A stretch of 37,700 bases of DNA. It comes from a virus. The translations under genes were made by a program, and so were the position numbers. Below are positions 1 to 37,700 of the stretch, one piece after another (position 1 is the first letter of the stretch; every line of letters starts with the position of its first letter). Location of the stretch: positions 1 through 37,700 of the IMG/VR virus record IMGVR_UViG_3300045975_000264; one strand, written 5' to 3'. The notes beneath the pieces are model-generated. The model was given only the letters and a program-made list of their open reading frames with translations. It ran no database searches and was not told the origin of the DNA.

Positions 1-273
1 TCGCTTAATGCGGGTAATGCAACCATGACATGCGGCGATGATCCTGAAGATGTGGGTCAGCAAGAACTTCTTATGGCATTTGACTCGCAACTTGACTTTA
101 ATTTCAAGGTTACCTTGAATGACGCACTTACCATCTCTGGTGAACCCACGGTTCAGTACTTCCGTGGGAAGATCATGAGCAAACGCAGGAATATTGGTAC
201 GGTGGATAATATTGTTCGTAGAACATTCACCATCGGTATCAATAGCCCCATCTATGAAGTTGCTGCGACGTAA
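1..273 (+). CDS. Major tail tube protein, C-terminal part (partial)
   Basis: The reading frame is open from the first base of the window and stops at 271-273, so the gene begins upstream; the first Met in view (25) is probably internal. The 91 visible residues are rich in beta-strand patterns, with a stretch reading FDSQLDFNFKVTLNDAL followed by a YFRGKIMS segment and a closing NSPIYEV. This fits the C-terminal half of tail tube proteins of GTA-type and lambda-like siphophages, whose hexamers stack to form the tail tube. The tail chaperone and tape measure genes directly downstream support the call. The identification rests on context and general sequence character, not on a catalytic motif. 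Confidence 0.65.
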   Translation, partial: SLNAGNATMTCGDDPEDVGQQELLMAFDSQLDFNFKVTLNDALTISGEPTVQYFRGKIMSKRRNIGTVDNIVRRTFTIGINSPIYEVAAT

Positions 274-306
274 ATGCCTCGCAGTAACCCCTAAGCAATA
301 ATAATC

Positions 307-320
307 GCAGCAAAAGCTGC
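307..320 (+). other. Small hairpin between tail tube and chaperone genes
   Basis: GCAGC (307-311) and GCTGC (316-320) form a 5-bp stem with an AAAA loop in the 61-base gap between the tail tube stop and the chaperone start. There is no T-run after it, so it is not a convincing terminator. It could slow RNA decay or trim read-through behind the highly expressed tube gene. Confidence 0.25.
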
Positions 321-334
321 ATAGCTGGAGAGAG

Positions 335-712
335 ATGATGAACAAACTAGATAGCGCTCGTATAGGAATTGGTGACGTCGAAATTAGCCTTGGTGGTGAA
401 ACTAAACGTCTTAAGGCTAGTTTTCGTGCAGCCCAAACCCTCTCACGCCAATTCGGCGGCTTTTCCCAAATTGTAGATCGACTTGTCAAGATAGACTTTG
501 ATGTTATCGAATCTGTCGTGGCGGCTGGTTTGCATTTAACTGATGCTGGGCGAGATGGTTTGTCTGAGAAGATCTATGCAAGTAAACCTACCACTTTTGT
601 AGGTCCATGCATAAGGTATGTATCGAACCTAGCGAATGGTGGTCAACCAATAGAACCTAAGGATGCGGTCGAGTTTGAGGATGATGAAGACCCAAACTTG
701 ATGAGCAGTTAA
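335..712 (+). CDS. Tail assembly chaperone, short (unshifted) form
   Basis: A 125-residue protein located between the tube and tape measure genes, the standard position of siphophage tail assembly chaperones, which coat the tape measure while the tube polymerises. The N-terminal half (about residues 8-60) resembles GTA gp10-type chaperones: a short beta region with GDVEISLGGETKRL followed by helices (FRAAQTLSRQFGG). The C-terminus is acidic (FEDDEDPNLMSS). GGAG at 327-330 lies 4 bases before the ATG at 335 and 7 before a second ATG at 338; the second is the better spaced, so the protein may be 124 residues. A slippery site near the 3' end yields the long form, listed separately. Confidence 0.75.
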   Translation: MMNKLDSARIGIGDVEISLGGETKRLKASFRAAQTLSRQFGGFSQIVDRLVKIDFDVIESVVAAGLHLTDAGRDGLSEKIYASKPTTFVGPCIRYVSNLANGGQPIEPKDAVEFEDDEDPNLMSS

Positions 713-954
713 CCTATGAAAAGTATCTTGACTGGTTAGCTGCTAAGGCGCTAGGTTGGCTAGGGTGGAGTGAGGAGCAATTGCTTGACGCGGATCTTAA
801 CGCTATCTTGATTGCATACAAAGGACGAGTTGAGTTGCTGAAATCGATCTTTGGATCATCTGAAGATAAGGAAAAGACTCAGACACCTATTAAGGATTTC
901 AAAGCCTTTTCAAAAGAACATAATAGGAGATTTCCTCAAATAACTAAAGGATAA
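335..954 (+). CDS. Tail assembly chaperone, long form made by -1 frameshift
   Basis: After the slippery heptamer at 691-697 the -1 frame is open from 688 to the stop at 952-954. It encodes about 85 residues (beginning LDEQLTYEKYLDWLAAKALG and ending RRFPQITKG) with protein-like composition, but has no start codon or ribosome site of its own. A -1 slip would therefore give a fusion of about 206 residues. This copies the lambda gpG/gpGT arrangement, in which the rare extended form recruits the tape measure and the short form coats it. Without the frameshift, 713-954 would be an unexplained gap just before the tape measure gene. The heptamer and open extension are seen directly; the use of the shift is inferred. 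Confidence 0.75.
691..697 (+). promoter_or_regulatory. Programmed -1 frameshift slippery site C CCA AAC
   Basis: In the zero frame the codons read GAC CCA AAC TTG, so the bases 691-697 form a canonical X XXY YYZ heptamer. Slipping back one base re-pairs both tRNAs as CCC AAA. An SD-like GAGG at 677-680 lies 10 bases upstream, a distance at which internal SD sequences stimulate -1 shifting in dnaX. Downstream pairing is weak and I could not define a firm stimulatory stem. Confidence 0.75.
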
Positions 955-959
955 AGAGG

Positions 960-3900
960 GTGGCAGAAGTCGGTTCAATAGAAGTTTCAGTATTAGCTGA
1001 TGTTGAAAACTTTGAACGTAACCTTGAACAGGCTTTACAAGAAGCAATTAAGTTTGAAAGTCGAGCTAAGCAGCTATTTGGCGGAGTAAGTGTCGCCGCC
1101 AAGTCTATGTCTAAAGATATGGAGCTGACTGCTCGGTCAACTAAACTATTTGTAAGTGAGATGGATAAAGCAGCTCAGCAAGTAGTTGCTGATCTTGCTA
1201 GAATGGAAGCGCAGCGTAAAAGTATGGCTGCTGCCTTCACGCAAAAATTAAATATGAGTCTTGGCCTTGGTGGGTCAGCTCCAGACATAGCTTCACGTGC
1301 TGCAGACATTCAAGCTTATGGAAATGCACTTGATGATCTTAGAGCTAAGTTTGTTCCACTCTTTGCCATTCAGAAACAATATCAAGTACATGTAGATGAG
1401 ATTAATGAAGCTCATCGTATAGGTGCTATTACTACTACAGAGCATACTCAGGCACTAGCACGAGCACAGCTTCAGTATGAAGCAAATGCCGTAGCCGCTA
1501 CTCGACTAGGAAATAATCTTAAAATTAATTCATTGCAGATGGGTAACATTGCCGCCCAATTCAATGATATTGCTGTTACGATGGCTATGGGTATGAACTC
1601 ATGGCAAATTGCTTTGCAGCAAGGCACACAGATCAATCAAGTTCTTTCTGGTATGGATTTTAAGACTGCTGGAAGAACATTAGCTGGCGCCTTTAAAGAT
1701 ATCATTAGCCCAGTTTCACTTGCCACTTTTGCTATCATTGGCTTTGGTGGCATGGCCATTCAATGGTTCTTGAATACTACAAAAGCGGCCAAGACTCTTG
1801 AAGAATCGTTAAAGAACCAACTTGAAATTCTTAAATCTATGGGTCCAGTTTATGAGGAACTTGGTAAACGAAGACAAGCTGCATTTCCAGAGTTAGAAGA
1901 TCCAACTGTTGGTGTTGGTAGACTTGCACGTGAACGTGCTCAAGCTGAAGAGTTAATGCGAGAATCAATTTTTGCACAGACTGCCAGACTCCGTCGTAGT
2001 GGCGGCGGAATTATGGATATGTTATTAGGAACTGGTTTATTAAGTGGTAGTACTGCATTTGGTCGAGGTATGATTCAGCAGTTAAGATTAAAACAGCAGT
2101 TTGAACCATTTGAAGATTTAATTAGAGATCTTGAGAATGGTACCATATCTGTTATAGAATTTCGGAAGGGTGTTAATGAGATTGGTAACACTAATCCGAT
2201 ATGGAGAAAAGCTGCGGATGAAATTTTAAGAGTTTCAGATTCTCTTGTAAAATTAAATCAGCAACTTAATCAAGTTGCTAAGGGTCTTCAAACTGTTCTT
2301 CAAGGTCCTGGAGTACTTCAGCGGCGCCTTGAACAAGTGCTTGGTGGGGCTAATTTATTTCAACGTATGCATCCTGAAAATCAATTTCCATTTACTCGAG
2401 GGCGTTCACCTGAACAAATACAAGTGGAACTTTTACAGCAACAGATTCAACTGGAAGCTCAACTTCAAGATATTCAGGCTCGTACAATAGTAGAGCGGGT
2501 AGCTGCTGCTCGAGCGTTAGAGGCAGCAAGAAATGTAGAAGGTGAAACTAAAGAAGAACGAGCTGTACGAGCAAATACAGCTGCCATCTTAGAACAGGCT
2601 CGTGCTGAGCGTGAACTTGCAGATGCTAAGCGTGATCGTGATAGATCAAGTAGAGAAGCTGTTGAAAATCTTCAGCTTGAACTAAATTTAGTTGGTAAAA
2701 CTGCCGCTGAACAGGCAGCTTTGCGTTTTGAATATGAACGTTTACTTCAGATCCAACATGAGATGGAGGATCAAGGTACATCTATTGATAGGTATCGCCA
2801 AGAGATTGAGTTGCTACAGCAAAGAACTGAAGCAATTAAGCAATATACTCAAGCACTTAATCGTGCGAAACTTCAATTTGATATTATGACTGAGCGTGAA
2901 GAAATCTTTATGAAGGAAAGTGAGCGAGAAATCCGTGGAAGAATTAGAGGCGCTGGTCTAGATCCTAATATGGAACCTGCCTTACAAGCTCAGCTTCGTT
3001 ATAATCAAGAACTTGAACGTACTCGTGATACGTGGCAGATGATCTTTGATGAGGTAAATAGTGGCGTCGATAGCATGGTTGATGCCCTATTTGAGGGTGG
3101 TCAAAGTTTTGAAGATACATTAAAACAGATTGGTCGTCAATTTGCTCGGTTGATGTTTGACCTTGCAGTAACTAATCCTATTAAGAATTGGCTTACCGGT
3201 AGTGAGTTTAAAACGATTGCGGATTTAGGTATCTTTGGGAAAGGTGCCTCGAGTGGTCGTGGTGGAGGCTTTGGCGGGGCACTTGGTAAGTTGTTTGGGG
3301 CAGATAAGATAGCTACTGCAACGATGCAGGTGCAAGCTGCTACAGTTATTGTGAATGGTGGTATTCCAGGTCTTCCTGGTGGAATCCCAGGGCTACCAGG
3401 TGCTGATGGTGGAGGGGGTGGTGGAGGTGGCGGGCCAACAGACATAGCCCAGAAGTATATTCAAAGCCGTATAGATTCTGCATTTGGTACTAAGCCTTCT
3501 TCAGCATCAACTAGTGGTCAAAATTATATTCAAACTCGTATTGATCAGGCATTCAGTAGCATAACTGGTGGAGGTGGTGGTGGCGGGGGTGGTGGTGGCA
3601 ACTGGCTAAATTATATAAATCAGAGCGCTACACGTAATTTACCTTTGAGCCCTAAGCTTGTTGAACAAATGAGTTTCCTTCAGGATATGGGCATTAGGAT
3701 GGATGTCTTTTCTGGAGGGCAACCAGCTTTTGGGGCTGGTCGTGTTGGTTCCCATCGACATGATCTTGGCGGAGCTGCTGATGTATTCTTTTCAAAGGGT
3801 GGTCGACGTCTTGATTGGGCGAATGCTGAAGATGTTCCAATTTTTCAAGAAATTGTTAGTCGAGCCAAGGCACGTGGCGTTACTGGATTTGGTGCTGGTG

Positions 3901-4700
3901 AAGGTTATATGCAACCAGGTAGTATGCACATAGGTGGTGGTCCTGAAGCTGTGTGGGGTCGTGGTGGTAGTGGGGCAAATGCACCTAGCTGGTTACGTGA
4001 TGCTGCATCAGGCCAAGGAGGTATGTCACAAGCTTCACAAGCCATTGATACTATGACAACTTCAGCAACGAATGCAGCTAGCTCTCTTGCTAAGGTTGGA
4101 TTGTCTGGCTTTGAAACTGTTAAAGGATTAACAGATGCTGCAGGTGGATTAACACAATTTGGAAATATACTTAAAAATTTCATGGCGCCGGGAGGTGGCT
4201 CAGAGGCTGGATGGTTCCAGAGTCTTATTAAAGGTGCAGGTTCACTATTTGGTGGCGGTCCAGCTGGAGCCGTGAGTTATATGCAGTCCATCTCACCTGC
4301 TGCAACTAGTGCCATTCTATCTGGTGCTGGTGGCTTGTATCAACAAGGTGGATTTACTGGTGGTAGTGATCGACGAGGAATTGCTGGTCTAGTGCACCAG
4401 AAAGAATTTGTCTTTGACGCTGACTCTACTCAAAGAATCGGGGTTCATAATCTTGAAAAGATTCGTCGAAGCAAGTTACCTGGAGCAGTTCCTACACCAC
4501 CTACTTGGTCTGCAAATGCTATGTGGAGATCTAATGGAGGCGGAGGTGGCGGAGGTCTAGGTGGATCTAACGCAACTAAAATCATTAACGTTTTTGATCC
4601 AACTGTAGTTGGTGATTATCTCTCAACTGATGCTGGAGAAAAGATGGTTATGAATGTTATGCGGCGTAATCCTAGTGGTAGAGGGGGTGCTAGTGGCTGA
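960..4700 (+). CDS. Tape measure protein with embedded M15-like peptidase domain
   Basis: At 1246 residues this is the longest gene in view, as expected for the protein that sets tail length. It starts at GTG; AAAGG at 946-950 is the likely ribosome site. N-terminal region: VGSIEVSVLADVENFE and helices, then the conserved block MGNIAAQFNDIAVTMAMGMN (from about residue 195), followed by a hydrophobic segment (about 252-272). Residues about 470-690 are long coiled coil. A lambda-type tape-measure C domain follows (FEDTLKQIGRQFARLMFDLA, about 720-740). Two poly-Gly linkers (about 817-826 and 869-880) with twin YIQxRIDxAF motifs precede an M15-like zinc peptidase module with H934-x6-D941 (HDLGGAAD) and a later MHIGGG (H990). 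The C-terminus has the usual GGFTGGS and HQKEFVFDADS motifs. Confidence 0.9.
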   Translation: MAEVGSIEVSVLADVENFERNLEQALQEAIKFESRAKQLFGGVSVAAKSMSKDMELTARSTKLFVSEMDKAAQQVVADLARMEAQRKSMAAAFTQKLNMSLGLGGSAPDIASRAADIQAYGNALDDLRAKFVPLFAIQKQYQVHVDEINEAHRIGAITTTEHTQALARAQLQYEANAVAATRLGNNLKINSLQMGNIAAQFNDIAVTMAMGMNSWQIALQQGTQINQVLSGMDFKTAGRTLAGAFKDIISPVSLATFAIIGFGGMAIQWFLNTTKAAKTLEESLKNQLEILKSMGPVYEELGKRRQAAFPELEDPTVGVGRLARERAQAEELMRESIFAQTARLRRSGGGIMDMLLGTGLLSGSTAFGRGMIQQLRLKQQFEPFEDLIRDLENGTISVIEFRKGVNEIGNTNPIWRKAADEILRVSDSLVKLNQQLNQVAKGLQTVLQGPGVLQRRLEQVLGGANLFQRMHPENQFPFTRGRSPEQIQVELLQQQIQLEAQLQDIQARTIVERVAAARALEAARNVEGETKEERAVRANTAAILEQARAERELADAKRDRDRSSREAVENLQLELNLVGKTAAEQAALRFEYERLLQIQHEMEDQGTSIDRYRQEIELLQQRTEAIKQYTQALNRAKLQFDIMTEREEIFMKESEREIRGRIRGAGLDPNMEPALQAQLRYNQELERTRDTWQMIFDEVNSGVDSMVDALFEGGQSFEDTLKQIGRQFARLMFDLAVTNPIKNWLTGSEFKTIADLGIFGKGASSGRGGGFGGALGKLFGADKIATATMQVQAATVIVNGGIPGLPGGIPGLPGADGGGGGGGGGPTDIAQKYIQSRIDSAFGTKPSSASTSGQNYIQTRIDQAFSSITGGGGGGGGGGGNWLNYINQSATRNLPLSPKLVEQMSFLQDMGIRMDVFSGGQPAFGAGRVGSHRHDLGGAADVFFSKGGRRLDWANAEDVPIFQEIVSRAKARGVTGFGAGEGYMQPGSMHIGGGPEAVWGRGGSGANAPSWLRDAASGQGGMSQASQAIDTMTTSATNAASSLAKVGLSGFETVKGLTDAAGGLTQFGNILKNFMAPGGGSEAGWFQSLIKGAGSLFGGGPAGAVSYMQSISPAATSAILSGAGGLYQQGGFTGGSDRRGIAGLVHQKEFVFDADSTQRIGVHNLEKIRRSKLPGAVPTPPTWSANAMWRSNGGGGGGGLGGSNATKIINVFDPTVVGDYLSTDAGEKMVMNVMRRNPSGRGGASG

Positions 4701-5835
4701 GCTGTGGCCTTATCGTCCTACTATCGGTACAGCTGAAAGCTTAGAGTGGTTTACCGAGATTTTACGTTCCCGTACGGGAGAGCAGCGGCTTTGTCTTCGT
4801 GAGGTCCCTCGCCAATTTTTCGACTATTCTTCAATCTTAGAAGATCATGAGTTTAGCAGAGCTAAGGCGTTTGCCCGTCGTAATGCTAATTTACCTATTA
4901 AGGTTCCTGTCTGGGTTGAGGTTACTGAGTTGGATTATAGCCTTGCAGCAGTTGACACCACTATAGATTTAGATACAACTACAGCAGATTATCGAGTTGA
5001 TGGGGATCTTATAGTTTGGAGCGATAACTCAAGAGCAATAGCAGCTACAATCTTGGCAATTACTCCAACACAGATTACCTTAACTGAGCCACTTGGCACC
5101 TCATTCAGTGCTCCGGTAGTGGCGCCTGTTCGGTTAGGCCTTGCTATGGATGGTTTCAGTTATACGCGGGAATCTACATTTACTAACGTGGGGGCCAGTT
5201 TCCTAATCATAGATAATGAAAACTTAACCTGGGTAACTGACTACCCACAATACCTTTCCCTTGATGTGATTACTGAAGAGACTGTTGTAGTTTCAGACAT
5301 TAATGAAACAATTATTCGGATAAGTGAATACGTGGATAGTGGTTTCGGTTTAATGGTTCCTGAGGATAAGTCAGATTATAATGACTTTGGTCAGACTCTT
5401 GGTTTCGTAGAGTATGGCGCGGCTGCATTGTGGCGACGTCGAAAATGGTTCTATGGTCTTCGTGGTAAGCAACAAGCCTTTTGGTTGCCTTCATTTAATG
5501 AAGATTTAAGGCTTGCAGAAAATATTACGTCTGGATCTACCTTAATTAAGGTAGATACTATTGGGCCACTTACTAGTTATGTTGGTCAACATATTATGAT
5601 TGAACTTAATAGTGGTGTTCGATACTTTAGGGAAATTGTAAGTGCAGCACAGTTATTTAATGATATAGATCAAATAGTGGTCAATTCAGCAATTAGCGCG
5701 AACATAACTCAGACAGATATTAGGAATTTTAGTTTTCTTAGTAAGGTAAGGCTTAATTCAGACACTGTTCAGTTTGAATACTTAGAGACTGGAATTACTA
5801 CAATAACTGTTCAAATCATGGAAATCCCAGCATGA
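4693..5835 (+). CDS. Distal tail protein (GTA gp12-like), minor tail protein
   Basis: About 380 residues. I prefer the GTG at 4693 (protein beginning MAELWPYRP) because GAGG at 4681-4684 sits 8 bases upstream; it overlaps the tape measure stop by 8 bases, which suggests translational coupling. GTG at 4687 is an alternative. The N-terminal region, with EWFTEILRSRTGEQRLCLRE followed by PRQFFDY, resembles the start of distal/minor tail proteins that accept the tube end and carry hub components. The rest is beta-rich (many short VDTTIDLDTT-like strands). Its place between the tape measure and the hub matches GTA gene order. The exact family is inferred from position and general pattern. Confidence 0.65.
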   Translation: MAELWPYRPTIGTAESLEWFTEILRSRTGEQRLCLREVPRQFFDYSSILEDHEFSRAKAFARRNANLPIKVPVWVEVTELDYSLAAVDTTIDLDTTTADYRVDGDLIVWSDNSRAIAATILAITPTQITLTEPLGTSFSAPVVAPVRLGLAMDGFSYTRESTFTNVGASFLIIDNENLTWVTDYPQYLSLDVITEETVVVSDINETIIRISEYVDSGFGLMVPEDKSDYNDFGQTLGFVEYGAAALWRRRKWFYGLRGKQQAFWLPSFNEDLRLAENITSGSTLIKVDTIGPLTSYVGQHIMIELNSGVRYFREIVSAAQLFNDIDQIVVNSAISANITQTDIRNFSFLSKVRLNSDTVQFEYLETGITTITVQIMEIPA

Positions 5836-6656
5836 GTTATGATGCCATAGAACATTCAGGTGCTTTAGGTCAACCTTTTTTTCTGTATGCCTTTTCAGAT
5901 AACTCTGGCACAACTCGGTTTGCATCTTTACCTCTTGACATAACTCTTGATGGTCATGTTTGGACAGCTTCGCCGATTGCTCATTCTGAGGTTGAACAAA
6001 CTGGCAACGTTGAACGTTCAATGATTGAGTTTACGTTTCCGATTAGTGATGCGTTTGCAACTGACTTTCTTCAACCTACAACTCAGATCACAACAGTAAC
6101 TATCTTTCGTTCACACCACTCGGATATAGATCATGAGTTAAGAAGCTATTGGAAGGGTCGCCTGGTTGGCGCCAAGTCCACCAAGTTTAATGTAGAGTTG
6201 GTTGCCGAGTCTGTCTTTACCTCGTTACGTCGACCTGGCTGCCGTGTTCGAGTTCAACGTAGCTGTCGCCATGATCACTATGGACCTGTTGGTTGTACCT
6301 TGAATCGTGCTGCATGGGAGGTAGCTGGCACAGTAACTGCAATAAATAATATCTCACTTACTATTCCTGAAGCTGCTTCTTTAGATAGTGGTCGACTTAA
6401 TGCTGGTATCATTAATTGGGGTGGACGCTTTGGCTTTGTACAATCACACTCTGGATCTTCAATAACTTTGGTAAGCGAAATTCCAGATCTTGAAGATAGC
6501 TTTGAGGCAAGTGGTCCACAGGCAATTTTAATGGCGCCTGGGTGTGATCGTAGTTTAACTGGCGCACGTGGGTGTGCTTCCTTCAGCAATCAACTTAACT
6601 ATGGAGGATATCTCTGGTTGCCGCAACTAAATCCATTCACCACTAGCCTTATTTAG
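5832..6656 (+). CDS. Tail hub protein with Cys-rich C-terminal domain (DUF2163 / BR0599 type)
   Basis: A 274-residue protein overlapping the previous stop by four bases (ATGA). The N-terminal half is beta-rich, and the C-terminal half carries the Phage_BR0599-like signature PGCDRSLTGARGCASFSNQ and a closing NYGGYLWLPQ segment. Five Cys are visible: 137, 145, 155, 238 and 248. In lambda gpL and the RcGTA hub protein, Cys in this C-terminal domain bind a [4Fe-4S] cluster at the tail tip; 145, 155, 238 and 248 are the likeliest ligands here. It acts as a ring linking the distal tail protein to the large tip protein encoded next. The Cys spacing is seen; cluster binding is inferred from the family. 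Confidence 0.8.
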   Translation: MSYDAIEHSGALGQPFFLYAFSDNSGTTRFASLPLDITLDGHVWTASPIAHSEVEQTGNVERSMIEFTFPISDAFATDFLQPTTQITTVTIFRSHHSDIDHELRSYWKGRLVGAKSTKFNVELVAESVFTSLRRPGCRVRVQRSCRHDHYGPVGCTLNRAAWEVAGTVTAINNISLTIPEAASLDSGRLNAGIINWGGRFGFVQSHSGSSITLVSEIPDLEDSFEASGPQAILMAPGCDRSLTGARGCASFSNQLNYGGYLWLPQLNPFTTSLI

Positions 6657-6664
6657 GAGCCTGC

Positions 6665-9600
6665 ATGATCTTTTGGAATATTGTTATAGGCATTGCTTCA
6701 TTTATTCTTAACCTTGTGTTGATGCCAAAGCCGCAAAATGCAAAGGCTTCTTCACTTGATGATGTTGATGCTCCTGTTGCGGAGGAAGGTTGGGAAATCC
6801 CGGTTGTTTTTGGAACTCCCACACTTCGAGGACCTAATGTCGTTTGGTATGGCGACTTTGATGCTGATGCAATCAAAGGTAAACGACGGTATGGGTTCTT
6901 TGGACCGAGGCAAATAATAGGTTATCAGTATCAAATTGGGATGCACCTAGTGCTTTGCCATGGTGTGGCGGATTTTATTCGTAGCATTTGGGTAGGTGAC
7001 AAGGAGGCTTGGGCGCCAGTTAATGCACAGGAGGCTTTGGAACTTCCAGTAAGCATCTATATTGATAAGCCTAATCTTTTTGGCGGTAAGGATAAGGAGG
7101 GAGGTATCTGGGGACAGGTGGATCTTTTAAGTGGTAGTCCTGCACAAGGTCAGAATGACTATCTTGTAGCGAAACTAGGTGCTGGTGCCGATACTCCTGC
7201 ATTCCGAGGCGTTGTAAGTGTTGTTTTACGACGCGGCGGCTCTGATATGAGTGGAATGCATATTGGCACAACAACCTATGTTAAGCCTTGGGATTTTACA
7301 TTAACAAGAATGCATAAAACATCTCAAGGTGCAACTCAATGGTATGATTCCAAGGTTGCGGTACCTGAGACCCCTGGCGGCGGCTTGGCTAATGAACCTG
7401 GGCTCACTTTAAATAGACCAGGTGGTACTGATCATGATATGTTCTCTCGGAACATAACAACTAACAATAACTGGGCTGCCTTGAGTACCACCTCGATACC
7501 TACTGCTGATGGTAGTACTACTAATGGTTTTAGAACTTATGTGTGGGATGTTAGGGATGGCTCTGGACGCTATTTTGATAGTACTGGTAATGTTGGCATA
7601 GGAGGCTATTGCTATATCACTAAAGGTGGCCTCTTAATTACTCGAGGAGGTGGCAATATTTGGGGAACTGGTGACACAACATTATATTGGCGAGACCTTT
7701 CAACCTCTAACATGAATGTAGTTAAAACACAAGCAGTAAGTCCTTATTACTCAGGGCCTGAACTTAATTCCGGTCTTCAAGCATGTGAAATAACTATTGG
7801 TGGCACTACCTATATGTATATGCAGATTTATCCATACATTGCATTTACTGGACCTATCATGTTGTTTGAGAATAATAATCTTGTTGCTTCGGCCCAACCC
7901 AATACCGACATTATTACTGGTTGGGGTTACTCAACCATGGGAACAGTATATGCATATGCAGAAAGTGGCTCTGCTGGCACTCATGTTTCACGTGTTAAGT
8001 GGGTTGATCATTCATTTGAATCAGCTAAGATAAATCCAACAGGAATTAGTGGGGATCTTCATGATACTATCGGGGCCATTGATTATAATCAAGCTACAGA
8101 TGAGGTAGTCATAACTCTAGTTAATGGAAGGATTCTTGTCTACACTCCAGACCTTATGACTTTGAAGCGGAGTGGTAAACCAGCTGGGATGACGGGCTCA
8201 GGGATAAATCAACAAAGAAACCTGACAGATAATATAATTGTAGATGCTAATACTGTAATGATGGTCGATGGTTCTCAATATGCGCCTTCACATGTGGTGG
8301 ATTGGTTCCATTTCGTAAACCTTAATACTTTTGAGATTGAACGAACCATTACTGTAGATTCATCTAGTTATGTCCATCGGGAGGATTCTGCACTCTATAT
8401 GGCCTTCAATGATCTTCATGGTGGTGTCTTTATTAAACGAAGTGGTGGAAACATTAGTTATACTTTATATTGGCCAGTTATCCCTGCTGAAGGGTTGGAT
8501 ATGAATCCATCCCATATTATTCGTGAATGTTTGACGGATCCATTGTGGGGTATGGGTTATACCTCAGCTGATATAGATGATGTCAGCTTTCAGGCGGCGG
8601 CAGATGCTCTTTGGGATGAATGTTTCGGACTTACTTTAGTTTGGGCAAAGGAGGAGCGTATTGAAGATTTCGTCTCTATGGTACTTAGTCATATTGATGC
8701 CTTCCTTTATCTTAAAAGGTCAACAGGTAAGTTTGTTCTTAAGCTTGTAAGAAATGACTATGATATAAACACGATCCCCATAATTAATGAAGATGACGTC
8801 ATTATGTGGGATAATATTGAGCATCGGCAACCCGCTGAGTCCATAAATTCAGTCATTGTAAAGTATACTGATCGTGGTAGCCGCGGTAAAGATGCCTCAC
8901 ACTCATTTGATAATACCGCACAGATAGCGCAACTTGGTGAACGTATTAGCACCACTAGATTTTATCCAGGAATTATGCGAGGTGGCCTTGCAGTTCGTGT
9001 AGCTCAACGTGATCAACGTTCACTAGGTATTGGCATCATTACTGGGCGGATTGTAACCAAGCGAACCGAGATGGAGGAGCTTTATCCCGGCGACCCATTT
9101 AGGCTCGTCTCGAACCGTCATCATCTAGAAGGCCAGGTCTTTCGTGTAATGGATATGCGGCTTGGAGATGGCCGAAGCAATCAGTTACAGGTACGTATTG
9201 CCCAAGACGTATTCAATCTTAATCCTAATGAGCTTGTAGATACTGGCTCAAGTTTATGGCGTCCACCTGACGCCACCCCGCTTCCTGTTACTCAGCGGTT
9301 TGTTTGGGAGATGCCATTCCGTGAGATGGTTCAGTTGATGGGGCCTGCAGACTCAGATGCACTTTTGGCAGCTAAACCAACTGCTGGACTTTTACAGGCT
9401 ACTGGAAGAAAACCTAACCCTGGAGCTACTGACATAGTTATTTATGTAGATGGTGTTGAGGAAGATTCAGCATTCTTTTCACCATTTGGGATCACAACTA
9501 CAGACCTTGCACCACTTGAAGATGAGATTGTAGTCTCTGGCGGTGTGGATCTTGATGATATTGTGCTTGGTAGCCTTGCAGTGATTGCTGATAGTTCTAA

Positions 9601-10285
9601 CGAAACGACTGAAATCATTCGCATAGATCTAGTAACTGATAGCACCTTGGCAGTTTCACGCGGCATGTTGGATACTGTACCTCAGGCCCATCTTACTGGA
9701 AAATATATCTTTGCCTTTGATGATACTGCGATGACTGATTATAATAATCGAGTTGCTGGAACCTCGGTAACTGTACAGTTAGCCACGCGTACACCTGCCG
9801 GTGTCCTTGATGTGGCCTCTGCCCCTTCTGATACTTTACTTTATGATGGTCGTGCAATTCGGCCATTTCGTCCAGCTAATGTTCAAATAGAAGGTTATGT
9901 AGAGGGCCCGGTTGATGCGCAAGGCCTCATTGATATTAATGTTACGTGGGCTAATCGAAATCGACGGACTGAGGTTGAGGTACCATTAGAGTGGGATGAT
10001 GACGATGTTACTCCAGAAGTTGGGCAAACTACCATTATTGAAGTTTATGAGGAGGATGGCACAACCCTCCTAACAACACATGCAGATCTACCAGGTACTA
10101 GCTTTGATGTTCCTATCACTTCATTTGATGGGCAACCTATTGGTGTAGTTAAGATTGGCGCCGAGCGTGATGGTTATCGTGAATGGCAAGCTTATTCTTT
10201 CATAGTCTTTGTATCTGCAGATAACTTGATCCTTGACAGCGATGACTTGGTTCTCGATGATGAGACTCTCTACATTGGAGAATAA
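6665..10285 (+). CDS. Large tail tip / central fibre protein (gpJ / GTA megatron-like) with inserted domain
   Basis: 1206 residues. It starts with a short hydrophobic stretch (IVIGIASFILNLVLM, residues 6-20), as in other tail tip proteins of this group. Residues about 40-230 and 613-860 match the conserved gpJ-like core: VVFGTPTLRG, HLVLCHGVADFI, TYVKPWDF, then MNPSHIIRECLTDPLWGMGY (from 613), MVLSHIDAFLYLKRSTGKF and a LYPGDPFRLV segment. Between QWYDSKVAV (from 225) and MNPSHII the family normally has a short connector, but here about 370 residues are inserted, built of repeated short beta-strand blocks. The C-terminal part (about 880-1206) has fibronectin-like beta domains. The protein probably closes the tail tube and contributes to host recognition. 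The ATG follows AGGAGCCTGC. Confidence 0.85.
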   Translation: MIFWNIVIGIASFILNLVLMPKPQNAKASSLDDVDAPVAEEGWEIPVVFGTPTLRGPNVVWYGDFDADAIKGKRRYGFFGPRQIIGYQYQIGMHLVLCHGVADFIRSIWVGDKEAWAPVNAQEALELPVSIYIDKPNLFGGKDKEGGIWGQVDLLSGSPAQGQNDYLVAKLGAGADTPAFRGVVSVVLRRGGSDMSGMHIGTTTYVKPWDFTLTRMHKTSQGATQWYDSKVAVPETPGGGLANEPGLTLNRPGGTDHDMFSRNITTNNNWAALSTTSIPTADGSTTNGFRTYVWDVRDGSGRYFDSTGNVGIGGYCYITKGGLLITRGGGNIWGTGDTTLYWRDLSTSNMNVVKTQAVSPYYSGPELNSGLQACEITIGGTTYMYMQIYPYIAFTGPIMLFENNNLVASAQPNTDIITGWGYSTMGTVYAYAESGSAGTHVSRVKWVDHSFESAKINPTGISGDLHDTIGAIDYNQATDEVVITLVNGRILVYTPDLMTLKRSGKPAGMTGSGINQQRNLTDNIIVDANTVMMVDGSQYAPSHVVDWFHFVNLNTFEIERTITVDSSSYVHREDSALYMAFNDLHGGVFIKRSGGNISYTLYWPVIPAEGLDMNPSHIIRECLTDPLWGMGYTSADIDDVSFQAAADALWDECFGLTLVWAKEERIEDFVSMVLSHIDAFLYLKRSTGKFVLKLVRNDYDINTIPIINEDDVIMWDNIEHRQPAESINSVIVKYTDRGSRGKDASHSFDNTAQIAQLGERISTTRFYPGIMRGGLAVRVAQRDQRSLGIGIITGRIVTKRTEMEELYPGDPFRLVSNRHHLEGQVFRVMDMRLGDGRSNQLQVRIAQDVFNLNPNELVDTGSSLWRPPDATPLPVTQRFVWEMPFREMVQLMGPADSDALLAAKPTAGLLQATGRKPNPGATDIVIYVDGVEEDSAFFSPFGITTTDLAPLEDEIVVSGGVDLDDIVLGSLAVIADSSNETTEIIRIDLVTDSTLAVSRGMLDTVPQAHLTGKYIFAFDDTAMTDYNNRVAGTSVTVQLATRTPAGVLDVASAPSDTLLYDGRAIRPFRPANVQIEGYVEGPVDAQGLIDINVTWANRNRRTEVEVPLEWDDDDVTPEVGQTTIIEVYEEDGTTLLTTHADLPGTSFDVPITSFDGQPIGVVKIGAERDGYREWQAYSFIVFVSADNLILDSDDLVLDDETLYIGE

Positions 10286-10287
10286 AC

Positions 10288-10950
10288 ATGGCTCTGAACA
10301 TTAACCCTGACACTACGTTGACTGCAGATGAGGAGGCTAAGCTTTATCGCTCCTTTTGGGCACGGACAAATACTTCGGTATTGTCAAGAACTACCTCACT
10401 TCCAGGTTCACCATCCGCGGGTGATATTTATATTGTCCCTACTGCAGATCCTGGTGGTGATAATATTGTCTTCTATTATGATGATGATTGGCACGCCTTA
10501 ACTCCTGATGAGGGTTGGACAGCCTATGTTATAGATGATGAAGAAAATGTCCAATTTGTAGGTGGTGAGTGGACAGTCTTTGCTGCAGGCGATGGTGGCG
10601 GTGGGGGTGGTGATACGATTGAGCTAGCCTTGTTTGTGAGTGGTAAGCCATCGGCAAGTGAAGTGGTCTTTCGTCACGATGCTACTGCAGCCTATACCTT
10701 ACCAGCTGGGCTCATTGGCTCTCAAGGGTCAGCAGGCATTGCGGCGACGGCCTCAACTGTATTAACTATCAAGAAGGATGCCTCGACAATTGGTACAGCC
10801 ACCTGGGCCATTGCAGGAACCGAACCTACCTTGGCCATGGCTTCTGACGCTGTTTTTGCTGTAGGTGAGGTCTTAAGTGTCACAGCGCCAACTCCACAAG
10901 ATGCCACTTTGGCAGACATCTCGCTCTCGTTTCTAGGAACATTGTCATGA
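10288..10950 (+). CDS. Tail protein with DUF2793-like N-terminal domain
   Basis: 220 residues, two bases after the tip gene stop. Residues about 38-100 read SLPGSPSAGDIYIVP, then FYYDDDWHALTPDEGWTAYV and FVGGEWTVF, the typical pattern of the DUF2793 domain found in tail-associated proteins of alphaproteobacterial phages and GTAs. A short poly-Gly linker (about 104-109) leads to a C-terminal beta domain, with FRHDATAAYTLPAGL and closing SFLGTLS, seen in many small tail receptor-binding subunits. It likely attaches to the tail tip as an adaptor or receptor-binding protein. Its stop overlaps the next start by four bases. Confidence 0.7.
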   Translation: MALNINPDTTLTADEEAKLYRSFWARTNTSVLSRTTSLPGSPSAGDIYIVPTADPGGDNIVFYYDDDWHALTPDEGWTAYVIDDEENVQFVGGEWTVFAAGDGGGGGGDTIELALFVSGKPSASEVVFRHDATAAYTLPAGLIGSQGSAGIAATASTVLTIKKDASTIGTATWAIAGTEPTLAMASDAVFAVGEVLSVTAPTPQDATLADISLSFLGTLS

Positions 10951-11942
10951 CAGTTTATTTTCAAGGCGCAGAGGTTGAGGACTTTATCACAGCTGGTACC
11001 GTCTTTAACCTTACAACAGCTGGTCACTTTACTACTGCCAATGCCCGTTGTGCTATGGGCATGACGATGGGAAGTGCTGAAGATACTCACTATCTTCAGG
11101 CAGTAATGTCTGCAACAGCAACTTCAGCTTGGTTTCATATGAAGATTAGGTGGGATGCTTTACCTGCACTTGCCTCAAGTAAGCATGCATTTAAGTTATA
11201 TTCAGGATCTACATTATTACTTACGGTTCAATTTGGCGGTACTCAGTGCAGAATGAATAAGTATACTGGATCATTTACTGTGTTATTAACCTCAGCAGCT
11301 TCTTCTTTGGCTGAAGATACTTTATATACTATGGATATTCAGGTTGTGATGGGAAATCCTGGAACTTTTCGGCTTTATTTAAATGGCACGGTAATTCTTG
11401 CAGATACTACCTTGGACCTTACCTGGGGTGGGGTAACAAGTTTCGATAGGATAAGGCTTCAATCAGCCTATACTACTGAAGGTGGTAGCTGGCGCAATTC
11501 ATTTGGTGAAGTTTTCATTGCTGACTTTAATACGATCAATTCAAGGTTAGTAACCATCGTACCTAATGGTGCTGGTACATATTCAGCCTGGACTGGGGCC
11601 TATACAGCAGTTGATGACATCACAGCCTCGTTAGATTATATGTCAAGTGGCACAGTTGATCAACGAGCCTCCTTTGGATTTTCTGATGCTTCAGCCTTGG
11701 CTGCAGGCGAGCGGATTGAGTGTGTTAAGGCTACTGCCTTAGCTCAACGTGACGCAGCTGGGCCGCAAAAGTTGAATATCTTCTCCACCATCTCATCAAC
11801 TGACTATGATACGACTGATCAAACATTGACAGTTGCCCCGGTAGCTGTTTATAAGATGTGGGATAATTCACCAGCAACCTCTACGTATTGGACCTTAAGT
11901 GAGCTGAATGACGCTGAATTTGGCTTTAGATCGAGGACCTAG
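10947..11942 (+). CDS. Putative tail decoration / receptor-binding protein, lectin-like, copy A
   Basis: 331 residues, predominantly beta, starting at ATG in an ATGA overlap. The pattern LYTMDIQVVMGNPGTFRLYL followed by a GTVIL strand resembles concanavalin A-like jelly-roll folds, and the protein lacks enzyme motifs. It is a tandem paralogue of the next gene: both begin MTVYFQG, share GNPGTxRxYLN and SGTVDQR blocks, and end EFGxRSRT. A role on the tail tip or side fibres is inferred from position after the tip and DUF2793 genes. Specific function unknown. Confidence 0.6.
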   Translation: MTVYFQGAEVEDFITAGTVFNLTTAGHFTTANARCAMGMTMGSAEDTHYLQAVMSATATSAWFHMKIRWDALPALASSKHAFKLYSGSTLLLTVQFGGTQCRMNKYTGSFTVLLTSAASSLAEDTLYTMDIQVVMGNPGTFRLYLNGTVILADTTLDLTWGGVTSFDRIRLQSAYTTEGGSWRNSFGEVFIADFNTINSRLVTIVPNGAGTYSAWTGAYTAVDDITASLDYMSSGTVDQRASFGFSDASALAAGERIECVKATALAQRDAAGPQKLNIFSTISSTDYDTTDQTLTVAPVAVYKMWDNSPATSTYWTLSELNDAEFGFRSRT

Positions 11943-11944
11943 CT

Positions 11945-12946
11945 ATGACAGTCTACTTTCAAGGTACAGAACTTCAAGATTTCGTGATAGGTGGTACATG
12001 TAATATGTACACGACTGCTGGTTACTTTACCGCAGCTAATTCTAGAGGTGCTGTTTATCCATCAGCTGCTTCCTTGACTGAAGATTTAAATTATTTTGAT
12101 GCCATATTTTCTTCAGTGGCTTCAAGCATCTGGTGCCATTTTGTATTCCGTTGTGATACTTTAACCAATAATGATAAGCTTTGGAAATTATACAGTGGCA
12201 CTACACAGCTCCTTAGTTTACAAAGTGTGATAGCCAATGATTCATTAAGGCTTCAAAAGTATGCAAGTTCCACATGGTCGACTATAGATAGTTCTGGCAG
12301 CTTTGTCTTTGCAAATAATGGATTGTACGTGGTTGATATTCAGGTCATCTTGGGAAATCCAGGAACTTGCCGAGTGTATCTTAATAATGTACCAGTTATT
12401 GCCAGCAATGCATATGATCTTTCCTGGCCTTCTGTTACTGATTTTAGTAAGATTCGTTTTCAAAAGACATATAACTCAGATTCTGCTACTAGACGTGGTC
12501 ACTTCTCAGAGGTTATTGTAGCTGATTGGTGTACCCTTCAATCTAAGGTAGTGGGCCGTGGTCCAGATGCCAATGGTGCCTACACTGCATGGACAGGTGC
12601 AGGTTATACGGCCATTGATGAGGTGATACTTAGCGCGGATTATATGACAAGTGGCACAGTTGATCAGAGAATTTCAGTCTCACTTGGTTCCTTTACTGCA
12701 CTAGGAGCTAATGAACGAATTGAAAATGTTAAAGCATCTGTTAATGCTTTCCGTGACGCTTCTGGCCCTCAAAGCTTGAATCTATTTACTAGAATAAGTA
12801 CCACTGACTATGATGGTAGTGATCAGGCTCTGACAGTACCTGCTGCACATTATAGTCAAAGTTGGGCAACTTCACCGGCCACTGCAACTTACTGGACACC
12901 TACAGAACTTGATGCCTCTGAATTTGGCGTGAGATCGAGGACGTAA
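11945..12946 (+). CDS. Putative tail decoration / receptor-binding protein, lectin-like, copy B
   Basis: 333 residues, the second of two adjacent paralogues; it matches copy A over its whole length with the same landmarks (MTVYFQG start, ILGNPGTCRVYLN, SGTVDQR, FGVRSRT end). The two copies have diverged most in residues 35-110, which may be the binding surface. The stop TAA (12944-12946) overlaps the next ATG by one base. A lectin-like beta-sandwich is inferred from strand pattern only. Confidence 0.6.
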   Translation: MTVYFQGTELQDFVIGGTCNMYTTAGYFTAANSRGAVYPSAASLTEDLNYFDAIFSSVASSIWCHFVFRCDTLTNNDKLWKLYSGTTQLLSLQSVIANDSLRLQKYASSTWSTIDSSGSFVFANNGLYVVDIQVILGNPGTCRVYLNNVPVIASNAYDLSWPSVTDFSKIRFQKTYNSDSATRRGHFSEVIVADWCTLQSKVVGRGPDANGAYTAWTGAGYTAIDEVILSADYMTSGTVDQRISVSLGSFTALGANERIENVKASVNAFRDASGPQSLNLFTRISTTDYDGSDQALTVPAAHYSQSWATSPATATYWTPTELDASEFGVRSRT

Positions 12947-15027
12947 TGGGTAATAGTTTAGAGAAGCTTCACGTATCAGCAGCTTATCGTAATACCACGG
13001 CGACTTCGCTTGTTGATGCTATTAGGCTAGAGAAGTTTAATACGTCAGCAGCCTATAGAAATACTACTGCCGACTCACTTCTTGATCTATCACGAACTGA
13101 GAAGTTTTACACTACTGTAGTTGTTAGGCAAACAACTGCTGGTTTCATTGACCAGATCCTACTTGATAAGTTCTGGGTCACGGCGGTTTATAGGGCTGGC
13201 ATCGAGGTTCCTGCTGAAACTCGCCGGATTAAGAATGTTCAGACCGGTAAGACTTGGCCGTTAGCCATCTATGGTACACCTGTCTTGACTGCCGATGAGG
13301 ATGAGGCTTATGATGGCTTTACTGTTCGACGGATGGGTGGTACGCCGCCAATTACTTATTCATTACAAGGCACCTGGCCAGATGGTATTACGATTGATGA
13401 TGAGACTGGGGTAGTTTCAGGAACCCCAACGGAGGGTGGTACCTTTGCAAGCCTTTCAATTAGGGCCACAGACTCTGCAGAAGTTCCTGAAACCTCGGAC
13501 CTTGCTACCTTTACCTTGGAGATTGAGTCCTCTATACCACCTGAAGCACCTTCAGATCCTTATTTCGAGTATGTTCTCTTGCTAGTAGGTGCCAATGGGG
13601 CAGATGCCTCGACTACCTTCATTGATGAAAGCTCTTATGCTCGTACATTGACAACTAACGGTAATGCCCAGATTGATACTGCTCAAAGCAAGTTTGGCGG
13701 GTCATCTGCATTGTTTGATGGTACAGGTGACTACATAACTGCACCAGATAGTGATGATTGGCGATTTAATGGAGCCTTTACGATTGAGTGCTGGATGCGG
13801 GTGCCTTCAGGTGCGGCGGCTGCCAACTATCCACTTGTCGTGCATGATCCAGGAAGTGGCTTTGATCGTTCATGGGGCTTCTATTACCTAAGGCAAAGTT
13901 CGACTGACTCACAGCTTAACTTTGAAGGTTATGCGGATGGATTTACATCAGGTTTAGGTATCTCGTCACTTAGTGCACTTAATGGTGGCTTGGTGACTGT
14001 TGATACTTGGCATCATGTCGTTATTGAGCGTGATAACCTAAATAAGATGAGGCTTTATTTTAATGGAACTATGGTGGGTTCTGCAACTGGTAAGTCAGGA
14101 ACATTTTACAACTGTCCAAACCCACTTGCCATTGGGGCACAAAGTGATGGCTCACCAGCCTTTTATGGCTGGATAGATGAGGTTCGTATCACTAGAGGTA
14201 TTGCTAGGTATGCTAGTGATAGTGGTTTTACTGTAACAACTGAAGAATTTCCACGAGCTGGACCTATAGATCCTTATTGGAGTTATGTAGTCCTTCTTAT
14301 GAAGGCCGAAGGTACAGACACTTCAACAACATTTATAGATGATAGTTCCTATAATCATACATTAACCGCGGTCAATAATGTTCAGATTGATACGGCACAG
14401 TATAAGTTCGGGTCATCCTCGGCGCTGTTTGATGGGAGTGGTGATTATATTAGTGCACCGGATCATGCAGGTTGGGATTTGTCAGATGCTAACAGCGACC
14501 AATTTACCGTTGAAGCATGGATCAGACCGGCCGCTGGTGGTGGTACTATTGCAGGACAGGACAGCGGTGATGGTGCAATGTCTTGGCTATTTGGTCTTTC
14601 AGGTACTAACTTGAATTTTCAGTGGACGCATACCGGCGGCTATTTTGACAGCAGTCTTCAAAGTCGCAGCTCATTCCCGAATAGTCTGTCTCTTAGTGCA
14701 TGGCATCATGTTGCAGTAGACAAGGATGCTACTGGTAAGATTCGGCTTTATATCGACGGTGCTACGGTCAATGCGGTCTCAGCGCCGGCCAACAGTGCAA
14801 TCTTCAATGCCAGTGCTATTCTTAAAATTGGCAGCAGCCCTAATCTTGGCGACTTTAATGGCCACATTGATGAGCTTCGCATCACCAAAGGCATTGCACG
14901 CTATGCAGCAGATAGCAGCTATACGATACCAACAGAAACATTCCCGCAAGCTGGTACTCCATCGACAACGGCTGATTCGACATCAATCAAAGCGGACACT
15001 ACCTCCTACACAGCGGACAAAAGCTAA
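12946..15027 (+). CDS. Multidomain LamG-like adhesin / tail fibre protein
   Basis: 693 residues. Residues 1-85 hold four degenerate copies of a unit of about 23 residues (EKLHVSAAYRNTTATSLVDA is the first; then EKFNTSAAYRNTTADSL, EKFYTTVVVRQTTAG, DKFWVTAVYRAG). Residues about 105-195 form an Ig-like He_PIG module, with TPPITYSLQGTWPDGITIDD and a GVVSGTPTEGG turn. Two LamG/ConA-like domains follow (about 205-440 and 445-675), each with the signature SALFDGxGDYI, WHHVxxxxD, RLYxxG and IDEVRITxGIARYA or IDELRITKGIARYA. The C-terminus is Thr/Ser-rich. LamG domains bind sugars, so receptor or capsule binding is likely. Base composition becomes GC-rich within the second LamG domain. Confidence 0.75.
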   Translation: MGNSLEKLHVSAAYRNTTATSLVDAIRLEKFNTSAAYRNTTADSLLDLSRTEKFYTTVVVRQTTAGFIDQILLDKFWVTAVYRAGIEVPAETRRIKNVQTGKTWPLAIYGTPVLTADEDEAYDGFTVRRMGGTPPITYSLQGTWPDGITIDDETGVVSGTPTEGGTFASLSIRATDSAEVPETSDLATFTLEIESSIPPEAPSDPYFEYVLLLVGANGADASTTFIDESSYARTLTTNGNAQIDTAQSKFGGSSALFDGTGDYITAPDSDDWRFNGAFTIECWMRVPSGAAAANYPLVVHDPGSGFDRSWGFYYLRQSSTDSQLNFEGYADGFTSGLGISSLSALNGGLVTVDTWHHVVIERDNLNKMRLYFNGTMVGSATGKSGTFYNCPNPLAIGAQSDGSPAFYGWIDEVRITRGIARYASDSGFTVTTEEFPRAGPIDPYWSYVVLLMKAEGTDTSTTFIDDSSYNHTLTAVNNVQIDTAQYKFGSSSALFDGSGDYISAPDHAGWDLSDANSDQFTVEAWIRPAAGGGTIAGQDSGDGAMSWLFGLSGTNLNFQWTHTGGYFDSSLQSRSSFPNSLSLSAWHHVAVDKDATGKIRLYIDGATVNAVSAPANSAIFNASAILKIGSSPNLGDFNGHIDELRITKGIARYAADSSYTIPTETFPQAGTPSTTADSTSIKADTTSYTADKS

Positions 15028-15614
15028 TGACCAAACAAACGATTAACATCGGTACAGCAGCAAACGACGGAACAGGTGATCCGCTGCGTACCGCTTTCAC
15101 CAAGAGCAACGACAATTTCACCGAGCTCTATTCTGCATGGCAGCTACAGTGGGGGCCGCTGGTCAATGAGGCGCCTGCCACTAACTATGCCACGCTTGAC
15201 AGCCGCAATAGCAGGCCGGTGCTTGATTTTGATGCAACGACGCAGGAAGCCACGATCTTCAGCGGAACGCTACCAGCCAATTATACAGGCGCCGGCATCA
15301 CTGTCGCAATCTGGTGTGCATTAACCAGTGCGACGAGCGGTACGGTCGGTTGGGAGGTATCGATCGAGCGCACTGACGTATCTAGCCTTGACATCGACGC
15401 CGACAGTTTCGCCACCGCAAACACGGTAACGGCGACGACAGTACCAGGCACCAGCGGTCAGGTGCTAAAGATGAGCGTCAACATTGCCAACGGTTCTGCG
15501 ATGGACAGTCTGGCAGCCGGCGAATTGTTCCGCATCAAGGTGGCGCGTGATGTGGCCAATGACACAGCGACCGGCGATGCCGAACTTTTGCGTGTTACGA
15601 TGGTAGGGCAATGA
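15027..15614 (+). CDS. Small tail fibre-like protein
   Basis: 195 residues, one-base TAATG overlap with the previous gene. The N-terminus INIGTAANDGTGDPLRTAF with the following NDNFTELY is a motif shared by many tail fibre and appendage proteins, where it forms an attachment segment. The remainder (from about residue 60) is a beta-rich domain, as in trimeric receptor-binding subunits, with no enzyme motif. Codons are clearly more GC-rich than in genes upstream of 14400 and downstream of 16340, suggesting recent exchange. Confidence 0.65.
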   Translation: MTKQTINIGTAANDGTGDPLRTAFTKSNDNFTELYSAWQLQWGPLVNEAPATNYATLDSRNSRPVLDFDATTQEATIFSGTLPANYTGAGITVAIWCALTSATSGTVGWEVSIERTDVSSLDIDADSFATANTVTATTVPGTSGQVLKMSVNIANGSAMDSLAAGELFRIKVARDVANDTATGDAELLRVTMVGQ

Positions 15615-15615
15615 G

Positions 15616-16311
15616 ATGGCACTCTCCGGTTCCAGCGGCGCTTACTATCGAGCCAACTCGCTTATCCCGAGCACCCTTGGCCTGAACAATGCTGACACGA
15701 TTCACTGCTTCGTCAGATCAACTGCCGCACCGTCGACCAGTAATTATCGAATCCCCTTCGGTTATCTCGGCGGCAATGGTCCCGGCGGTGCGCAGCGACC
15801 GCATGAATCGATTGATTGGAATCATATGAGCGCCTCGTTCTACAAGTCGCGGCAGCATCGCAGCAACACCGATACCTATGTGAGCGCGCAGCTTACAACA
15901 ACTCCGTCCGTCAACACCTGGTATTCCATCGCCAGCACGTTCGACGGCACCAACGCCCGAATCTATCTGAACGGTGCACTTGAAGGGACCAGCGTAGCCA
16001 CAACTCCATCCCATGTCAGCGATGTCTATGTTGACGTGCTGGCACAGATGACCTTTGCTGGTGTACTGGACAACGCGACACAGTTCCTCGAAGGGCAGGT
16101 TGCCGAGTGCGCCATCTGGAGCGTTGCACTAAATGCCGACGAGATCGCTGCACTGGCCAAGGGCTTCCGTGCCAGACTGATCCGGCGATCCCAATTGGAA
16201 GTCTACTATCCCAGTGTCCGCGACCTGCACGATCTGGCGCGTGGTCGAACAATGGTCCTGACCGGGGCTGGCAGTACAGTGGTTACTGATCATCCTCGAG
16301 TGATTGGTTAA
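15616..16311 (+). CDS. LamG-like tail structural protein
   Basis: 231 residues with a LamG/ConA-like pattern: ADTIHCFVRSTAAPS near the start, NTWYSIASTFDGTNARIYLN (about 98-117) and VAECAIWSVALNADEIAALA (about 165-184), as in small phage LamG proteins. The gene starts one base after the preceding stop and belongs to the GC-rich block. It probably binds a surface glycan or decorates the fibre. This is the last tail gene before the lysis cassette. Confidence 0.65.
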   Translation: MALSGSSGAYYRANSLIPSTLGLNNADTIHCFVRSTAAPSTSNYRIPFGYLGGNGPGGAQRPHESIDWNHMSASFYKSRQHRSNTDTYVSAQLTTTPSVNTWYSIASTFDGTNARIYLNGALEGTSVATTPSHVSDVYVDVLAQMTFAGVLDNATQFLEGQVAECAIWSVALNADEIAALAKGFRARLIRRSQLEVYYPSVRDLHDLARGRTMVLTGAGSTVVTDHPRVIG

Positions 16312-16337
16312 CCCTGTTAAGGTATAACGAGGTTAAG

Positions 16338-17102
16338 ATGCCCTTCGATCGTAAAGTATTCTTCGACTCGGTCCGCGGTTCACTGTTCGGTGGCTCATTG
16401 ACCCAGAGTCAGGTTGATGGCATGGGCTTCAAGCTTGATCAATGGGCTGAGAGGTGGTACTCTAAGGATCCGCGTCACCTTGGCTACTCATTTGCCACCT
16501 CGTATCATGAAACCGGAGCCATGATGATTCCTGTCAGAGAAGGCTTCTGTAAAACTGACCAAGAGGCTCGTGAGTATGTTAGAAGACAAGGCTATCCATA
16601 TGCTAAGGTAGATCCAGTTACAGGTGAAGTTTATTATGGCCGTGGTGACATTCAAACGACATGGGCGGAAAATTATAAAAAGGCGGGTAAGGAGATAGGT
16701 ATCGGTGACGAACTTTATCAAAACCCAGAACTTATGCTTCAGACAAAAATCTCTGCTGACTGTCTCTTTCAAGGGATGATGGAAGGCTGGTATCGTGGTG
16801 ATAAGAAAGGCAGACAAACTCTTCCACGTTACTTTAATGAAACTGTTGATGATGCCTATAATGCACGAGAGATCGTTAATGGTGACAAGGCAAAGGTTCC
16901 ATCATGGTCAAATGGGGTTTCTATTGGCAAGTTAATTTCAATCTACCACAGTAAATTCCTTACAGCTATCGAGGCTGCCTGGACTGAGCCAACTGAACCA
17001 CCAGAAGAACCAACTGAACCTGATGTCGAGGTTCCAACCGTTACCATCACTACTACTGGAAAGGTAATCCTTATAGTTAATGGGGAGCAAATTGTAACGT
17101 GA
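16338..17102 (+). CDS. Endolysin, GH19 chitinase-like muramidase
   Basis: 254 residues, with GAGG at 16328-16331 before the ATG. The catalytic domain spans about 1-205. FATSYHETGAMMIPVREG places Glu58 at the position of the GH19 general acid, with Glu68 as possible partner, and YYGRGDIQTTWAENYKKAG is the characteristic GH19 substrate-cleft segment. A linker rich in Pro and Glu (EPTEPPEEPTEP) and a small C-terminal beta segment (VTITTTGKVILIVNG) follow. There is no signal peptide, so release into the periplasm needs a holin; candidates lie just downstream. It cleaves the glycan strands of peptidoglycan. The stop overlaps the next GTG in GTGA. Confidence 0.85.
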   Translation: MPFDRKVFFDSVRGSLFGGSLTQSQVDGMGFKLDQWAERWYSKDPRHLGYSFATSYHETGAMMIPVREGFCKTDQEAREYVRRQGYPYAKVDPVTGEVYYGRGDIQTTWAENYKKAGKEIGIGDELYQNPELMLQTKISADCLFQGMMEGWYRGDKKGRQTLPRYFNETVDDAYNAREIVNGDKAKVPSWSNGVSIGKLISIYHSKFLTAIEAAWTEPTEPPEEPTEPDVEVPTVTITTTGKVILIVNGEQIVT

Positions 17103-17587
17103 GTGAGCCACAGCAACCACAAAATGGTCGGTTGCTGACATGGCTTAATGCAGTTAAGGGTCTAACGTTTACTAATGTGTTGGTAATTGGTATGTTAGTT
17201 GTCATAGCCATCCCTACCTATACATTATGGAAGGCTCTTGGCGATGATAAACTATTAGATAGGTTCTTATCTACTTATGAAGAGTTAAGTAGTCAGAATA
17301 GTGGATGTACAGTACGACATATGCAAGCACGCGGCGGTCCGGACATTTGGGGCATTAGTTCAGGCTTTGCCTATCAAGGCGAGGGTCGATGGTTAGTATC
17401 AGTGGCACTTCCCGCCGAGCCTAGCATCGAGGAGATCATGAGTTATTGTGAAAGCCTCAAACTCATCGCTGATAAGATGCTTGACCGTTCTAGTGATGGT
17501 AGTAACAATGATGCTACTATCAACTCAGGCGAAAACGATCAAATTCACAGCAGACCAATGCAGAGTCCTCCGACAGACGGGCGTTGA
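17099..17587 (+). CDS. Membrane-anchored lysis protein (i-spanin or class III holin candidate)
   Basis: 162 residues starting at GTG in a GTGA overlap with the endolysin stop. One transmembrane helix (about residues 24-46, FTNVLVIGMLVVIAIPTYTL) follows a short polar N-terminus; the rest is soluble, with Cys in NSGCTV and in SYCESL, and a polar C-terminal tail. A single N-terminal helix with a periplasmic domain fits an inner-membrane spanin subunit, although no long coiled coil is obvious. A single-span holin is the alternative. The last 140 bases also encode the next gene in another frame. Confidence 0.55.
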   Translation: MSEPQQPQNGRLLTWLNAVKGLTFTNVLVIGMLVVIAIPTYTLWKALGDDKLLDRFLSTYEELSSQNSGCTVRHMQARGGPDIWGISSGFAYQGEGRWLVSVALPAEPSIEEIMSYCESLKLIADKMLDRSSDGSNNDATINSGENDQIHSRPMQSPPTDGR

Positions 17588-17651
17588 TGTAACTGGTCTT
17601 GGGTGCCCTCCACCGCCCCCACCCAAAAAGAAAAAGGTAAAACAACAGTGA
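17448..17651 (+). CDS. Nested small secreted protein, Pro/Lys-tailed, paralogue of the collagen-like lipoprotein
   Basis: 67 residues from GTG 17448; the first two thirds lie inside the preceding gene in another frame. The N-terminus is a classic Sec signal (SSLIRC, then hydrophobic LTVLVMVVTMMLLS, then a TQA cleavage site). The mature part KFTADQCRVLRQTGVDVTGL, then GC, six Pro and a KKKK tail, aligns with the next protein's EFSDEQCRFLSARGNNVF segment: xFxxxQCRxLxxxGxxV, then Cys and Pro. That shared block is good evidence that this frame is real. The embedded layout recalls Rz/Rz1 spanin genes. No strong ribosome site is seen (GGAG lies 14 bases upstream), so coupling is likely. Function unknown. 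Confidence 0.6.
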   Translation: MKASNSSLIRCLTVLVMVVTMMLLSTQAKTIKFTADQCRVLRQTGVDVTGLGCPPPPPPKKKKVKQQ

Positions 17652-18109
17652 GGTTTACGATTGCTGTTTGTATATTCCTTACTGGATGTAATACATATAA
17701 CCCTTATGTTGAGTTTAGTGATGAACAATGCCGCTTTTTATCTGCACGTGGTAATAACGTCTTTTTAATTTGTCGTAGACCACCAGGCTCAACATCACAA
17801 CAAGCTCAACAGTCAGGTACAAGCTCTGGAAATAACGGAAGTGATGGAAGTAATGGAGGACAAGGGTCGCCAGGATCACCAGGTGCGCCTGGTGCTCCAG
17901 GTACACCCGGATCGCCAGGTACACCCGGTGCGCCGGGTTCGCCTGGTACTCCAGGTACGCCAGGTACCCCAGGACCGCCCGGTCCGCCCGGTCCGCCAGG
18001 ACCTCCGGGGCCTCCTGGTCCGAGTGGTGGCGAGGATCCTAACAAAGGTCATGGCAACAATCCAGGGCATAATGACCCGGATAACCCAGGAAAAGGGAAG
18101 AATAAGTGA
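17648..18109 (+). CDS. Collagen-like outer-membrane lipoprotein (o-spanin candidate)
   Basis: I choose GTG 17648, which overlaps the previous stop as GTGA, over an upstream in-frame ATG at 17603, because the protein then starts MRFTIAVCIFLTGC: a short lipoprotein signal with lipobox LTGC (Cys14), very like Rz1-type o-spanins. A QCR-containing module (about residues 22-45), shared with the preceding gene, follows. From about residue 62 to 125 come continuous Gly-X-Y triplets (GSPGSPGAPGAPGTPG, later PGPPGPPGPPG), which would form a collagen triple helix. The tail is charged (GEDPNKGHGNN). Total 153 residues. A trimeric rod anchored in the outer membrane facing the periplasm, possibly linking to the inner membrane in lysis, is inference. 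Confidence 0.65.
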   Translation: MRFTIAVCIFLTGCNTYNPYVEFSDEQCRFLSARGNNVFLICRRPPGSTSQQAQQSGTSSGNNGSDGSNGGQGSPGSPGAPGAPGTPGSPGTPGAPGSPGTPGTPGTPGPPGPPGPPGPPGPPGPSGGEDPNKGHGNNPGHNDPDNPGKGKNK

Positions 18110-18277
18110 GTGACTGTGACAATCTTACTCTTAATGGTGATTGTATCAGTCCTATTAGTAGCAACTGTGATAATGATAGCAACCGAAGAAGTAACCATAG
18201 GGGTAGCTTTAATTATCGGAGTCTTAATTGTAGCTCTAGTTTTCTTGATTCTTATTACCATAATATCATCAATCTAA
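18110..18277 (+). CDS. Two-span small holin candidate
   Basis: A 55-residue frame starting at GTG directly after the lipoprotein stop. It is almost entirely hydrophobic: helix 1 about VTILLLMVIVSVLLVATV, a short polar turn TEEVT, helix 2 about IGVALIIGVLIVALVFLIL, then SSI and stop. Two helices with a charged turn is the usual form of class II holins, and a holin is required by the signal-less endolysin four genes upstream. A second GTG at 18116 could be the start. The alternative frame over the same DNA (18106-18318) gives a Cys/Asn/Ser-rich protein with no recognisable features. AGGG at 18094-18097 may be the ribosome site. Confidence 0.65.
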   Translation: MTVTILLLMVIVSVLLVATVIMIATEEVTIGVALIIGVLIVALVFLILITIISSI

Positions 18278-19731
18278 ATCCAATCAGTAATCTTGGTGCC
18301 GAGGACTGCATGAGCTAAAGTTTTCTTCTGCCTTAACAGATAAAGTACCCGCTCGTTAATAGTATCCTTGCTGAAGAAATCTGTATAAACAACTTGGGAG
18401 TCTTGACCAATACGCATGGTTCTATCTTCAGATTGAAGTCGATGTTCTAAGTTATAGCCATTAGAGAAGTAGAAGTTATTCTTACCTGTAGTTAAGGTTC
18501 TACCATAACCAATCGATTGTTGATTAGCAACGATCCAGTAAAGTGGATGTTTAGCATTTTGGAAGTTAGCTATCGTCTCCGCCCGTTCTTCGTCGCTTAC
18601 ACCACCGTAAAAACGACCAACAAACTTGGTGCCGTATTGTTTGCAGAGAAAATCGTAAAGGAACTCGCAGAGTCCTCGATAATTGCACCAAATAATCCCC
18701 TTACCTACAGACTCTTCAAGTTGAGTGACAAGGGCGTCTGGGCGATTACTATCGAGGATCTCAAACCTCCCATCAGGCATTCTTAACTGACCGCAGGCAA
18801 TTTGGTCAAGTCGCGTGATTACGCCAAGTATGTTTGTAGCCTCGATAATCTCCCCATCGCCAAGTTCCACCAAGGCCTCGCGGCGCATCTGTTCATAACA
18901 TTTATACTGTTCATCTGTCAAAGGTACAGAGACCTTCTTATAAATCTTGTCAGGTAAGTCAAGGCACTCAGCCCGGGTCATTACTGTAGCAAAGGTCTTA
19001 AGTTTGTTTTGAAGCATGTCAAGGTTCTTATAACCCTTGATTGCCTTGAAGTGACGTTGTCCGTAGAACTGGACCTCCTCGATGGCATAGGTGCCCTTGA
19101 AGGCATAGAAGCTTTTATGGCCCAAGATGCCCCGACCTAGTACAAGGCACTGACCCCACAGATCCATTGGTGAACGTGTGATAGGTGTACCTGTAAGGAT
19201 TCGACGATACTTTGCAAATTCCGCCAATTGATAAGTAATCTTAGAGCGAATAGCTTTGGGAGACTTTACGCAGGTAGATTCATCCACGACAATCATCATA
19301 CCTTTACGACGTGTCTTAGCAAAGAACCTAGCCACGGTATGACCTTCAGACTTCTCATTCAAGGCCTCTACGTTAACAGCTAAGATTCGGAGCTTATCCT
19401 TGTCGGGAACCATTAACTTGCGTAAAGCTTCTCGCTCGGCTAGACGCATCCCGGACCGATAGTTATGGCACTCGTACTTAACCTGTAGAGGCATATGTTC
19501 TGGAAGCTCGACATCTCGCCAGTTGGAATATTCTCCCTTCTTGGCTAAGATTAGAACAATATCGATCTTGTCCTGAAACCATAGCCAGGCCATCGTGTCG
19601 ATAATAATCTTACTTTTCCCCACTCCCATTTCGCAGAATAAGGCATAATGTAATGTATCTCTACTTTCCTTCCAAATTTTAAGTTGATGTTTATAAGGTT
19701 TATAGACAAAAGGAAAAGTTTCATCAGTCAT
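18274..19731 (-). CDS. SNF2-family DNA helicase / ATPase
   Basis: 485 residues with both helicase lobes. Lobe 1: YKPYKHQLKIW Q-motif-like segment, Walker A EMGVGKSK, Walker B variant VVDESTCVKSP, and motif III ILTGTPITRS. Lobe 2: GIIWCNYRG, RFYGGVSDEERAE, and motifs V-VI in NGYNLEHRLQSEDRTMRIGQ. This is the usual layout of compact phage SNF2-like helicases in replication modules, thought to remodel DNA or protein-DNA complexes at forks. It is the last gene of the leftward operon, and its stop overlaps the stop of the holin candidate on the other strand. The start overlaps the end of the LAGLIDADG gene by 8 bases and has no clear Shine-Dalgarno sequence. Confidence 0.85.
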   Translation of the reverse strand: MTDETFPFVYKPYKHQLKIWKESRDTLHYALFCEMGVGKSKIIIDTMAWLWFQDKIDIVLILAKKGEYSNWRDVELPEHMPLQVKYECHNYRSGMRLAEREALRKLMVPDKDKLRILAVNVEALNEKSEGHTVARFFAKTRRKGMMIVVDESTCVKSPKAIRSKITYQLAEFAKYRRILTGTPITRSPMDLWGQCLVLGRGILGHKSFYAFKGTYAIEEVQFYGQRHFKAIKGYKNLDMLQNKLKTFATVMTRAECLDLPDKIYKKVSVPLTDEQYKCYEQMRREALVELGDGEIIEATNILGVITRLDQIACGQLRMPDGRFEILDSNRPDALVTQLEESVGKGIIWCNYRGLCEFLYDFLCKQYGTKFVGRFYGGVSDEERAETIANFQNAKHPLYWIVANQQSIGYGRTLTTGKNNFYFSNGYNLEHRLQSEDRTMRIGQDSQVVYTDFFSKDTINERVLYLLRQKKTLAHAVLGTKITDWI

Positions 19732-20347
19732 GTGGAGGAATCCAAGATGACGAGTGAGTAAAGTAAGGCATCTTTATAATTGTTTCAGCCTTTTCTCTCT
19801 TATATATTAAAGCAGAATATTCATCTTCATAGAGTATATGGAGGAAAAATTTAGCCTTATTACCTGTTAATGTAATCCTGAATATAGAACTATGTCTTTC
19901 TAAATTGGGTGCTTGACAACCTAAGGTGTTTTCAATAAATTGTTGGCATTTTTCTAAATCATATTTAGGCCCATTAAATCTAACTACAGCCGCTGGTCCA
20001 TGTTGATTAGTCTGAATATTACCATTACCGTCAAGAAGACCACGCCAAAAATGCTTAGACTTGTAAAGAGGTTCATATAACTGAGTCTTGACGCCAAGAT
20101 TATCTAAAATATATCCAACTTTGGCTGAAGATACTACATGATAAGTTACACCACCCCAATTAGTAATTGTAGAGTAAGTTTTTACCTTATTCTTTTTATC
20201 TATATGTTTAGCAAAGGCTTCAACTGCCTCTTTATGTACCTGTGAAAAGACAGCATTTTTATATTTACCTGGCCGTAAAATACAACCATCTGCTCTAAAA
20301 TATCCTATCCAATACTCATCGACTGGAGTCAATGGAAAGTCAAACAT
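19724..20347 (-). CDS. Free-standing LAGLIDADG homing endonuclease, second motif altered
   Basis: 207 residues with two LAGLIDADG-type helices, YWIGYFRADGCI (residues 12-23) and FWRGLLDGNGNI (100-111), each followed by beta-strand segments, so it is a monomeric two-domain enzyme. The catalytic acidic residue is present in the first motif (Asp20), but the second has Asn108 where Asp or Glu is expected. The protein may therefore nick rather than cut, or may have lost activity. It sits as an extra cassette between a small zinc-finger gene and the helicase gene, typical of mobile endonucleases in phage replication regions. AAGGAT lies about 12 bases upstream of ATG. Confidence 0.75.
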   Translation of the reverse strand: MFDFPLTPVDEYWIGYFRADGCILRPGKYKNAVFSQVHKEAVEAFAKHIDKKNKVKTYSTITNWGGVTYHVVSSAKVGYILDNLGVKTQLYEPLYKSKHFWRGLLDGNGNIQTNQHGPAAVVRFNGPKYDLEKCQQFIENTLGCQAPNLERHSSIFRITLTGNKAKFFLHILYEDEYSALIYKREKAETIIKMPYFTHSSSWIPPHD

Positions 20348-20380
20348 AAAATTTAAATCCTTGACATTTTAGGCATATTT

Positions 20381-20605
20381 CTAGTCATTTCGGGGAATTT
20401 TAGTATATAACTTGTCATCCTGTTTTCCTGGAGTATCTAGGCATTCGCCTTCACAGCAATACATGATGCCTGAGCCAAAGCAACCTGGACATGGTTCACT
20501 ATAAGGATGTAATTGTTGACGGTTTAGGAAACTACCATAGACCCGAATATCAGGTATTGATTCAGCGTAGATTTTGCCTTCACCATGACAGATAGAGCAT
20601 CTCAT
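20381..20605 (-). CDS. Small zinc-ribbon protein with DnaJ-type CxxCxGxG motifs
   Basis: 74 residues. Two motifs of the DnaJ central domain type are visible: CSICHGEG near the N-terminus and CPGCFGSG in the middle, together giving four Cys for one zinc, and a further CCEGEC follows. Such mini zinc-binding proteins are common in phages, often of unknown role. I place the start at ATG 20605; a GTG one codon upstream is possible. A GAAAGGTGGTGAGTG leader precedes it, and near-identical leaders stand before the next genes to the right. Confidence 0.65.
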   Translation of the reverse strand: MRCSICHGEGKIYAESIPDIRVYGSFLNRQQLHPYSEPCPGCFGSGIMYCCEGECLDTPGKQDDKLYTKIPRND

Positions 20606-20608
20606 CAC

Positions 20609-20734
20609 TCACCACCTTTCAGGGTGCGGGCAACGCAGCGGCGAGGGTGTCCCGAGGGTCGCTGACACCAGAAGTGCGCATAGACCGCCCTCAATCCGTT
20701 TCCCCCGCCTACCCTGACTGATCAGGGGTTCCAT
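20609..20734 (-). CDS. Putative 41-residue small protein
   Basis: An ORF too short for routine calling, from ATG 20734 to a stop at 20609-20611, three bases before the zinc-ribbon start. It opens MEPLISQGRRGKRIEGG, then a weakly hydrophobic LCALLVSATLG, and ends CPHPERW. The leader GAAAGGCGATGAGTG repeats the leader of the following gene, which supports translation, but the composition is GC-rich and the product unfamiliar. A non-coding spacer is the main alternative. Confidence 0.3.
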   Translation of the reverse strand: MEPLISQGRRGKRIEGGLCALLVSATLGTPSPLRCPHPERW

Positions 20735-20760
20735 CACTCATCGCCTTTCAAGAAGATCGC

Positions 20761-20952
20761 TCATGACCATCGCCATCCTGAATCAGGGTCGTTTGGCTTA
20801 AGTCGTTCGTTCTCTTCCCGCAGCTTCTTATTCTCTGCCCGCAGCCACTCGATCTCGTCATCCATAGTCTCTAACGCGTCGGCGGCTTCCAGCGCCACCT
20901 CGAACAGCGTCATGGCGTGCAGCTTGCGCAGCCGCTCCGGGAGGTTACTCAT
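20761..20952 (-). CDS. Small coiled-coil protein
   Basis: 63 residues from ATG 20952, which overlaps the stop of the tiny membrane protein gene upstream (ATGAGTAA). Residues about 14-48 are strongly helical with a leucine-heptad coiled coil (IEWLRAENKKLREENERLK), and the tail is NDPDSGWRWS. A longer reading from a TTG at 21009 is possible but would cover the neighbouring gene. Pairing with a one-helix membrane protein suggests a small two-part unit. Function unknown. Base composition is GC-richer than in adjacent replication genes. Confidence 0.5.
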   Translation of the reverse strand: MSNLPERLRKLHAMTLFEVALEAADALETMDDEIEWLRAENKKLREENERLKPNDPDSGWRWS

Positions 20953-21037
20953 GGCCTGTCGATCCAGCGTAGAAGGCAAATAAGATGAGAAGCATGACAG
21001 CACCGACAAAGGCCCAGAGGAAAAAATCAGTCATCAT
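20945..21037 (-). CDS. Tiny single-span membrane protein (30 residues)
   Basis: A short frame with the consecutive start codons ATG ATG (21037 and 21034) after AAAGGTGA, a good ribosome site. It encodes MMTDF, then a hydrophobic helix FLWAFVGAVMLLILFAFYAG, and ends STGHE. The helix length suits one membrane crossing. Its stop overlaps the start of the coiled-coil gene, so the two are probably co-translated. Such miniproteins are easily missed by gene callers. Role unknown. Confidence 0.5.
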   Translation of the reverse strand: MMTDFFLWAFVGAVMLLILFAFYAGSTGHE

Positions 21038-21045
21038 TCACCTTT

Positions 21046-21082
21046 AAAAGGGGACTCATACTTATGCCAGATATGAGTCCCC
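21046..21082 (-). terminator. Intrinsic terminator or attenuator after the ssDNA-binding-like gene
   Basis: Perfect 11-bp inverted repeat (GGGGACTCATA 21050-21060, TATGAGTCCCC 21072-21082) with an 11-base loop. On the minus strand it is followed by TTTT. It lies 33 bases beyond the stop of the 21116 gene and just before the ribosome site of the tiny membrane gene. Since helicase transcription seems to need read-through, it may act as an attenuator. Confidence 0.75.
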
Positions 21083-21115
21083 CTCCTTCCAGGTTCAGCG
21101 TGAGGGTAACTAAAC

Positions 21116-21952
21116 CTAGAATGGGATCTCTTCAAGATCCTCTTTAGAGTTTCCATCGATCGTTTGACCGCTGTGCTCTTCAAAGGCGGTCTCTTTTCCG
21201 CGAACCACGGCACCTTGTTTAAACTGCTCAGCAAAGTTTTTGGCTGCATGATACTGTTCGATACTTACCGGGTTCTCGAGTCGTTCAATATCCAGATTAG
21301 ACCAGGTGTTGGTATCCTTCGTTTGCTTTATCGTCTTTAAACGATATGGGTAAAGCCAACGAGGAGCCTTTGCGGAGGTGTCTGGAATAAAGGTAGACAT
21401 CAAAGTTTTATTCCAGCGTCTGCTTTTTACAAGCATCGAAGACTTCATTGGGATAATGATCTCTTCCCAACGATTATTATGTGGGTTTTTCATATACACG
21501 TAATGGTAGGCTGTTTCCACGATCATATGACCATTAGGAAGACGTGGCTTACCATTAGCATCTGGCTTGCATTGAGAGAGGATGTTACTCTCGACGCTAT
21601 GATCTTGAACATAGCCGCCGCCATCATCGCGATGGACCCACTCTACTAACTTACGCTCATAAGCGCAAGGGATTACCTCAAGTCCAACTTCGCGGCCATC
21701 AAAGATTTCGTTGGTCACGTTGTTGTAGAACATTCCAGCCTTGGCCCCTTCAATATAGGCCTCAGAGTCTGGGTTGGCCTGTGGAGACAGGGCCTGTAAG
21801 ACGTAGAGATAAGGGACCGCTACATCATCCATACCGAGCTGACTAGTGCCAGCGCCAGCATCTTGCATTACTTCTTTAAGGAAGTCCTCCGACAAAGCTG
21901 CCGGAAGCTGAGTTTCTGCCGGGGCAACAGCCGGCGTTTCTTTGTTTGCCAT
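21116..21952 (-). CDS. Putative ssDNA-binding protein with SSB-type C-terminal tail
   Basis: 278 residues from ATG 21952, with AAGGA seven bases upstream (a Met 20 codons upstream lacks this). The core (about 40-225) is beta-rich with aromatic and basic residues, for example AYHYVYMKNPHNNRWEEIII and KSRRWNKTLMSTF, in the style of phage single-strand-binding proteins. The C-terminus is acidic and ends KEDLEEIPF, closely matching the bacterial SSB tip DDDIPF that recruits replication and repair partners. It belongs to the same leftward unit as the polymerase-proximal nuclease genes. The tail is seen directly; ssDNA binding is inferred. Confidence 0.55.
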   Translation of the reverse strand: MANKETPAVAPAETQLPAALSEDFLKEVMQDAGAGTSQLGMDDVAVPYLYVLQALSPQANPDSEAYIEGAKAGMFYNNVTNEIFDGREVGLEVIPCAYERKLVEWVHRDDGGGYVQDHSVESNILSQCKPDANGKPRLPNGHMIVETAYHYVYMKNPHNNRWEEIIIPMKSSMLVKSRRWNKTLMSTFIPDTSAKAPRWLYPYRLKTIKQTKDTNTWSNLDIERLENPVSIEQYHAAKNFAEQFKQGAVVRGKETAFEEHSGQTIDGNSKEDLEEIPF

Positions 21953-21962
21953 CTCAGGTTCC

Positions 21963-22538
21963 TTACTTCGCTGTGATCGTAAGCTTAGCTTTACGACCGA
22001 TGAAGACGCCAAATAGATCTAATGGAAGAGCGGCGCCGGACTCTACCATCTCACGGACAAACGCTCGTAACGTTTGCCAGTGTACATTTTGACTGAGTTC
22101 AGGTGAAAGCTCAGGCCGCTGTTCATTGAGCCAGGTAACGAACTCTTTAGCGATTTCCAACTCGCCACGGCCAAAGTTCAAGCTGACATCCGTCTTAATG
22201 ATACCTCCATGTTCGTGATCATCGAGCCAGGTATAGGCTTCCTCTCTGCGTTCAGCAGGGATCGAGGCATTATAGAATGAGGAGATGGTAATTTTTGTAC
22301 CATCTTTAAGCTTAAATTCGGACATTCCGACCTCGTCCATAGCCTCAGGTAGATCATGCTGCTCGATACGTTCAAGTTTCTTTTTAAGCTCATCTAGCTC
22401 AAGTTCAGTAACCTTGACAGCTCGTTGAAGTTCAAGCTGTTGGGTGGCTAATTGAGAAATTCTATTTAAGGTACTGTCGCCAACCATGCCAGGAGCTTTG
22501 GACTCTTTTTCAGCAAGTTTAAATACATCAGTCGACAT
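21963..22538 (-). CDS. Conserved-type phage protein of unknown function, coiled coil N-terminus
   Basis: 191 residues from ATG 22538, chosen because GGAGG lies seven bases upstream; the start overlaps the stop of the gene before it. Residues about 22-60 form a coiled coil (LQRAVKVTELELDELKKKLE), followed by DLPEAMDEVGMSEFKLKDGT and a small alpha/beta domain with GGIIKTDVSLNFGRGE. Genes of this look are common next to ssDNA-binding-like genes in phage replication blocks. I do not recognise a catalytic motif. A partner role with the 21116 protein is inferred from adjacency only. Confidence 0.6.
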   Translation of the reverse strand: MSTDVFKLAEKESKAPGMVGDSTLNRISQLATQQLELQRAVKVTELELDELKKKLERIEQHDLPEAMDEVGMSEFKLKDGTKITISSFYNASIPAERREEAYTWLDDHEHGGIIKTDVSLNFGRGELEIAKEFVTWLNEQRPELSPELSQNVHWQTLRAFVREMVESGAALPLDLFGVFIGRKAKLTITAK

Positions 22539-22857
22539 TGAAGTCCTCCACATGAGACTCATCTCTATATGTGATCTTAATGTAGTCATTCTTGAACTTA
22601 TCCCACTTTAATAGGTTCAAGATGCCTAGCTTTTCCCACACGAGAGCCCCAGTTAATGCAATAATTGTTGGGTCCCCCATAAGGAGAATCCAATCACTTT
22701 CAGTCATATCTTGGATGCCGTCGGCGACCTTCTCGGCTAAGTGGGGTGTGGAATAGTTATAGTCGCCTGGAGGTAACAATACCTTAATGTTGCCAAACTT
22801 TAAAGCTTGACTAAGGTCTCTTCCCATTACCTCTTGAGTTACATAAACTTTTGCCAT
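22528..22857 (-). CDS. Unknown phage protein, first gene of a promoter-led unit
   Basis: 109 residues, with a GGAAGAGAG leader before ATG. It begins MAKVYVTQEVMGRDLSQALKF and has a middle block WILLMGDPTIIALTGALVWE that recurs in phage proteins of unknown function. No signal peptide or metal site is seen. It is the first gene downstream of the promoter at 22882-22910 and probably shares a transcript with the coiled-coil and ssDNA-binding-like genes. Confidence 0.6.
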   Translation of the reverse strand: MAKVYVTQEVMGRDLSQALKFGNIKVLLPPGDYNYSTPHLAEKVADGIQDMTESDWILLMGDPTIIALTGALVWEKLGILNLLKWDKFKNDYIKITYRDESHVEDFNVD

Positions 22858-22881
22858 GCGCTCTCTTCCACTCTTTATGAA

Positions 22882-22910
22882 ATTGTATCACGTTTCTGTT
22901 CTCTTGTAAA
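22882..22910 (-). promoter_or_regulatory. Sigma70-type promoter for the 22857-21116 unit
   Basis: On the minus strand TTTACA (22910-22905), 17 bases, then TACAAT (22887-22882), in the gap upstream of the 22857 start. The spacer ends GAAACGTGA directly before the -10, the same sequence as in the promoter at 36629-36657. Confidence 0.75.
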
Positions 22911-22920
22911 CAATCCAAAT

Positions 22921-23346
22921 TTAACTGACCAAGACTTGTCTTAACCTTGCCCAGTAAAAAGGCTTGGACAAAATGTCTATGGCAGCTAGGTCCGAGATGT
23001 TAAGTCGAAGCCACTTTTGATACTGCTCACGTGGCGCCTTTAAGATCTCATCAATAGGATAGATTGCGATGTCGCCATTCTTAAGTTGAACTATGACAAA
23101 GAGTCGTGCCCCAACACGCTGATATTTTCGTGCCCAGGGAAATTGAAACCTTTCAAAGAGTATCTTACCATTATGTTCTATCTTAGTTTCAATCCAACCC
23201 ATTCGGCCTTCAATGCAGTAAAAGATATCAAACATGCCACCTTCAACAATATTCTCAACACGACTACACGCACCCCACTCTTCTATATGAGTCCGTAATC
23301 GAGCGTAAAGTATGGTCTCATCCACGATTACCGCCCCATGAGTCAT
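22921..23346 (-). CDS. Putative PD-(D/E)xK nuclease (VRR-NUC or resolvase-like)
   Basis: 141 residues from ATG 23346, overlapping the 3' end of the polymerase gene; a start further upstream would lie deep inside that gene, and GTG 23325 is an alternative. The core reads ENIVEGGMFDIFYCIEGRMG then WIETKIEHNG: an Asp followed by a Glu-x-Lys pair on the next strand, the metal-binding signature of small restriction-fold nucleases. Later strands (ARLFVIVQLKNGDIAIY) fit the fold. Position next to DNA polymerase suggests processing of replication or recombination intermediates. Substrate unknown. Confidence 0.6.
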   Translation of the reverse strand: MTHGAVIVDETILYARLRTHIEEWGACSRVENIVEGGMFDIFYCIEGRMGWIETKIEHNGKILFERFQFPWARKYQRVGARLFVIVQLKNGDIAIYPIDEILKAPREQYQKWLRLNISDLAAIDILSKPFYWARLRQVLVS

Positions 23347-25279
23347 AGATATCTTGGCCCACATAAAATGGAATCTCGGTGCGCATCTGTGTAGCCATAA
23401 CATATCTCATCTCTTTGGCAACAAAGTCGTCAGGCCCACTCGAGGCATTTAACTCGTCATGGACCGCCATCAATGGGGTGATGCCTCGGCGATCCAACTC
23501 AACGATGCATTCCTTACACTGGTCGCCAGAGCTTCCTTGAATGATGGCATTCAAACCTTTATGTTTAAATGCTCGCTGGTACTTATTACCCCACAACCTG
23601 ATAGCCTCTTCCTCAGAATGTACCATATAGTTGACACCATAGCGTTTCTTAGTTTCATAGTCAGATGGCTCGAATGACTTAAACCTCCGCTTTCGCCCTG
23701 TTATGGTTCTAACAAAACCATTCTGCTCAATTCTATCCTGTACCATCTTAATGAGTTGGGAAACAAAGGGAACACCCGTATGATATGCTTTAAGGATCTC
23801 GTCGCCTTTATTGACATCAACGCCAAGTCGAACTGCCATCTTATTACGTTGCATTCCATAGAGGGAACCGAGTGACAGGTCCTTTGCCTGAGGCCGAGGC
23901 AAATCCATCTGTGCCCTAGACTTGACAAGATCTATCGTTAACTTATGGTAATCGGTCTCAGGAGCCTCCTTAAACTTTTGCATAAAGATCTCGGAGACTG
24001 GAAGCTTCAACTTATAGGCAAACTCAATTACCCAACGAGGCTCTTGACTTGCCCAATCATTCTTGATGAATTTCTCGCCAAGCTCACCCACGAATCCCTT
24101 CCGGATCTCAGGTCCATAGATAGGGTCACGTGCTGGAATCTGTTGTAGATTTAACTTAGTTGAGGACATGCGGCCAGAACGCGTGCCAAGAGAATCACCC
24201 TCATCGGTCTCACTTCTTAGAGCATGCCATTGTGGATGAACTCGACCATTGACATGTGACTGTAGAATATTGTCTACGAAGTCCTTTTTCATCTTGGCTA
24301 CAACTCGAAGATGCCTGATCGTCTCACAAAGTTCATCACCCTTTTGCTTGACGAGCCAGGCATTATCCACGGAGAGTTCCCCGCGAACTGTCCGGATATT
24401 CCTATAACCTTTTGCCTCGAGTGCTTGACCAATCTCTTTACTCGAGTTGAAGTTGATATGTCGACCAAGGAGCTTATCCATCTTTTGCTGAAGCGTATCT
24501 TGCCTAGCTTTATATTCTTTCGATAAACCCTGAAAATAGTCGAGGTCAACTCTAACACCGTTCCTTCGCATCTTCCATAGAACCGGGAGGAGCTCTGACT
24601 CAAGCTTCCATACCCGCTCAAGCTTCTCTTCATAGATCTTGTTCTCTTGCTGTAGAAAAATCTCTATTGGCTTTTGTGCATCGGCTTCGGCATATTCTGC
24701 CACGAACCTGGCGGGAATATAATGCATACCTCTTTTCGGCCCCACACCATAGACCGCAGCAGCTTCCAATAGACCGGCTTCAACCTTGCCTGTGCCAAGA
24801 TAATGTTGGGAGAGGCTTTCAAGCGAATACCCATCTTTACGTTCCTCGTCAAGAAGAGGTTCGGCCGTTTGAATGTCACAGATCGTGCCATTTATTTCTG
24901 TAATCCCTAATGACCACAAGGCCTCAAGATCATAAATAAGATTAGCGCCACACTTTTGATTGTGAGCCTTTAATTGATCCTTAACATAACGTATTACTAT
25001 GTCAGGATCATAATTGTCTTCGACGTGCCGGATTGGTAGATAGATGGCCTCATCAACTGAAGCAAGTGAGATGCCGCAGACAAATGCATCCCCACGAAGA
25101 TAGCCTGGACCCTTTGCCATTAGATACGGATCGTGAGCCTCGGTATCAAGGCCAATGATTTTTTGCTGACGAAAATCAGGCCAATCGGTAGGTGAGACTG
25201 GTTTCCAGCTTGATTTCGGAACAAAAAGAGGGAGCTGGCCAGCTTGCGATATGGTGCGACTTTTGCCATAGTAGGTCAT
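23318..25279 (-). CDS. Family A DNA polymerase with 3'-5' exonuclease
   Basis: 653 residues. Exonuclease motifs: LDTEAHDP (Asp45, Glu47), NLIYDLEAL (Asp117) and YAEAD (Tyr196, Asp200). Polymerase motifs: A at IKNDWASQEPRW (Asp408), B at RPQAKDLSLGSLYG (Arg462, Lys466, Leu470, Tyr474), C at VHDE (His607, Asp608, Glu609). No 5'-nuclease domain is present, as usual in phage versions. Position 470 corresponds to E. coli Pol I Phe762 and is Leu here. This is the replicative polymerase of the phage. Its start overlaps the HNH gene stop by four bases, so translation is coupled within the operon. Confidence 0.95.
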   Translation of the reverse strand: MTYYGKSRTISQAGQLPLFVPKSSWKPVSPTDWPDFRQQKIIGLDTEAHDPYLMAKGPGYLRGDAFVCGISLASVDEAIYLPIRHVEDNYDPDIVIRYVKDQLKAHNQKCGANLIYDLEALWSLGITEINGTICDIQTAEPLLDEERKDGYSLESLSQHYLGTGKVEAGLLEAAAVYGVGPKRGMHYIPARFVAEYAEADAQKPIEIFLQQENKIYEEKLERVWKLESELLPVLWKMRRNGVRVDLDYFQGLSKEYKARQDTLQQKMDKLLGRHINFNSSKEIGQALEAKGYRNIRTVRGELSVDNAWLVKQKGDELCETIRHLRVVAKMKKDFVDNILQSHVNGRVHPQWHALRSETDEGDSLGTRSGRMSSTKLNLQQIPARDPIYGPEIRKGFVGELGEKFIKNDWASQEPRWVIEFAYKLKLPVSEIFMQKFKEAPETDYHKLTIDLVKSRAQMDLPRPQAKDLSLGSLYGMQRNKMAVRLGVDVNKGDEILKAYHTGVPFVSQLIKMVQDRIEQNGFVRTITGRKRRFKSFEPSDYETKKRYGVNYMVHSEEEAIRLWGNKYQRAFKHKGLNAIIQGSSGDQCKECIVELDRRGITPLMAVHDELNASSGPDDFVAKEMRYVMATQMRTEIPFYVGQDIYDSWGGNRG

Positions 25280-25899
25280 TTATTGTAACCTTGATGTGGT
25301 AATGTGGTCAAGGCCTTTTCAGGGGACCACTTATAAAATTTTAATCTGCGAGCAATACACTCCATGGATAAACCAGTTTCCTTAGACCATTCTGATAAAT
25401 GTTGAGTTCTTCCAAAGGCTGTAATAAGATGGGCATTTTTCTTGTTCTTGTTACTTTCTGAAAGCGTAGCCCATCGAAGATTACCTTTAAGGTATCCTTT
25501 ACTATTATTAATACGATCAAGTACAGAATATTCAGGAGCAGGTCCCATATAATCATAGAACTTATCAAAGCCATCCTTTTCTAACCATTCAGGCTCTACC
25601 TCCATGTTTTCGTAAATTGTTCCTTGATGACGAGCCTTCCAAGAAGGCATAGTTTGTTGAGTTCGAGCAATCATTGCAGAGAATGCAACATATTCTTTGA
25701 TTACTTTTCCATTGATAGTTCTTGGTATGTCTTTTTTCTGAACACAACTTCTACAGGCTTTTGTGCGAGTTATATTATAATGCCACATACGCCTAACTTG
25801 GTTACAACCTAAACATTTAACTAAATAATAGTGCTGTCCTAAATAGGAGATAATTTCATGGCTATTATAAATTGAACCTGGCTTATAGATCATAACCAT
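25276..25899 (-). CDS. HNH homing endonuclease
   Basis: About 207 residues from ATG 25899 (25893 also possible), overlapping the dCMP deaminase stop by 17 bases and the polymerase start by 4. A treble-clef-type Cys cluster (CLGCNQVRRMWH, then CRSC) precedes an HNH-like core with YSVLDRINNSKGYLKGNLRW and the following Asn/Lys run (SNKNKKN). The C-terminus (TQHLSEWSKETGLSMECIAR) looks like a helix-turn-helix DNA-binding module of the NUMOD type. Such free-standing endonucleases commonly sit beside DNA polymerase genes and spread by cutting phages that lack them. Confidence 0.8.
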   Translation of the reverse strand: MVMIYKPGSIYNSHEIISYLGQHYYLVKCLGCNQVRRMWHYNITRTKACRSCVQKKDIPRTINGKVIKEYVAFSAMIARTQQTMPSWKARHQGTIYENMEVEPEWLEKDGFDKFYDYMGPAPEYSVLDRINNSKGYLKGNLRWATLSESNKNKKNAHLITAFGRTQHLSEWSKETGLSMECIARRLKFYKWSPEKALTTLPHQGYNK

Positions 25900-26329
25900 A
25901 ATGCTGCCAAATCCTTCCAGTCTTTGCCCAAAGTTCCTTGCTTTGTGTATTGTGGGCATATTCTTCAGTGAATACAATTCGTTTTGTTGAGGTATTCATA
26001 AGTAACTTTGTACAATGGATACAAGGTGAGTGAGTTATGTAGCAGGTGTCAATTTCATAGACATCTCGACACTGTAGAAGTGAATTCTGCTCACTATGGA
26101 TAGAGTGGCATTTATCTAAGCCAGTGCCTGAAGGTAAGTTGGCTCCTGGACATGGAAAGTCGGTACAGTGCGGCAATCCAGCAGCAACTCCACTAAAGCC
26201 TGTAGCCAAGACATGTTTACGATGATTGACCAAAACACAACCTACCTGTCTCCTTATACAGGTGCCTCGAGTTGCAACAAGGGCGGCCATTCTGAGAAAA
26301 TATTCATCAGCACTTATTCGATCATTCAT
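25883..26329 (-). CDS. Deoxycytidylate deaminase
   Basis: 148 residues with the zinc-dependent deaminase signature: HSEQNSL (His78, catalytic Glu80) and SPCIHC (Cys103, Cys106). Further Cys/His (CTDFPCPG, CHSIH) give a second metal site as in T4-type dCMP deaminases. The enzyme converts dCMP to dUMP, feeding thymidylate synthesis. The start overlaps the upstream stop by four bases (ATGA). Lying next to the thymidylate-synthase-family gene, it would divert dCMP to dTMP while its neighbour competes for dCMP. Function is well supported by motifs. Confidence 0.9.
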   Translation of the reverse strand: MNDRISADEYFLRMAALVATRGTCIRRQVGCVLVNHRKHVLATGFSGVAAGLPHCTDFPCPGANLPSGTGLDKCHSIHSEQNSLLQCRDVYEIDTCYITHSPCIHCTKLLMNTSTKRIVFTEEYAHNTQSKELWAKTGRIWQHYGYDL

Positions 26330-27093
26330 ATGTCAAGCATCCCATTACCATTCCTTGCGATTCTCCATAGGTAACTTACAAACTCGTCCTCATCCTCGAA
26401 CTTATATGGGTCGAAGTATGGGCCTTCTTTACTCTTATCTAGAATAGCCTCTTTGGCAGCTTCCCAATTCTTTTCATATAGATGCTGAGATCCTGCTTGC
26501 AAGGTTAAGTCACCTAGTTTAAGTTTAATATTGTAAACATTACGAAGTCTCAGCATAATCATTCCAGTCAACATTGTAAAATTACAGATATCATAGGGCC
26601 AGCCCAACCACAAGTCCGAGGATCTCATGGTATCAATGCAATGTATTCTGCCTTCACGTATAAACCACTGTACAGAAATTGTACATGGCACATCTTTAGT
26701 TTGACCCGGATTCTGACGCCATATGGTTAGAATTGCTTGGCGTGTATCTTGATCATTGGCAAGTGTCTTAGCAATGTATGCAAGTTGATCAATGACCCGC
26801 GGGCCATACGCTCCAAAGAAGGTCACACTGTCATCGCTAAACTTCTCGATGTCCTTGGAGAATGCCTTAATCGTCGAGACTCGGTTATCTCCAGACAAGA
26901 TCCATGCCGCCTCGGCAGCCATAAACTTGTAGCCTAAATTTCTTACCTCATTCTGGATTACTGGCCATGTCATAGCAATTGAAGATTGAAAGGCCAGAAT
27001 CTCTTTAGTTTTCATACCACGAGGTGAAGTAGTTTCCCCATCCATTAAGACGTGAACTAGATTATCTCTCCAAGTCGTTGTAGCACTATCCAT
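26326..27093 (-). CDS. Thymidylate-synthase-family enzyme, predicted dCMP hydroxymethylase
   Basis: 255 residues with the family core: GYKFMAAEAAWILSGDN (Glu61), FFGAYGPRV, catalytic Cys137 in DVPCTISVQW, phosphate-binding TMRSSDLWLGWPYDI and the QHLYEKN segment. In thymidylate synthases the motif LGxPFN carries an Asn (E. coli Asn177) that selects dUMP. Here it reads LGWPYD, with Asp168 at that site, as in T4 dCMP hydroxymethylase. The predicted reaction is dCMP plus methylene-tetrahydrofolate to 5-hydroxymethyl-dCMP. A dCMP methylase or ordinary thymidylate synthase remain possible. Gene overlaps of 8 and 4 bases tie it to the kinase and the deaminase. Confidence 0.7.
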   Translation of the reverse strand: MDSATTTWRDNLVHVLMDGETTSPRGMKTKEILAFQSSIAMTWPVIQNEVRNLGYKFMAAEAAWILSGDNRVSTIKAFSKDIEKFSDDSVTFFGAYGPRVIDQLAYIAKTLANDQDTRQAILTIWRQNPGQTKDVPCTISVQWFIREGRIHCIDTMRSSDLWLGWPYDICNFTMLTGMIMLRLRNVYNIKLKLGDLTLQAGSQHLYEKNWEAAKEAILDKSKEGPYFDPYKFEDEDEFVSYLWRIARNGNGMLDI

Positions 27094-28081
27094 CTTGGGA
27101 CCTCAGCCAGTTGAATGTGGTTCTTATGTCCTCTGCACCTGTGTACTGTTTAAATCTTCGATAGTATTGTGGATGCCGTAAATAGGCATGGACATTAATC
27201 TTTTCCTTATTCAGGAAATTAACTGCGTTATCACCAAGTGAAATTACTTTGATATTGTGACTATATTCGCTGTCCATGAATTCTTTGATCATGTACTCAT
27301 TGCCAGAGCCATCCGGTAAGGTTGCATTCATAGAAATGACTTCATATTCTGGCACATGCGACAACTCTAAGGCTTCAGCAAGCCATAGACTAGAGTTTCC
27401 ATAATCGAACCAAGGCCAAACCTCTCGGCGAGTCTTAGGTTTAAGACGATCACCCACTAACAGATACTCTGCTTGGGCTGCATTACCAGTAAAGTTCATA
27501 AAGTCAATTCTAAAGGCAGGTTTCCATTGTGTGTATCGATAGTCTAAGGCAATTTCAGCAATATCTTGAACTACTGTAGGTAAGTCATGCCCTTGTTTCA
27601 TAAAGTCATAAAGGTATGTACCAAATCTACGAGAGAAATACTGGTCCCAAAGCTGATTAAAGTAATCATAGACCTTCTCCATGCCCTCATCAAACATCTC
27701 AGTTCGTCTATCTTTAAGTTCATTGTAATGTTTAAGATAGGCATCCTTAGCTTTTGGAAAGCAAAGTATATAAACGACACTATGTTTTAAAGCAGGCTTT
27801 TCAAGTAAACGACCCATTAGTGGCCAAGGAGTTCCGTTACGATACGCCTTGGCGTAACAAAGTTCACTTGGCCACCAACGGTCAATGATGACGGGACTTT
27901 TCTTAGACCAATTCAACGCAGCGTAGATAGTCGCGGTATGATAGTCAAACATCTTGGTCTTCCACCTATATGTTAGGTGGATGTAACGTGCCTCGAAGTA
28001 TTCGACTAGCACCTTGGCTAAGGTTGATTTACCAGTCCCGTCAGGACCATCAAGTACTATGATGGGAAACGCATTTATCAT
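27086..28081 (-). CDS. dNMP kinase fused to a uracil-DNA-glycosylase-like domain
   Basis: 331 residues. Residues 1-180 are a thymidylate-kinase-like P-loop kinase: IIVLDGPDGTGKST, VIIDRWW for the DR motif and a lid-like KDRRTEMFDEGMEK. Residues about 204-331 follow the uracil glycosylase superfamily outline: LLVGDRLKPK, PWFDYGNSSLWLAEAL, YEVISMNATLPDG, IKVISLGDNAVNFL and LRHPQYYRRF (compare GEAPG, lG..A and HPs motifs of families 4 and 5). Neither end is truncated. The kinase would phosphorylate a normal or modified dNMP; the second domain might bind or edit a base. The fold match of domain 2 is inference. It overlaps both neighbours (4 and 8 bases). Confidence 0.7.
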   Translation of the reverse strand: MINAFPIIVLDGPDGTGKSTLAKVLVEYFEARYIHLTYRWKTKMFDYHTATIYAALNWSKKSPVIIDRWWPSELCYAKAYRNGTPWPLMGRLLEKPALKHSVVYILCFPKAKDAYLKHYNELKDRRTEMFDEGMEKVYDYFNQLWDQYFSRRFGTYLYDFMKQGHDLPTVVQDIAEIALDYRYTQWKPAFRIDFMNFTGNAAQAEYLLVGDRLKPKTRREVWPWFDYGNSSLWLAEALELSHVPEYEVISMNATLPDGSGNEYMIKEFMDSEYSHNIKVISLGDNAVNFLNKEKINVHAYLRHPQYYRRFKQYTGAEDIRTTFNWLRSQDG

Positions 28082-28413
28082 TGGGTTATCTTCAGCATCT
28101 CTTCCTTGATCTCATTCTTGATGGTACGTTCAGACTTCTTAATCTCTATCTCGAAGAGGTCAAGAATATCCTTGACTTTTGAATTGTTCGGGTATCCTAT
28201 GCCGTTGATTAGCCACTCTACATTTACACGCAGGGCACGAGCAACTAAGATCCTTTCATTTGGCGACCGAATAGATGATGAGTGGATCAATTTCCAGTTG
28301 TTGATTGTGCTAACGTTGATACCTGTCTCGGCACTCAAGGAAGTGTCGGTGTACCCTGCCATAATCATGGCTAACCGAAACCTCAGGCAGAAACAATTAA
28401 GCAGCTGTGTCAT
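28078..28413 (-). CDS. XRE-type helix-turn-helix regulator
   Basis: 111 residues with a strong AGGAGG six bases before the ATG. Residues about 12-75 form an HTH_3-type domain: LAMIMAGYTDTSLSAETGIN, then VSTINNWK as recognition helix, and ERILVARALRVNVEWLINGI, the usual end of Cro/C1-like domains. The tail (about 85-111) is a charged helix that may mediate dimerisation. It lies inside the nucleotide-metabolism operon rather than beside a divergent promoter, so it may be an autoregulator of the early operon rather than an immunity repressor. It overlaps the MazG-like gene by 17 bases. Confidence 0.75.
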   Translation of the reverse strand: MTQLLNCFCLRFRLAMIMAGYTDTSLSAETGINVSTINNWKLIHSSSIRSPNERILVARALRVNVEWLINGIGYPNNSKVKDILDLFEIEIKKSERTIKNEIKEEMLKITQ

Positions 28414-28840
28414 CTGAGCCTCCTACTAGATCCTTGAGTGATGCTGGTGCCCAATTCTTGGGCTTTATAACATCATATGTACTGCCACGTAAAGAATCTT
28501 CCTTACGCTTAGCCCTTACCTTTTGCATATTAGCTTCATGCACCCGGTCAAATCCCACATCGAACTGGAATCCCTGCATGTATGCTGTTCCAAGGGCAAC
28601 ATATACCAGGTCAATGAGGGCATCGAACTGCTTCTCTAGATCCTGGTTAAGTACAGCTTCACAGTACTCGTTCAACTCCTCCTGCATAAATTTACAACGA
28701 AACTGAGAAAGTTCTTTAGTAAGATGACGCGGTGGGCCATCATATGTCAACTCAAACTTGGTATGAAATTCTCTGATAGACTCGAAATTCGTTAGCTTCT
28801 CAAGCTTTGTTATTCTACGCTCTAGTCCTTGATGGGTCAT
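28397..28840 (-). CDS. MazG-like all-alpha NTP pyrophosphohydrolase
   Basis: 147 residues. The helical core has REFHTKFE, then KFMQEELNEYCEA (metal ligands Glu54, Glu55, Glu58) and KQFDALIDLVYVALG (Asp73, Asp77), closing with FDRVHEANMQKVRA: the EExxE plus DxxxD pattern of this superfamily, which includes MazG, HisE and T4 gp56 dCTPase. It cleaves a nucleoside triphosphate to the monophosphate and pyrophosphate. In this operon a dCTP-removing role would both supply dCMP and keep normal cytosine out of DNA, but MazG-type removal of ppGpp or damaged nucleotides is also possible. It overlaps the upstream methyltransferase gene by 26 bases. Confidence 0.8.
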   Translation of the reverse strand: MTHQGLERRITKLEKLTNFESIREFHTKFELTYDGPPRHLTKELSQFRCKFMQEELNEYCEAVLNQDLEKQFDALIDLVYVALGTAYMQGFQFDVGFDRVHEANMQKVRAKRKEDSLRGSTYDVIKPKNWAPASLKDLVGGSDDTAA

Positions 28841-29774
28841 ACCGACCTTCTCCTATTTCTGGATTAAGATCACGCCAATTGGCGCTTGATGTCCATGGCT
28901 TCTTTTCATCGTAGTGAAGTGTAGGGAACTTTCGCTGGTAGCCCTCATATACCGGTACCAGCGTCCAGAGGCAATTTCTCGCCTCGGCAGGATACAATGG
29001 TGCAAAGATTGTTGCAAGGTAGTTGGATTCGTAGTAATCATGTAACTTATCATAGATGACTGAAGCCCCATTATAGTCTTGAAAAAGGAGATGTTTGTAA
29101 TCACGTTGCGAAGCGAAGGTACCATGGCGCGCTTCAATTGCAAAGCCGCACTCTTCAATCGTCCAGCCTAACGCCTCGTGCTTCATCTCATTAACATGGT
29201 TGTCTGCGAGATGTACAACATCCCAGTTCGGTGTTGACAAGAAGAAGATACCAAACTTATTCATCCGCAAGATATGCGAAGCTTTAAGAAGAAATGCTCG
29301 CACATGGGCCGGTTCGATATGCTCAACAACTTCGAAGGAGACAAGAACATTGGGCAAGTGGAAATAATCTTCCTTGTTGTCTCCACGAATGTTGATCAAG
29401 TCTCTGCCGCCAACATCCTTATCAAACCACACTCGGTCCGAGGCAAAGTCAACACTTCCGAAAGCATTCATTGGAAATTTGCCCGTATGAAATGGGCTGG
29501 TATCGAACTTATGATAAGGATTGTAATCGATGCCGAGATACTCCTCCACAATAAGGCGTGAGGAATACAGTGTCTTGGCCAAAGGCAACTCTATCCCGCA
29601 ACCAATGTCAAGAATACGGGCTGCCTTATACCGGTTGTATTGTCGCAGATACTTGACAACATGTGTCCATCTTAGGCAATGTGCGATGTAGTCCGCGTGT
29701 GGGAATCCTCGATTACTTGCTGTGTTGATGGACAAAAATGTAGTGTCTATGCTTTTCCCTCTTGCATTTATCAT
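28815..29774 (-). CDS. Class I SAM-dependent methyltransferase
   Basis: 319 residues. Motif I is ARILDIGCGIELPLAKTL (about 51-68), motif II acidic region EYLGIDYNPYH, and motif IV/post-IV VSFEVVEHIEPAHVRAFL, with a later FLSTPNWDVVHLAD strand. There is no DPPY or Pro-Cys motif of DNA N- or C5-methyltransferases, so the target could be a nucleotide, a modified base, or a small molecule. It is the first gene of the promoter-led unit that continues into the pyrophosphohydrolase, kinase and hydroxymethylase genes. AAGGAA eight bases before ATG is the ribosome site. The long C-terminal region (about 215-319) is not recognised. Confidence 0.75.
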   Translation of the reverse strand: MINARGKSIDTTFLSINTASNRGFPHADYIAHCLRWTHVVKYLRQYNRYKAARILDIGCGIELPLAKTLYSSRLIVEEYLGIDYNPYHKFDTSPFHTGKFPMNAFGSVDFASDRVWFDKDVGGRDLINIRGDNKEDYFHLPNVLVSFEVVEHIEPAHVRAFLLKASHILRMNKFGIFFLSTPNWDVVHLADNHVNEMKHEALGWTIEECGFAIEARHGTFASQRDYKHLLFQDYNGASVIYDKLHDYYESNYLATIFAPLYPAEARNCLWTLVPVYEGYQRKFPTLHYDEKKPWTSSANWRDLNPEIGEGRYDPSRTRA

Positions 29775-29805
29775 ACCATGTTCCTTGGATCAATATGACC
29801 CAAAG

Positions 29806-29834
29806 ATTATATGACAAATGAATTAGAATGTAAA
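29806..29834 (-). promoter_or_regulatory. Sigma70-type promoter for the nucleotide-metabolism operon
   Basis: On the minus strand TTTACA (29834-29829), 17 bases, TATAAT (29811-29806); a perfect -10. It lies in the 70-base gap upstream of the methyltransferase start, and transcription would begin near 29799, leaving a leader of about 25 bases. Confidence 0.85.
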
Positions 29835-29844
29835 CAATGAAGAC

Positions 29845-30057
29845 TCAACTTGCCCTAATGAGAGCCTCGAGTATTCCTGCAGCAGCTTCATATTTCAGCT
29901 TAGCTTTATGTTCAGCCTGCCAATAGTTTGGAGGCAAGTTCTCCTTATTCAGGAAGGCATAAGAGATAAGCTTTTCAAGATCTTCCTTAGCCCGCTCCCA
30001 CTCCTGCAGGTTCTTGTTGACTACTAGCTGAGTCGCCATAATCAACGTTGTTGTCAT
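29845..30057 (-). CDS. Small helical protein of unknown function
   Basis: 70 residues if started at ATG 30057; upstream Met codons at 30105 and 30099, and a downstream one at 30039, are in frame, and none has a strong ribosome site, so the start is uncertain. The protein is helical: NLQEWERAKEDLEKLISYAF, then PPNYWQAEHKAKLKYEAAAG and a hydrophobic ILEALIRAS end. It overlaps the 3' end of the exonuclease gene by about 70 bases. Nothing identifies a function; it may be an accessory subunit of the exonuclease. Confidence 0.5.
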   Translation of the reverse strand: MTTTLIMATQLVVNKNLQEWERAKEDLEKLISYAFLNKENLPPNYWQAEHKAKLKYEAAAGILEALIRAS

Positions 30058-30739
30058 TAAGTTTTCTATTCCGCCAGTATCTTGCTGTGTAGATGACATT
30101 TTCATCCCAGTTGCTCTTTGTTACCATCCAATCTAAATAGCTCAAAGGCACGTTTTGCCATAACTTACCGTTATGTTCACCGAAAGTTACCTTTCTTAAC
30201 TTGACCGGTTCGTTAGACACGGCGAACATACCAGGATAAGGATCCTCCTTCGTGGATCGCTCAAGAATCTTGGCAAAGATGTTCGCGGTAATTTCTGCAT
30301 CGTAAAGGGCACGATGGGGAATTATTCCGTGTGTGGGGTCAGGTATGCCAAGCCAGTATCTGAGGGCTTGGTTGCTGTAGCTTGGAGCCTCTGGCCACAC
30401 GACATTAGCAAGCTTCCAAGTACAAAGCCAACTGACATCGCCAAGATCAAGGTGTACACGGTCGAACTGTGCATTATGCGCCACAACATACTCGAAGTTC
30501 TCCGCAAGCAGTGGTTGTAAGGCGGCATCAATATGGGGCGCATCCTTAACATGATGATCACAGATATGATGTATAGCACTTGCCATACATGGGATCTCTA
30601 TGCTAGGATTCACTAAGGTGGAATAGACTTTAACGATCCGCGGGCCTTCCATTAAGATGCCAGCAACCTCAACCACACGATCATTCGGGGTTAATCCTGT
30701 CGTTTCACAGTCAACAATAAGGACATTACGCTCTATCAT
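29987..30739 (-). CDS. DEDDh 3'-5' exonuclease with C-terminal DUF3820-like module
   Basis: 250 residues. Exonuclease motifs: Exo I VDCETTGL (Asp10, Glu12), Exo II AHNAQFDRVHL (Asp93), Exo III HRALYDAE (His142, Asp147), as in DNA polymerase III epsilon and RNase T families. Residues about 183-223 (VTFGEHNGKLWQNVPLSYLD, ending ENVIYTARY) resemble the DUF3820 module found alone or fused to such exonucleases. It probably degrades or proofreads DNA ends or RNA in support of replication. GGAG six bases before ATG is the ribosome site; a CTCC just upstream could pair with it. Confidence 0.85.
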   Translation of the reverse strand: MIERNVLIVDCETTGLTPNDRVVEVAGILMEGPRIVKVYSTLVNPSIEIPCMASAIHHICDHHVKDAPHIDAALQPLLAENFEYVVAHNAQFDRVHLDLGDVSWLCTWKLANVVWPEAPSYSNQALRYWLGIPDPTHGIIPHRALYDAEITANIFAKILERSTKEDPYPGMFAVSNEPVKLRKVTFGEHNGKLWQNVPLSYLDWMVTKSNWDENVIYTARYWRNRKLNDNNVDYGDSASSQQEPAGVGAG

Positions 30740-30773
30740 GGAAGCCTCCAGCTCTAAGGAGACTATATCACAA

Positions 30774-30805
30774 CTCGAGGCTGAATGATACTATCCAGCC
30801 TCGAG
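30774..30805. repeat. 10-bp perfect inverted repeat in an operon gap
   Basis: CTCGAGGCTG (30774-30783) and CAGCCTCGAG (30796-30805) flank a 12-base loop. It lies between the 30818 gene stop and the exonuclease start. On the minus strand it is followed by TTGTGATATAGT rather than a T-run, so it is a weak terminator at best; a processing site or protein-binding dyad is equally possible. Confidence 0.6.
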
Positions 30806-30817
30806 CTAGCCTAGATG

Positions 30818-31135
30818 TTATTTACTAGGATTACGATTAAGTACCTCAAGAGAAGCCTTAGAAGCACTGAGTGTAACGTTAAGATCTTCGATACGTTTCT
30901 GAATGATCGACTTCACCTCCTCAGCTTCCTTGATATCCTTCTCGATGCCAGCAATAATCTTCTCGATCTGTTCTCTCATCAACCGTGTTGCCCGGTCAGT
31001 GTCCGGATTGGTAGCATTTTCCACGGCTGACGTAACCTCCGTTGGTTTTAGAACTAGTCGAGGCTTACCCATTTGTAATGGTTGCGATAGATCTGCCTCA
31101 AGTTCCTTGGCTAGTTCGTTTTCAAGCTCTCTCAT
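30818..31135 (-). CDS. Coiled-coil protein of unknown function
   Basis: 105 residues from ATG 31135, with AAGCGAG upstream; this start leaves a 14-base gap to the previous gene, whereas a longer reading would run through it. It begins MRELENELAKELEADLSQPL, has a central PRLVLKPTEVTSAVENA segment, and a long coiled coil at about 50-100 (MREQIEKIIAGIEKDIKEAE, later KRIEDLNVTLSASKASLEVL). No enzyme motif. The form suggests a scaffold or a partner of replication proteins. Confidence 0.6.
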   Translation of the reverse strand: MRELENELAKELEADLSQPLQMGKPRLVLKPTEVTSAVENATNPDTDRATRLMREQIEKIIAGIEKDIKEAEEVKSIIQKRIEDLNVTLSASKASLEVLNRNPSK

Positions 31136-31149
31136 GTACTCGCTTTCTA

Positions 31150-31377
31150 TTAGGCAGCAGCTTGCTGCGGGTTGAAAATATGGACACCCTTGATGTCCTT
31201 TACGCACGACAGCTCTAGCACTCTGCTGTTGTACATTGCCCATGTTATGAGCCTCGTAAGCCAGTTCTTTACCTCGGCATCTGAGAAGTTCACAACATAT
31301 TCGTTAGAGACAAGGTCATCCTCGGCCTCGTCATCGGTTATGATTACTATGACTCTCATGTAGATTGGCGGTTTCAT
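31150..31377 (-). CDS. Small protein of unknown function
   Basis: 75 residues, ATGA overlap with the upstream stop. It opens MKPPIYMRVIVIITDDEAED and includes NFSDAEVKNWLTRLITWAMY, an alpha/beta pattern. No recognised family. Its place as second gene of the leftmost early operon suggests an early host-takeover or regulatory role, which cannot be tested from sequence. Confidence 0.6.
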   Translation of the reverse strand: MKPPIYMRVIVIITDDEAEDDLVSNEYVVNFSDAEVKNWLTRLITWAMYNSRVLELSCVKDIKGVHIFNPQQAAA

Positions 31378-31796
31378 TCTCCGAACTCCGCAACAAATAA
31401 CAGAGAAAATATTCCAAGCTTAATTGAAGGGTCTCGTCTCATTTCCTCCCTAGCATACTCCCTAGCTACAACTAAAGACTTATCTGCAAAGAGAATAAGA
31501 TCAAGGTTAAACTTGTCAGGGTTTAATCGAGGGTTATCTGAAATGTCAAAGACGATGTAAAGAGTCGTTGGTTCCCATGGAATGAAGCTCTCAGCCAAGT
31601 AGGAAAAGTGCAAGGTATCTTCTAACTTTACCCTAACCTCGATTAGCCACTTGCGCTGAGTCCTATTCCACGTTACTTTAGTAACGACTAAGCGATCCCC
31701 ATGCTTTAACAGCGGGGTATCAGCCTGAACGTAGGTAACTAGATCCCCTACCTTATAGGGAGGTTTACCTGGGAAGTCGGATAAATTTTTTGCCAT
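31374..31796 (-). CDS. Unknown early protein with SH3-like N-terminus
   Basis: 140 residues, first gene of the leftward early operon. Residues about 12-70 (YKVGDLVTYVQADTPLLKHG, then RLVVTKVTW) look like a small beta-barrel of the SH3 or KOW sort. The rest is mixed, with a DKFNLDLILFADKSLVVARE block. It follows the promoter at 31824-31852 by about 25 bases, and GTGGGAAC precedes ATG. First genes of early operons often encode host-directed proteins; that is inference. Confidence 0.6.
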   Translation of the reverse strand: MAKNLSDFPGKPPYKVGDLVTYVQADTPLLKHGDRLVVTKVTWNRTQRKWLIEVRVKLEDTLHFSYLAESFIPWEPTTLYIVFDISDNPRLNPDKFNLDLILFADKSLVVAREYAREEMRRDPSIKLGIFSLLFVAEFGE

Positions 31797-31823
31797 ATGT
31801 TCCCACTACAGGAGCTTTATAAC

Positions 31824-31852
31824 ATTATATCATAAAATTGGGTGAAAATAAA
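31824..31852 (-). promoter_or_regulatory. Leftward early promoter
   Basis: On the minus strand TTTATT (31852-31847), 17 bases, TATAAT (31829-31824). It would start transcription near 31817 and drive the 31796 gene and those after it. Confidence 0.75.
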
Positions 31853-31905
31853 TTGGCTACTTAACGTGTACATATTGGCCATTATGACCTATATATAGTA
31901 TAGAT

Positions 31906-32231
31906 GGACGTGGGCCTGAGTGATCCGCCCACACCGAAAGGCTCATATTGAAGGTGTGGCCGTCCTCAAACTTGAAATCGAAACGGAGAGGCTGTGCACA
32001 GGGGTTAGTGGAAGAGCCTCTCCGTTCGACCTATCTAATAAATGGACGGGGCGCATCCATCTACTAAATATCTTGCATACTAGAAGGCTGACCCCATTTA
32101 CTATCAAGCCGAGGGAATCAGGCTTGATACGGGGGTTTGGGGGTAGTAGGCAACTAAATGAGGCCAGCCTGTGGTGAGTCGAACCGCGAAAAGTTCATCA
32201 CCACCTCATGATTATGTCACGGATTTTTCGC
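31906..32231 (+). ncRNA. Candidate structured RNA of unknown class
   Basis: A chain of perfect inverted repeats fills this gene-free region. GGACG 31906/CGTCC 31961 encloses two hairpins (TGGGC 31911/GCCCA 31927; CACC 31932/GGTG 31953). Then a 12-bp stem AACGGAGAGGCT 31982-31993/AGCCTCTCCGTT 32015-32026; ATGGA 32042/TCCAT 32056; a long interrupted stem of GGCTG 32086/CAGCC 32165, CATTTA 32095/TAAATG 32155 and TATCAAGCC 32102/GGCTTGATA 32121; and GTGGTGA 32171/TCACCAC 32198 with inner GAAC/GTTC. The loop GCGAAAA (32186-32192) can pair with TTTTCGC (32225-32231), a possible pseudoknot. TATAGT at 31894-31899 would start transcription near 31906, although no good -35 is seen. Strand is inferred; an origin or cruciform DNA is the alternative. 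Confidence 0.5.
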
Positions 32232-32249
32232 ATTGTACACCTAAAAATG

Positions 32250-32328
32250 CAAGGCTGCCTTGTCTCTAGGATCTCCAGGAAAATTGGATGATAGACTTTA
32301 TATAAAAAGTCCCTGGAATGACTCAGGG
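32250..32328. repeat. Further hairpins downstream of the candidate RNA
   Basis: CAAGG-CTG-CCTTG (32250-32262); a nested pair TCCAGG 32274/CCTGGA 32312 around GACTTT 32294/AAAGTC 32306; and CCCTG 32311/CAGGG 32324, an alternative to the previous stem. They continue the inverted-repeat character of the region and could be part of the same RNA or a replication origin. Confidence 0.4.
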
Positions 32329-32354
32329 TATGCCCATTTTGTCAAGGAATAACA

Positions 32355-32381
32355 CCGAAGACCATTGTCTTTGGCCATTTT
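32355..32381 (+). terminator. Stem-loop with T-run, terminator-like
   Basis: CCGAAGAC (32355-32362), loop CATT, GTCTTTGG (32367-32374): eight pairs including one G-U, followed by CCATTTT. In the + direction this is a plausible intrinsic terminator that would end the candidate RNA before the rightward promoter at 32454. Confidence 0.5.
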
Positions 32382-32407
32382 AACTCAGGTCAATTATGTT
32401 GGCTATA

Positions 32408-32427
32408 TGACGGTTACGTGACGGTCA
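32408..32427. promoter_or_regulatory. Imperfect 20-bp dyad, operator candidate
   Basis: TGACGGTTACGTGACGGTCA matches its own reverse complement at 16 of 20 positions, centred on ACGT, and also contains TGACGGT twice as a direct repeat. It lies 26 bases upstream of the -35 at 32454, a position suited to an activator or a looping repressor; the HTH protein at 28078-28413 is one possible ligand. Confidence 0.4.
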
Positions 32428-32453
32428 TGTTACCGCCAGTGTCACTTTGCCGA

Positions 32454-32482
32454 TTTACATTTAAATCAAAACAGGATACAAT
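32454..32482 (+). promoter_or_regulatory. Rightward early promoter
   Basis: TTTACA (32454-32459), 17 bases, TACAAT (32477-32482). Preceded by CCGA, as in the promoter at 36629. It drives the 32521 gene and the primase-helicase. Confidence 0.85.
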
Positions 32483-32520
32483 ATTTAAGTAATACGAAAA
32501 TTTAACAGAGAGACAGAGCG

Positions 32521-33213
32521 ATGGAAATCCAAGCCTCGGTTGATGGCACTTCTGAAGAATTGATCCAAAACGAATGGATCATTGTATTTTACCCGAATAC
32601 CTGCGCACTACGACTACACCCCACACTTTATGCAGCCCAGTCGACCTTAGCAAGACCGTCTTGGCCTGTACACCTTTATAGATCACCTGCAGATTTTCGA
32701 TTAAGGCATGATCATTTAGCCCTTGAAAAGTTCTGGCGTGCATTATATGCTGACCGTGTTCGATATGGTATGCCAAAGTATGCAACCGGCCCATTAACTG
32801 ATCATGATGCGACTCCACCAGATCTTCCCACCGAACTCTTCTGTAAAGAGTTGTGGAATTTTATGGAACGTGTCGGTGATCGCGTACTTCGGTTATCGAC
32901 TCAGCATGTACGTTCTAAGGAACATTACGAAGTAAAGCAGAAAGAAATCTTCGTGTTGATGGGGGATGTGAAACTATTCAACGACTCCTATCCAAAGCAG
33001 GCACGAATCATACTAGATACGTTAGCCCGTCAAGAATCCCCATATATTCTTGAGGCCGACTTGATGAAACTGATGAATTACCTCGTCGTCCAAGGAAAGT
33101 TGAAAACTAAGCAAGATAGTTGGCGAATTTTCCAGTATTATCGGCCACAGTTCCTAGATGCAGGGCTCCTAGTCCGAGGCGACAATGCTAATGGTGCAGA
33201 TGACGAATTCTGA
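32521..33213 (+). CDS. Unknown replication-module protein with acidic DDEF tail
   Basis: 230 residues, about 30 bases downstream of a strong promoter -10, with AGAGAGACAGAG before ATG. The N-terminal part has FYPNTCALRLHPTLYAAQ and a Pro/Trp-rich SWPVHLYRSPADF. The C-terminal part (about 145-220) is helical and looks winged-helix-like (YILEADLMKLMNYLVVQGKL, then RPQFLDAGLLVRG). It ends GADDEF, acidic with terminal Phe, as do the primase and the ssDNA-binding-like protein. It may be a replication initiator or loader acting with the primase-helicase encoded next, but no family is recognised. Confidence 0.6.
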   Translation: MEIQASVDGTSEELIQNEWIIVFYPNTCALRLHPTLYAAQSTLARPSWPVHLYRSPADFRLRHDHLALEKFWRALYADRVRYGMPKYATGPLTDHDATPPDLPTELFCKELWNFMERVGDRVLRLSTQHVRSKEHYEVKQKEIFVLMGDVKLFNDSYPKQARIILDTLARQESPYILEADLMKLMNYLVVQGKLKTKQDSWRIFQYYRPQFLDAGLLVRGDNANGADDEF

Positions 33214-33224
33214 TTGGCAGGGTG

Positions 33225-35414
33225 ATGGCACAAATAACAGCTGAGGAAATCGCAAGGGCATTAGGGCAAGGTAAAGAGTCGAGGGGTAGCGGCAATAGTT
33301 GGAAGACGATGTGTCCATCACATCGTGACGAGCACCCATCTTTATCTGTTAGCGATGTTCATGGCAAGGTCCTTGTTCGTTGTCATGCTGGCTGTACCCA
33401 AGAAAAAGTAATCGAAGATCTTAAGCTTCTTAATCTGTGGCCCCGTTCTGAATTCGAGGGTCGCGCATCTTGGGAGTCTATCATTCCTGTACCTTATGGT
33501 GTACAGAGACCAAAGGAGTTCGTTCACTTTAAACACGGCATACCCTCAAAGGTTTGGGAGTATCGTGATCTTGAAAATCGGCTGTTAGGATTTATCTGCC
33601 GTTTTAATAAGAAAGATGGCGGTAAGGAAATTATTCCGCATACTTATTGCCAATCAGATAAGGGTGAGCAAAAGTGGTATTGGAAATTGTGGCCGAAGCC
33701 ACGACCACTTTATAATCTTCACAGGCTTAAAGATTGGGAAGGCCCGATCATTATCTTTGAAGGTGAAAAGGCTGTAGATGCCGGTCAAAAGATCTTTGGT
33801 GCGACGCATCTTTGTATGACTTGGCCAAGTGGTGCCAAGAATGTAAAGGCAGCTGACTTTGATGTCTTAAATCAGCGTGAGGTCATATTATGGCCAGATG
33901 CTGACAAGCCTGGCATCCAAGCTATGAAGGAAGCTGCCGAGATTCTTCTTACCATAGCAAAGAAAATCCAGATAGTAACTATTCCTGAAAATCTTCCTGA
34001 AGGTTGGGATGTGGCTGATCCTTTACCTGAAGGCTTAGATCATCAGAAAATGTTGAGGGATACCTATGACTTCGAACCTGATAGTAAAGGAATCATCGAA
34101 GAATTTAATAAAAAGTATGCAGTTGCCATGGTTGGTGGCTCAACTGTTATACTTAAAGAGGAAATTGATGAGGAAGGAAAAATTTTACTTATTCAAATAT
34201 CTCCTAACTCTTTTCATCAATTCCATAATAATAAATTTACCCAAGTTGGTAAACAACAGATGCCAACATCTAAATATTGGATGACACATGAGGATCGAAA
34301 AACCTATGAACGTATTATCTTTAAGCCTGAATTTAAAGGTTCATTGAATGGATCCTACAATCTTTGGCGTGGATTTAGTGTTGAGCCTGATAATACAGGT
34401 GACTGGAGCATCTTCAAAGACCACTTACTTAACAATATTTGTCGAGGAGATAAGGAACTTTATGATTGGGTCTTTGGCTGGTTTGCTCACATCTTTCAAC
34501 ATCCTGGTCATAAGTCAGGTACAAGTTTAGCATTACGTGGTCGTCAGGGTGTTGGTAAGACGATTGTTGGAAAGATCTTTGGTAGATTAATCCAACATCA
34601 TTATACTTTAGTAGATGAACCCAGACAAGTGTTGGGTCAATTTAATGCCCATTTGGCTTCAACTATCTTATTGCATGCTGATGAGGCTTTCTTTGGTGGA
34701 GATCCCCGACATGTTGGTAAGTTAAAGTCAATGGTTACCTCCGATACTCAACGTATTGAAAACAAGGGAAAGGATAGCTACGAAGTAGATAATTATCTTC
34801 GTCTATTAATTACGAGTAACCAAGACTGGATTGTTCCTGCAGGGTTTGAGGAGCGTCGGTTTGCTGTACTTGACGTTGGTGATGACCAACGTCAAAATGA
34901 AAAATACTTCAGTCAAATGACTAAGCAGATGAAGTCTGGTGGTTATGGTGGATTATTGTATGATTTGCTAAATTATGAACTTGGCATGGTAAACATATAT
35001 AAGATTCCAATGACTAAAGCTTTACGGGATCAAAAAGAGTTGTCGATGTCGCCAATCTATAAATTTTGGCTTACCTGTCTTATGAATGGTGAGATCTCAC
35101 CTGCAGATCATGGAGAGTGGCCTAGTGAGATAATCAGTCAAACCTTCTATGAGATGTTTCTAACATATGCTAGGTCACTGAATATAAGGCACATACCTAC
35201 CCAGAATGAGTTTTTCAGGGACATTAAGAAGGCAGCCCCAGAGGATGAGATTAAACGAATTCGTGGAAAATTCGTCAACGGCTATCGACCTTGGGCTTAT
35301 CGACTTCCGACACTTGTCAAGGCAAGAAAATACTTCGATCAGATGAATGGTCACGCACAAGATTGGCCAGAAGAGGGAAATAGCAGCCAAGTAGAGGATG
35401 AGATCCCCTTCTAG
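33225..35414 (+). CDS. Primase-helicase: CHC2-type zinc finger, TOPRIM and SF3-like ATPase
   Basis: 729 residues from ATG 33225 (a GTG precedes it; numbering below counts that GTG as 1). N-terminal zinc site CPSHRDEHPSLSV and VRCHAGC (Cys31, His34, Cys54, Cys58). TOPRIM: IFEGEKAVDAG (Glu180) and LWPDADKPG (Asp226, Asp228). C-terminal helicase of the DUF5906/SF3 type: YNLWRGFSVEP entry motif, Walker A GRQGVGKT (440-447), Walker B LLHADEAFF (Asp487, Glu488), sensor LLITSNQDW and arginine-finger region FEERRFAVLD. It makes primers and unwinds the fork. The last residues, VEDEIPF, mimic the SSB C-terminal tip. Confidence 0.9.
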   Translation: MAQITAEEIARALGQGKESRGSGNSWKTMCPSHRDEHPSLSVSDVHGKVLVRCHAGCTQEKVIEDLKLLNLWPRSEFEGRASWESIIPVPYGVQRPKEFVHFKHGIPSKVWEYRDLENRLLGFICRFNKKDGGKEIIPHTYCQSDKGEQKWYWKLWPKPRPLYNLHRLKDWEGPIIIFEGEKAVDAGQKIFGATHLCMTWPSGAKNVKAADFDVLNQREVILWPDADKPGIQAMKEAAEILLTIAKKIQIVTIPENLPEGWDVADPLPEGLDHQKMLRDTYDFEPDSKGIIEEFNKKYAVAMVGGSTVILKEEIDEEGKILLIQISPNSFHQFHNNKFTQVGKQQMPTSKYWMTHEDRKTYERIIFKPEFKGSLNGSYNLWRGFSVEPDNTGDWSIFKDHLLNNICRGDKELYDWVFGWFAHIFQHPGHKSGTSLALRGRQGVGKTIVGKIFGRLIQHHYTLVDEPRQVLGQFNAHLASTILLHADEAFFGGDPRHVGKLKSMVTSDTQRIENKGKDSYEVDNYLRLLITSNQDWIVPAGFEERRFAVLDVGDDQRQNEKYFSQMTKQMKSGGYGGLLYDLLNYELGMVNIYKIPMTKALRDQKELSMSPIYKFWLTCLMNGEISPADHGEWPSEIISQTFYEMFLTYARSLNIRHIPTQNEFFRDIKKAAPEDEIKRIRGKFVNGYRPWAYRLPTLVKARKYFDQMNGHAQDWPEEGNSSQVEDEIPF

Positions 35415-35420
35415 GTAAAA

Positions 35421-35445
35421 GCACCCCGGTTCAAGGCCGGGGTGC
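35421..35445. terminator. Terminator between convergent genes
   Basis: Perfect 9-bp stem GCACCCCGG (35421-35429)/CCGGGGTGC (35437-35445), seven-base loop. On the minus strand it is followed by TTTTACC, so it best terminates the 35453 gene; on the + strand there is no T-run, but it may still stop or protect primase transcripts. Confidence 0.8.
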
Positions 35446-35452
35446 CTGAGAG

Positions 35453-35650
35453 TTAACTTGCATACTTCTCGATGACGGCATCTCGGCCGAGTTTTCGATA
35501 TTCATTATAGATCTCTCGCGGATTTAATTTCTGCTCGAGGACATTTTGCCGAATAATCTTAGGCAAGGCATTCCGGTACATTGCAGCCTTGTCCTCTGTC
35601 ATGAACTTCTGCCACGGTGCCGTTTGCCTTATAGCTAGTTTCTTGGCCAT
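35453..35650 (-). CDS. Small basic protein of unknown function
   Basis: 65 residues with AAGGA eight bases before ATG, the only leftward gene inside the right arm. Basic and helical: MAKKLAIRQTAPWQKFMTED, then LPKIIRQNVLEQKLNPREIY and GRDAVIEKYAS, which could form a small DNA-binding helix bundle. It has its own promoter (35695-35723) and terminator, so it is an independent unit, perhaps a regulator or a moron-like gene. Confidence 0.6.
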   Translation of the reverse strand: MAKKLAIRQTAPWQKFMTEDKAAMYRNALPKIIRQNVLEQKLNPREIYNEYRKLGRDAVIEKYAS

Positions 35651-35694
35651 TGGTTTATTCCTTACTCTTTACTCAGAATACTGTCACAAGTTAG

Positions 35695-35723
35695 ATTGTA
35701 GCATCCTTTTTTATTTACGAAAA
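35695..35723 (-). promoter_or_regulatory. Promoter for the small leftward gene
   Basis: On the minus strand TTTTCG (35723-35718), 17 bases, TACAAT (35700-35695). The -35 is weak and the -10 good. Leader about 40 bases. Confidence 0.55.
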
Positions 35724-35783
35724 TCTTGGAAGACGTGGCAAAATTAGCTCAAGGTAATGACGTGGCTACTTTCAATTAGCCTA

Positions 35784-35812
35784 TTTACTTTTCGAAAAAA
35801 AGTGAGTATATT
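35784..35812 (+). promoter_or_regulatory. Promoter for the 35868 gene
   Basis: TTTACT (35784-35789), 17 bases with an A-rich middle, TATATT (35807-35812), about 55 bases before the ATG. Confidence 0.75.
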
Positions 35813-35867
35813 TAGAGAGTGAACAGACACCAAGAATGCGTGTCAAAAACCGAAGGAAGGAAATAGC

Positions 35868-36185
35868 ATGTCTCAGAAACTTAAGCTGCTTCGTAATCTC
35901 AACGAGGGCGAAAAGATGGCCCCGCAGTTGAGGGCGATTGTTGAGGCTCTCAGCGAGATCGGTATTGGCAAGGAAGTTGATCGTAAGGAATTCGTTAAGG
36001 TTCTTTCAGATCGGCCAGAGAAGTTGGTAACTCGCCAGCCTGTCGAACGGATCCTCGCGTATTACGCTCCTCAGCTCAAGGAGCAGGGTCTCGTCGAGTT
36101 CATCCGCAGTGAACCTGCAGCGAAGACTGAAAAGGCTGCGGCAGAAAAGCCGGCCAAGGCAGAGAAGCCGGTTAAGGCTGCCTAA
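35868..36185 (+). CDS. Small protein with Lys/Ala/Pro-rich histone H1-like tail
   Basis: 105 residues as a single-gene unit with its own promoter, a strong AAGGAAGGAAA ribosome site and a good terminator, suggesting high expression. Residues 1-82 form a compact helical domain that may be winged-helix-like (LRAIVEALSEIGIGKEVDRK, then VERILAYYAPQLKEQGLVEF). Residues 83-105 are a low-complexity tail of KAAAEKPAKAEKPVKAA type, as in H1-like or other nucleic-acid-binding proteins. DNA or RNA coating is inference; no catalytic motif is seen. Codon use is more regular and GC-rich than in its neighbours. Confidence 0.65.
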   Translation: MSQKLKLLRNLNEGEKMAPQLRAIVEALSEIGIGKEVDRKEFVKVLSDRPEKLVTRQPVERILAYYAPQLKEQGLVEFIRSEPAAKTEKAAAEKPAKAEKPVKAA

Positions 36186-36218
36186 TACTTCATCGCTGCT
36201 TACCCCTCTCTTTCTTTA

Positions 36219-36263
36219 AAGGCTCCCGGGTGTGCCATCATCCTCAGGAGCCTTCTTTTTATT
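36219..36263 (+). terminator. Intrinsic terminator after the 35868 gene
   Basis: AAGGCTCC (36219-36226) and GGAGCCTT (36247-36254) form an eight-base-pair stem followed by CTTTTTATT. Classic rho-independent form. Confidence 0.85.
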
Positions 36264-36294
36264 CAGGCGACCTTGGCATAATGAATTAGCCCTA

Positions 36295-36323
36295 TTTCCC
36301 CCACATGAAAAATAATGTATAAT
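36295..36323 (+). promoter_or_regulatory. Promoter for the 36364 gene
   Basis: TTTCCC (36295-36300), 17 bases, consensus TATAAT (36318-36323), 40 bases before the ATG. Confidence 0.7.
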
Positions 36324-36363
36324 GATAGGGTAAATTGTATTAGGTGCCCAAGGAGCCCTATCC

Positions 36364-36546
36364 ATGTTAGAGAAGGAGATGCCGAGGCCTATTCAACTCA
36401 CTGAGGACGAGCGTGATTTTATCACGAGGATATGTCACTCAGCCTTGAAGGAAGCCCGTAATCAGCCAGAGCCTTCAGAAGAGACCATTATCTTCCGAAG
36501 AACGATCCTAGATAAGTTGGCTTATGCCAAACGACACTGGGAATAG
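36364..36546 (+). CDS. Small protein of unknown function (60 residues)
   Basis: Single-gene unit with promoter, AAGGAG ribosome site and a downstream hairpin. Sequence features: a short N-terminus, QLTEDERDFITRICHSALKE helix, a polar turn, and TIIFRRTILDKLAYAKRHWE helix, so a two-helix protein. No family recognised. Its early-type promoter and small size fit host-takeover or regulatory proteins, which is inference. Confidence 0.6.
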   Translation: MLEKEMPRPIQLTEDERDFITRICHSALKEARNQPEPSEETIIFRRTILDKLAYAKRHWE

Positions 36547-36569
36547 GCTCAGATTGATTTTTTACAGGA

Positions 36570-36591
36570 AAGGCGGGGTCAGCCCCGCCTT
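36570..36591 (+). terminator. Hairpin terminator after the 36364 gene
   Basis: AAGGCGGGG (36570-36578), loop TCAG, CCCCGCCTT (36583-36591): nine perfect pairs with a short loop. The T content after it is modest (CCACTGTTTC), so termination may be partial. Confidence 0.65.
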
Positions 36592-36628
36592 CCACTGTTT
36601 CATATCTTGATCATTTAATTCTTACCGA

Positions 36629-36657
36629 TTTACATATTTTTGGAAACGTGATACTAT
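36629..36657 (+). promoter_or_regulatory. Promoter for the 36693-37700 unit
   Basis: TTTACA (36629-36634), 17 bases ending GGAAACGTGA, TACTAT (36652-36657). Shares CCGATTTACAT with the promoter at 32454 and GAAACGTGATAC with that at 22882. Confidence 0.8.
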
Positions 36658-36692
36658 AGTCTTTGGGAATAAGAGAGAAAGAGAGCTTTCCA

Positions 36693-37064
36693 ATGAGTAA
36701 ATACCGAACAACTGTAGAGATTATTCGCTCCGGTCAACCTGAGCCGTATGCAGATACGGAATATGTTGTCCAGGTTACCTTTGAACGTACCACCTATCAA
36801 GATGGTGACCAGACCTTTCATCCATACTTTATGGCTGAGGAGTCTGCCTTAAGAAATTTAAGGAAGGTGGACGGTTTCATTGAAAGAAAACGTGGCGAAC
36901 GGCGTGAAGGTGAAGGCTATATGGATGCCGACTTCGCTACGTATCTTGACTATGTAAAGCCAATTGATCATGAACCAGGCGAAGTTTATGCTCAGGAAAA
37001 TTATTTACTGGGTCCTCTCGCCTCGATCTGGGAATTCCGAACTGTTTCTCGTTACACAGACTAG
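36693..37064 (+). CDS. Early protein of unknown function
   Basis: 123 residues from ATG 36693; an in-frame upstream TTG at 36663 would sit at the expected transcription start and is unlikely. GAGAG lies before the chosen ATG. The N-terminal half is beta-rich (YRTTVEIIRSGQPEPYADTE, then VVQVTFERTTYQDGDQTF), followed by a charged RKRGERREGEGYMD region and a DYVKPIDHEPGEVYAQENY segment. No recognised family; first gene of a three-gene rightward unit. Confidence 0.6.
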   Translation: MSKYRTTVEIIRSGQPEPYADTEYVVQVTFERTTYQDGDQTFHPYFMAEESALRNLRKVDGFIERKRGERREGEGYMDADFATYLDYVKPIDHEPGEVYAQENYLLGPLASIWEFRTVSRYTD

Positions 37065-37073
37065 GAGGGCAAC

Positions 37074-37337
37074 ATGCCAAAGTTTGAGATGGAGATGGAA
37101 AAAGGCCAGCGAGATAATCTCGCCCAGGCCTTGGAAGAAGGCAAGAAGGTCCAAGAGCTTCTACTCAAGGGCGACTGGTTTGTCCAAGATTTCAACTCGA
37201 TCACGTTACAGGATAAGTTGGATCTCTGGGAAGCCATCATTGAAGATTACGACGTTGCTGTCGAAGACGGCGAAGTCAGTGAAGATGGCACAGTAAACAT
37301 TGACGTCGACTATGGCGATGACAAAGACGACGAGTAA
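37074..37337 (+). CDS. Small acidic protein of unknown function
   Basis: 87 residues with a strong AGGAGGG six bases before ATG. Strongly acidic, ending NIDVDYGDDKDDE, with a helical N-terminal half (NLAQALEEGKKVQELLLKGD) and TLQDKLDLWEAIIEDYDVAV in the middle. Acidic small early proteins sometimes mimic DNA, but nothing here proves that. Translation is probably coupled to the next gene, which starts two bases after this stop. Confidence 0.6.
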   Translation: MPKFEMEMEKGQRDNLAQALEEGKKVQELLLKGDWFVQDFNSITLQDKLDLWEAIIEDYDVAVEDGEVSEDGTVNIDVDYGDDKDDE

Positions 37338-37338
37338 G

Positions 37339-37700
37339 ATGGTTCAATTCGGACTATTGCCAAATGATATGGCGAAGGAGGTCGTGTTGGCCTCCTTCGA
37401 ACACTTTAAAGATTGGCCGATCACATCTGCTGAGGCCTTTCGCAATGCACTTCTCGGCGTCAATTCCATGATTGCCGTCAATCCTATACTTGACATCCAT
37501 GAACCTGCAGCGGCTAAGTTTCTACAGACCACTATAGAAACAACCGTGAAGGAAGGCCGAATGATAGATTTTGGCTTCATCCCAAATGAAGTCTTCAGAA
37601 TCGAATCAGCACGTTCCCAAGATCTTTACATAGAAGGTGCCTTTACCCACCCATTTGGTGATTGGCTTGGTGTCACGTCATGGGAAGGTGGCTCGAATGC
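37339..37700 (+). CDS. Unknown protein, partial at the window end
   Basis: ATG 37339 starts two bases after the previous stop, and the frame stays open to the window edge (120 residues seen). The sequence reads MVQFGLLPNDMAKEVVLASF at the start, with later blocks NALLGVNSMIAVNPILDIHE and IDFGFIPNEVFRIESARSQD. Composition is protein-like and the frame has no stops over 360 bases. No family recognised; the C-terminus is outside the window. Confidence 0.6.
   Translation, partial: MVQFGLLPNDMAKEVVLASFEHFKDWPITSAEAFRNALLGVNSMIAVNPILDIHEPAAAKFLQTTIETTVKEGRMIDFGFIPNEVFRIESARSQDLYIEGAFTHPFGDWLGVTSWEGGSN

Follow-up and report, generated by a model that had tools for sequence, protein, structure and literature searches.

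The lysis region of an uncultured phage holds three overlapping genes, here called A, B and C, whose products probably burst the outer membrane of the host. On balance, we favour the reading that A and C form a two-component spanin of an undescribed family, to which B adds a third component that is secreted but carries no lipid. The DNA analysed (the window) is a whole virus record of 37,700 bases, and its A-B-C block apparently belongs to a widespread, undescribed family of uncultured phages.

Reading rightwards, the tail genes are followed by an endolysin gene, A, B, C and D, and then by genes on the opposite strand, the first of which encodes a helicase. The endolysin (16338-17102, + strand) is of the GH19/chitinase-like type (phrog_181 endolysin, E = 1.5e-22) and is 48% identical to a GH19 domain protein of a Ruegeria phage. 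Gene A (17099-17587, +) encodes 162 aa with a predicted N-terminal transmembrane helix and periplasmic alpha/beta domain, and is a candidate i-spanin (or class-III holin). Gene B (17448-17651, +) shares 4 nt (GTGA) with gene C (17648-18109, +); a start at 17448 gives it an overlap of 140 nt with the 3' end of A. The GTG start of C at 17648 sits at the stop of B and is preferred to the listed start at 17603. Gene D (18110-18277, +) encodes 55 aa with two predicted transmembrane segments and is a candidate holin. The preliminary description of this DNA had assigned B and C to a lysis cassette, and the endolysin directly upstream agrees with this; it had also called B a nested frame, whereas B is not nested in C, and overlaps the 3' end of A and 4 nt of C. 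Elsewhere in the window, two adjacent genes of the tail region (10947-11942 and 11945-12946; 331 and 333 aa) both match phrog_6368, which marks them as a tandem duplication. The DNA polymerase appears to be split, with the phrog_17 polymerase part (23318-25279, -) and a phrog_192 exonuclease subunit (29987-30739, -) about 4.7 kb apart, and a nucleotide-metabolism block (25883-28840, -) encodes a dCMP deaminase, a thymidylate synthase, a kinase-like protein and a MazG-like pyrophosphohydrolase.

Counting the window, 28 loci were compared: 25 that remained after the removal of identical A cores, and three found through B alone that are near-copies of one another. The endolysin led to the first relative, L002 (75% endolysin identity), which has a clear A-B-C set, and the others were reached by alignment-based searches. 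A, B and C are all present in 20 loci and A with one module protein in seven, while L015 retains only a degenerate remnant. For most loci the search started from A or the endolysin, and the presence of A in them is by construction; since the three contigs reached through B also carry A, C and an endolysin, the module (described below) and A travel together in this sample. An endolysin lies on the fetched piece in 15/28 loci (12/25 plus 3/3) and a small ORF with two transmembrane (2-TM) segments follows within 1.9 kb of C in 20 of the 27 assessable loci, so that some cassettes are incomplete in the stretch that was read. Relatives that keep the lipoprotein and lack the 17448 frame, which the preliminary description had said would count against its proposal, do exist in 3 of 28 loci (L011, L012 and L040), and B is thus usual but not obligatory; in L011 and L012, C starts at the stop of A. 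Two-gene and one-gene states are scattered over a weakly supported tree of A (7 changes against a shuffled mean of 7.1), which favours neither gain nor loss of the second module gene. In L077 (5102-5863) about 760 bases separate the stop of B from the C module, compared with 42-105 in most loci that have all three genes. The 2-TM gene after C in L012 (1160-1318) is unlike the IPxPEP-type 2-TM genes found elsewhere, and presumably resembles the bacterial DUF3309 small membrane proteins. Related endolysins occur in L003-L006 and in isolated Ruegeria, Rhizobium, Paracoccus and MedPE phages, and no match to the A profile was found in these loci or in the pieces of those phages.

Gene B is a 67-codon frame with an N-terminal hydrophobic stretch, the sequence FTADQCRVLRQTGVDV and a Cys-Pro6-Lys4 tail. 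Its GTG start at 17448 has an AGGAG 13 nt before it and is not certain, as in-frame starts also exist at 17481, 17493 and 17496. Nine loci have the B module clear of A; compared in pairs, they differ by 0.27/0.20/0.56 at codon positions 1/2/3, and codons with a single difference include 212 synonymous and 38 non-synonymous changes. This bias and the synonymous excess establish B as a real coding sequence under purifying selection. In the 20 loci with B, its module is wholly within A in six, partly so in five and outside in nine, and strict nesting was therefore set aside as a functional theme. A loose pattern finds no lipobox in B in 16 of 17 cases, with L025 being ambiguous.

The module common to B and C has the form F-x3-Q-C-R-x-L-x5-[DN]-x4-C, with the Gln-Cys codons at 17556-17561 (+) in B and 17726-17731 (+) in C. 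Both cysteines are invariant (38/38), and AlphaFold models the module as one short helix. Alignment of the B and C profiles (E = 3.6e-15) indicates that the two proteins are paralogous and that their shared module is not due to chance, and on this point the preliminary description, which took both for real and related genes, is borne out. A six-frame scan of 937,857 bases with the module profile found the cassette position only, plus strays at E = 0.025 and E = 1.3; ten of these loci had trained the profile, and the same contig is often represented by several overlapping loci. A second match in the L014 contig (E = 4.6e-4) falls in a frame that lacks a signal sequence and was taken as chance. 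When 34 modules were scored by leave-one-out, own-kind scores were 47-70 and 40-63 bits and cross-scores were at most 32; judged by these scores, the B and C modules are two distinct, specialized subfamilies. For the modules of one-gene loci the B profile is the better in 6/7, including all four without a lipobox, and the C profile in L040; those of L011, L041 and L045 score low with both. Such single modules may be fusions of a B front with a C tail, or undivided ancestors.

Gene C reads MRFTIAVCIFLTGC, then FSDEQCRFLSARGNNV, then a series of Gly-X-Y triplets and a basic C-terminus. Its lipobox is LTGC with Asn at +2, and in a regular-expression scan every other lipobox ORF of the record was antisense to late or early genes. 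A lipobox lipoprotein occurs in 23/28 loci, namely all 20 with A, B and C and three of the seven with one module protein; it is absent in four, and L015 has no clear module protein. The strict lipobox consensus is matched in 21/23 and Asp is never at +2 (0/23); the outer membrane is the predicted location, from these sorting signals. In the window 22 Gly-X-Y triplets are in register, the last 18 unbroken and without Gly in the X position, and they are encoded by tandem repeats of 9, 27 and 45 bases (17863-18001, +), which fit growth of the run by repeat slippage. The tail of the window is thus collagen-like by its uninterrupted run of 18, a trait that is not conserved among the relatives. Tails are 74-183 aa long and contain 40-61% Gly+Pro in 24/24 cases, but runs of at least eight triplets occur in just five (window 18, L002 18, L014 16, L025 14 and L019 8), and the others are Gly-rich or carry Asp-Pro-Pro repeats. 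Since the Gly+Pro richness is general and the long runs are not, the conserved property, as far as tail sequences reveal it, is an extended low-complexity spacer and not a collagen helix, and the collagen-like tail is one version of this fast-changing spacer. The collagen-like lipoprotein of the preliminary description is therefore an accurate account of the window but of few relatives, and the triple-helical rod it put forward as the working principle is not supported. The C tail of L023 (862-1494) consists of Gly/Asn-rich repeats that are neither collagen-like nor Pro-rich. Close upstream of A-B-C in L017 are tail-fibre-like genes with long collagen-like runs (874-2088 and 3558-4676), and genes of this type are a possible source of the Gly-X-Y tails.

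Gene A has 28 distinct sequences, the window counted, and Cys70 and Cys117 are invariant in 12/12 aligned sequences. One N-terminal membrane segment is predicted by a hydrophobicity scan and by helix 24-48 of the AlphaFold model, which is of moderate confidence (pLDDT 73.7, pTM 0.46) and includes further helices at 11-20, 50-56 and 110-133, a small sheet, and no long coiled coil. Foldseek gave no match for A at E ≤ 0.001 in the solved-structure and viral libraries. In the fold comparison with VIA-align, LptE and other chains tied at the highest score (Z = 5.3, 72 residues, rmsd 3.5), and the similarity was judged to be a common arrangement; T of phage T4 is not among the matches listed. Sequence comparison with solved structures returned membrane helices for the most part, those of pilin-like proteins among them (best E = 0.058). 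Pfam and PHROGs offered no useful family for A or B: the 'Rz-like spanin' PHROG was hit by A in 2/12 members at E = 0.17 at best, and by C of L024 at E = 0.072, both below a useful threshold. We consider A the likely partner of the module proteins.

The signature of a two-component spanin, as given in the part of Kongari 2018 (PMC6139136) consulted, is a type-II inner-membrane protein together with an outer-membrane lipoprotein, encoded by overlapping genes near an endolysin. The same part of that article reports that 507 of 528 two-component spanins have at least one periplasmic Cys, that summed periplasmic lengths are 62-300 aa, that many spanin families are singletons, and that Gly-Ser insertions are tolerated in the linkers of Rz and Rz1. 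In the window A overlaps B and B overlaps C, the endolysin is directly upstream, and a predicted type-II inner-membrane protein adjoins a predicted outer-membrane lipoprotein; it is on this combination that the spanin reading is based. Two invariant Cys are found in A and two in the module, and the summed periplasmic lengths of A and C, roughly estimated at 192-321 aa, fall at the upper end of the published range or slightly exceed it. The preliminary description had suggested an unusual spanin from the lipoprotein, and this part is supported, with A supplying the likely inner-membrane partner that it had missed. Like lambda Rz/Rz1, and the overlapped class represented by P2 LysB/LysC, the cassette thus combines overlapping lysis genes, periplasmic Cys and a Pro-rich outer partner. 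It differs from these systems in that no sequence or fold match to them was found, in the compact alpha/beta domain of A in place of coiled coils, and in the long Gly/Pro tail of C, the extra secreted paralogue B and four lineages without a lipobox.

As a spanin, the A-B-C block would carry out the outer-membrane step of lysis. A would be held in the inner membrane by its N-terminal helix, with its compact domain in the periplasm, and C would be tethered to the outer membrane by its lipid, with the module adjoining the lipid and the long Gly/Pro-rich tail reaching as an extended spacer through the peptidoglycan. Together, A and C would bridge both membranes and draw them towards each other after cleavage of the wall by the endolysin. 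The spacer would then reside in the outer-membrane partner, in place of a long coiled coil on the inner-membrane side, within an overlapped gene layout, and it would tolerate change in the way that the Rz and Rz1 linkers accept Gly-Ser insertions. B, exported by an ordinary Sec signal, would bind the same partner through its paralogous module, and might act as a soluble subunit or as a competitor that sets when or how C engages. A more tentative extension of the spanin reading, which we regard as possible but somewhat doubtful, is that the soluble paralogue and the lipoprotein arose from one module, share A, and time or tune the bridging by their ratio, and that in several lineages one non-lipidated module protein with a long tail suffices, which would make dispensable the lipid anchor regarded as essential for spanins.

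The strict form of the spanin reading is weakened by four loci (L014, L041, L044 and L045) whose only module protein carries a Sec signal but lacks a lipobox. Pattern-based scans found no other convincing lipoprotein in the 47-kb contig of L014, in 19.9 kb of L041, in 4.8 kb of L044, or in the L045-type contig (record L046), of whose 20.3 kb the first 20.0 were covered, all of these being contigs of unknown completeness. One lipobox candidate in the L014 contig (L092:584-1189, minus strand) was dismissed because it runs antisense to another open frame. Unless the phages of these loci do without the lipid, the spanin reading fails for the family.

Loci without a lipoprotein pose no problem for the main rival, in which A is a class-III holin like T of phage T4, B an RI-like antiholin and C a periplasmic antiholin tied to the outer membrane, the module serving to delay hole formation. 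A shares the topology of T, in which a two-Cys periplasmic domain comes after an N-terminal helix, and is preceded by tail-fibre genes, like t in T4; B is small and secreted like RI, which, going by the title of a 2021 paper, reportedly has a cleavable signal peptide. The seven assessable loci in which no D-like ORF was found also mean that some cassettes have no other obvious holin. Against this, the profiles of A and T (28 and 9 sequences, hhalign) align over the membrane segment only, with a probability of 1.3%, which does not support A as a T homologue, and the module gives no alignment with the single RI sequence used. The lipoprotein paralogue sets the cassette apart from T/RI, the lipidation and long tail of C would go unexplained in most loci, as would D where it is present, and we judge a holin and antiholin set to be unlikely.

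Disruptins of the phiKT type are small cationic lysis-associated proteins, and B, being small, cationic and lysis-associated, might similarly damage the outer membrane alone, with C as a separate spanin-like or structural lipoprotein. The tails of B are basic (+3 to +8) in 17/17 examined, three later-found loci not being counted. Its most conserved part, however, is not the tail but the two-Cys module in common with C; a signal peptide and a lipoprotein paralogue are further differences from disruptins, B is missing in 8/28 loci, and this explanation seems quite improbable. Equally improbable is a role outside lysis, with C as a virion-linked or superinfection-blocking lipoprotein that borrowed its Gly-X-Y tail from tail fibres: the cassette does follow tail-fibre genes, some of them collagen-like (L017), and the PHROG matches of C are collagen-like tail fibres, but these cover mainly the low-complexity repeat whereas conservation in C centres on the module, and C carries an export and lipidation signal and neighbours an endolysin and small 2-TM genes.

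A search for the module in other phage lysis cassettes, as the preliminary description had advised, is answered by the 28 loci of uncultured phages; searches of isolated phages, of PHROGs and of prokaryote genomes yielded no relatives. The window DNA has no match in phage records, and direct searches of viral contigs with A and the N-terminus of C of the window gave no match. By tblastn, neither A from four loci (window, L016, L019 and L041) nor B found a relative in 50,697 phage records, and searches of 84,980 prokaryote genomes with A or B also gave none. No description of such an A-B-C cassette was met in the portions of the spanin and disruptin literature consulted. A 2025 survey of lytic proteins in IMG/VR (PMC12596118) lists 261,425 spanins and, according to the part consulted, removed o-spanin candidates that lack a lipid box; A-B-C sequences may be contained in it unremarked.

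Spanins are diverse and are often missed because their genes overlap. What appears to be new here is a third, secreted component, along with natural variants that have no lipid anchor. The family amounts to an evolutionary experiment on whether lipid, length, linker chemistry or a paired module is essential for disruption of the outer membrane.

Follow-up and report, generated by a model that had tools for sequence, protein, structure and literature searches.

The window analyzed here is the whole 37.7-kb stretch (positions 1–37,700) of IMG/VR record IMGVR_UViG_3300045975_000264 from an uncultivated phage; it is linear, and no terminal repeats were found in it. Tail genes are read rightward over its first part (1–18.3 kb), and a block of replication and nucleotide metabolism genes is read leftward from 31.8 to 18.3 kb (an operon of ~13 kb, from the first gene at 31796 down to 18274), including those for an SNF2-type helicase, DNA polymerase A, dCMP deaminase, a thymidylate-synthase-like protein, a methyltransferase and an exonuclease. 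Three neighboring genes of this block (21116–22857, minus strand) match the Pfam families of gp32–gp34 of cyanophage Pam3, and gene 21116 has frequent homologues in Pseudomonas phages and others. The rightward block on the other side opens with gene 32521, of unknown family, followed by a DUF5906 primase gene starting at 33222. Between the two divergent blocks lies a 724-bp gap (31797–32520), the largest of the record (the runner-up measures 453 bp), in agreement with the large gene-free region noted in a preliminary description of this DNA. The region shows no coding signal, since its sole open reading frame of at least 60 amino acids (31920–32177, plus strand) has a GTG start and no evident ribosome binding site and is located on the strand opposite to the RNA described below. 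The promoter of gene 32521 is found at 32454–32482 on the plus strand (TTTACA-17-TACAAT), and the closest relatives of the window, loci L003 and L004 (~40–50% protein identity), carry TTTACT-17-TATAAT at the matching position.

Part of the gap (32182–32355, plus strand) is by sequence similarity a decayed partial copy, with two in-frame stops, of the zinc-ribbon-like gene 20381–20608 (minus strand). The source stretch is 20351–20608 (minus strand), the copy also spanning the spacer and the RBS-like CAAGGA that precede the LAGLIDADG endonuclease gene 19724–20347 (minus strand). The similarity to this cassette ends near the start of the first RNA helix (helix A, see below), indicating that the gap has seen gene turnover. 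Two copies of the LAGLIDADG endonuclease family were seen in one of the related loci (L007).

The preliminary description had reported a dense run of inverted repeats in the gap, and this was borne out: arms with 12/12, 9/9, 14/16 and 9/10 matches are present, and the region folds more stably than shuffled sequences of preserved dinucleotide composition. The excess of structure is far beyond chance and depends on the strand. The minus strand from 32204 to 31909 folds at −122.5 kcal/mol, compared with a mean of −83.6 (sd 5.0) and a best value of −107.4 kcal/mol among 2000 dinucleotide shuffles, none of which was as stable (z = −7.7). For the plus strand of the same region, the corresponding values are −109.3 versus −91.0 kcal/mol (sd 5.2; z = −3.5). 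The minus strand is thus better by 13.2 kcal/mol, whereas the shuffles predict it to be worse by 7.4 ± 5.0 kcal/mol, which places the strand difference ~4 sd off expectation. Likewise, the minus fold contains 12 G-U pairs, a comparison of both strands over one stretch gave 13 in the minus versus 2 in the plus fold, and a strand-neutral stem finder that scores G-U and A-C alike returned 7 G-U but 0 A-C pairs in the six stems of the fold, an asymmetry that fits a transcribed RNA, unlike DNA hairpins. When 200-nt windows across the record are ranked by composition-corrected folding energy, the top two both fall in this region. On the basis of z-scores and wobble counts, we rejected a plus-strand RNA; the structured RNA is almost certainly read from the minus strand, opposite to the strand considered in the preliminary description. 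Its proposal of a new phage non-coding RNA is partly upheld: the structure excess and the wobble asymmetry support it well, but with the strand reversed. A strand-specific excess of structure in a non-coding gap, as seen here, is expected of a phage-encoded structured non-coding RNA.

The predicted minus-strand fold (31909–32204, 98 pairs) consists of five hairpins in a row, A to E, almost without linkers and one of them with a nested hairpin; mean pair probabilities for the five helices and the nested one are 0.91–0.98. Helix A (32171–32204; 13 pairs, GUGGUGAUGAACU / GGUUCGACUCACCAC) begins with the predicted +1 nucleotide. Helix B (32085–32170; 16 pairs), evident as an inverted repeat and in the predicted fold, begins at the base following helix A, carries the C-rich loop CUACUACCCCCAAACCCCCG and encloses the nested hairpin of 11 pairs (32129–32102). 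A 14-nt linker (32071–32084, UCUAGUAUGCAAGA) leads to helix C (32032–32070; 17 pairs, 4 of them G-U), found in the predicted fold and by the stem search. Helix D (31976–32031; 17 pairs, loop CUUCCACUAACCCCUGUGCAC), again both an inverted repeat and a predicted helix, begins at the base after helix C, and helix E (31914–31971; 18 pairs, loop UUCAAUAUGAGCCUUUC) is predicted to complete the array. The A/B (32171/32170) and C/D (32032/32031) borders abut with zero unpaired bases. The three-way junction and the stem of three matched segments described earlier do not occur in this high-probability fold.

The loop segment UUGCCUACUA of helix B (32153–32144) is complementary to nucleotides 32082–32073 of the B–C linker (UAGUAUGCAA) in 9 of 10 positions. 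The calculated duplex stability of −8.5 kcal/mol corresponds to p = 0.022 in 2000 shuffles, a value not adjusted for how many loop pairs were compared. This pairing would represent a possible, as yet hypothetical, H-type pseudoknot. On the minus strand, we consider it more plausible than the pseudoknot suggested before between GCGAAAA (32186–32192) and TTTTCGC (32225–32231): both of these segments are present and can pair on either strand, but in the minus orientation the inferred start site would leave one half outside the transcript, on its upstream side.

A motif scan placed a promoter-like site with a TG-extended −10 element (TGTACA-17-CATAAT; 32211–32239, minus strand) such that it stops 7 nt short of helix A, predicting a +1 position at ~32204. 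As chance alone would yield almost as many such sites (4 found in the region versus 2.5 expected), this promoter is suggestive only. A second extended −10 element, TGATATAAT (31824–31832, minus strand), fits the pattern TGnTAWAAT, which occurs only twice in the window, and probably belongs to a separate promoter of the leftward operon. The TATAGT hexamer (31894–31899) previously considered as an upstream element is on the plus side and beyond the 3’-end of the minus-strand RNA, making it irrelevant here. Past helix E, no intrinsic terminator stands out clearly; terminator-like stems further downstream, as postulated earlier, do exist (4 versus 1.1 ± 1.0 expected by chance), but they are weak and only somewhat more numerous than expected.

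The covariance search against Rfam proposed in the preliminary description revealed no known family. With Rfam 15 at gathering scores, the whole window gave zero matches, including GOLLD, ROOL, tmRNA, RNase P, riboswitches and group I introns, and at E ≤ 5 we obtained merely three weak matches to eukaryotic lncRNAs/snoRNAs, none within helices A to E. ARAGORN likewise identified 0 tRNA or tmRNA genes in the window, in line with the initial impression that no tRNA, tmRNA, RNase P or riboswitch is recognizable. Homologues of the RNA were then sought in ~130 related phage loci from IMG/VR, gathered through two neighboring proteins (47 loci in the A1 scan, 80 in the A4 [methyltransferase] scan), and in two deposited phage genomes from Manatee Spring (MW202510.1 and MW202898.1). 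BLASTN, nhmmer and covariance model searches detected none in this collection, BLASTN of the region against phage records returned nothing, and no second copy exists in the record; one of the empty searches is weak by itself, its tool having run without a positive control. In L003 and L004, only ~110 bp precede the matching gene, and no comparable structure was found there.

Several candidates were discarded. Exact 15–16-mers are shared with other records, the clearest being a 16-nt match in G016 and G017 that sits within a 508-aa reading frame. Scanning viral and genome contigs for the stem pattern yielded either no matches or matches that showed no further resemblance to the RNA or the window proteins. 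A covariance model built from the window RNA as single sequence (R2) gave a single, marginal match (L108, 4946–5179; 15.7 bits, E 0.05); this cluster of hairpins begins 8 nt past a stop codon, folds equally well on both strands (z-scores of −4.56 and −4.64), and was judged a chance hit. Adding it to the model brought up no third member. With no homologue found, the window RNA is an orphan. On inspection, other strongly folding windows in the relatives resembled terminators, coding sequence or arrays of repeats, the exceptions being among the features described below. These include a gene-free, repeat-rich and very strongly folding segment in the record of L003 (L071, 15500–16050; about 35100–35650 of G001), which holds GCTACCTGC / CAGCAGG repeats and a 22-bp hairpin, and a terminator followed by a branched hairpin (GAAGACTTCG...AGAGGACTCC / GGAGTCCTCT...CGAAGTCTTC) upstream of a methyltransferase gene (L117, 2550–2790, plus strand). 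L108 has tandem repeats of GTGGCCAAGTGAGCCACTCCC at 5240–5340, in the gap downstream of its gene-35868 homologue.

A separate RNA family, termed R1, emerged in the related phages. It comprises covarying RNAs of ~200 nt, read from the minus strand in divergent gaps that precede a gene with a domain in common with gene 32521. Four members (L031, 3970–4160; L047, 3636–3835; L034, 3104–3330; L045, 3561–3755) are joined by three more distant ones (L035, 1936–2115; L040, 973–1205; and L032, at 8256–8483 of its record L094), all on the minus strand. They share the core motifs UAGAAG...UGACA...UGGCG...UGUUCGUAG and CUGGUGAGCAG and a fold with a long basal stem, an asymmetric internal loop and a three-way junction. 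When the family was aligned to a model built from four of its members (eight distinct rows, including one weak reverse-strand match), 94.8% of the cells were paired, and in 44 of 57 pairs both sides had changed; none of 500 shuffles reached this, and slid controls were 37–47% paired. The strand is fixed by 24 G-U versus 0 A-C cells in the seven true members. R1 is absent from Rfam, and BLASTN with one member against 50,697 phage records gave nothing.

Beside all seven R1 members lies a divergent gene for a small protein of ~95 aa (GFKNLTI...DDDKFxVY...EFWxRWxxFIKRAF), located on the plus strand at L149 (2698–2985), L135 (2344–2640), L139 (2519–2923), L177 (3160–3489), L176 (877–1134), L119 (1185–1565) and L094 (8450–8860). 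Among the loci fetched, an HMM of this protein matches R1 loci only and has no match in the window; the family has no match in PHROG. In several members, the ATGAAAA-like start codon region of the small gene is visibly inside the R1 basal stem. R1 and the small gene are candidates for an RNA–protein pair or an antisense-controlled gene, and the tie of the family to one small protein makes the role of divergent-gap RNAs in these phages directly testable. Like R1, the window RNA is a structured RNA outside Rfam, encoded in a divergent gap and opposite to the rightward gene; it differs from R1 in its fold and in lacking the specific small gene that R1 adjoins. We rejected its membership in R1, as the best match with filters off scored 6.4 bits and fell on an AT-rich spot outside the structure.

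In our view, the best reading, though an evenly poised one, is that the minus strand of the region gives rise to a structured non-coding RNA of ~300 nt that is transcribed independently. Its synthesis would start near 32204 at the extended −10 promoter and proceed leftward; the RNA would fold into the five nearly contiguous hairpins, with A/B and C/D able to stack coaxially and the array possibly tied together by the pseudoknot of B loop and B–C linker. The 3’-end might be generated by termination or cleavage between helix E (31914) and the operon promoter (31832). In the infected cell, the compact RNA would most likely bind a protein of the phage or of its host, with the C-rich single-stranded loops as the likeliest contact sites. 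This reading is favored by the placement of the promoter-like site at helix A, by the second extended −10 element before the operon, and by the precedent of seven related phages, in which R1 likewise occupies a divergent gap ahead of a rightward gene block and is read from the minus strand. Counted against it are the lack of a homologue, L003 and L004 included, a promoter barely above chance and the missing clear terminator after helix E.

The latter point makes a structured 5’-leader of the 13-kb leftward operon (31796 to 18274) the main rival and our second choice, a possible though somewhat unlikely explanation. Leader RNAs often control long phage operons, as exemplified by HK022 put and lambda nut, and the RNA is on the same strand, with helix E ending ~118 nt upstream of the first start codon of the operon and no strong terminator between. 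It could thus control elongation (by antitermination or attenuation), mRNA stability or translation. However, TGATATAAT intervenes between RNA and gene, five hairpins over 300 nt far exceed the needs of put or nut, and in L003, L004 or the other relatives neither BLAST nor nhmmer nor a covariance model revealed a leader of this kind. A function at the DNA level, such as replication-origin hairpins or a primosome-assembly site, would suit a location between divergent operons and close to the primase gene, as well as the turn of the cumulative GC skew at about 31.5 kb, the point of divergence. Yet this turn merely tracks gene strand, and neither the G-U asymmetry, which renders this idea less likely, nor the strand difference would be expected for DNA hairpins; we consider it improbable. 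Equally improbable is a mobile structured element (an intron, a MITE-like element or a retron-like RNA) that inserted into the copy of the zinc-ribbon/endonuclease cassette or replaced its 5’-half. In its favor, the cassette similarity on the right flank breaks off at about helix A, the intact cassette copy adjoins the LAGLIDADG endonuclease, and an imperfect inverted repeat (31861–31872 and 32234–32245; 10/12, possibly by chance) brackets the RNA; but no intron or retron family matched even at E ≤ 5, the scanned window proteins include no reverse transcriptase or transposase, the missing 5’-half of the cassette is unrecognizable on the other side of the RNA, and the RNA is single-copy in the record. 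That the structure arose by chance or lacks function would fit its orphan status but is in our opinion very improbable, as the shuffling statistics and the location of the two strongest folding windows speak against it.

Returning to the stand-alone RNA, we tentatively suggest that it could represent a new class of ~300-nt phage RNAs with five coaxially stackable hairpins and a pseudoknot, expressed from a divergent replication/primase control region. It may then be one of several unrelated divergent-gap RNAs kept by this environmental phage group, each acting as a small RNA machine in infection. Among known systems, the antiterminator put of HK022 similarly places hairpins upstream of a long phage operon, but put sites are about 70 nt long with two hairpins, whereas the window has five over 300 nt and apparently a separate promoter for the operon. 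ROOL RNAs measure about 500–600 nt. Many GOLLD members exceed 800 nt, and both families often occur near tRNA islands (PMC12286853). The resemblance in style to GOLLD and ROOL that was pointed out initially holds insofar as the window RNA is likewise phage-encoded, highly structured, non-coding and without assigned function; at ~300 nt, it is smaller than the size of more than about 500 nt typical of these RNAs, it has no tRNA in its neighborhood or elsewhere in the window, and neither Rfam model matches it. Phages are credited with only a few large structured RNAs, most of them still lacking an explanation, and the window RNA, if transcribed, adds to them one that Rfam does not describe.
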